In this document: positions 1 to 40,098 of the stretch, piece by piece
How positions within the stretch are numbered: the stretch's first letter is position 1
Layout: each line of letters opens with the position of its first letter
Source: Aphanocapsa sp. GSE-SYN-MK-11-07L
GTDB lineage: Bacteria > Cyanobacteriota > Cyanobacteriia > Thermosynechococcales > Thermosynechococcaceae
Assembly (NCBI GenBank): GCA_019359715.1
Contig: JAHHGS010000109.1
Coordinates: forward strand, 1-40,098
DNA: 40,098 bases
Reading direction: 5' to 3'
Made by a program: the position numbers and the translations under genes
Notes under the pieces: generated by a model
The model's input: the letters and a program-made list of their open reading frames with translations, nothing else
What the model was told of the DNA's origin: nothing
Database searches by the model: none

Positions 1-102
1 TTGCCAGAGAATCATGAGGGAATGGTGTATGTTGCCATGATTCGCTTGATGCTACGGCGATTAGACAACAATCGCAGAAGGTGGAAAAAAGAAACAGCTT
101 AA
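1..102 (+). pseudogene. C-terminal end of an IS transposase (IS5-like), cut by the window edge
   Basis: The plus-strand frame is open from base 1 to the TAA at 100-102 and encodes 33 residues. It contains the segment MVYVAMIRLMLRRL followed by a basic tail (RRRWKK). That run resembles, from memory, the C-terminus of IS5-family transposases common in cyanobacteria. Only this end is visible, so it cannot be decided whether the element is intact to the left. No clear terminal inverted repeat was found in the 32 bases that follow it. Confidence 0.55.
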
Positions 103-134
103 CTAACATTTACAAACATTCTCTTAGAGTCAGC

Positions 135-341
135 TTAAAAGACCTGATCTTCCATCCCGATCCACCATTCTCCAAGCTGCATCAAGTCTTGGTGGATGTC
201 TGCTAAGGCGGCTGCGTAGTCTTCAGAGGTGATCTCGGACTTTCGCTCTTGCAGCTTCTTTAAGCGGAGTTGAGCCAGCAGCCAAGGTTTGCTGATGCCA
301 TTGGTGTCCTCAATATATCGAGCCAAGTCGTCGCTGTTCAT
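135..341 (-). CDS. Small conserved cyanobacterial protein of unknown function (68 aa)
   Basis: This is a soluble, mostly helical, acidic protein rich in Leu, Glu and Lys (segments KPWLLAQLRLKKLQERK and DYAAALADIHQDLMQLGEWW). It has no signal peptide or membrane segment. I chose the ATG at 341 because an AGGAG lies 11 nt upstream. The frame stays open to 569, but that longer version would run into the 3' end of the methyltransferase gene and its extra residues do not look like protein. It is co-directional with that methyltransferase, 89 bp downstream of it. I recognise the type as a cyanobacterial hypothetical but know of no function. Confidence 0.7.
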   Translation of the reverse strand: MNSDDLARYIEDTNGISKPWLLAQLRLKKLQERKSEITSEDYAAALADIHQDLMQLGEWWIGMEDQVF

Positions 342-430
342 GGCATTTTTAACTCCTGTACCTGCCCTGATTTTATAGCAATCGCTGGGGTTGGACAGCG
401 ATCGCCACCCAGGTGAGAACAGAAATGTTT

Positions 431-1381
431 TCAAGTCATTGGCTGTGAAGTCCACTTGTAAGGCAAATCCAACGGTTCTATCAGGGGTGGTGCTGCCTGG
501 TTGGTATTTTGCAGCAGAATTGTAAATCCGCCCGCCCCCAAACCTGACTGTGGCCAGAGCCGGTAGCAAGGTAAATCACTCAGATGGGATTGGTAAGCCT
601 GTAAATGAGGCACAGCTAGAGGCTGAAACTGCGGAAAGCGGGCTAAAAACCAACTGCTCACCTGCTCGTTTTCTTCGGGCGAAAAAGCACAGGTCATATA
701 AGCTAGATAGCCCTGTGGGGCAACCAGTTGGGCCGCATTGGCTAAAATTCGCTTTTGCCGATTGGCATTTTGGTTAATTGTGACCGGATGAAAACAGCCC
801 GGCGCTTTCTCGCCTTTAGCCAGTAGAGATTGCCCCGTACAGGGAGCATCGACGATCGCCACTGTCGCCTGTTCCGGTAGCTGCTCTGCCAAGATCTGGG
901 AGTCTAAGCTGACAACAGCGGCAGGATCAGCCTGACAGCGGCGAAGATTACTGATTAACATGCCCAGTCGTTTACCAATCACTTCGTTACTGAGCAGAAA
1001 TTGAGGCTGCAATGCTTGAGCCGCAAACAGACTTTTGCCGCCCGGTGCCGCGCAGAGGTCAACCACTAGGGCGGGCTGAGCGGGAAGGGTTAAAAGTGGG
1101 CTAGCCGCAAAAACAGAAGAAAAGTCTAGACAGTAGTAGTAGCCCTGCTGATGCCACTCATGCTGACCGGGGCGAGTTGAGACAGCCAGGCGATCGACAA
1201 ATTCCGGCTGCCAAGGTAAGGGAGGGGCGATCGCAAACGGCAGTGATTCTGGGCGAGGCCGATTCCAGAGAATGCAAGGGGAAAGAGGCTGAGGCTGAAC
1301 CAAGGCTTGGATAAATGCTGACTGCTGAGCCGAATCAGCCCACAGCCGCCGCGCAAATTTCAGCAGCAAATTAGACGGCAT
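431..1381 (-). CDS. RsmB/NOP-family RNA (cytosine-5) methyltransferase
   Basis: This is a predicted SAM-dependent m5C methyltransferase acting on rRNA or tRNA in the cytoplasm. The SAM-binding motif I reads VVDLCAAPGGKSLFAA at about residues 106-121. Motif IV, DAPCTGQS, places one catalytic cysteine at 181. Motif VI, YMTCAFSPEENE, places the second at 231. Both cysteines required by the Nop2/Sun mechanism are therefore present. At 316 residues it is shorter than E. coli RsmB and lacks the NusB-like N-terminal domain, as do many cyanobacterial members. The modified base cannot be told from sequence. It is the first of two co-directional minus-strand genes, with the 68-residue protein downstream. 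Confidence 0.88.
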   Translation of the reverse strand: MPSNLLLKFARRLWADSAQQSAFIQALVQPQPLSPCILWNRPRPESLPFAIAPPLPWQPEFVDRLAVSTRPGQHEWHQQGYYYCLDFSSVFAASPLLTLPAQPALVVDLCAAPGGKSLFAAQALQPQFLLSNEVIGKRLGMLISNLRRCQADPAAVVSLDSQILAEQLPEQATVAIVDAPCTGQSLLAKGEKAPGCFHPVTINQNANRQKRILANAAQLVAPQGYLAYMTCAFSPEENEQVSSWFLARFPQFQPLAVPHLQAYQSHLSDLPCYRLWPQSGLGAGGFTILLQNTNQAAPPLIEPLDLPYKWTSQPMT

Positions 1382-1425
1382 TGGTTAACAGAAGAGTCTT
1401 GAAATACCGAGATTTTCAGGATTAA

Positions 1426-1905
1426 TCACTCAAGCTTTTTCTGCAAGCGCTTAATGTTGCTGGCTCGGCCAAAAATGGTGGCTGTGCCCTCCGCAACCTG
1501 CACCAAAATACTGCCAGAGAGCCAGTGTCGCAGCGCCGATCGCTGATAGACCTGATAGCCGCCCTCTAGCTCGGATTTTGGTGTGTAGCCCAAATCGCTG
1601 AGGGCTTGATTTAACTGGGTTTTAAATGCTTTGGGGTTGGCAACTGCGTTCGGTTTTGCCGTCCCGCAGGGAATCGCCAGCGACACGGTGCGATTAAAGT
1701 AAGCTCCAGCCAAACCGGCCAGCAAGCCAGGAATAATCCCAAACCGAAAAGGTTCTCCGGTCGCCAGCTCCAAATTAAATGCCTGAGCAGAAGACAGAGC
1801 TGCAATGAGGGTTGCGCCTGTAAAGTAGTACAGAAACGTCGGTAGCCAACCAACGGTTTGGAGGGTTGGAGCAGCGGTTTGCTCGACTTCAAGACGATCT
1901 GCCAT
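1426..1905 (-). CDS. Conserved cyanobacterial membrane protein of unknown function (159 aa)
   Basis: The N-terminal half holds two hydrophobic segments: about residues 20-42 (LPTFLYYFTGATLIAALSSA) and 56-71 (GIIPGLLAGLAGAYFN). The C-terminal half, about 85-159, is soluble, contains ALSDLGYTPKSELEGGYQVY, and ends in a basic IKRLQKKLE tail. The layout suggests a two-helix membrane anchor carrying a small alpha/beta domain, probably cytoplasmic. It lies 44 bp upstream of the RNA methyltransferase on the same strand, but no functional link is evident. I do not recognise a named family. Confidence 0.75.
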   Translation of the reverse strand: MADRLEVEQTAAPTLQTVGWLPTFLYYFTGATLIAALSSAQAFNLELATGEPFRFGIIPGLLAGLAGAYFNRTVSLAIPCGTAKPNAVANPKAFKTQLNQALSDLGYTPKSELEGGYQVYQRSALRHWLSGSILVQVAEGTATIFGRASNIKRLQKKLE

Positions 1906-2090
1906 CGCGAAAATTCACACCGAACTGAATGGCATTAGTCTAGGACATTCTCAGCGCTTGTGAGGATAATCGCTTTTGCCCTGCTCTCAATTCCAAGTTT
2001 TTAATGTCACGGAAAATTGCCCCATAGCGCTATCAATGGAACAGAGCACAGATGCTAAAATAGCTGGGTTATTTCACCCCAGACTGATCC

Positions 2091-2609
2091 TTGAGTCAAT
2101 CTATAGACGTAGTTGAAGCCAATGCGCCTGGGCTAGATGAGTTCTTACAAGAACTAGCCACGATTCAGCAAACTGGCTCTAAGAGAATTGCCCTGCTTGG
2201 CTCTCGTCATGTTCCGATCACTCATCAGCACTTGATTGAGATGATGAGCTATGCCTTAGTATTAGCGGGGAATCGCCTCATGACTTCTGGTGCAACTGGC
2301 ACCAATGCGGCGGCGATTCGAGGTGCGATGCGGGCTGACCCAAATCTGCTGACGGTGGTTCTGCCTCAAAGTATGCAGCGCCAGCCCCGTGAGTCGCGCA
2401 AGCAGCTCGACCAAGTTATGCATTTGGTTGAAAAACCAGAAAACGATCATTTGTCGCTGGCAGAAGCCAGCAGCCTTTGCAATCAGGAAATTATCGATCG
2501 CTGTCAACAACTGATTTGCTTTGCGTTTCACGATAGCCAAACCCTGCTCCAAACCTGTCAGCTCGCGGAGGAACAGCATAAAGTTGTGACGCTATTTTAT
2601 TTTGACTGA
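2091..2609 (+). CDS. DprA/LOG-like Rossmann protein (cyanobacterial 'DNA recombination-mediator protein A')
   Basis: This 172-residue protein starts with TTG (SQSIDVVEANAPG). It has the Rossmann-like signatures of the DprA/lysine-decarboxylase-like superfamily: IALLGSRHVP near residue 33 and MTSGATGTNAAAIRGAMRA near 64. These form a nucleotide or phosphate pocket. Full DprA is about 280-380 residues and loads RecA on ssDNA during transformation. This short cyanobacterial form lacks the extra SAM and winged-helix domains, so a DprA role should not be assumed. It stands alone, divergent from the membrane protein gene, with about 185 bp between them. Confidence 0.75.
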   Translation: MSQSIDVVEANAPGLDEFLQELATIQQTGSKRIALLGSRHVPITHQHLIEMMSYALVLAGNRLMTSGATGTNAAAIRGAMRADPNLLTVVLPQSMQRQPRESRKQLDQVMHLVEKPENDHLSLAEASSLCNQEIIDRCQQLICFAFHDSQTLLQTCQLAEEQHKVVTLFYFD

Positions 2610-2774
2610 GCGTTTTGCTGCAAGATTGGGGGTTGACTTTAAAATTAATTTGAGAATTTGCGGCTGGTCACGTCAAGGCAATGAAAGCCGATCGCTCTCC
2701 CCAATTTTCTAGCGCAAGTGATAATGTTTAGGGTAGTTTGGTTCTGACATCGCCTGGCAAGTAGGTAGAGTGCT

Positions 2775-3146
2775 ATGAGCACAGTAATGGTTGTAGATGA
2801 TAGTCCGACCCTGCGGGCAATGATTGCTGAAGTCCTCTCCAGATACGGGCTAACAGTGGTTGAGGCCTGCGATGGCGTTGATGCTAAGGAAAAAATTCAG
2901 GCCAACTGCCCTGACCTTGTGATCATGGATGTTGTGATGCCGCGCATGAACGGCTATGAGCTTTGTCGCTGGGTGAAGGGGGAACCCAAGTCTGAAAACG
3001 TGCCGGTGATTATGTGTACGACCAAAAGCGAAGATTTCGATCGCCACTGGGCGATGAGGCAAAAAGCGGATGCTTACATCACCAAACCCTTTCAGCCCAC
3101 AGAGCTAATTACCAAAGTCAAAGAGCTGCTGAAGCAATCTGTTTGA
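2775..3146 (+). CDS. CheY/PilH-like single-domain response regulator
   Basis: This 123-residue receiver domain has no output domain. Visible signatures are the acidic pair VVDD (D8, D9), the phospho-acceptor D52 in IMDVVMPRMNG, the switch threonines near 82-83 (CTTK), and the conserved lysine K104 in ITKPF. It should receive phosphate from a histidine kinase or CheA-like protein and act by protein-protein contact. Cyanobacterial relatives serve type IV pilus motility or phototaxis, but no pil/pix genes are adjacent, so that role is inference. The next gene starts 2 nt after the stop, implying co-transcription. Confidence 0.88.
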   Translation: MSTVMVVDDSPTLRAMIAEVLSRYGLTVVEACDGVDAKEKIQANCPDLVIMDVVMPRMNGYELCRWVKGEPKSENVPVIMCTTKSEDFDRHWAMRQKADAYITKPFQPTELITKVKELLKQSV

Positions 3147-3148
3147 GC

Positions 3149-3592
3149 ATGAGCATCCGCTTAACCAGAGTTTTATCGCCGCGATTAAACGATGATGCTA
3201 ATGAGTTTCCGCCTGCAATGCCGACTCATCCTTGGGTAGCCGGGCAAATCTTCTACAGTCCGGGCGGGCATTGGTGCTATCGCGTGGTTGGCCCCTGCTG
3301 CCGCCTGTTCGATCGCGAGCAATTGCCTTGGCCCTGCTGCCGCCTCCAGTGGCGAGGCAAGGAACCGAGTTGGCGGCGAGTTGGTAAGCGGTTGACCCCA
3401 GACATGGCCACCAAAAAACATCCCTCCTACTCGGTGCAAATTTTAGGGCAGGGCGCTAAAGACCCGTTTGTAATTACCCTTTACACCGTCAAACTGTCTG
3501 CTGCCGAGCGGGAATGGTGGTGTGCAAAAAAATCGAGCACTATTTGCTCCAGCACCTCTGGCGAGGCTGAGGAAACCAGAATCGACGGATAA
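3149..3592 (+). CDS. Hypothetical protein co-transcribed with the response regulator (147 aa)
   Basis: The ATG lies 2 nt after the response-regulator stop, so the two genes are almost certainly one transcript. The protein is rich in Cys, Trp and Arg, with GQIFYSPGGHWCYRVVG, CCRLFDREQLPWPCCRLQW and HPSYSVQILGQ. The repeated Cys pairs suggest metal binding or a compact beta fold. No signal peptide or membrane segment is seen. The last 37 or so codons overlap the 3' end of the opposing MMADHC-like gene by 112 bp. That tail is low in complexity (SSTICSSTSGEAEE) and may be a recent extension after loss of an earlier stop. Function unknown. Confidence 0.6.
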   Translation: MSIRLTRVLSPRLNDDANEFPPAMPTHPWVAGQIFYSPGGHWCYRVVGPCCRLFDREQLPWPCCRLQWRGKEPSWRRVGKRLTPDMATKKHPSYSVQILGQGAKDPFVITLYTVKLSAAEREWWCAKKSSTICSSTSGEAEETRIDG

Positions 3593-3978
3593 ACGGCACT
3601 GCCCCAGGTGGGATGCTGAATGATCAGACAGCCGCCCTGGGGTAGGGCGGGATAGCCCAGGGTGGTCCGTACTACGGCAATATCGTCCAAATGCAGCGTA
3701 CCGGGCTGCGAAAACAGCGGCCAGCCTGTGCGGGGGTCAAACAGTTCTGCCTGATAGGCTTGGGATGTGAGCTGAGCAATCAACCGATCGCCAAATTGAA
3801 TGAACTGCTGCCGCAGTCTGCGTTTTTCCTTTTCGGTTGCCGGGGTGCGACGCAGGAGCGACTGATTTGCCTGTTGCAGCACGATCAAAATTGACTGCAC
3901 AGGCTCCACCCAAGCTGGTAAAAGCTGATCTAGATGGATCTGGAGAAAAGGGTTGGGGGGATGAACTGACCACTGCAT
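3481..3978 (-). CDS. MMADHC-like protein (cobalamin-trafficking 'type D' family, cyanobacterial form)
   Basis: This 165-residue protein contains HPPNPFLQIHLDQLLP at the N-terminus, then SILIVLQQANQSLL, AELFDPRTGWPLFSQPGTL and HPTWGSAVYPSILVSSA. I recognise this as the family annotated in cyanobacteria as 'methylmalonic aciduria and homocystinuria type D protein'. In animals MMADHC routes cob(II)alamin to its enzymes, and its fold is related to nitroreductase-like flavoproteins. The bacterial role is unproven. The gene is convergent with, and overlaps, the 147-residue gene. It is divergent from secA across a 277-bp gap. Confidence 0.75.
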   Translation of the reverse strand: MQWSVHPPNPFLQIHLDQLLPAWVEPVQSILIVLQQANQSLLRRTPATEKEKRRLRQQFIQFGDRLIAQLTSQAYQAELFDPRTGWPLFSQPGTLHLDDIAVVRTTLGYPALPQGGCLIIQHPTWGSAVYPSILVSSASPEVLEQIVLDFFAHHHSRSAADSLTV

Positions 3979-4152
3979 AGGGCAAATCGGCAGTCAAAAA
4001 ATCACAATGGATTTAAGCGCGAAACGCTTCAGCTCTGGAGGCAGGGCCCAGCAGTGCTTTTTAGTATCGTACTCCGTTTGCTTGATGGGTCTGCCAGTAG
4101 GAGCTTGACAGCCCGTGCCTGCTCACGCTCAAACAATGGCAAAGTGATAGGA

Positions 4153-4167
4153 TTGTGATCATCACAA
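4153..4167. promoter_or_regulatory. 15-bp palindrome upstream of secA, possible operator
   Basis: TTGTGAT-C-ATCACAA is a perfect 7+1+7 inverted repeat, lying about 90 bp before the secA start. The rest of the 277-bp gap (3979-4255) contains no gene I can support. The half-site resembles the CRP half TGTGA, but the 3-bp spacing is wrong for CRP (6 bp). The cognate regulator is unknown. Confidence 0.35.
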
Positions 4168-4255
4168 CCAATCTGACCGAGCTTATTTTCGGCTTGACTG
4201 TATTTTGCGATCGCCTCTCTTTCCGCTGTCGTTCATTCCATCCTTACCGTAGACA

Positions 4256-7051
4256 ATGCTGAAAACTCTTCTGGGCAATCCCAACAAGCGCAAGCTCAAG
4301 AAATATCAGCCTGATGTGGTCGAAATCAACCTGCTGGAGGCCGAAGTGCAGGCCCTCAGCGATCAAGAGCTACAGGCTAAGACCGGAGAGTTTAAACAGC
4401 GTCTAGCCCAAGGTGCCGCTTTGGATGAATTGCTGCCGGAGTCCTTCGCGGTGGTGCGAGAAGCCTCGCGGCGAGTCCTGGGCTTACGTCACTTTGATGT
4501 CCAGCTCTTGGGTGGGATGATTTTGCACGACGGGCAGATTGCTGAGATGAAAACCGGGGAAGGTAAAACCTTGGTTTCCACCCTGCCTGCTTATTTAAAT
4601 GCCTTGACCGGCAAAGGCGTCCACGTGATTACCGTCAACGATTACCTGGCTCGCCGCGATGCGGAGTGGATGGGCCAAGTTCACCGCTTTTTGGGGCTGA
4701 GTGTGGGGCTAATTCAGCAGCCAATGCCGCCGGATGAGCGCCAAAAGAGCTACGCCTGCGATATTACCTACGGCACCAACAGCGAAATTGGCTTTGACTA
4801 CCTGCGCGACAACATGGCCACTTCAATGGCAGAAGTGGTGCAGCGCCCGTTTAACTTCGGGATTATTGACGAAGTGGATTCGGTGCTGATTGACGAGGCC
4901 CGGACGCCGCTGATTATTTCTGGGCAAGTCGAGCGCCCGACCGAAAAATATAAGCAAGCGACCCAAATTGCCTGGGCGCTGAAAAAAGAAGAGCACTACG
5001 AAGTGGATGAGAAAGCCCGCAACGTGCTGCTGACGGACGAGGGCTTTATTGAAGCTGAAAACATTTTGGGCGTCACCGATTTGTTCGACCCGCAAGACCC
5101 TTGGGCTCACTACGTTTTCAATGCGCTCAAAGCTAAAGAACTGTTCATGAAAGATGTCAACTACATTGTCCGCAATGACGAGGTGGTGATTGTCGATGAA
5201 TTTACCGGGCGCGTGATGCCCGGCCGGCGCTGGGGAGACGGACTGCACCAGGCGATCGAAGCCAAGGAAGAAGTCAACATTGAGAATGAATCGCAGACTT
5301 TAGCGACGATTACCTACCAAAACATGTTTTTGCTCTATCCGAAGCTGTCTGGGATGACCGGCACTGCCAAGACAGAAGAAGCCGAGCTAGAGAAAATCTA
5401 CAAGCTGGAAGTGACGATGGTGCCGACCAATCGCACTACTTGTCGCCAGGATGTCGCCGATGTAGTCTACAAAACCGAAGCGGCCAAGTGGCGAGCTGTC
5501 GCCGAAGAATGTGCTGAAATGCACGAGATCGGTCGGCCGGTGCTAGTCGGAACCACCAGCGTTGAAAAATCAGAGATTCTCGCACAGCTCTTGCAGCAAA
5601 ATCAGATTCCCCATAACTTGCTGAACGCCAAGCCCGAAAACGTGGAGCGAGAGTCAGAAATTGTCGCCCAAGCCGGTCGGAAAGGAGCGGTGACAATTTC
5701 CACCAACATGGCGGGGCGAGGCACAGACATTATTTTGGGGGGGAATGCTGACTATATGGCCCGGCTCAAACTGCGGGAATATTTTATGCCCCGAATTGTC
5801 ATGCCAGAGTCAGATGACCCAATGGCAATGATGCGGGTGATGCTAGCCGACAGCAAAGGCGGTGGGCAGGGATTTGGCACCAGCAGCAATCTGCCCCAAA
5901 AAACCTGGAAGGCTTCCCCGAATATTTTCCCGACCGAGTTATCTAAAGATGCTGAAAAACTGCTCAAATCAGCCGTCGAATTTGCAGTCAAGCAATATGG
6001 AGAGCGCAGTCTGCCGGAGCTGCAAGCCGAAGATGTGGTGGCGGTGGCCTGCGAGAAAGCCCCCACAGACGACCCAGTGATTCAGAAGCTGCGAGATGCT
6101 TATAATCAAGTCCGCCGGGAGTATGAAGCCTTAACCAGTACAGAACATAATGAAGTTGTGGGCGTCGGTGGTTTGCATGTGATTGGCACAGAACGTCACG
6201 AGTCGCGGCGAGTAGATAACCAACTGCGGGGTCGGGCCGGACGGCAGGGCGACCCTGGTTCGACCCGATTTTTCTTGAGCTTGGAAGACAATTTGCTGCG
6301 GATTTTTGGCGGCGATCGCGTAGCCGGTCTAATGAACGCTTTCCGGGTCGAAGAAGACATGCCAATCGAGTCGCGGATTCTCAGCAACAGCCTTGAGAAT
6401 GCTCAGAAAAAGGTGGAAACCTACTACTACGACATTCGCAAGCAGGTGTTTGAGTACGACGAGGTGATGAACAATCAGCGGCGAGCGATCTACGCGGAGC
6501 GGCGGCGGGTGCTGGAAGGCGAAGACCTCAAGGATCGGGTGCTAGAGTACGCCGAGCGCACCATGGACGACATTGTTGAAGCCTACGTTAACCCCGACCT
6601 GCCGCCAGAAGAATGGGATTTAACCAGCTTGGTTAACAAGGTGAAAGAATTTGTGATTTTGCTGGCTGACCTAGAACCGGAGCAGCTAGAAGACCTGAGT
6701 ATGCCAGAAATGCAGATGTTTCTGCATGAGCAAGTCCGAATTGCCTACGATCGCAAAGAAGCCGAAATCGATCGGCTCGAACCTGGACTGATGCGGCAAG
6801 CCGAACGGTTTTTCATTTTGCAGCAGATTGATATTCTTTGGCGTGAGCACCTCCAACAAATGGACGGGCTGCGGGAAGCGGTCGGGCTGCGCGGCTACGG
6901 TCAACAAGACCCCCTGGTGGAGTACAAGAGCGAAGGCTACGAGTTCTTCCTCGACATGATGACCGCCATCCGCCGGAATGTGGTTTACTCACTGTTCCAG
7001 TTCCAACCTCAAATGCAACCGCCGATGGAAACTGCGTCAGAAGTGGTTTAG
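4256..7051 (+). CDS. secA: Preprotein translocase ATPase SecA
   Basis: SecA is the motor that drives unfolded preproteins through SecYEG, here in both plasma and thylakoid membranes. The 931-residue protein has Walker [10 protein letters not shown] near residue 100, the DEAD-type box [17 protein letters not shown] near 208-224, [11 protein letters not shown] and [17 protein letters not shown] of NBD2, and the scaffold segment [26 protein letters not shown] near the end. It stops at [16 protein letters not shown] without the zinc-binding C-terminal tail of E. coli SecA, which is normal for cyanobacteria. The N-terminus ([19 protein letters not shown]) fits the family, so the start is secure although no strong ribosome site is seen. 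Confidence 0.98.
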
Positions 7052-7125
7052 GGGGAAGAAGCTGCGCGAACGTCCTTTTGCCTTTCTGCTGGCGTGATAA
7101 TCTGAACAAAATCTGAGGATTGGTT

Positions 7126-7494
7126 GTGAAAAAGTTGGGTTTGGGGTTAGTTTCGTGTGGGTTGGTGGTATGCTTGCAACTGCCGTTGCTGGCCCAATCG
7201 GTGCCCAAAAAGCTCAAAAAAGGGATGAACTGGAGCGTAGCCAGAAACCTAATTCTTGAAAAGGGCTGGCAGCCCGTTGCTAGAAATACCTCGCTGGGTG
7301 AGGCGATCGCCAATCCATCTCCCTACCAAACAATCCTGATTCAGCTTTATCCAGAAATGAGTTCCTGCACTTCTATGGGCGTTGAAGTTTGCCAATTTAA
7401 GTTCGTGAATAGAAAAGGCAAATCTTTGCAAGTTTTAACCCTTTACACACCCGGTTTTTTAGAGCCTTTGGTTGATCAGTGGACGACAAAATAG
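7126..7494 (+). CDS. Small secreted protein of unknown function (122 aa)
   Basis: I chose the GTG at 7126 because CTGAGGA at 7113-7119 is correctly spaced for it. A TTG at 7120 abuts that site and is unlikely. The protein opens with a Sec signal peptide (MKKLGLGLVSCGLVVCLQ, cleavage near LLA-QS). The mature part of about 97 residues contains MNWSVARNLILEKGWQPV, a motif seen in small cyanobacterial periplasmic proteins. A cysteine pair (SSCTSMGVEVCQF) could form a disulfide. It lies between secA and smpB on the same strand. Function unknown. Confidence 0.72.
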   Translation: MKKLGLGLVSCGLVVCLQLPLLAQSVPKKLKKGMNWSVARNLILEKGWQPVARNTSLGEAIANPSPYQTILIQLYPEMSSCTSMGVEVCQFKFVNRKGKSLQVLTLYTPGFLEPLVDQWTTK

Positions 7495-7526
7495 GTGCTG
7501 CCCAGCCCGTACAGTAAACTGAGACT

Positions 7527-7985
7527 ATGAGCGAAGCCTACAAAATTGTCAGCGATAATCGTCAAGCCCGGTTTTTATTTGAGATTTTAGAAACCTATGA
7601 AGCTGGGATTGAGCTAATGGGAACGGAAGTAAAGTCAATTCGAGCCGGTAAGATTAATCTGCGAGATGGGTTTGCGCGCATTCGCAACGGCGAAATTTTT
7701 TTGATGAATGTGCATATTTCACCCTGCCAAAATGCCAGCCAGGTGTTTAACCACGACCCCCGCCGCACTCGCAAGCTGCTCCTACATCGCCAAGAAATTC
7801 GCAAGCTGATCGGCAAAGTTGAGCAAAAGGGCTTAACCTTAGTGCCGCTCAAAATGTACCTTAAAGGCGGCTGGCTGAAGGTGGATATTGCCCTCGCCAA
7901 GGGCAAAAAACTTTACGATAAGCGGGAAGACCTGAAGCAGCGCCAAGACAAGCGAGATATGGAACGGGCAATGAAGCAACGTTAA
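7527..7985 (+). CDS. smpB: SsrA-binding protein SmpB
   Basis: SmpB binds tmRNA and delivers it to stalled ribosomes for trans-translation. The 152-residue protein shows family signatures throughout: SDNRQARFLFEILETYEAGI, LMGTEVKSIRAGKINLRDGF, HISPCQNAS, and the C-terminal tail LAKGKKLYDKREDLKQRQ that mimics the mRNA path. Length and start are typical. The tmRNA gene is not in this window. The gene ends only 4 bp from the convergent end of ictB, with no obvious terminator between. Confidence 0.97.
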   Translation: MSEAYKIVSDNRQARFLFEILETYEAGIELMGTEVKSIRAGKINLRDGFARIRNGEIFLMNVHISPCQNASQVFNHDPRRTRKLLLHRQEIRKLIGKVEQKGLTLVPLKMYLKGGWLKVDIALAKGKKLYDKREDLKQRQDKRDMERAMKQR

Positions 7986-7989
7986 TTTT

Positions 7990-9417
7990 CTAACCCTCCG
8001 GTTCTGCTGCTGGAGCTGATGAATTGTAGCTAGCGATAATCGCCATTGCCAACCACCAAAGGGTAGCCACTTCGGGGCGATACCAAACGGTGTCTACGGC
8101 ACCGTGGGTCATCATACCCAGCAGAATAGAAATCGCGGCAATCAGCCAAAAAGTTTCCCGGCTACCTTGATCGCGCAGGTTTTTCAACTGCTGCCAGCCG
8201 CGTTGCAGCGTCACCAAAATCAGCCACAGGAAGGCGCTAAAGCCAACAAATCCGGTTTCTACCAACAGTTCTAAATAAACTGAGTAGGCTCCCAAAGCGG
8301 TGAAGCCGGGGCGCTGAAAGAGGGGATAAATTTGGTTGAAAGCAGTATTGCCAGGGCCAATCCCTAAAATTGGTCGATCGCGGATCATCTCGTGGACAGC
8401 GGCCCAGACATTAATCCGAAAATTGTTGCTGCTGTCCTTGCGGTCAGCAAAAATGCTAGTGACGCGATCGCGCACCGGCGGCACAAACAGAATTGCCAGC
8501 AGCAAGATTCCCCCTAATCCCCCCAGCAAGACTGGAAATGCCCAAGTCCGCCAAGCCGTTGGCAGGTGAGGTAAGAGCCAAAACAGCAGCAGCAGCGCCA
8601 TCGCAAATAGCGCCATCACCAAACCCAACCAGCCGCCGCGGCTAAAGGTAAGAATCAGGCAGAGGGTATTCATGACTAGCATTAGCCCAGCCAGCAGCTT
8701 GGGTAGCCAACCCCGCCAGGCAAACAGGGCTGCCAAGCTAAACGGAATTGCGGGCAGCAAGTAACCGGCCAGCAAATTGGGATTGTCTAAGTAGCTGTAC
8801 ACCCGCGTTGTGTTGGCCAAAGACGATTCAGGGTCAGTCCAGGTAGCCAGGGCATCCGCCCCAAATAGCCACTGCCGCAGCCCGTAGAGGCTAACCACCA
8901 AGGCAACGTGGAGGTAAACGGTAATCAACCAAGATCGCCAGCGGGGCGATCGCACAACCCGTTCCACCAGGGCAAAAAACAGCAAGTAGAGGCTGAGCTT
9001 TGTCCAGCCCACGAAGGCGGCACTTTTGACCGGCGAGAGGGCAGTGGCAACAGTGGCAATTCCCCAGTAGAGCAACACCAGCAGATGAATCGGGTTCAAT
9101 CGGCTGCGCTCAGGGGCATCGGAGAGAGTTAGCAGCACCCAGAACCCAACGCAGGCCGTTAGCATCACGCCAATCATTGAATTGGGCACGAAGGGCGCTA
9201 AGCCGAAGACTAAACTTAGCAGCCCGACCGCAATTTCTGTGCTCCACTGGATCAGCCAACTGCCCCGCCGCCAGCGATAGAGCAGCCCCACCAGTTTGCC
9301 GATCAGGCTAGAGCGTCGCCACTGATAGGTGGGCAGGTTTGCAAGGGTCAAGTTTTGCCAGAGAGCGTTCATAGGCAGTAGTGAATTGGGCGATCGGGCA
9401 AGCGTCACGCTAGTCAT
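7990..9417 (-). CDS. ictB: IctB family protein (putative inorganic-carbon-related membrane protein)
   Basis: This polytopic membrane protein (about 10-11 hydrophobic segments) belongs to the Wzy/O-antigen-ligase-like superfamily. Recognisable IctB segments are LLYWGIATVATALSPVKSAA, RVYSYLDNPNLLAGYLLP, CLILTFSRGGWLGL, DSSNNFRINVWAAVHEMI and ILGIGPGNTAFNQIYPL. IctB was first linked to bicarbonate accumulation in Synechococcus, but direct transport was not confirmed, so the substrate is uncertain. The ATG at 9417 gives 475 residues. A second ATG at 9372 (MNALWQNLTLANL) matches the start of Synechococcus IctB better. It is divergent from ndhF3 across 232 bp, next to other carbon-concentrating genes. 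Confidence 0.88.
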   Translation of the reverse strand: MTSVTLARSPNSLLPMNALWQNLTLANLPTYQWRRSSLIGKLVGLLYRWRRGSWLIQWSTEIAVGLLSLVFGLAPFVPNSMIGVMLTACVGFWVLLTLSDAPERSRLNPIHLLVLLYWGIATVATALSPVKSAAFVGWTKLSLYLLFFALVERVVRSPRWRSWLITVYLHVALVVSLYGLRQWLFGADALATWTDPESSLANTTRVYSYLDNPNLLAGYLLPAIPFSLAALFAWRGWLPKLLAGLMLVMNTLCLILTFSRGGWLGLVMALFAMALLLLFWLLPHLPTAWRTWAFPVLLGGLGGILLLAILFVPPVRDRVTSIFADRKDSSNNFRINVWAAVHEMIRDRPILGIGPGNTAFNQIYPLFQRPGFTALGAYSVYLELLVETGFVGFSAFLWLILVTLQRGWQQLKNLRDQGSRETFWLIAAISILLGMMTHGAVDTVWYRPEVATLWWLAMAIIASYNSSAPAAEPEG

Positions 9418-9649
9418 TATGCCTGAGAGCCAGCCAAATTAAGGCTAGGACACAAGCAATTCAAGCGTATTTACTGATCGCAACAATAGTCGATAGACAG
9501 GAAAATCCCCAAGAGACTTTAAGATCCCCAAATAATCCTAAACTTGAATGATAGAAAATACCGATAGAGATTATATAAATCTTCTGCTACTTACTTATGT
9601 ATCTTCCGGGTTATTCTGATCCCTAGCTCAGCATTCAGCAAAAATCACC
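9418..9649. promoter_or_regulatory. Shared intergenic region between ictB and ndhF3
   Basis: This 232-bp AT-rich gap must hold the promoters of ictB (minus strand) and of the ndhF3-ndhD3-cupA unit (plus strand). A TATA-rich stretch TTATATAAAT lies at 9571-9580, with a TTGAAT at 9544-9549, but the spacing is too long for a standard promoter. In other cyanobacteria this operon is induced by low CO2 through the LysR-type regulator CcmR/NdhR. I could not identify a convincing binding site by eye. Confidence 0.4.
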
Positions 9650-11509
9650 ATGTTCCAGACTCTGGTTGACACGATTTGGCTAGTTCCTTGCTATGCCTTC
9701 TTGGGCGCACTGATCTCATTCCTCTGGTTTCCCTCAATTATTCGGAAAACCGGCCCTCGCCCCTCTGGCTACATCAATACCTTGATGAGCCTGACAGCGC
9801 TACTGCACAGCGTCTTAGCCTTTTCTGCCCTCCAGGGCCAACCTGCTCAGAGGCTTTTGATCCCGTGGCTGAAGGTGGCCAACCTCGATTTGACGATTCC
9901 AATTGAGGTTTCCTCCCTGACAATGGGAGCACTGGTGCTGATTATGGGAATTAACTTATTTGCTCAAGTCTTCGCGATCGGCTACATGGAAATGGACTGG
10001 GGCTGGGCCAGATTCTTTTCGCTGCTTGCCCTGTTCGAGGCTGGCATGTCTGCCCTAGTGCTGTTGGACTCCCTCTTTTTCAGCTACATGGTGCTAGAGA
10101 TTCTGACCTTAGCAACGTATTTGTTGACAGGACTGTGGTTCAATCAGCCGCTGGTGGTGACAGGGGCGCGGGATGCCTTTTTGACCAAGCGGGTGGGTGA
10201 CTTATTTTTGCTGATGGGAGTGTTGGCCTTACTTCCCCTGGCTGGCACTTGGGATTACCAAGAGCTAGCTACCTGGGCCAAAACTGCCCAGGTTGACCCG
10301 ACCGTGATGACGTTGGTGGGTCTGGCTCTAATTGCTGGGCCAATGGGCAAGTGCGCTCAGTTTCCGCTCCACCTCTGGCTGGATGAAGCGATGGAAGGGC
10401 CAATTCCGGCTTCGATTTTGCGGAACTCGATTGTGGTGGCGACCGGGGCTTGGGTGTTATTTAAGCTAGAGCCAGTTTTAGCCCTTTCCCCGTTTACACT
10501 ATCGGCCTTGATCTGGATTGGTGGGGTGACGGCGGTGGGTGGGACGCTGATTGCGATCGCCCAGATTGACATTAAGCGCTCCTTGTCTTACTTGGTCAGC
10601 GCCTATATGGGGATTGTCTTCATTGCGATCGGCACTCAGCAGACGGCAGCGGCCCAAATGATGACCCTTACCCATGCCCTTGCGATGGCTCTGCTGGTGA
10701 TGAGTGTTGGGGCGGTGATTTGGAACTGCATTACCCAAGACCTGCGCCAGTATGGGGGTCTGTTTGCCCGTCGCCCGATTTCTGGGCTGTCGTTTATGGT
10801 CGGAGCCGCTGGGTTGGTGGCTTTTCCGCCCTTAGGCGGCTTTTGGGCGCTGCTGAAGCTAGTGGATGGGCTATGGACGACTCAACCTTGGCTGGTTGGT
10901 CTTTTGGTGCTGGTCAACACCCTGGCCGGCTTCAGCCTAGCCAGAGTCTTTTGTATGGTTTGGGGTGGCAGTTCTAAGCCAATGACGGCCCGATCGCCAG
11001 AGGTGTTCTGGCCGATGATCCTTCCTGCCATGACAGCAATGGGCTTTACCCTACATTTGCCGCACATCTTGGCCACTCTTTCGCTGCTGCCGACTTGGGA
11101 AACGTTTAACCAAGAAGCAGCGCTATTGCTGACTGGTTCTAGCGTCTTGGGCTTCTCGGCGGCTGGTCTCATTTATCTCAGCCCGACAATTCAGAAACCC
11201 GTCAAGCTGCCGCTGCCGGGACTGCAAGACCTGTTTGCCTACGATTTTTATACCCCCAAGCTCTACAAAACCAGCATCGTGTTTGGAGTTGATTTGATTT
11301 CGCAGCTAACTTCTTGGTTTGACAAATATCTAATTGACGGCACAGGCAACCTATTCGGGCTAGCGACTATTTTTAGTGGGCAAAGCCTAAAGTACAGTAC
11401 CTCTGGACAATCGCAGTTTTACGTCCTGACGATTCTGGTCGGGATTGCCACGATTGGCGTGCTTCTATGCTGGCCCGTCCTTTCTCATTTGTCATTGGCA
11501 GTCGGTTGA
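9650..11509 (+). CDS. ndhF3: NDH-1 subunit NdhF3 of the CO2-uptake complex (NDH-1MS type)
   Basis: This is an antiporter-like, NuoL-related proton-pumping subunit of the specialised thylakoid NDH-1 complex that couples electron flow to CO2 hydration. The 619-residue polytopic protein has MGKCAQFPLHLWLDEAMEGP, the quinone-oxidoreductase domain signature with GP and H in the NdhF position, IAQIDIKRSLSYLVSAYMG, and the lateral-helix-like C-terminus. F3 rather than F1 or F4 is inferred from the operon order ndhF3-ndhD3-cupA. The ndhD3 start is 70 bp downstream. Confidence 0.9.
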   Translation: MFQTLVDTIWLVPCYAFLGALISFLWFPSIIRKTGPRPSGYINTLMSLTALLHSVLAFSALQGQPAQRLLIPWLKVANLDLTIPIEVSSLTMGALVLIMGINLFAQVFAIGYMEMDWGWARFFSLLALFEAGMSALVLLDSLFFSYMVLEILTLATYLLTGLWFNQPLVVTGARDAFLTKRVGDLFLLMGVLALLPLAGTWDYQELATWAKTAQVDPTVMTLVGLALIAGPMGKCAQFPLHLWLDEAMEGPIPASILRNSIVVATGAWVLFKLEPVLALSPFTLSALIWIGGVTAVGGTLIAIAQIDIKRSLSYLVSAYMGIVFIAIGTQQTAAAQMMTLTHALAMALLVMSVGAVIWNCITQDLRQYGGLFARRPISGLSFMVGAAGLVAFPPLGGFWALLKLVDGLWTTQPWLVGLLVLVNTLAGFSLARVFCMVWGGSSKPMTARSPEVFWPMILPAMTAMGFTLHLPHILATLSLLPTWETFNQEAALLLTGSSVLGFSAAGLIYLSPTIQKPVKLPLPGLQDLFAYDFYTPKLYKTSIVFGVDLISQLTSWFDKYLIDGTGNLFGLATIFSGQSLKYSTSGQSQFYVLTILVGIATIGVLLCWPVLSHLSLAVG

Positions 11510-11579
11510 GCACCTAAGCTCAAAGCCCTTGCTTGCCGCGGATCTCACTTTTAACTTGTTTTTTTAGGTTAGTTCAGCC

Positions 11580-13115
11580 ATGCTCAGCCTCTTGATTGTT
11601 TTACCTCTGCTCGGTGCGATCGCCATTGGTTTTTGGCCCAGCAAACTGTCTGGAGAATCTGCCCGGCTGGGGGCACTCGGCTTGAGCACCGCCCTCCTCG
11701 TCTTGACGGCGGTCATCTTCAGTCAGTTCGACCTCAGCGCTGCTGGCTTGCAGATGAGTGAGTACCTACCCTGGATCAAGACCCTGGGTTTGAACTATGC
11801 GCTGGGGATTGATGGGCTATCCCTACCGCTGATTGCCCTGACCAATTTTTTAGTTTTGATTGTGGTCTATAGCGGTGATGATGGGGTGCCGACCACTTCT
11901 CCTCGGCTGTTTTACTCCCTCACCTTCTTGGTCAGCGCAGGCATTACTGGCGCGCTGTTGGCCCAAAACCTGCTGCTGTTCTTGATTTTTTATGAGCTAG
12001 AGCTCATCCCGTTCTATCTGCTGATTTTGATCTGGGGCGGCAAGAATCGGGAAGGAGCGGCAATGAAGTTCCTGATCTATACGGCGGTGTCTGGATTTTT
12101 GATTTTGGCTGGCTTTTTGGCCCTAACCTGGCTCAGCGGTGCGCCCAGCTTTGACTATGCAGCGATTTCGACTGCGGGTCTTTCGACCCGCACCCAACTG
12201 ATTTTACTCACCTTGCTGCTGGTTGGGTTTGGGATCAAAATTCCGCTGGTGCCTTTGCACAGCTGGCTGCCAGATGCCTACGTTGAGGCAGCGACCCCGG
12301 TCGCTATTTTGCTCGGTGGGGCGTTAGCCAAGTTAGGCACCTACGGTTTAGTGCGGTTTTGTTTGGGGCTATTTCCGCAAACTTGGCCGATTGTCGCGCC
12401 CGGCTTGGCGATTTTGGCCACGGTGGGGGTGCTCTACGGGGCGATGGCGGCGATCGCCCAAAAAGACATCAAGCGAATGGTGGCCTACAGCTCAATTGGG
12501 CACATGAGCTACGTCCTGCTAGGGATAGCAGCTCACACCTCCCTGGCGATGGTGGGGGCGATCGGTCAAATGGTCAGCCACGGCTTAATTTTGGCGCTGC
12601 TGTTCTACCTGATTGGGGTGATTGAAGTCAAAGTTGGCACCCGCGAATTGGACGAGCTGAACGGGTTGCTGAATCCCCTGCGGGGGCTACCGACAACCAG
12701 TTCTTTGCTGGTTTTGGCCGGTATGGCCAGCGCTGGCATCCCCGGCCTCGTTGGCTTTATTTCAGAATTTTTAGTTTTTCAGGGCAGCTACTCCGCCTTT
12801 CCGCTCCCAACCCTGCTCTGCGTGGTCGGGACGGGCTTAACGGCGGTCTACTTTGTGATTCTGCTCAATCGCACCTGCTTTGGCCGTTTGGACAACAAAA
12901 CGGCTTATTACCCGAAAGTGACGCGGACAGAGCAAATTCCGGCCTTGGTTTTAACCGCCTTAGTTTTCTTTTTGGGCATTCAACCCACCTGGCTGGTGCG
13001 CTGGAGCGAAACCACCAGCGCCGCGATCGTGGCGGCCGTTCCTCAGACCGCCCCGCCGCCGATCGCCCTCAATCAGACTTTTATGCCTGCGCCTAGCCTC
13101 AAGCTGCAAGGCTAG
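11580..13115 (+). CDS. ndhD3: NDH-1 subunit NdhD3 of the CO2-uptake complex
   Basis: This is a NuoM-related antiporter-like membrane subunit, the partner of NdhF3 in the inducible CO2-uptake NDH-1 complex. The 511-residue protein shows YELELIPFYLLILIWGG (the conserved Glu in TM5), IKIPLVPLHSWLPDAYVEA, AIAQKDIKRMVAYSSIGHM and GIPGLVGFISEFLVFQG. About 14 membrane segments are expected and enough hydrophobic stretches are present. It ends with a Pro-rich tail (VPQTAPPPIALNQ). It is followed after 53 bp by cupA, consistent with one operon. Confidence 0.92.
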   Translation: MLSLLIVLPLLGAIAIGFWPSKLSGESARLGALGLSTALLVLTAVIFSQFDLSAAGLQMSEYLPWIKTLGLNYALGIDGLSLPLIALTNFLVLIVVYSGDDGVPTTSPRLFYSLTFLVSAGITGALLAQNLLLFLIFYELELIPFYLLILIWGGKNREGAAMKFLIYTAVSGFLILAGFLALTWLSGAPSFDYAAISTAGLSTRTQLILLTLLLVGFGIKIPLVPLHSWLPDAYVEAATPVAILLGGALAKLGTYGLVRFCLGLFPQTWPIVAPGLAILATVGVLYGAMAAIAQKDIKRMVAYSSIGHMSYVLLGIAAHTSLAMVGAIGQMVSHGLILALLFYLIGVIEVKVGTRELDELNGLLNPLRGLPTTSSLLVLAGMASAGIPGLVGFISEFLVFQGSYSAFPLPTLLCVVGTGLTAVYFVILLNRTCFGRLDNKTAYYPKVTRTEQIPALVLTALVFFLGIQPTWLVRWSETTSAAIVAAVPQTAPPPIALNQTFMPAPSLKLQG

Positions 13116-13168
13116 ATGCACTCCTTGCCTGCCTGCTTTTAATTCACTTACTCCCCAAGAAACTCACT

Positions 13169-14488
13169 ATGGTACAAGCCCCTGCCAAGCCCGTCGCTAA
13201 ACTGCCGCTCTCTAAGCACCCGCTGGCAGACGTGATTCATCGCCTAGAAGCTGGTGGTGCCATGATTCCAGACACGCCAGAGAACTTGATGAAAGTGATT
13301 GGCATGTATAAGGCTTACTCAATCCCGATGGATTTTTACTGGCGGGACTTATTGTACTTGGCTGAGCGGGTGTTTATTAATCCTCTGCCCTTCTTCAAAT
13401 ACTTGCCAACCCAAGAGTATTTTGACCTGCACAATCACTACGCCGGGGATGATGCTGACCTCCGGATTTGGCGAGGCGGGGCAACGGCTCATCCTGAGCT
13501 TCTAGAGTTCATTGAAAAGGGTGAGAACGGCAAAATGCCCCGCTTGCTGCATCACCTCTGGCACGATCGGATCAATATGGAATTTTCCGAAAGCCTCGCC
13601 CAGTCGATGATGTGGCACCGGATGAGCGGCGAACTAGAAGCTTATTTAGACTCGCCAGAGTACATTGCCAATGCCAATCGGGCGATTGTGGCTTACCTGA
13701 AGGCGCATCCTGGCTACGCGCCGCTGTTAGTCCTACACAAACTCTTTCCGCAATTGTTTTTAGAGCAGTGCCGGATGTCTACTTACTTGTCCATTTTGGG
13801 CTTGTTTTGGGAAATCATGGCGCCGGTGTTTTTTGAAATTAGCGATCGCTATGACGAGGGCAGCATTAAAACAATCCCAGAAGCAATGAACTTTTTGTCC
13901 CAAGGCATTTTCTGGATTGCCGGTCGGCCAATTTATCACCATGTTTACATCAAGGGTGAGTGTTTTGAAATCATTCCCAAGTCTAAGGGGTTTATGTGGC
14001 TCTACGAAGCGGCATTTCCCTATGTCGAAGCGGTCTTCTACCGGACAGCTCCGTTTCGGGGGACAAAATCTTACAATGCTCAGGCCAACCAGGTGCCGAA
14101 CGAACAGATTGACTTCCACTACGGGATTTTGTTTGCCGACAAGTTCCCGGTCGGGACAGCCGGGATTCCCCCCACCCTGCTGCACCAAGATATGTATCAC
14201 TTCCTGCCGTCTTACCTGAAGGAGCATTTTGCCCAAAACTGTCGGGGAGAAGATGACATTTTGGTGCAGTTGGGGATTGCTTTCCAGCGATCGATGTACA
14301 CTGTCACCTCCGCCGTCCTCCAGGCTACCCGGGGCGCTTTGCTCTATCCCCTCGACGACCCGAATCCCAAGCACCTGCTGGAAAATCGCAAGTTCTTTGA
14401 AGCTCAAATGGATCGGTTTATTCGCCCTCAATACGGGATTGCCGATGCCTGTCGGATTCGGAGCGTGCAGCTCGACAGTTATAAATAG
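13169..14488 (+). CDS. cupA: CO2 hydration protein CupA (ChpY)
   Basis: This protein binds the NdhF3/NdhD3 module and is thought to hydrate CO2 to bicarbonate at the thylakoid surface, acting as a vectorial carbonic anhydrase. The 439-residue soluble protein has HPLADVIHRLEAGGAMIPD at the start, then DLHNHYAGDDADLRIWRGG, GRPIYHHVYIKGECFEIIP, RTAPFRGTKSYNAQANQVP and HQDMYHFLPSYL. Conserved His, Asp and Cys residues in these motifs are candidate zinc ligands. The N-terminal sequence and neighbours favour CupA over the constitutive CupB. The small cupS gene that follows cupA in Synechocystis is absent here. Confidence 0.9.
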   Translation: MVQAPAKPVAKLPLSKHPLADVIHRLEAGGAMIPDTPENLMKVIGMYKAYSIPMDFYWRDLLYLAERVFINPLPFFKYLPTQEYFDLHNHYAGDDADLRIWRGGATAHPELLEFIEKGENGKMPRLLHHLWHDRINMEFSESLAQSMMWHRMSGELEAYLDSPEYIANANRAIVAYLKAHPGYAPLLVLHKLFPQLFLEQCRMSTYLSILGLFWEIMAPVFFEISDRYDEGSIKTIPEAMNFLSQGIFWIAGRPIYHHVYIKGECFEIIPKSKGFMWLYEAAFPYVEAVFYRTAPFRGTKSYNAQANQVPNEQIDFHYGILFADKFPVGTAGIPPTLLHQDMYHFLPSYLKEHFAQNCRGEDDILVQLGIAFQRSMYTVTSAVLQATRGALLYPLDDPNPKHLLENRKFFEAQMDRFIRPQYGIADACRIRSVQLDSYK

Positions 14489-14636
14489 GTCAAATTGCAA
14501 TTAGCAATCACGCTTGCCCCCAGCCAAAGACGAATCAACCCAAACTATTGTCAGCGCATAATCTTGCATAGCCCTACTCTGGCGCAGGTTTAAATGACTG
14601 GTAAATTTCGCAAACTGTAATTGAGGCAAGGCAAAT

Positions 14637-16001
14637 ATGTGGTGGATTTCGGCGTTTTTGCTGGCCCAGGCAGCCCCCCAGCCTCCGGCCCGAGAAATCC
14701 AGCAAATTCAAGACGTGCGATCGCTGCCCGGTGAGTTAGATAAGATACCGGTCTTCAACAGCAACAGTCCAGAAATGGTGCAGAGTGACGGGATTTTACT
14801 CTCGACCTTTTCTCCTCAGGGCATGAAAGTGCCCTCTGCTCACCTCAATTTTACGTTTGATGGGCGATTTGACCTGTTTACCCACCACGTCGCTAAGGTC
14901 AAATCTGTCAAAGCCCCCCAAACCATGTATTTAGGGTTGATTGTTCGCAATCCCAGCAGTCGCCCGGTCAAGATATTGGTGCTGCAAGCGATTAGCCACA
15001 TGACCAAAGATGCGCCATTTATCTCATTGCCGGGGACGACAGAAAACAACCGCAATCGCGTTTATGCTGGGCCGGGCAGTCGTTCCTCCAGCGATGCTCT
15101 GCGCTACGAACGGGGCTTAGACCTGCCGGTGCGGGTGGACTTGCCGCCCGGTGAAACCAAGATGCTAGCGGTGCTGCCAATTCCCGCTAAAGCCCTCAAC
15201 GGGAGGACAGTCTTAATGCGTCTCTACAGCAATGGCAAGGTGAATCTGGCCAGTTTGGCGATGTGGGCCAAGCGAGAGGGAGCTAGCAAAGAGCGTCAGC
15301 CCACCCTGGCAGAGTGGCAAAATGTGCTGACAACTGGCAGTTTAGTCACCCCCCGCGACCTTGCTCCGACGCCGCCGGGGCAAGCTGTGAGTAAGTTTAT
15401 TTACGGGCGGGTAGCTGGGGTAGCCAAAGGGGCGGAATGGAAAGGCACAATCACCGATCGCCCAACGGACAAGTCTCTAACAATTCCGCCCCCCGGCAAG
15501 TCCATTTCCTATGCGATTAATACGCTCGATAACGGCACCCTCGGCACTAATCAAATCCAGAGTGCGCCGATGGTTGTCCGCTATCCTGATACGGCTTACA
15601 AAGCCCACGGCAACTACGGGATTATTTACAGCCTGACAATGCCGCTCAGTAACCCAACCCCTCAGAGCCAGCGAGTCGCTCTAATGCTTCAAACTCCACT
15701 GAAGGAAAATAAGCTGTCAACGGGTGGACTGCGCTTCTTGAATCCGCCGGCCAAGCAAATTTTCTTTCGCGGTTCAGTCCGCCTGGCCTACGAAGATGAC
15801 AAAGGGCAAAAGCAGGTGCGCTATTTCCACATTGTCCAGCAGCGAGGTCAGCAGGGACAGCCCTTAGTCACCTTGACCCTACCACCGGGCACAGTGCGAT
15901 CGCTGGATGTTAGCTTTGTCTATCCGCCCGATGCCACCCCACCCCAGGTCTTGACCATTCAAACCTTAAACTCGGCAAGTGCGACCAAAGTCAGTAAGTG
16001 A
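14637..16001 (+). CDS. DUF3370 family protein, probably exported
   Basis: This 454-residue protein belongs to the cyanobacterial DUF3370 family, recognised by VRSLPGELDKIPVFNSNSPE near the start, then DGILLSTFSPQGMKVPSAHL, YAGPGSRSSSDALRYERG and HGNYGIIYSLTMPLSNPTPQ. The short hydrophobic start MWWISAFLLAQA resembles a minimal signal peptide with cleavage at AQA. The body looks beta-rich, as expected for a periplasmic or outer-surface protein. An AGGCAAGG precedes the ATG. It follows cupA after 148 bp on the same strand, but its biochemical role is unknown. Confidence 0.8.
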   Translation: MWWISAFLLAQAAPQPPAREIQQIQDVRSLPGELDKIPVFNSNSPEMVQSDGILLSTFSPQGMKVPSAHLNFTFDGRFDLFTHHVAKVKSVKAPQTMYLGLIVRNPSSRPVKILVLQAISHMTKDAPFISLPGTTENNRNRVYAGPGSRSSSDALRYERGLDLPVRVDLPPGETKMLAVLPIPAKALNGRTVLMRLYSNGKVNLASLAMWAKREGASKERQPTLAEWQNVLTTGSLVTPRDLAPTPPGQAVSKFIYGRVAGVAKGAEWKGTITDRPTDKSLTIPPPGKSISYAINTLDNGTLGTNQIQSAPMVVRYPDTAYKAHGNYGIIYSLTMPLSNPTPQSQRVALMLQTPLKENKLSTGGLRFLNPPAKQIFFRGSVRLAYEDDKGQKQVRYFHIVQQRGQQGQPLVTLTLPPGTVRSLDVSFVYPPDATPPQVLTIQTLNSASATKVSK

Positions 16002-16070
16002 AGCCTAATTTTACTCCTTCTGACGAGTCTCCCAAAGCCTGCCACCAAGACGATATACTAGGCTAGCTGT

Positions 16071-16727
16071 TTGGCGCTAACAACTTTGGGTACAGACCTC
16101 CGCAGCTACGTTTATTTAGACAACCTCCAGCCTCAGCACGCCGCTTACTTAGGAACTGTCGCCCAAGGCTTTTTACCGCTGCCGGGGGATGCCTCGCTCT
16201 GGATTGAAATTTCGCCGGGGATTGGTGTGAATCGGCTGATGGATACGGCCCTCAAAGCAGCCGTGGTGCGCCCCGGCGTGCTGTTTATTGAGCGGCTGTA
16301 CGGTCTACTGGAAGTCCACTCCAGCAACCAAGGCGAAACCAAAACGGCTGGGCAAGCAATTTTGCGATCGCTGGGCGTCACAGAGCGAGACTGCCTCAAG
16401 CCCCGCGTCATTTCCAGCGAGATTATTCGGAATGTCGATGCTCACCATGTTCAACTGATCAATCGCTCCCGAAGAGGAAACATGCTGCTGTCTGGGCAAA
16501 CCCTCTACGTGTTTGAGGTGGAACCAGCAGCCTATGCGGCCCTAGCCGCCAATGAAGCGGAAAAAACGGCGCTGATTAATATTTTGCAGGTGTCGGCGAT
16601 CGGCAGTTTTGGGCGCTTGTTTTTAGGCGGCACCGAACAAAATATCTTGGAAGCGGCCAGAGGCGTACTGGCAGCAATGGAAAGTGTGGCGGGGCGAGAG
16701 TACACCGACAAAGGCCGCGTGGAATAA
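16071..16727 (+). CDS. ccmP: Tandem-BMC carboxysome shell protein CcmP
   Basis: CcmP is a minor beta-carboxysome shell protein. Two fused BMC domains form pseudohexameric trimers with a large gated pore, probably passing metabolites such as RuBP or 3PGA. The 218 residues fit two BMC repeats (about 1-105 and 106-218). The start [39 protein letters not shown] and [17 protein letters not shown] match the family I know from Synechococcus and Synechocystis. The Glu-Arg pair at 74-75 lies where CcmP gating residues are described, from memory. A TTG start is used. Its closeness to cupA links two arms of the CO2-concentrating mechanism. Confidence 0.82.
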
Positions 16728-16752
16728 TTAACCGATCGAAAGGAAAGCCAAG

Positions 16753-17664
16753 ATGGCAGATGCAGAACATCTGGCTCGACTGCATCAAGGAAATTTGAGC
16801 TGGCGGGCCTGGCGGGCCCAACAGCCAAATCTCAAACCCGACTTGAGCAAGGCTGACCTGCGAGGGATGAACTTACAGCAAATCAATTTGGAGTGGGCTG
16901 ACCTGCAAAAAGCCAGCCTCAGCCAGGCAAATTTGCAAGCCGCCAGCTTAGCAGGCGCAAATTTAAGCAAAGCCAACCTCTACGAAGCCAATTTACAGGC
17001 AGCCACGCTGCACCAGGCCGAACTGGCCGATGCCCACTTGATTGGGGCAGATTTAAGCAAGGCCGATTTACAGGGCGCTGATCTGAGTGGGGCAGACCTG
17101 CGGGAAGCCAACCTGCGAGCTGCCGATTTAAGCCGAGCTAACCTAAGTGGAGCAGACCTGCGCTGTACTGACTTGAGACAGGCAGATTTAAGCTATGCCA
17201 ACCTGACTGGAGCTAACTTGAGTGGAGCAAATTTGACCTTTGTTAATTTAGGACAAGCGAATTTGTGCCGAGCTAATTTGGTCAGAGCAGAATTAGTCGA
17301 GGCTCATCTTTACCGAGCCAACCTCTACCGAGCCGATCTCAGCCAAGCCCATTTAATCTGGGCCAATCTATTTGAGGCAATTCTGGTCAACGCCTGTTTG
17401 GTAGAAGCAGATTTGGCAGCCAGCATCTTGCAAAAGGCCAACTTGACCGAGGCAGATTTGAGTGGAGCAAATTTAACCAGAGCTAACTTGAGAGGAACAG
17501 ATTTTAGTCAAGCCAATTTAAGTGGGGCTAAATTGCGATCGCCCACTCTCCATAAAACCAACTTCCAAGGCGCAAAACTCTACGCCGCCCAATTGATTAC
17601 TGTCGATTTGAGTCAAGCCAACCTGCGAGGAGCACTAATGCCCGATGGCAGTATTTTTCATTGA
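16753..17664 (+). CDS. Pentapeptide-repeat protein
   Basis: After an N-terminal lead of about 45 residues (LARLHQGNLSWRAWRAQQP), the 303-residue protein is almost wholly A(D/N)LXX pentapeptide repeats. Examples are ADLSK ADLQG ADLSG ADLRE ANLRA. These fold into a right-handed quadrilateral beta-helix. No signal peptide is seen, so it is probably cytoplasmic. Partner and function are unknown; cyanobacteria carry many such genes. It starts 25 bp after ccmP, with an AAAGGAAAG upstream, so the two may be co-transcribed. Confidence 0.9.
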   Translation: MADAEHLARLHQGNLSWRAWRAQQPNLKPDLSKADLRGMNLQQINLEWADLQKASLSQANLQAASLAGANLSKANLYEANLQAATLHQAELADAHLIGADLSKADLQGADLSGADLREANLRAADLSRANLSGADLRCTDLRQADLSYANLTGANLSGANLTFVNLGQANLCRANLVRAELVEAHLYRANLYRADLSQAHLIWANLFEAILVNACLVEADLAASILQKANLTEADLSGANLTRANLRGTDFSQANLSGAKLRSPTLHKTNFQGAKLYAAQLITVDLSQANLRGALMPDGSIFH

Positions 17665-17679
17665 ATTTTGACTCAAAAT
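17665..17679. repeat. 15-bp palindrome just after the pentapeptide-repeat gene
   Basis: ATTTTGA-C-TCAAAAT is a perfect inverted repeat beginning at the first base after the stop codon. The single-base centre makes it a poor hairpin terminator. It may be a protein-binding site or chance in AT-rich DNA. The remaining DNA up to 17865 is AT-rich and holds no gene I can support. Confidence 0.3.
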
Positions 17680-17865
17680 CATCTAAAGTTTTGACTGTTG
17701 ATTTTCTACTTCGATTGTGAGCAGAAATTAAATTTCCAGGTGTAAATCTTAAGGGATTGCAAATTTTCATTGTTTTCGGTGCAACTTACCTTTCTCAATC
17801 TATTAAAATTCTTACCACCGAGCCGACTAGCTGTTCTACCTAGACTCTCTACGGCATTGTCTTTC

Positions 17866-18090
17866 ATGCTGCAATATACGACTCTCTTCCTGGTTTTGAT
17901 ACTGTCTCTGCCTGAAGCAGCACTCTCGTTCAATCGCCGACAGTTCTCTTCTACCCTTCTTAGCAATAGCGGCACAAGTTCTACATTAACTTACGCTAAA
18001 GCAGGCTCTTGTAATACTCCTGATGACAGGGCTTCTGATGGCTCTAGGTGTGGCGATCGGGCAGCCAGTGAGCGTCCGGGTAGGCGTTAA
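17866..18090 (+). CDS. Small secreted Cys-motif protein (74 aa), unknown function
   Basis: The ATG at 17866 gives a clean signal peptide (MLQYTTLFLVLILSLPEAAL) and a short mature chain. That chain ends with a CN-x-PDD spacer, then RCGDRAAS and RPG. I recall this C-terminal pattern (Cys, Pro-Asp, then RCGxRAASxRPGG) from small cyanobacterial exported proteins, but know no function. The two cysteines could pair. No convincing Shine-Dalgarno sequence precedes the ATG. The frame is also open upstream to a TTG at 17770, which would bury the signal peptide, so the shorter form is preferred. It ends 7 bp before the convergent higA gene. Confidence 0.5.
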   Translation: MLQYTTLFLVLILSLPEAALSFNRRQFSSTLLSNSGTSSTLTYAKAGSCNTPDDRASDGSRCGDRAASERPGRR

Positions 18091-18097
18091 ATATCAA

Positions 18098-18391
18098 CTA
18101 CTGCGGCAATAGACGGGATTTGATTGTTTTTTGAATTTCTTCTCCGGCTTGTTGCTCTGCTAAAGGCAGCTCGTAAGATTTTTGCAAATTAAGCCCTAGC
18201 TCAGGGCTAGTGCCAAACCACTGCCCCAGCCAGAGACCAGTGTCAGCCGTAATATCTCGCTGACCATTCAAGATTTGGGTAACGCGGTTACTTGGAACAT
18301 GCAGCCTTCGAGCCAATTCAGCCGCACTCATCCCAAGTTCTTGAAGTTCATCAGCTAAAATCTCGCTAGGGTGGATCGCAGGCCGTGTCAT
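18098..18391 (-). CDS. higA: HigA-type antitoxin (XRE-family HTH)
   Basis: This 97-residue DNA-binding protein starts with the HigA signature RPAIHPSEILADELQELG. The helix-turn-helix is MSAAELARRLHVPSNRVTQIL, followed by NGQRDITADTGLWLGQWFGT. In intact modules it neutralises the mRNA-cleaving HigB toxin encoded just upstream and represses the shared promoter. Here no full toxin gene lies upstream, only a possible C-terminal vestige. An AGGAGAG precedes the ATG at good distance, so it may still be translated. It is either an orphan antitoxin or a domesticated regulator. Confidence 0.85.
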   Translation of the reverse strand: MTRPAIHPSEILADELQELGMSAAELARRLHVPSNRVTQILNGQRDITADTGLWLGQWFGTSPELGLNLQKSYELPLAEQQAGEEIQKTIKSRLLPQ

Positions 18392-18402
18392 AAGTCTCTC
18401 CT

Positions 18403-18483
18403 TCAGTGGTAATCCACAATCTCAATGTTAGACAGGTGCTGTTCTGCCTCAGACCTTATTAGAACTCGTGCCGATATTGCTGC
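18403..18483 (-). pseudogene. Possible HigB toxin remnant upstream of higA
   Basis: On the minus strand, the frame ending at the TGA at 18403-18405 reads NIEIVDYH at its end. That is close to the C-terminus of RelE/HigB-family toxins (EIVDYH), and it stops 11 bp before the higA start, exactly where a toxin gene would end. Upstream the frame is blocked by a stop after only 26 codons. The rest does not look like HigB, so the toxin seems deleted or decayed. An alternative is a plus-strand fragment at 18425-18526 (DLIRTRADIAAQSGFEITL). Both readings are weak. Confidence 0.35.
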
Positions 18484-18554
18484 TCAATCTGGCTTTGAAA
18501 TTACTCTCAAACTCCTAGCTGATTGAGCTTATTGAGAATGCTGCAAGATCTCAG

Positions 18555-19235
18555 TTAATGCACAATTAGCCCATCTTGAACCCGAATTACCTGCTTGGTT
18601 CTGGCAGCAACCTCTGGGTTGTGGGTGACAACCACAATTGTAATCCCCTGCTGGTTGAGTTCGGTCAACAGCTCCATCACCTCGCGGGAGGTTTCGGAAT
18701 CGAGCGCCCCGGTTGGCTCGTCGGCGAGGACTAAAGCCGGTTTGTTAACGAGGGCGCGGGCGATCGCCACTCGCTGCTGCTGACCGCCGGACAACTGGCT
18801 GGGTCGATTCGACAAAAAATTGGCTAATCCCACCCGAATCAAGGCTTGCGTGGCTTGCTGACGGCGCTTTGATTTTGGGATATTGGCATAGATCATTGGC
18901 AACATCACATTCTCCAGCGCGGTTGAGCGGGAGAGCAAATTAAACTGCTGAAACACAAACCCGATCCGCTGGTTGCGGACATAGGCCAATTCATCATCGC
19001 TAAAGGCAGTCAAGTTTCTGCCTTCCAGAACATAGTTGCCCGTCGTGGGGCGGTCTAAGCAGCCAATAATATTCATCAGGGTCGATTTACCAGAACCCGA
19101 CGCACCCATGATTGCCACATACTGTCCCTGCTCAATTTCGAGGTCAATTCGCTTCAGCACCGGCACATTCACCTCACCCAAGCGGTAGGTTTTGGTAATC
19201 GCCTGCATTTGAATCATCTGGGGCATATCAGTCAC
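18555..19235 (-). CDS. MacB-type ABC transporter ATP-binding subunit
   Basis: This 226-residue ATPase of the LolD/MacB class has Walker A GASGSGKST, Q-loop VFQQFNLL, signature LSGGQQQR, Walker B LVLADEPTG and the switch histidine in VVTHNPE. It powers the adjacent permease, with which it overlaps by 8 bp (GTG start at 19235), implying translational coupling. An ATG three codons later is the alternative start. It is the last gene of the minus-strand biosynthesis/export block. Substrate not known; MacB systems export lipopeptides, macrolides or small proteins by mechanotransmission. Confidence 0.93.
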   Translation of the reverse strand: MTDMPQMIQMQAITKTYRLGEVNVPVLKRIDLEIEQGQYVAIMGASGSGKSTLMNIIGCLDRPTTGNYVLEGRNLTAFSDDELAYVRNQRIGFVFQQFNLLSRSTALENVMLPMIYANIPKSKRRQQATQALIRVGLANFLSNRPSQLSGGQQQRVAIARALVNKPALVLADEPTGALDSETSREVMELLTELNQQGITIVVVTHNPEVAARTKQVIRVQDGLIVH

Positions 19236-20523
19236 TCCGCAGGGCAGCGATCGGGTCTAAGCGGGCAGCGTTGCGGGCTGGAATTACTCCTGCCAGGAGG
19301 CCAACAATAAAGGATAAGACCAATCCGCAGACAATCGCCCAAATTGAAAGCACAAACGGGAAGCTAAACGCCAGTGAAGCCAAGAAAGCGGTGACAATCC
19401 CGATCGCCATCCCAATGCTGCCGCCGACGGTGGAAATCACAATCGACTCAACTAAAAACTGATTCAAAATATCGGAATTGGCGGCCCCGACGGCCTTGCG
19501 AATGCCAATTTCGCGGGTGCGCTCGACCACCGAAACCAGCATGATGTTGGCAATCCCAATTCCCCCCACGACCAGAGAAATACTGGCAATGGTGACAACC
19601 ATAATCGTCAGCAAGCCGACCACCGCCGTAAAGGTGTTAACAATATCCGTCTGGTTTCTGATTGTGAAATCATCGTCCTGGGAAGCGGCCAGATTATGGC
19701 GCAGGCGCAGCAGGTTGACGACCTGGAATTTAGCCGCCTCCATGTCGTCGTTGCTGCGGGCTTTTACAAACAGCCCATTCACTGCCACGCCGCTGAGGGC
19801 GTTATTGCCGACAATCCGCTTCGACATGCTGGTAAGCGGAATAAACACCTGATCGTCCCGATCCATTGAGCCTTCCGAACCCTTCGGCTCAAAGACGCCA
19901 ATGATTTCGTAGCTTTCGGTTTGAATCCGCAGCTTTTTCCCGATCGGAGTGCTGTCTTTGCCAAACAGTTCATCCCGCACGGTTGAACCCAAAATCGCCA
20001 CGGACTGGGCCTGATCGAGTTCTTCTGGCGTTAAAAACCGGCCTAGGGCTGTCTTGGTGTTTTTCACCTCTGAGTAGTTCAGATCGATCCCGACAATATT
20101 GGTCGAGTGGTTGTCTTTCTCATAAACAACCTGACCAGGGCGCTGGAGATAGGCGGAAACAGCCGCCACAGCCGGAGCCTCTTTGACGATCGCTTCCGCA
20201 TCTTGCCAGGTCAAGGTAGAGCTGGAACCCACCCCCTGGCTAATCCCGCCAGTTCTGGCCGCACTGGGAAGAACTTGCAGGACATCCGTGCCGAGGGCTT
20301 GAATTCGCTGTTCGGTTGCCTTTTGCACCCCCTGCCCGACTGAGGCGATCGCAATCACGGAGGCAATCCCAATCACCACCCCCAACATGGTCAGCCCCGT
20401 CCGCAGCTTGTTGCCCCAAAGCGCCTCCACCGCCATTGATAAAATTTCCAGCCCTGAGACTGGATCGGTGCGCTTAACGGCTAGGACTTTTTGAGGAGAA
20501 GCAGGGGAAGAAATCGTTTTCAT
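19228..20523 (-). CDS. MacB-type ABC transporter permease
   Basis: This 431-residue integral membrane protein has the MacB layout. TM1 is around LRTGLTMLGVVIGIASVIAI. A large periplasmic domain follows (VLPSAARTGG to about residue 290). Three C-terminal helices follow, with LVVGGIGIANIMLVSVVERT, REIGIRKAVGA and ending GVIPARNAARLDPIAALRSD. The ATG at 20523 is chosen because GAGGTG lies 7 nt upstream. A longer open frame to 20649 would overlap the Gly/Pro-coding tail of the HlyD gene and is not credible. It probably forms a tripartite or membrane-to-periplasm pump with the HlyD-type adaptor encoded 17 bp upstream. Confidence 0.92.
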   Translation of the reverse strand: MKTISSPASPQKVLAVKRTDPVSGLEILSMAVEALWGNKLRTGLTMLGVVIGIASVIAIASVGQGVQKATEQRIQALGTDVLQVLPSAARTGGISQGVGSSSTLTWQDAEAIVKEAPAVAAVSAYLQRPGQVVYEKDNHSTNIVGIDLNYSEVKNTKTALGRFLTPEELDQAQSVAILGSTVRDELFGKDSTPIGKKLRIQTESYEIIGVFEPKGSEGSMDRDDQVFIPLTSMSKRIVGNNALSGVAVNGLFVKARSNDDMEAAKFQVVNLLRLRHNLAASQDDDFTIRNQTDIVNTFTAVVGLLTIMVVTIASISLVVGGIGIANIMLVSVVERTREIGIRKAVGAANSDILNQFLVESIVISTVGGSIGMAIGIVTAFLASLAFSFPFVLSIWAIVCGLVLSFIVGLLAGVIPARNAARLDPIAALRSD

Positions 20524-20539
20524 AGCTTGGCACCTCAGC

Positions 20540-22033
20540 TTAAGGGCCACCAGGAGGAGCACCACCCGGCGGGCCACCAGGAGGCCCGCCCGGCCCACCG
20601 GGGCCGCCAGGGGGGCCACCACCGGGTGGGCCATCGTTGGCACCGCCAAATAGATTTGGAAACGAGAAAAAGGAAGGCGCTTTCGGACGCGGCGGTAGGC
20701 TCATTAGCACCTGCTCTTGGCCATTCAGTCCGCTTTTAATTTCAGTCCGGTTGTCAACCGTCGAGCCAGTCGTGACGGGAATAAAGCGGGGGCGCTGATC
20801 TGGCCCCAGCACATAGACGCCGGTGGCTTCATTCTGGCGGGTGACAGCGATCGTTGGCACGGCTAGCACATTCTGCAACTGACCCACCTTAAAGTCCACC
20901 GAGATATTCATGCCTGCCCGCAGTTGCCGCCGAGTATCAGAGAGAATCGTTGACTTGACCAGAAAGCTGGTCACGTTCTGCTGCACTAGGGCTTGGGTGG
21001 AGATTTCAGCCACTTTACCCTGGAAGGTTTCGCCAGGATAAGCATCAGCTTCGATCACGATCGGCTGACCGATCCGGATTTTGGAAATATTGCTTTCCGA
21101 CACATTGGCCACCGCCTGATTGATCGAAGCCAGGGACAGAACCGAGGACGAGGTGGCCGACGTGACCGAACTGCCAGCCGTCATTGGGGTGACAAACGCC
21201 CCAGGGTCGGCGTACTTGCGGAGGACAATCCCGCTGAAAGCAGCCCGAATCACCGTGTCATCAATTAGGGTTTGTATGGTTTGCAGCGAACCGCGGGCAA
21301 AGGTAACTTCCGCCCTAGCTTGATCAATTTCTTCTTGACGCGTACCCGCTCTTTGCAAAGACAAGGCCTGCTGGGCGGCGGCGACTTCGCCTTGAACTTT
21401 ATCGCGCTCGGCCAGCTTTTGATTCAAGGCTAACTGAGAAATTGCTCCGGCATCCTTGAGGGCACGATTGCGCTGATAGTCATCTTCAGCAATTTTCAGC
21501 GCGGCCTGAGCAGTGGCTAGGCGAGCTTGAGCTTGGTCAATATCTTGAATCCGGTTGCCAGCAATTAGCTTCCGCAGATTAGCTTCCGCTTGGGCCAGCT
21601 TGCCCTGCTCTTGCACCAGTTGTCCGCGCAGATTGGAGTCATCCATATAGGCGATCGCCTGTCCTTGGGTGACATAATCCCCTTCGTCCACCAGCAAGCG
21701 CTTGAGAATCCCCTGATTCTTGGGGCTGACATTGATCACTTTTTCCGGCTCAATCGTGCCGTTGGCTGCAATTGTGATCGAGAAGGTCTTGCGCTCGATC
21801 GGCACCACCGCCATCCGAATCGGCTGTGGGCCAAACCACTGCCGATAGGCGAAATAACCGCCGCCGATCACTAACAATAGACCTAAGCCACCCAGCAGCC
21901 GTTTCGGAACTCTCCTAGGTGGCTTGGCAGGCTGAAATTTTTCTGTGGCCTCAGTTTCGGTTAGTGCCAAGTCAGATTTAGGCGGCTCAGATCGCTCTGA
22001 ACGGGGCAATGAATCAAGCGATTTAAATTCCAT
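20540..22033 (-). CDS. HlyD/MacA-type periplasmic adaptor with a Gly/Pro-rich tail
   Basis: This 497-residue membrane fusion protein has a cytoplasmic N-terminal stretch, one TM helix at about 44-63 (RLLGGLGLLLVIGGGYFAY), and a lipoyl half-motif (NQGILKRLLVDEGDYVTQGQ). An alpha-helical hairpin at about 140-260 is rich in Ala, Gln and Glu. The second lipoyl and beta-barrel parts follow (RAAFSGIVLRKYADPG, LRAGMNISVDFKVG). The last 35 or so residues are an unusual run of PPGG units absent from ordinary MacA. It overlaps the upstream ABC transporter gene by 11 bp. It could serve that transporter, the MacB pair, or both. Confidence 0.9.
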   Translation of the reverse strand: MEFKSLDSLPRSERSEPPKSDLALTETEATEKFQPAKPPRRVPKRLLGGLGLLLVIGGGYFAYRQWFGPQPIRMAVVPIERKTFSITIAANGTIEPEKVINVSPKNQGILKRLLVDEGDYVTQGQAIAYMDDSNLRGQLVQEQGKLAQAEANLRKLIAGNRIQDIDQAQARLATAQAALKIAEDDYQRNRALKDAGAISQLALNQKLAERDKVQGEVAAAQQALSLQRAGTRQEEIDQARAEVTFARGSLQTIQTLIDDTVIRAAFSGIVLRKYADPGAFVTPMTAGSSVTSATSSSVLSLASINQAVANVSESNISKIRIGQPIVIEADAYPGETFQGKVAEISTQALVQQNVTSFLVKSTILSDTRRQLRAGMNISVDFKVGQLQNVLAVPTIAVTRQNEATGVYVLGPDQRPRFIPVTTGSTVDNRTEIKSGLNGQEQVLMSLPPRPKAPSFFSFPNLFGGANDGPPGGGPPGGPGGPGGPPGGPPGGAPPGGP

Positions 22034-23996
22034 TTTTCCCTCCTCCTAGCTGACCTGCTAAGGGCAACGGATTGGGCTGAGAGACGACTCTGCCATAGTC
22101 GAGCTTAATCAGTTGGTCAGCCAGATGAAAATAGCGATCGTCGTGGGTAATCACTAACACGGCTTTGCCCCGCTCTTTTAATTTGGTCAAAATCTGCGTA
22201 TAAAAAAGGTCTCGGAACATCGGTTCCTGATCAGCGGCCCATTCATCAAACAAATAAATCGGGCGATCTTCCAGATAGGCAGTCAGCAACGCCAGCCGCT
22301 TACGTTGCCCTTGGGACAGGTGAATGGTTGACAACACCCCATCTTTAACTTGCACCTTATGATCTAGCTGCAACTGGCGCAGATAATTTTGTACCTCTTG
22401 GTCAAGATTATCCTGATGAAAGCCTAAATAGCTCTCAAATAGATAAAAGTCTGAGAAAATGGCGGTGAAATGCTGACGATACCATTCTTGATTTTGATCA
22501 TTGATTTCAACCCCGTCTAAGCGAATGGAGCCAGTTTGAGGCAAGTATAAGCCCGTGATCAATTTAGCTAGGGTTGACTTACCGCTGCCATTGCCGCCTA
22601 CAACAAAGGTAATTTGCCCTGGCTGTAAGGTCATGCTAATGGGGCCGAGCAGAAACCCGCGTTCCCTGCCATCAGGTGGGTGTATTCCTGGTGGGTGCAT
22701 TCCATTCGGCGGGTGCATTCCGCCTGGTGGATGCATTGTGTTGGGTCGGCCATTTTCACGATTAGGTCTGCCACCTTCATGATTTGGCTGACCATTTTCT
22801 GGTTGAAATTCAGGATGGGGTCTGCCGTTCTCGTCTAGTCGCCCATGCTCTGGCGGCTCAGCCAAGCTGCCTTCCGGCGGATGTTCAGGGCGGTTAGCCT
22901 CTGGTTTACTATTCGCCCGCTTAGGAGGGGGGCCAAACGGTAACATGCCTTCACCTCCCGGTGGTGGCATCCCTCCCGGTGGCATATCACTGGGATGATA
23001 GAGGTAAGTAACTTGGTCAAGTTCAAGCAAGCAGCGCTGAGCCATAGCGTAGTCACTGGCTGTCTCAACTTCGGTGCGCTCTGCTAAAGACAGCTTCATC
23101 GCATCAATTTTTTGCAGGGCAACATTGCCACGCAGGATATCCGGTAACCTGCTCAGTAAGTTATGCAGCGGCATCGCCAAAAAAGTCGTTGTCAAGACAT
23201 AGCTGGCTAGCAGTTCTCGCGGCAGGCCAACAATTTGCGGCAAGATGAACAAAATAAAGCCCAAGCTGAGGAATTGCGTGGTCTGCCCAAACGCATTGGC
23301 GACCACGAAGCTCTTCATGGCGGTGCTATTTTTATGCCGCAGCTTGGCCGCACTACTTTGCAGGTGATTAACGGAGAAATCATCCCGTCTTGATTTGTGC
23401 AGCTTCAGCTCTTTAATCCCCTTCGTAATCGCTTGAAAGTGCTTGACAAGGGTATCTTCTTCTTCTCGCGCACTTGTAAATAATCCCTGCGCCTTGCCCA
23501 GTCTGGTTTGGACGCACCACATCGCCAGGGATGCAGAAACAACCGTCAAGACAAAGATGATCCCAGATAGGTAAGCCAGATAGACCAAACAACCGATCAC
23601 CGTTGCTAGGTCAATACACAGGTTGGGAATTGCCGACAAGGTGTGGGAAAGGACGCGGGCATCATCGGTCAAAGTTGCAATCAGGCGATTTTCGCCCAAG
23701 CTTTCCAGATGGGTTAGGGGTGAAGATAAGATGCTGCGGCTCAATCTAACTCGCAACTGGTAAATCGCATTTTGGGACAGCCGAATGAGCAAGAATTGCG
23801 AGAGCGTACTGGTAACCAGGATAAACAGAGTTTCCCCAGCAAAATAATATACTGCGTTCGGAAATGCGGCCTGATTCACCGATCGATTGATCAAAGAAAT
23901 CAGCAGGGCATTACCCGCACCGCCAATGAAGCCGGCGATCGTCGCCATCAGAATGTTTCGCCAGGAAACTTCAAATAGAAATCGAATAAACCTCAT
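22023..23996 (-). CDS. Cyclic-peptide-exporter-type ABC transporter with a His/Pro-rich insertion in its ATPase domain
   Basis: This 657-residue fused permease-ATPase resembles the SyrD/PvdE class. About six TM helices span residues 1-290. The ATPase domain starts at LELDQVTYLY (about 325-334). Walker A GGNGSGKST is at 467-475, signature LSQGQRKRL near 560, Walker B YLFDEWAADQ near 581-590, and H-loop THDD near 617. Between the A-loop strand and RGFLLGPISMTLQPG lies an insertion of about 110 residues (335-446). It is rich in His, Pro, Asn, Glu and Gly and includes MHPPGG/MHPPNG/MHPPG repeats. I know of no such insert in this family. The ATG overlaps the stop of a 57-residue ORF (ATGA) and has AGAGGA upstream. 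Confidence 0.9.
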   Translation of the reverse strand: MRFIRFLFEVSWRNILMATIAGFIGGAGNALLISLINRSVNQAAFPNAVYYFAGETLFILVTSTLSQFLLIRLSQNAIYQLRVRLSRSILSSPLTHLESLGENRLIATLTDDARVLSHTLSAIPNLCIDLATVIGCLVYLAYLSGIIFVLTVVSASLAMWCVQTRLGKAQGLFTSAREEEDTLVKHFQAITKGIKELKLHKSRRDDFSVNHLQSSAAKLRHKNSTAMKSFVVANAFGQTTQFLSLGFILFILPQIVGLPRELLASYVLTTTFLAMPLHNLLSRLPDILRGNVALQKIDAMKLSLAERTEVETASDYAMAQRCLLELDQVTYLYHPSDMPPGGMPPPGGEGMLPFGPPPKRANSKPEANRPEHPPEGSLAEPPEHGRLDENGRPHPEFQPENGQPNHEGGRPNRENGRPNTMHPPGGMHPPNGMHPPGIHPPDGRERGFLLGPISMTLQPGQITFVVGGNGSGKSTLAKLITGLYLPQTGSIRLDGVEINDQNQEWYRQHFTAIFSDFYLFESYLGFHQDNLDQEVQNYLRQLQLDHKVQVKDGVLSTIHLSQGQRKRLALLTAYLEDRPIYLFDEWAADQEPMFRDLFYTQILTKLKERGKAVLVITHDDRYFHLADQLIKLDYGRVVSQPNPLPLAGQLGGGKNGI

Positions 23997-24166
23997 GCTT
24001 CTGTCCTCTGAATAGGATCAAACTTGCCTGCTAAATCGGGCGGCAAAAAATTTAAGTTAAATCTTAAAAAAATGCTGTTTAGGCGATCGCTCCTCAAGCC
24101 TAAATCTTGGCAAAGTGGAGCCTGAAACGGGTCTGATTGAGTAAAAGCAGGTTCTAACGTGCTCAT
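23993..24166 (-). CDS. Small ORF (57 aa) translationally coupled to the ABC transporter
   Basis: The ATG at 24166 opens a 57-codon frame whose TGA overlaps the ABC transporter ATG in an ATGA junction. This is a classic coupling arrangement and the main evidence that it is translated. The peptide starts MSTLEPAFTQSDPFQAPL and has one cysteine. It continues with DLGLRSDRLNSIFLRFNLNF and LPPDLAGKFDPIQRT. It is hydrophilic to amphipathic with no signal peptide. No strong Shine-Dalgarno sequence precedes it. It could be a peptide substrate or leader, a small transporter regulator, or a non-functional upstream ORF. It resembles no family I know. Confidence 0.5.
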   Translation of the reverse strand: MSTLEPAFTQSDPFQAPLCQDLGLRSDRLNSIFLRFNLNFLPPDLAGKFDPIQRTEA

Positions 24167-24312
24167 TTCTGTACTTGACGGTTATGTTTCGTCAGTTGTG
24201 TCATTAAAACTTTTTGATTAAAGTCTGATTGCCCGTTTGGCTAGCAGTGAGCTTGCGATTAGCTTCATGCGCTGGATCACGCCAAGAACGATGCAACCTT
24301 TTGATTCAGGCG

Positions 24313-25527
24313 CTATACCTTCTGAAACAGCAAACCTTCGATTCCAACTCCTGGTGAAAAGGAAAAAGCGATGCCAGTTAGGGGTTGATGCGGATTGCTG
24401 GGGCCAGCTTGAGAATGAGGGGGATGATTTTCAGACCTGAGCAACATTCGCTCCAGTACAAATAAAACTGAAGCACTGAGCATGTTGCCGTACTGACGCA
24501 GAATCTCCCAGCTATCTGCGACTTGGGCGTCAGTTAAATCTAAAGCAGCCTGCACTTTCTCAATAATTTTGACGCCGCCAGGGTGCACCGCCCACAAATC
24601 AATCCTTTCTTTAGTCAAATCATGACTGGCCAAGAAAGATTCGATAATTGGCCCGACGCCAGCTTCAATGTAATCTGGCAACTGACGGGATAACTTGCAG
24701 GTAATTCCATTATCTTGAACGTCAAGGGAAATTCCATCTTCAGAATTTTCAACTAATTGGCTGAGGTGATCGCGAATGATCACTTTCCCTTGACCGATCG
24801 CTTCTGCTTCGCAAGCGCCAATCACAACCGCCGCGCAGCCATCGCCAAAAATGCTGTGAATAATCACATCATTCAGGTCATCGGCAAAAACAGCATTAAC
24901 CGAACTCAATTCTAAACACACGACCAGCGCTTTATGGGTGGGATTGGCCCGGACATGGTCAGAGGCAATCCGCAGCCCATTCATCGCGGCTGCACACCCC
25001 ATAAAGTTGACGGTGACGCGAGCTGTATCTCGCCGCAGGGCAAGTCGGCGGATGATTTCTGTATCAACCCCAGGGGCAAAAAAGCCTGTGCTGGTGACAA
25101 AAACAACTAAGCGAATTGCATCTTTAAGATTTGGCATCTCAACAGAAGCAGTTGCGATCGCTTGTTTGGCAACACGCTCTGCCAAGGGCACAGCGTGTTC
25201 CTGAAACATCTGCATCCGGGTTTGAATCGTGCTCGGTTGACTGCTAAAGGCGATCGTTTCCTCTAGAAATAAGTCAACAGCTAGGTGTCTAGTGTCAATG
25301 CGCGTGTTGCTGTAGAGCCTTTCTATCCGGGCCCGATTTTGATGCAGATGAGGCAAGCTAGCCACAAATTGAGCTGCTTCAGATTGCCGAACAATATTGT
25401 TTGGCGTACCCGTTGCAATGCTTTCAATGGTTGGCAAAAGTCGCCTCAATCTGGCCGGCGTCGGCTGCACAAAAGGGAAGCTTTCCATTGCCTGATACGA
25501 TTTTTGGAGAGTGTTACTGGTCATCAC
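24313..25527 (-). CDS. Type III polyketide synthase (chalcone/alkylresorcinol synthase-like)
   Basis: This homodimeric thiolase-fold enzyme extends an acyl-CoA starter with malonyl-CoA and cyclises the product. The catalytic triad is visible: C178 in VNFMGCAAAMNGLR, H315 in LWAVHPGGVK and N348 in QYGNMLSASV. The C-terminal signature is FSPGVGIEGLL. At 404 residues it is normal in size. A loop at about 367-382 (ENHPPHSQAGPSNPHQP) before the final strands carries the HPPH motif found repeatedly in the neighbouring repeat protein. The frame begins at GTG 25527, with ATG as the next codon (25524). The adjacent desaturase suggests a long-chain acyl product such as an alkylresorcinol or alkylpyrone. 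Confidence 0.92.
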   Translation of the reverse strand: MMTSNTLQKSYQAMESFPFVQPTPARLRRLLPTIESIATGTPNNIVRQSEAAQFVASLPHLHQNRARIERLYSNTRIDTRHLAVDLFLEETIAFSSQPSTIQTRMQMFQEHAVPLAERVAKQAIATASVEMPNLKDAIRLVVFVTSTGFFAPGVDTEIIRRLALRRDTARVTVNFMGCAAAMNGLRIASDHVRANPTHKALVVCLELSSVNAVFADDLNDVIIHSIFGDGCAAVVIGACEAEAIGQGKVIIRDHLSQLVENSEDGISLDVQDNGITCKLSRQLPDYIEAGVGPIIESFLASHDLTKERIDLWAVHPGGVKIIEKVQAALDLTDAQVADSWEILRQYGNMLSASVLFVLERMLLRSENHPPHSQAGPSNPHQPLTGIAFSFSPGVGIEGLLFQKV

Positions 25528-25638
25528 GATTTATCCACATAGAGTTTCCCAATCAATGCCGACTTGGTGTCCCAGAGGTGGGCAAAGCTAGCCTGCTTAT
25601 CCTAGGAGGCTCGTTACAGCTTGGGTTGCGCTGTTGGG

Positions 25639-27471
25639 TCAAATTGAACCGATACCAGCGAAACCTTTAATTAAGTAGTCCAACGTTGTCATGAGGGCTT
25701 GAGGATGAAAGTGCTCTTGGAGGACTCCGAACTTCTTGTCCTGGGCCATTCGAGAGGGAACACCTAGATAGTGTTTGAACAGGATTGGCATCCGATCGCG
25801 GAAGAAATTCTTGGGCGCCAACCACTCAATCTCAAACTTTTCAGCTTCTTCCCGGACAATATCTTCGCTAATAATATTGGCGAAACCACTTTTTTGCTGG
25901 GGCAGCACATGATGAACCCGATGGGGACTCAAGCCGGCGGAAAGAAAACAATCAATGTACTTGTTACCAATCATCGTCAGGTCGTAGGAGTTTTTGATCT
26001 GCTGGACGGCCCAATCTCCCTGTTCTTGCCAACTCGGTGGCACGCCTTCCGGGGGGGCTGTTTGGTCTGCTTGCTCTGCGCTTGGCTGGGCAGTGGGGGG
26101 CTGCATCGGCGGCACAGTCGGATCAACCCGCTCTTTTTCCTCTTCAAAATCATGGCTGGCCACAATCATAAAGGTGCTGATCCAAAGGGTGAGCGTGAAT
26201 TGCCCCAGCCAAGCCCAAATATCACCGTAGAGCCAGAACACAAGTAGCTCACCGAACAGCAGGAACCGCATCGCAAAGGTGCCCAAAAAATGAGGCAGGC
26301 TGCGTTGCCAGGAACCATACATATCATCGACGCCAGCCTTGACTGCCAAAATCAGAATCTCAATTGAGCGGGCGAACATGCCCGTTAGAACATGCCCAAT
26401 TTTGTGAACCGTATGGACTGGCACCCGATAGTAGCGGGGCAGATCCATCATTGCCGTAAAGACATTTCTTTTAATATCAACATCGCTTTGGGTAAAGGGA
26501 TGATGCATCAGCGTGTGCCCATCCGTCACCACAAAAGCCAGCGGCACGTAGTTGATATCAAAGACATTCGCGCAGAACTTGTTGAAGCCAACTTGGGGTC
26601 GGTGAATGAAGTAGTGCCCCGCACCGGCCAGGGAAATCCGCAGGGCCGCCATCAGCGGAATAAACACATAGATTGGCATATATTGAGCGAAGCCCAACCG
26701 CAGCACCTGCACCAGCACATAGGCAATCAAGATGCTCAAGCTAGCGACATCGAACCAAAAATCCATTTTGGCGACTCGCTGTTTCATCTCTGGCTCGTTT
26801 ACCCTGGCTTTGATCCGATGCAGCAGTTGGTCATCCTTCAGAAAGTCATATCTGGGGGTGTCAATCCAGCCGTTGAATCCCTCATTAAACAAAAAGGCGG
26901 GGGCATTGTATTTCGGATGAATATCTTCTGGGCGAGCTGTTCTGCCTAGCGAATACTTCTCCATCATTTTCCGATTCTTGGCTGGGTTGGGATGAAAGAC
27001 ATTGACCAGGGTTGTGATATCCCGATTCTTTGTTCGCCCAATAAAAAACTCGCCGCCGGGATGCTTCTTAATGAAATCCGTTAGGTCATAGGCTTCTCCG
27101 GCATAGACCCAAACATTGGGCAGTGGAGTTCCATCTAAGGGATGGGGCGGTGGTTCTTCGTCTTCTCCAGGCGGTGGCAGTAGATTGCCATCCTGATCAA
27201 ACCGGGGCGGTGGCGGCAATCTTCTTTCCCGATCCAGCAGTTGGGTCGGTTGCCCCCCACCTTGGTTAGGGGCCGGATTCTCCGGCTGACTTGGCGGCCC
27301 AGGAGGCGTGGCAGGCTGGTCTGCGATCGGATCAGCGAGTAGGACGGAACTTTCTGAGTGATTAATTCCTGCCGGCTCTGGCTCTAGCTTCTCTTGCTCA
27401 GTGGTTTGGTTAGTACTTGCACCCACATCTTCACCGGCTTTGGTGACATCAATATCCAGAGAGTTCTGCAT
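25639..27471 (-). CDS. Cytochrome b5-fatty acid desaturase/hydroxylase fusion with Pro-rich extensions
   Basis: Residues 1-115 are a disordered acidic and Pro-rich extension (RRLPPPPRF, LLPPPGEDEEPPPHPLDG). A cytochrome b5 domain follows at about 119-180, with heme ligands H137 in KKHPGGEFF and H160 in NVFHPNP. A membrane desaturase domain follows with three His boxes: HYFIH at 286-290, HTLMHH at 319-324 and HRVHH at 517-521. These bind a di-iron centre. A second Pro-rich insertion (about 451-480) splits the domain between boxes two and three. It should desaturate or hydroxylate a lipid or polyketide, using electrons delivered by the fused b5 domain. TGAGG precedes the ATG. The next gene is the polyketide synthase, 112 bp on. 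Confidence 0.88.
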   Translation of the reverse strand: MQNSLDIDVTKAGEDVGASTNQTTEQEKLEPEPAGINHSESSVLLADPIADQPATPPGPPSQPENPAPNQGGGQPTQLLDRERRLPPPPRFDQDGNLLPPPGEDEEPPPHPLDGTPLPNVWVYAGEAYDLTDFIKKHPGGEFFIGRTKNRDITTLVNVFHPNPAKNRKMMEKYSLGRTARPEDIHPKYNAPAFLFNEGFNGWIDTPRYDFLKDDQLLHRIKARVNEPEMKQRVAKMDFWFDVASLSILIAYVLVQVLRLGFAQYMPIYVFIPLMAALRISLAGAGHYFIHRPQVGFNKFCANVFDINYVPLAFVVTDGHTLMHHPFTQSDVDIKRNVFTAMMDLPRYYRVPVHTVHKIGHVLTGMFARSIEILILAVKAGVDDMYGSWQRSLPHFLGTFAMRFLLFGELLVFWLYGDIWAWLGQFTLTLWISTFMIVASHDFEEEKERVDPTVPPMQPPTAQPSAEQADQTAPPEGVPPSWQEQGDWAVQQIKNSYDLTMIGNKYIDCFLSAGLSPHRVHHVLPQQKSGFANIISEDIVREEAEKFEIEWLAPKNFFRDRMPILFKHYLGVPSRMAQDKKFGVLQEHFHPQALMTTLDYLIKGFAGIGSI

Positions 27472-27700
27472 GTAAAAACCTCATCAGAAAACTTAAAATT
27501 GAAAGTAAAAATGAAGTCAGTAAACTGGCGCACACTTGCAGCGCGCAGCCTAGTTAGCTGGAGTTATGATTAGTTCAGATCTGGGGCGTTATCGTCTAAA
27601 GACTGACATACCCCAATGGACTGAAAAAACGGTGATTTAGTTGCTTAAGATGCTTTGTCTTTACGAAAATTTAAACCCAAAAGACAATTGGCATCTCAAG

Positions 27701-28141
27701 TTAAGAAGCTGGTGGCTGTTCGCCTGTCCCAGGTTGCGGAGGTTGTCCAGGTTGTCCACCTCCGCCGGGTCGGGGAGGCTGTCCGCCTGTCCCAGGTCGC
27801 GGGGGTTGCCCACCAGTACCGGGATGGGGAGGATGACCGCTTGCGCTGGGATGGGGAGGTTGCCCACCAGCACCGGGATGGGGAGGATGACCGCTTGCGC
27901 CAGGATGGGGAGGATGACCGCTTGCGCCAGGATGAGGCGGGTGCTCACCTACACCGGGATGGGGAGGATGTTCACCTCCGCCAGGATGAGGCGGGTGCTC
28001 ACCTGCACCGGGATGGGGAGGATGTTCACCTCCGCCAGGATGAGGCGGGTGCTCACCTGCACCGGGATGGGGAGGATGTTCGCCCATCTGGTCAGCCGGA
28101 GCCGGATTGTCAATGGCATTAAACTCTGAGGGGTCTTGCAT
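27701..28141 (-). CDS. His/Pro-rich nonapeptide-repeat protein (146 aa)
   Basis: After a 19-residue non-repetitive head (MQDPSEFNAIDNPAPADQM) come 12 nonapeptides of consensus GEHPPHPG(A/G). They drift to GGQPPRPGT toward the C-terminus and end GEQPPAS. About 19 histidines are present; there is no cysteine, signal peptide or hydrophobic segment. Support for this frame: neighbouring units encode the same nonapeptide with different codons (GAA/GAG, CAT/CAC, CCT/CCG, CCC/CCT, CCC/CCT, GGT/GGC). AGGAAG precedes the ATG. It heads the minus-strand block, 229 bp before the desaturase gene. The chain is likely polyproline-II, perhaps metal-binding or a scaffold or cargo. Function not known. Confidence 0.8.
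   Translation of the reverse strand: MQDPSEFNAIDNPAPADQMGEHPPHPGAGEHPPHPGGGEHPPHPGAGEHPPHPGGGEHPPHPGVGEHPPHPGASGHPPHPGASGHPPHPGAGGQPPHPSASGHPPHPGTGGQPPRPGTGGQPPRPGGGGQPGQPPQPGTGEQPPAS
27761..28084 (-). repeat. 27-bp tandem repeats (12 units, with 54-bp higher-order units)
   Basis: Twelve 27-bp units encode the nonapeptides of the His/Pro-rich protein. The 5' part of the gene is organised as nearly identical 54-bp pairs, one unit using GAA CAT CCT CCC and the next GAG CAC CCG CCT. This shows recent duplication of a two-unit block. The 3' units are more diverged. The array length probably varies between strains through slippage or recombination. Because 27 is a multiple of three, spurious open frames appear on the opposite strand. 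Confidence 0.92.
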
Positions 28142-28489
28142 ACTAAAGGCTTCCTAGTGAAACTTCAACTTGAAAAGCAGGGAAACTTAAGTTACCATGC
28201 ACCCCCTGTGCATAGTCTATGCTTGCAAATGAAAATAATCAATGTCTTGCAAGCTCAATCTGATCGGTTTTTAGGGCATAAATATGATCAAGGAACACTC
28301 TAAAACTTGTTTGGAGGGCAGGGTGTAAGAATATTCGATTATTGATTTAATCTGTTGGTCACAACCAATTAACCCTTAGAAAATCGCTCTGAGTTGCATT
28401 GACTTAAATCAATAATCTTTGTTGCCCAAAATTAATGGTCTTGGTCAGAAAAAACCTCCGATAGACTTCAAAACAACTTCCGAACAAAT
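28142..28489. other. Intergenic region upstream of the repeat-protein gene
   Basis: This 348-bp AT-rich gap separates the biosynthesis/export block from the lipoprotein genes. It contains the candidate promoter and palindromes at 28197-28242. I see no further gene, tRNA or repeat in the remainder. Confidence 0.5.
28197..28242 (-). promoter_or_regulatory. Candidate promoter and overlapping palindromes of the biosynthesis/export block
   Basis: On the minus strand, TTGATT (28237-28242) and TAGACT (28214-28219) are 17 bp apart and match a sigma70-type promoter at four of six positions each. The -10 lies inside the palindrome GCATA-GTC-TATGC (28210-28222). That palindrome overlaps a second one, ATGCAC-N5-GTGCAT (28197-28213). 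Overlapping operators on a promoter would fit a regulated cluster. Assignment is by eye and uncertain. Confidence 0.35.
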
Positions 28490-28804
28490 TTACAATAAGC
28501 TGTCTGCAATTAGATTTCCGTGACCATTATCAAACCTAAGCTGTGATAGTTTCTGCCTCTGCTGTTGATAGAGATCACACTTGCAAGTGCTTCGGATCAG
28601 GGTGCCAGCAAAATTGCGAAACCGATTGTAGTGCTGAGACGTAGCCATAGTCACCCAATCGCCCTCCGGCGCTTGGCAATCTATCCTTTGCCGTAGCTTC
28701 ATCAACGATTGATCACTGAGGTCAGTTCCGCATCCTAATCTAGGGTGATGACTATCACAAGGCTGTGCAGGATTGATCGCTGCTGCTTTAGGTGTGTTGA
28801 TCAT
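28490..28804 (-). CDS. Hypothetical protein coupled to the lipoprotein gene (104 aa)
   Basis: The ATG at 28804 overlaps the TGA of the upstream lipoprotein gene in an ATGA junction, so translation by re-initiation is likely if the frame is real. The middle reads like protein (QRIDCQAPEGDWVTMATSQH and YNRFRNFAGTLI), with four cysteines and no signal or membrane segment. The N-terminal 25 residues are less convincing. I recognise no family. It could be a decayed extension rather than a functional gene. Confidence 0.4.
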   Translation of the reverse strand: MINTPKAAAINPAQPCDSHHPRLGCGTDLSDQSLMKLRQRIDCQAPEGDWVTMATSQHYNRFRNFAGTLIRSTCKCDLYQQQRQKLSQLRFDNGHGNLIADSLL

Positions 28805-29637
28805 CTTCTTCTCCGGCTACCAGAGCTGCCAAAACTTTTGTTAGTGCGTTTGGTGAAACCGCTAGAGTCATTGGATCTGCGGAGGGTATTGATGCCAAAC
28901 CCTGAGCCAGTCGAGCGATCGCCAGAACTGGGAGCAATCACTTTTCGCTTTTTGGTCGTTGTTGTTGTCACCGTTCTTAGGTTGCCGGTGGTGCGAATCG
29001 TCTGACGGTTCCTGACAGCGACGGGAGGCGCGTTATAGCGTTGGCGATAGCTGTTTACCGCTTGGTTATAGTCCCGGCCATAGCCGCCAAAGCCAGTGAT
29101 GCCGCCGGGCTGATAGAGGGGCGGCACATAATACTGCGGTCTGAACAGCAGACTCCCTAAGGCCTGACCCGCTAACGCTCCCGCAAAGGGCGACCAAAAA
29201 CTCGACTCTTGACGAACGACCATTGTTTCAGACTGTCCCGTTTGAGGATTATTCTGCGTTTCAGTCACATTATGCACGTAGTCAATCTTGAAATCTTTGC
29301 TCAGATGCAGGGAAGGCTGGTCATTTTCAACTTTAAGGTAGCTTTGGACTCCCTTGGCCACTTCATCGTCGGTCAGTTGTGCCATCGGCAGGCTGGTCGT
29401 CCGGTAGGCAGACGCCTCCCCTGGCTTGGTGTTCAGCAACATCACCGTATATTCCCCATTTGCATCATTGTAAGTTGCCTGCTGAACCGGATATTGACCA
29501 CTTGACACCCGGTTCACGGTTGGGGGGGTAGGAATTGCAGAAATACCTGGCTGAGGGGGAGGGCTACCGCAAGCCAAAGATGTCAAGCTCAGTCCCAAGA
29601 CTAATGAATAGATCAAAAAACGGCGCAGGAGGTTCAT
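28801..29637 (-). CDS. Predicted lipoprotein of unknown function (278 aa)
   Basis: The N-terminus has a lipoprotein signal (MNLLRRFLIYSLVLGLSL) and a lipobox TSLAC with acylated Cys at about residue 23. The middle (PVQQATYNDANGEYTVMLLN to DFKIDYVHNVTETQ) looks like a small folded domain. It is followed by a Gly-rich hydrophobic patch (FAGALAGQALGSLLF), a Tyr/Gly/Pro region and a Ser/Thr/Arg-rich tail ending GSSGSRRRR. The tail may bind nucleic acid or acidic polymers, or be proteolysed. It lies 53 bp downstream of the DUF1517-like gene on the same strand. Confidence 0.75.
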   Translation of the reverse strand: MNLLRRFLIYSLVLGLSLTSLACGSPPPQPGISAIPTPPTVNRVSSGQYPVQQATYNDANGEYTVMLLNTKPGEASAYRTTSLPMAQLTDDEVAKGVQSYLKVENDQPSLHLSKDFKIDYVHNVTETQNNPQTGQSETMVVRQESSFWSPFAGALAGQALGSLLFRPQYYVPPLYQPGGITGFGGYGRDYNQAVNSYRQRYNAPPVAVRNRQTIRTTGNLRTVTTTTTKKRKVIAPSSGDRSTGSGFGINTLRRSNDSSGFTKRTNKSFGSSGSRRRR

Positions 29638-29690
29638 AATACAGCGACCTATTTAAAGCGTAATACCAAGTAATACCAACTTAAAGTGCT

Positions 29691-30320
29691 TCACAGCGGA
29701 ACGACCTCAGGAAAATGGAGGATTAGCTGATCTGAAGTGAGTTCATCACCGAGTTGGGCCGGCGAAAAGTGAACTTGTACCGATCGCAGTCGGTCTTGAT
29801 AGTGCAAATTGATTAAGGCGGCCAGCGCAGTTTTGAGGGCATCCCGGTTGGTCAGGTTGGTCTCTAGCTCAGGGGTTTCTCCCTCATAGGCAACGGTCAG
29901 CATGACCAAAAGATTTTGAGTCACGGGCACCGATAGAACCTCCTGATCGGCTTCATCTGGTTCAACAAGCTCGATGCCGCTGCGGTAGCGTTGGGCCGAG
30001 TCCGTGAACAACTGTTCAATGTAGTCTCCTGCTTCGCCTTCATCCCAAAACACATCCCCTTCATTAGCGGCAGACTGCCAATAAAGGTCGTATTGCAATA
30101 GGCTTTGGCAAATTTGCGTCAGTCCGGCCCCAAAGGTCTGAATATCACCTTCGGCTTCTATGGCCTGCCGGGCCGCACTGTTGAGAACGCCCAGCAATGG
30201 TGCAACTTCTTTTCCTACTAAGTGGAGGAAAATGCGGCAGACAACAAACTGGGTTTTACCAGCCATCCGGTTAAAGCGTTCGGCCATGCCGTCCCGAAGG
30301 GAATCGCCCAGAGAACCCAT
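29691..30320 (-). CDS. DUF1517-like protein (209 aa)
   Basis: The C-terminal half (VPVTQNLLVMLTVAYEGETP, ALKTALAALINL, LRSVQVHFSP, DELTSDQLILHFPEVVPL) resembles the DUF1517 family of cyanobacteria and chloroplasts. Typical members of that family have an N-terminal transmembrane part. This protein has none, starting instead with a soluble helical region (LGDSLRDGMAERFNRMAGKT). The biochemical role of DUF1517 is not known. It forms a probable operon with the downstream lipoprotein. Confidence 0.6.
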   Translation of the reverse strand: MGSLGDSLRDGMAERFNRMAGKTQFVVCRIFLHLVGKEVAPLLGVLNSAARQAIEAEGDIQTFGAGLTQICQSLLQYDLYWQSAANEGDVFWDEGEAGDYIEQLFTDSAQRYRSGIELVEPDEADQEVLSVPVTQNLLVMLTVAYEGETPELETNLTNRDALKTALAALINLHYQDRLRSVQVHFSPAQLGDELTSDQLILHFPEVVPL

Positions 30321-30538
30321 CCTGACCTCCAGCCTGAGAACATCTAGGAGTTTGCTTTGAAATTAATGGAACGCTGTCTCCACTTTAGTGCAAGTCACAG
30401 GGCAAGATGTTGTCGTGAAGTTGACCGCCTTACTGATGCCAGCGGTCTAAAATGAAGTCGGGACGGCGCATGGGCTAATTGATGTTCATGTCATCATCCT
30501 TAAGCATGACTCAGCACTTGACTCCAAAGGGTTAGCGA

Positions 30539-31051
30539 ATGAGCACCAAAGATAATTTGCAGCCTGTTGCCTCTGCATTGGCAGGGACAAGGCTATGTCC
30601 TTGGGAGTCAGGGCCAGCGGTGATTGAACTGCAAGAATTGTTGAACGCCCACGGTTTTCGGCTCAAAGTTGACGGTGATTTTGGTGAAAAAACCGCAGCC
30701 GCAGTCGCCACTTATCAACGGCAGCACGGCCTGAGAATTGACACCATTGTCGGCGTTCAGACTTGGGCTGCCCTTAAAACAACCGTTCAGCCTGGCTGTC
30801 GATCGCTGCGGCTAGGGCATACGGGGGCAGATGTGTTTGAGCTGCAATGGTTGCTGCAAATCTGCGGCTATGATTTACAGCGCGATGGCATCTTTAGCGA
30901 ACAAACCAAGCAAGCTTTGATTGCTTTTCAGCAGCGGCACAAGCTGCAAGATTTAGGCTGGGTAGACCCCATTACTTGGCGCGTCCTCCGAGGCGGTAGC
31001 TTACCACTACCCACCCCACCTGATCAAAAAAGACCGCCCGGTAGCTGGTAA
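30539..31051 (+). CDS. Double peptidoglycan-binding-domain protein (170 aa)
   Basis: Two PG_binding_1 repeats are visible. The first, about residues 20-82, has AVIELQELLNAHGFRLKVDG and FGEKTAAAVATYQRQHGL. The second, about 88-155, has ADVFELQWLLQICGYDLQRD and SEQTKQALIAFQQRHKL. No catalytic domain follows and the tail is Pro-rich (LPLPTPPDQKRPPGSW). No signal peptide is visible at the chosen ATG, so how it reaches the wall is unclear. It is divergent from the DUF1517-like gene. Confidence 0.85.
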   Translation: MSTKDNLQPVASALAGTRLCPWESGPAVIELQELLNAHGFRLKVDGDFGEKTAAAVATYQRQHGLRIDTIVGVQTWAALKTTVQPGCRSLRLGHTGADVFELQWLLQICGYDLQRDGIFSEQTKQALIAFQQRHKLQDLGWVDPITWRVLRGGSLPLPTPPDQKRPPGSW

Positions 31052-31062
31052 TCAGGATAAAT

Positions 31063-31107
31063 TTGAGGGATAGATTTCTCCACAGAGCGGAGAAATCTAT
31101 CCCTCAA
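31063..31107. terminator. Strong 19-bp hairpin, likely bidirectional terminator
   Basis: The arms TTGAGGGATAGATTTCTCC and its exact complement enclose a 7-base loop (ACAGAGC). It sits between the plus-strand peptidoglycan-binding gene and the minus-strand purA region, right where two transcripts converge. No long T-run follows on either strand, so termination efficiency is uncertain. Confidence 0.7.
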
Positions 31108-31135
31108 AACCCGGCAAAATCAGGTTAATTAACGA

Positions 31136-31399
31136 CTAAACATTCACGAAGTTCTGGGTACTAGCTAGTACAGACACTTCCACACCTAAGACTGTGGCTG
31201 GGATGTCGCTCCCTTTGGAGATTGAGGTTCCAGAGGTGGAGCCATTTGTAAACGAATCAAAAGAGAGGTCGGTGAATTGAAGACCATTGCTGAGTCCAAT
31301 CTGATCGCCCTTGACAAAACTACCTGGGACGTAGGTGCCAGCAGTGAAATCCATAATCTTGCCCGTGCCTTGGCGATTGAGGACAAATTGAAAATGCTC
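31136..31399 (-). pseudogene. C-terminal remnant of an RTX/hemolysin-type calcium-binding protein
   Basis: The minus-strand frame reads QFVLNRQGTGKIMDFTAG, then DQIGLSNGLQFTDLSF and GVEVSVLASTQNFVNV before the stop. This is the typical last module after RTX Ca-binding repeats in cyanobacterial secreted proteins (FVL...GTDTIxDF... GVxxxxLTxxxF). No GGxGxDxxx repeats and no start codon remain; upstream the frame runs directly into purA. It is best read as a gene fragment stranded behind purA. Confidence 0.6.
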
Positions 31400-31406
31400 T
31401 AGCTTG

Positions 31407-32765
<1,359 letters not shown>

Positions 32766-32972
32766 TTACACAAACCTCAATTATCGACAAGGAAGAACAT
32801 CTCTGTCAATCTAACCAGAGTGGAGATTAATCATGCTGCTTCTGAAAATCTGGCTCAGGCGATGATTCACCCAGCCTTTCCAGATTTTTTTGGCGGCTGC
32901 GCTGATCTCCACATCGGCTGCAATTAAATTTGCTGGCAGCAGGGCGATCGCCCTCTCGGTGCTTAAGTGCGT

Positions 32973-33006
32973 AAAAAAGGCGGGAGGCAAACATCTCCAG
33001 CCTTTT
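32973..33006 (-). terminator. Rho-independent terminator of glgP
   Basis: On the minus strand AAAAGGC-t-GGAG pairs with CTCC-c-GCCTTTT across a loop of about 8 bases, followed by more T residues. It lies about 30 bp after the glgP stop, the expected place. Confidence 0.75.
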
Positions 33007-33036
33007 GGTTTATTTGGTGTTTTCTGCCTGGGCGTT

Positions 33037-35631
33037 CTAGACGCTGGCAGAAAGGTCTTCTACGCTTAGCCGGGGCGATGGACAGCGAGCGGCGGCGTCT
33101 AGCTCGACGCTGACCGGCTCCACTTGCCAGATGTCTTGGCAGTATTCCCAGATCGTTCGATCAGAAGAGAACTTACCCATCCGAGCCACATTCAAAATTG
33201 ACATCCGCGTCCACTGGGTTTGGTCGCGATAAGCCTGACTGACGCGATCTTGAGAGTCCACATAAGCCTGAAAATCAGCCATCAGCATGTACTCGTCGTT
33301 GTAGAGCAACGAGTCAATAATTGCCTTAAACAAACCAGGTTCCTTCGGGCAGAAATAATCAGAAACGACGGCATCAATCACCTGCTTCAGCACCGGGTTG
33401 GTGTGGTAGTAGTGCAGGGGATTGTAGCCTTTTGCCTTCATCACCATCACTTCTTGGGCCGTCAAGCCAAACAAAAAGAAGTTTTCGGCCCCAACTTCTT
33501 CCCGAATTTCTACGTTAGCGCCATCCAGGGTGCCAATTGTCAAGGCGCCATTCAAGGAAAACTTCATGTTGCCGGTGCCAGAAGCTTCTTTACCCGCGGT
33601 AGAAATTTGCTCCGACAGGTCAGCCGCCGGATAGGACATTTCACCCAAAGAAACAGAGTAGTTGGGCAAAAATACGACCTTCAGCCGCCCGCGGACATCT
33701 TCGTCGGTGTTGACCATTGCCGCTACAGAGTTGATCAGCTTAATCACCATTTTGGCAACGAAGTAACCAGGAGCGGCTTTGCCGCCAAAAATGAAAGTCC
33801 GAGGGACAATTTCTTGGTCAGGATTGGCTTTAATCCGCTGGTAAAGAGCAATCATGTGGAGCGCATTCAACAACTGCCGCTTGTACTCGTGAATCCGCTT
33901 GATTTGAACATCAAACAGCGAGTGCGGGTCAACTTCAATTTGGCAATGCTCCTGGATGTAGTCGGCCAGCCGATGCTTGCTGTCTTGCTTCACCTGTTGC
34001 CAGCGGAACTGAAATTCTGGTTCATCAACAAACGCTTCCAGTTTTCTGAGGTCGTCAAGGTCAGTAATCCAGCGATCGCCAATTTTCTCAGTAATCAGTT
34101 GGGACAAACTCGGATTGCTCATCAGCAGCCAGCGGCGGGGCGTGATCCCATTCGTCTTATTTTGAAAGCGATCGGGGAACATCTCATAAAAATCGCGTAG
34201 CAGCTCTTGCTTGATTAGGTCTGTGTGCAGTTGAGCCACACCGTTGACAGCATGACTGCCCACACAGGCCAAGTGAGCCATCCGAATGTGCTGTTCTGGG
34301 CCTTCTTCTACCAAAGACATCCGAGCTAAGCGAGCCGAATCGCCCGGATACTTGAGGCTAACTTGCTCCAAAAAGCGGTAGTTAATCTCGTAAATCAGTT
34401 CCAAATGGCGGGGGAGCAAACTGCCAAACAAGGTGATTGACCACCGCTCTAGCGCTTCCGACAGCAGCGTGTGGTTGGTATAGGCAAAGGTGCGACGGGT
34501 AATGTCCCAAGCATAGTTCCACTCCAGATCATGCTCATCTAGCAGCAGCCGCAGCAGTTCGGCGACGCCAATCGAGGGGTGGGTGTCGTTGAGTTGAATT
34601 GCTACCTTGTCTGGAAAAGCGTCAAAGCCTTTGTGGTTACGCAGGTAAAGCCGAATAATATCTTGCAGGGAGCAAGAAACGAAGAAAAACTGTTGGCGCA
34701 GCCGCAGTTCTTTTCCCTGCGGGGTTTGATCGTTGGGATAGAGCACCTTCGAGATATTTTCCGAGAAGGTCTTATCGGCAACGGCCTGGGTGTAGTCGCC
34801 AGCATTAAAGGTTTGAAAGTTGAGGTCTTCGCCGGCCTTAGCGCTCCACAGCCGCAGCGTGTTGACGGTATTGTTGCCATAGCCCGGTACAGGCGTATCG
34901 TAGGGCGTGCCGTAGACCGTTGTGCCTGGGATCCAGCGGACCCGGTAATTGCCCTCTGCATCGGTTGAAGCTTCCGTATGTCCGCCAAATTTGACCTCGA
35001 CCATGTAGTCAGGGCGAGGAATTTCCCAAGGGTTGCCAAATCGCAGCCAGTTGTCAGGTTTTTCTTGCTGCCAGCCGTTGACAATCAGTTGGTCAAAAAT
35101 CCCAAACTCATAGCGAATGCCGTAGCCGACGGCTGGAATTTCTAGGGTAGCCAAAGAGTCGAGAAAACAAGCCGCCAAACGACCCAAGCCGCCATTGCCT
35201 AACCCTGGCTCTTCTTCCCGCTCTAGTAAATCGTTTAAATTCAGCCCAAATTCTTGCAGAGCTTGGCAGGTCTGCTTGTACAAACCCACGTTAATCAGGT
35301 TATTCAGCAGTAATCGTCCAATTAGAAATTCTGCCGACAGATAATAAACAACTTTGGTGTCTTGCTCAAAATAGGTCTGAGCCGTTTTGATCCGACGATG
35401 GATCAGCCGATCGCGCACCGTATAGGCCAGGGCCATGTAGTAGTCGTAGGGGGTGGCAAAGCACTCGTCTTTGCCCTGAATGTAGTAGAGGTTGTCGGCA
35501 AAGGCCCGCTTGAGGCTGTCGGAGGTCATGCCGGTGCGATCGTTGTCGATGTACATGTGCTCGTAAGTCAGATCGACACTGCTGCCGTTGCGATCGCTTT
35601 CTACTTCTACACTTGTCGGTTGGTTTGTCAT
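33037..35631 (-). CDS. glgP: Glycogen phosphorylase
   Basis: GlgP is a PLP-dependent enzyme releasing glucose-1-phosphate from glycogen, used at night or in stress. I chose the ATG at 35631 (MTNQPTSVEVESD), giving 864 residues, the normal size. An extension to 35733 does not look like phosphorylase. Motifs include LGNGGLGRLAACFLDSLATL, GIRYEFGIFDQ, VAIQLNDTHPSIGVAELLR, KRIHEYKRQLLNALH, and the PLP-lysine region EASGTGNMKFSLNGALTIGT. It is divergent from gnd across about 267 bp, so two carbon-catabolic enzymes share an upstream region. Confidence 0.96.
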   Translation of the reverse strand: MTNQPTSVEVESDRNGSSVDLTYEHMYIDNDRTGMTSDSLKRAFADNLYYIQGKDECFATPYDYYMALAYTVRDRLIHRRIKTAQTYFEQDTKVVYYLSAEFLIGRLLLNNLINVGLYKQTCQALQEFGLNLNDLLEREEEPGLGNGGLGRLAACFLDSLATLEIPAVGYGIRYEFGIFDQLIVNGWQQEKPDNWLRFGNPWEIPRPDYMVEVKFGGHTEASTDAEGNYRVRWIPGTTVYGTPYDTPVPGYGNNTVNTLRLWSAKAGEDLNFQTFNAGDYTQAVADKTFSENISKVLYPNDQTPQGKELRLRQQFFFVSCSLQDIIRLYLRNHKGFDAFPDKVAIQLNDTHPSIGVAELLRLLLDEHDLEWNYAWDITRRTFAYTNHTLLSEALERWSITLFGSLLPRHLELIYEINYRFLEQVSLKYPGDSARLARMSLVEEGPEQHIRMAHLACVGSHAVNGVAQLHTDLIKQELLRDFYEMFPDRFQNKTNGITPRRWLLMSNPSLSQLITEKIGDRWITDLDDLRKLEAFVDEPEFQFRWQQVKQDSKHRLADYIQEHCQIEVDPHSLFDVQIKRIHEYKRQLLNALHMIALYQRIKANPDQEIVPRTFIFGGKAAPGYFVAKMVIKLINSVAAMVNTDEDVRGRLKVVFLPNYSVSLGEMSYPAADLSEQISTAGKEASGTGNMKFSLNGALTIGTLDGANVEIREEVGAENFFLFGLTAQEVMVMKAKGYNPLHYYHTNPVLKQVIDAVVSDYFCPKEPGLFKAIIDSLLYNDEYMLMADFQAYVDSQDRVSQAYRDQTQWTRMSILNVARMGKFSSDRTIWEYCQDIWQVEPVSVELDAAARCPSPRLSVEDLSASV

Positions 35632-35898
35632 GGCTCCAGCGCAGTTAAAAAATATTGCATCCCGTGGATCGGACTCTAAAACAGCAGCGAAGCAGAGAAA
35701 GTACTCATTGTTACTGCTTACACAAGTTTTCAAGTAATTTCAGTTTTCGATGCCGATTCGCTCATCCAGCGTAATTTAACTTGTTGAAGAATTGGCAATG
35801 ATCCCGAATCTCTTAATCTCTTCTTCCAAATCAAGTTTGGGGGATCGGGTTAACCTGAGAGGGAAACTTTTCTAGGCATTCCCCCCATCAGCAATTCT

Positions 35899-37332
35899 AT
35901 GTCTAAGCAAAACTTTGGTCTGATTGGACTGGCCGTCATGGGTGAAAACCTGGCCTTGAATGTAGAGCGCAATGGCTTTTCCGTCGCTGTCTACAACCGC
36001 ACTCCTGCCCGCACCGAAGCCTTTATGACTGAGCGAGCTCAGGATCGCCAATTTGTCGCCACCTATTCTGCCCAAGAGTTGATTGACGCCCTAGAGCGCC
36101 CGCGCCGAATTTTAGTCATGGTCAAAGCTGGGCAGCCGGTTGACGATATGATTGCCCAACTAAAGCCGATGTTAGAGCCAGGCGACATTTTAATCGACGG
36201 CGGCAACTCGCTCTATGAAGATACAGAGCGCCGGGTTAAAGACATGGAAGCAGCAGGCTTGCGCTTTGTCGGCATGGGTGTGAGTGGCGGTGAAGAAGGA
36301 GCGCTGAATGGGCCCAGCCTGATGCCCGGCGGCACTAAGGAGGCCTACGACGCCCTGGAACCGATTTTGGTCAAGATTGCGGCCCAAGTTGATGATGGCC
36401 CCTGCGTGACTTACGTTGGCCCTGGTGGGGCGGGGCACTATGTCAAAATGGTGCACAACGGGATTGAGTATGGCGATATGCAGCTAATCGCTGAAGCCTA
36501 CGACTTGCTCAAAAACGTGGTTGGCTTAAACCACACTGAGCTGCATGAAGTGTTTGCAGAATGGAACGCCACGCCCGAACTCAACTCGTTTTTGATTGAA
36601 ATTACGGCCGAAATTTTCAACTATATTGACCCCGCAACCCACTTGCCGCTGGTGGATGTAATTTTGGATGAAGCCGGTCAAAAAGGCACGGGTCGCTGGA
36701 CGGTGATGAGCGCTTTGGAGCTGGGCGTCTCAATTCCGACCATCATTGCCGCCGTCAATGCCCGGATTGCTTCTTCCTATAAAAAGGAGCGGGTAGAAGC
36801 GGCCCAGCTTTTGCCAGGGCCAGGGGTTGATTACAGCGGCGATCGCAAAGCCCTAATCGGCAAAATTCGGGATGCGCTCTACTGCTCCAAAATTTGCTCC
36901 TATGCCCAAGGCATGGCCTTGCTGGCTAAAGCGTCGCAGGAGTTTAATTTTGGCCTCGATCTAGGCGAAATGGCCCGGATTTGGAAAGGCGGCTGCATTA
37001 TTCGGGCGGGCTTTTTGAATAAAATTAAACACGCCTTTGACCAAGATAAAAACTTGGCTAATCTTTTACTGGCCCCAGAATTTCGGCAAACGATTTTAGA
37101 CAAGCAGGCCGCCTGGCGGGAGGTGCTAATGGTGTCGGCCCAGTTGGGGATCTCAGTCCCAGCCTTTAGCGCCTCGCTAGATTATTTTGATACTTACCGC
37201 CGCGATCGCCTGCCCCAAAACCTGACTCAAGCTCAACGCGATTTCTTTGGTGCCCATACTTATGCCCGCACCGATCAACCCGGTGCTTTCCATACCGAGT
37301 GGACAGAGATTGTTGAAGCCCCCAGACCTTAA
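35899..37332 (+). CDS. gnd: 6-phosphogluconate dehydrogenase (decarboxylating)
   Basis: Gnd converts 6-phosphogluconate to ribulose-5-phosphate with NADPH and CO2 release in the oxidative pentose phosphate pathway. The 477-residue protein has the NADP fold at the N-terminus (FGLIGLAVMGENLALNVERN), then GVSGGEEGALNGPSLMPGG, the catalytic segment GGAGHYVKMVHNGIEYGDMQ with the active lysine, and WKGGCIIRAGFLNKI near the C-terminus. Length and domains are complete. No strong ribosome site precedes the ATG. Confidence 0.97.
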   Translation: MSKQNFGLIGLAVMGENLALNVERNGFSVAVYNRTPARTEAFMTERAQDRQFVATYSAQELIDALERPRRILVMVKAGQPVDDMIAQLKPMLEPGDILIDGGNSLYEDTERRVKDMEAAGLRFVGMGVSGGEEGALNGPSLMPGGTKEAYDALEPILVKIAAQVDDGPCVTYVGPGGAGHYVKMVHNGIEYGDMQLIAEAYDLLKNVVGLNHTELHEVFAEWNATPELNSFLIEITAEIFNYIDPATHLPLVDVILDEAGQKGTGRWTVMSALELGVSIPTIIAAVNARIASSYKKERVEAAQLLPGPGVDYSGDRKALIGKIRDALYCSKICSYAQGMALLAKASQEFNFGLDLGEMARIWKGGCIIRAGFLNKIKHAFDQDKNLANLLLAPEFRQTILDKQAAWREVLMVSAQLGISVPAFSASLDYFDTYRRDRLPQNLTQAQRDFFGAHTYARTDQPGAFHTEWTEIVEAPRP

Positions 37333-37355
37333 AGTTCTGCTTTCAACTCGCGAAG

Positions 37356-37643
37356 CTACATGCGCCGGATGCCCTGAATTGGACAAGTCCAGGCGCGGCT
37401 TCGGAATGGGGTTTGTTGTTTTAGGCAAACGCTCTCCGGTGTGAGCTGGATCAGGAAGGTCGTGTAGGCGTGTTCAACACCCCAGGTAAATATGCAGCCC
37501 CCGAATGCAAGCCCAACCAGCACGGACTGCATCCCTCCCCCATGCAGACACCACAAGACGAACCAGAACAGGATGAACGCCAGTACCAACCAGATCCCAG
37601 GCGGCCTTGGTGATTGAATGGTCAATGAATTGTTAGCTGTCAT
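37356..37643 (-). CDS. Small membrane protein, possibly truncated (95 aa)
   Basis: The ATG at 37643 overlaps the end of the GNAT gene by 11 bp. Two hydrophobic segments are seen (GIWLVLAFILFWFVLWCL and MQSVLVGLAFGGCIFTWG). The short C-terminal part (FLIQLTPESVCLKQQTPF, ending CPIQGIRRM) looks like the beginning of a PH-like or DUF domain that stops early, so the gene may be truncated. The first codons are part of the 12-bp inverted repeat that brackets the GNAT gene. Function unknown. Confidence 0.45.
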   Translation of the reverse strand: MTANNSLTIQSPRPPGIWLVLAFILFWFVLWCLHGGGMQSVLVGLAFGGCIFTWGVEHAYTTFLIQLTPESVCLKQQTPFRSRAWTCPIQGIRRM

Positions 37644-38121
37644 AGGATTTTGCAATAGCCGCACGCTTGATGAAACGGCGTTCGTCCAAAGTGTAGCCAA
37701 TTGCTTGATAGAAGGCATGGGCGCTTGACCGATGATCACCACTTGTAACCTCTACTCTTTGAGCCCCGACACTCCATGCCCAATCTTCAGCCGCTGCAAC
37801 TAGCAAGCGCCCTACGCCCTGCCCATGATATTTTCCACTCACGGCCAGAGACGTTAGTCGCACAAGCCAACCCTCTGCATGGAATAGCGGCAGCGCATGG
37901 GCACTTACCACACCAAGTAACGTGCTTGTGTCACAGCTTTGAGCGACCAAGATGATATCTGTTTCGCTGGATGAAAATTCATCTATGCGACGAAGTACAA
38001 GCTGCTCGGAGGTTCCATATCCCAAAATTCTGAGACATTCAGCGATTTCTCTTGCATCACTAGGGATGGCTGATCGAATCTCCGTTCTCACGGCTGGGCC
38101 TCTCTCTTCATGACAGCTAAC
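37632..38121. repeat. 12-bp inverted repeats bracketing the GNAT gene
   Basis: GTTAGCTGTCAT at 37632-37643 and its exact complement ATGACAGCTAAC at 38110-38121 enclose the acetyltransferase gene. The GTTAGC/GCTAAC cores and the adjoining GGCGTTAGC and GCTAACAATTC strings (minus strand) recall the ends of integron attC sites. A full attC palindrome was not found, and a 12-bp match at this distance can arise by chance. Confidence 0.4.
37633..38091 (-). CDS. GNAT-family N-acetyltransferase
   Basis: This 152-residue GNAT fold has the acetyl-CoA-binding motif A visible as LAVSGKYHGQGVGRLLVAAA (Q-x-x-G-x-G/A type HGQGVG). Motif B follows in AHAFYQAIGYTLDERRF. The acceptor substrate is not predictable; small stand-alone members act on antibiotics, amines or protein N-termini. 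A GTG start follows an AGAGAGG. The gene is bracketed by 12-bp inverted repeats and lies among accessory genes, suggesting acquisition. Confidence 0.88.
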   Translation of the reverse strand: MRTEIRSAIPSDAREIAECLRILGYGTSEQLVLRRIDEFSSSETDIILVAQSCDTSTLLGVVSAHALPLFHAEGWLVRLTSLAVSGKYHGQGVGRLLVAAAEDWAWSVGAQRVEVTSGDHRSSAHAFYQAIGYTLDERRFIKRAAIAKSYDS

Positions 38122-38247
38122 GCCTCAAATCAGCGGTAGCAAATAATCTATAACTCAACACCAGGGTATCTCGACTATCTGCCGCATTTGCAAGCAGGAA
38201 ATCTTTGTGACAAGACAGCCAATGTTCAAGACAGAATTATCTACGGA

Positions 38248-38997
38248 TTAGGTTTCCCCTAAGCCTTGGACAAGAAAGCCAAGTTTACCGACAAAGTAGG
38301 AGTTCTCACCCTCAACGCTCAAAGAGTAGATTGTTCGACGAAAAGACGGATAAATCCCCCAACTGGCTATGTCTTCTTCAGAAATTTCGTCTAGGTCAAG
38401 ATCGTTTGTTGCATCATTAAGTCTAATGGGCTGGTTGCCTCTCAGGTCATATGCCCTCCCAATCGGCACTTCAACGCTATCATGACTGCCCCAAGCCCAG
38501 TCGGAGTTCTGCATGGCAAAAAGTGGTTCACTCCCAAATACATCAACACCTACGCGATCAAATGTGCAAAGAACAATGCCTGCTGAATCATAAAGGTCTG
38601 AGGCTAAAAGCCACCCATCAACCGGATGACCTAAATACTCTTGCATCGGTAGCACATTCATTTCTGCCCATAAGTTGTGGTGGGATTCAAAGTCATGCTT
38701 GCCCATTACGCCCAGAGGCTGATGTGGACTCAGCAGAACATAGCCCTCTTCAGCGCCACTCTCCTCTACCCGTAAGCTTTGAACCATCACGTGCCAAATT
38801 TCAACTAAGGGGAAAGTTTGCACATCAAGAACCCGTCTTGGAGTCGCTTTGGAGTCAAGACCTGCGGCTGAAGACATTACCAGGTCGCCAGGTCGAATCG
38901 TCTCAATTTGGCGTGTGCCTTCAGGCGTATGAATAAGAGTTCCTAAGACGAAACCGTAGGGTTTACTCTGCATCACAAAATCAGCTTTCGGAAGCAA
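38248..38997 (-). CDS. Stand-alone Hint-fold (intein/hedgehog-like) protein lacking catalytic Cys
   Basis: The N-terminal block FVLGTLIHTPEGTRQIETIR and PGDLVMSSAAG matches Hint-domain block A. LSPHQPLGV resembles block B, and YSLSVEGENSYFVGKLGFLV matches blocks F/G at the end. In active Hint domains a Cys precedes FxxGT and an Asn ends the domain (VHN). Here these are Gly (YGFVLGT) and Gln-Gly (VQG), so self-splicing or autocleavage is not expected. At 249 residues it is longer than a typical Hint domain, with an insertion in the middle. The start is TTG at 38997 or ATG at 38973. It may be a toxin-system relic or a binding protein. Confidence 0.7.
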   Translation of the reverse strand: MLPKADFVMQSKPYGFVLGTLIHTPEGTRQIETIRPGDLVMSSAAGLDSKATPRRVLDVQTFPLVEIWHVMVQSLRVEESGAEEGYVLLSPHQPLGVMGKHDFESHHNLWAEMNVLPMQEYLGHPVDGWLLASDLYDSAGIVLCTFDRVGVDVFGSEPLFAMQNSDWAWGSHDSVEVPIGRAYDLRGNQPIRLNDATNDLDLDEISEEDIASWGIYPSFRRTIYSLSVEGENSYFVGKLGFLVQGLGET

Positions 38998-39071
38998 ACT
39001 ACTGTTTAGACGGATTATTTTTATCTATTATCTATCTCATTAACTGAGAAAATAGGCAGAAACTCATCTTC

Positions 39072-39854
39072 CTAAATTGGCGAAAAGCTAGTGTCAGCCG
39101 CCTGCTGATCATCAGCAATTAAAGACATTCCTTGGTCATCGTTTTGGTTGAAGTTCGGTAGCTCCAGACAATAGCCTGCGCCGTAGACGGTTTTGATATA
39201 GCGGGGGCGACGGGGGTCAGGTTCGAGCTTTGTTCGCAAATGCCGAATGTGGACGCGAATTGTTTCAATGTCATCATCCGGGTCATAGCCCCAGACTTCC
39301 TTGAGAATTTCGCTCGGCGCAACGGTTTGCCCGTGCCGCTGGAGTAGGCAGTGCAAAAGCTCAAACTCTAGCCGCGTTAGCTTGATAATTTGCTCTAGCC
39401 AAACCACTTCAAACCGTTCTGGCACCAGGGTCAGCGGCCCATAGCTGAGAATTTCGGTGTGTTTGGCGGCCTGGGGGATGCGATCGGTGCGGCGCAGCAG
39501 AGCCCGGACTCTGGCCAGCATCTCTTCAATTTCAAATGGCTTGGTTAGATAATCATCGGCTCCGGCGTTAAACCCTTCTACTTTGTCTTGGGTTTGGCTG
39601 AGTGCGGTTAACATCAAAATCGGGATATCAGACGTGCGTTCATCTCGTCGCAGGCGCTGACAAACCGTAAACCCATCTACCTTGGGCAACATCAAATCTA
39701 AAACGACTAAATCTGGCAGCAACTGAACCGCCAAAGCCTGACCCTTCACGCCATCTGCCGCTTGGCTGACATCGTAGCCAGCCATTTCTAAATTGATGGC
39801 AACCAGCTCAGCGATCGCAGGATCATCATCAATAACAAGTATCCGTGGCTTCAT
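39072..39854 (-). CDS. rpaA: OmpR-type response regulator RpaA
   Basis: RpaA is the master transcription factor of circadian output, phosphorylated by SasA. It also influences phycobilisome-photosystem coupling and night-time carbon catabolism. The 260-residue protein has a receiver domain ([20 protein letters not shown]; phospho-Asp near 53 in [13 protein letters not shown]; Lys in YLTKPF). The winged-helix DNA-binding domain includes [40 protein letters not shown] and [17 protein letters not shown]. The sequence matches RpaA rather than RpaB. The C-terminal tail beyond LPN is variable. Its targets elsewhere include glgP and gnd, which happen to lie nearby. Confidence 0.9.
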
Positions 39855-39911
39855 GAAGGTTCTCTGCTACTAGATGAAAATCTATTACAAATTAAACATT
39901 AATCGTAATAC

Positions 39912-39928
39912 ATCTGTAACAGATTATA
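39912..39928 (-). promoter_or_regulatory. Candidate -10 element and palindrome upstream of rpaA
   Basis: On the minus strand a perfect TATAAT lies at 39923-39928, about 70 bp before the rpaA start. It partly overlaps the palindrome ATCTGT-A-ACAGAT at 39912-39924. No good -35 is seen at 17 bp, so activator dependence is possible. The assignment is by eye. Confidence 0.45.
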
Positions 39929-40057
39929 AGCGTTGATCAGGGTTATGGGAGTAAATATACTCAATCCCTTGTAGCAATAGTCCGGACAGATTTTGACAAG
40001 AAAGCTATCCATCGGATAGGGTGCATATTGTCAAAAATAAACACCAGACGGATAGCC

Positions 40058-40098
40058 ATGGAAGCCATTGTACAAAGCCTACTGACGCAAGTGGGTGA
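40058..40098 (+). CDS. N-terminus of a probable IS transposase, cut by the window edge
   Basis: An ATG at 40058 opens a frame (MEAIVQSLLTQVG) that runs off the window. The opening resembles IS4/IS701-like cyanobacterial transposases, which often begin with a similar short helix. The preceding DNA has GGATAG/CTATCC inverted motifs (40005-40019 and 40050-40055) that could be part of an IS terminus. With 13 codons visible, this is only a suggestion. Confidence 0.4.
   Translation, partial: MEAIVQSLLTQVG

Follow-up and report, generated by a model that had tools for sequence, protein, structure and literature searches.

Tracts rich in histidine and proline (H/P) recur in several proteins of a cytochrome b5-associated type III polyketide synthase (PKS) gene cluster, a feature for which no paper was found among open-access papers. 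The copy of the cluster in the window (the whole 40,098-nucleotide stretch analyzed here) begins with HPrep, a small ORF of His/Pro/Gly nonapeptide repeats, which also carries this composition. With a probability of roughly 40%, HPrep belongs, as a soluble and multivalent component, to an assembly system that links synthesis to export, in which the tracts of the desaturase and the exporter would associate. The evidence comes from the repeat array itself, from tract composition and co-variation across related clusters, and from a long insert in the exporter that is specific to the cluster.

HPrep and the genes that follow it

HPrep (Table 1) has no match in Pfam or NCBIfam. Its nonapeptides span residues 20-127, follow the consensus G-E/G-H-P-P-H-P-G-x and are succeeded by an irregular PG/PQ tail; altogether, the protein contains 19 His, 45 Pro, and 34 Gly. 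Tandem Repeats Finder reports periods of 27 bp (12.2 copies) and, with higher scores, 54 bp. In the terminal units HPPHP becomes QPPRP, i.e., His is lost and Pro is kept. Glycine occupies only positions 1 and 8 of the consensus, and collagen-like G-X-Y triplets are thus absent. The original prediction of an unsecreted protein with twelve nonapeptides and about 19 His agrees with this architecture, and no hydrophobic stretch was found in the N-terminal leader. We take HPrep to be a small soluble protein, probably disordered and polyproline-like, and presumably cytosolic.

Adjacent units had been claimed to differ by six silent codons and one replacement, which is exact for units 2 and 3 (the replacement lies at residue 9), while units 1 and 2 differ by seven silent changes and one replacement according to the codon table. 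Across the twelve units, the minimum numbers of changes at codon positions 1/2/3 are 3/4/15 (binomial p about 0.0009), and the probability that at least six of seven changes are silent under neutrality is 0.002-0.005. The within-array comparison of substitutions suggested along with the claim yields a mean pairwise pN/pS of 0.07 within the first six units and of 0.27 over all twelve. Since units 1-6 consist of a 54-bp block repeated three times almost unchanged, the silent differences between A and B represent one divergence rather than many, and the evidence for selection is thinner than twelve units suggest. Likewise, because 27 is a multiple of three, several reading frames stay open across the array, and this openness proves little. 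However, the antisense frame that shares the third positions of HPrep contains six TGA stops, so that the third-position signal belongs to the strand and frame of HPrep. Two long antisense ORFs cover the array (27641-28129 and 27655-28122, plus strand); their third positions miss the variable columns, and they therefore look like by-products of a frame-preserving repeat. Within the array, the third-position bias and the low pN/pS support the proposed selection at the amino-acid level, and selection on HPrep as a peptide appears credible.

Table 1. Features of the HPrep cluster in the window and of slot ORFs at related loci (coordinates of the slot ORFs refer to their own loci).
Feature	Position	Strand	Remarks
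HPrep, His/Pro/Gly nonapeptide-repeat ORF	27701..28141	-	ATG start, 146 aa
Acidic leader of HPrep, 19 residues	28085..28141	-	MQDPSEFNAIDNPAPADQM; direct reading; not a signal peptide
Twelve 27-bp units of HPrep	27761..28084	-	PPHP in ten, PPRP in the last two
HPrep units 1-6, three near-identical 54-bp A+B blocks	27923..28084	-	recent duplication
Gap between HPrep and next gene	27472..27700	-	229 bp
Cytochrome b5 + membrane desaturase-like enzyme	25639..27471	-	610 aa; Cyt-b5 8.6e-12
Pro-rich, low-confidence N-terminal tract of desaturase	27118..27471	-	ends in EEPPPHPLDGTPLP
Type III PKS	24313..25527	-	Chal_sti_synt_N/C
ABC exporter, TIGR01194 (cyclic-peptide export type)	22023..23996	-	5.8e-127
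H/P/G-rich insert in β1-β2 loop of exporter nucleotide-binding domain (NBD)	22656..22997	-	about 114 aa
HlyD/MacA-like membrane fusion protein	20540..22033	-	TIGR01730 8e-45; Pro-Gly C-terminal tail
MacB-type permease	19228..20523	-	Pfam; probable start ATG near 20523
MacB-type ATPase	18555..19235	-	orthologues adjoin permease in other clusters
Slot ORF, Microcystis and G548	L036 5715-6044; L069 8877-9206; L070 11224-11499		small, P/H-rich, 5' of desaturase

HPrep was proposed to head an export block. It is indeed the first gene of a collinear minus-strand run, but the block is a cluster for biosynthesis plus export (b5-desaturase, PKS, ABC, HlyD, MacB), which probably makes and exports a lipid-like polyketide. 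No terminator-like or promoter-like site was found on the minus strand of the gap downstream of HPrep, and with no terminator-like site there, co-transcription with the desaturase gene appears plausible. For the desaturase-like enzyme of the window, Cyt-b5 is the only domain match, and a fold search of its model against the PDB recovered cytochrome b5 alone, the model being weak outside its helices. Its assignment as a desaturase is based on the histidine boxes HYFIH, HTLMHH, and HRVHH, together with the FA_desaturase match (1.7e-10) of the orthologue L053; we take the boxes to be of the type typical of di-iron enzymes, and the protein is presumably a non-heme di-iron desaturase. The exporter scores 424.6 bits, compared to a curated cut-off of 286.2 bits, and carries no C39 peptidase domain according to Pfam. 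The MacB permease was listed as 19228-20649, from a TTG start that overlaps the HlyD gene; the ATG given in Table 1 fits better. Upstream of HPrep, two ORFs lie on the same strand at 28490-29637, one of 104 aa (no Pfam match over cut-off) and one of 278 aa (lipoprotein-like N-terminus).

Histidine/proline-rich tracts in related clusters

Scans of cyanobacterial genomes identified 18 clusters that combine a desaturase gene with a PKS gene; they occur, among others, in Microcystis, Nostoc, Calothrix, Phormidium, Leptolyngbyaceae, Pleurocapsa, and Gloeobacterales. As a query, the window desaturase alone gave no match, unlike a two-sequence alignment. The desaturase orthologues are 57-68% identical to that of the window. 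In L071, L072, and L048, other genes adjoin the PKS or exporter and replace HlyD/MacB, namely an ORF of 820-835 aa with an ABC ATPase match or an ORF of ~900 aa with a Cys-rich start.

The desaturase N-terminus, the exporter NBD, and the HlyD tail contain tracts that vary in sequence but resemble each other in composition. A density of 12 H+P in 40 residues is reached by 11/19 desaturase, 10/16 exporter, and 4/9 HlyD ORFs, and by 2/110 flanking control ORFs. At this threshold, MacB has no tract, and neither has the PKS, whose single high value (L049) stems from an over-extended start. The His share is 11% in exporter inserts, 13% in HPrep, and 2% in the desaturase N-terminal tracts, which are P-rich.

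The exporter insert adjoins the A-loop strand; in Microcystis (PPFPPEGSPEGH) and G548 (GENGHPPAHPEGF), it takes the form of repeats. The β1-β2 loop measures 32-116 aa in 13/15 cluster exporters and 9 aa in each of the other two, compared to 8-11 aa in 29 TIGR01194 exporters outside the cluster (p=2e-7, shared ancestry uncorrected); the short-looped controls include a paralogue from the genome of the window (L090). An additional insert of 94 aa with 17 His and 30 Pro in G473 brings the count to 14/16 clusters. In the exporter model (mean pLDDT 52.9), the insert reaches a pLDDT of only about 27, and from this very low value and its composition it is taken as disordered; the desaturase N-terminus, too, is predicted with the very low confidence seen in disordered tracts.

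The H+P counts of desaturase N-terminus and exporter insert are correlated (Spearman 0.71, n=15; rho 0.76 at n=16), also as independent contrasts on a PKS tree (r=0.73, p=0.002), which was built without PKS18 or published clade members. The PKS N-terminus as a negative control gives a rho of 0.01. GC content was rejected as the driver, as the correlation survives correction for locus GC. Exceptions to the pattern are L050, which lacks both insert and desaturase tract, and L049, which lacks the insert. That the tracts of enzyme and exporter rise and fall together suggests a shared assembly tag. The motif PPHP is found 20 times in tracts outside HPrep, compared to 2.7±1.6 times in composition shuffles, although the corresponding p-value is optimistic because the occurrences are partly homologous. 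It is spread over the desaturase, the exporter, the slot ORF, a Microcystis neighbor gene, and HPrep, whereas the flanking ORFs, with 51,675 residues in total, contain it a single time. The neighbor gene (Microcystis G144, L036 4437-5093) encodes a PPHPxG-repeat tract, has only a weak YflT-like match (E=0.19), and is absent from 11 other Microcystis genomes; its distant matches in the genome of the window are devoid of the PPHPxG-repeat tract.

A sequence search of 357 other cyanobacterial genomes found no relatives of HPrep, and a protein with DRPPYQGGG repeats (S18-like by inspection), considered as a homologue among 358 cyanobacterial genomes, proved to be a compositional match only. In two Microcystis genomes and G548, a slot ORF with a conserved C-terminal domain of ~50 aa occupies the position 5' of the desaturase. 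The domain has no match in the window, including the region downstream of HPrep; for want of such a remnant, HPrep was rejected as a truncated slot protein. An origin as a split-off desaturase N-terminus was likewise dismissed, as this N-terminus is complete. The carriers of the slot ORF form a fully supported clade of the PKS tree that excludes the window, so HPrep and slot ORF may have separate origins. Most clusters have no ORF of any kind in this slot, and such an ORF is thus not essential; where one occurs, the exporter inserts are H/P-rich (p=0.005, shared ancestry uncorrected).

A comparison of two Microcystis genomes gives dN/dS values of 0.28 for the slot tract, 0.15 for the desaturase tract, and 0.08 for the exporter insert, the last from only 10 changes. 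The same comparison (L036 and L069) yields a dS of 0.76-0.85 in the desaturase and slot-ORF tracts, compared to 0.14 for the core of the desaturase; misalignment, fast turnover, hypermutability, or recombination could account for the higher values.

Possible roles of HPrep

Among the options of the original prediction, the scaffold fits best, because the neighboring desaturase and exporter carry similar tracts, with the multivalent association as a step that we infer. The cytosolic tracts and free HPrep would associate weakly and multivalently, either mutually or via a common partner, and could thereby hold desaturase and exporter together, with HPrep as the soluble linker between them; the product might then be handed from synthesis to export within the assembly. 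The slot of HPrep is filled in Microcystis and a relative by another small P/H-rich ORF. In a bolder version, which we consider doubtful, the cluster marks its enzyme and exporter by a common disordered, His/Pro-rich code that evolves rapidly and extends to a loop of an ABC NBD, and the free repeat protein joins them in an assembly or condensate.

The tracts may instead be passive spacers or near-neutral low-complexity sequence, in which Pro/His codon repeats expand by slippage and HPrep is young and of little function. We regard this as rather unlikely, even though HPrep is lineage-specific, its 54-bp duplications are recent, and tract turnover is fast, as in the raised dS of the two Microcystis tracts. 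Against it stand the third-position bias of the array and the low dN/dS of the related Microcystis tracts, as well as the absence of tracts from PKS and MacB. Passive spacing accounts for the fast turnover, but not for the specificity of the exporter insert to the cluster or the co-variation of desaturase and exporter tracts. Binding of Ni, Cu, Zn, or Fe by the repeats and the exporter loop, for buffering, sensing, or delivery to the desaturase, is less probable still: the His content of HPrep and the inserts and the presumed di-iron center of the desaturase would suit such a function, but the desaturase tracts contain hardly any His, no evident metal-related gene is present among the cluster genes examined, and the exchange of His for Gln/Arg with retention of Pro in the terminal units carries mild weight in the same direction.

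Finally, HPrep could be an exported cargo or the precursor of a peptide with a 19-residue leader, as had been proposed, in line with its place beside exporter genes, one of which belongs to a family named for cyclic-peptide export. This is highly improbable: the exporter lacks the peptidase domain, the junction before the core reads DQM-GEH and offers neither a Gly-Gly nor a Gly-Ala cleavage site, no peptide-modifying enzyme is found, and HPrep is missing from most clusters that have this exporter. Its neighbors, a desaturase and a type III PKS, make a polyketide lipid the more probable cargo.

If a scaffolding role of HPrep holds true, unrelated pathway proteins with co-varying tracts would represent a bacterial, composition-coded assembly that leads from biosynthesis to export. 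The tracts would also provide a testable handle on an orphan family of cyanobacterial polyketides and on what a large disordered insert next to the A-loop does in an ABC ATPase.

Relation to known systems

Disordered scaffold proteins and coacervating His/Pro/Gly repeat proteins contain multivalent low-complexity repeats. HPrep shares this property without sequence kinship. The slot protein of Microcystis and G548 resembles HPrep in position and P/H-richness, but differs by its C-terminal domain.

At the level of the cluster, the closest known systems are type III PKS clusters associated with cytochrome b5 and transporters, which have been known since 2021, with an uncharacterized product (PMC8086630). 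The cluster of the window resembles them in the cytochrome b5 gene just upstream of the PKS and in the presence of transporters, which in the window are ABC, HlyD, and MacB. However, the window encodes a fusion of b5 and desaturase where the published clusters have a cytochrome b5 gene; a text search of that article returns no mention of a desaturase or HlyD, and H/P tracts and slot ORFs are absent from its section on the clusters. Moreover, its authors call the clusters poorly conserved (PMC8086630), whereas the desaturase orthologues retain the identity to the window reported above. The exporter, in turn, is alike to the TIGR01194 cyclic-peptide exporters by its score above the curated cut-off, but while these have a short NBD loop, most members of the cluster carry a long, H/P-rich one.
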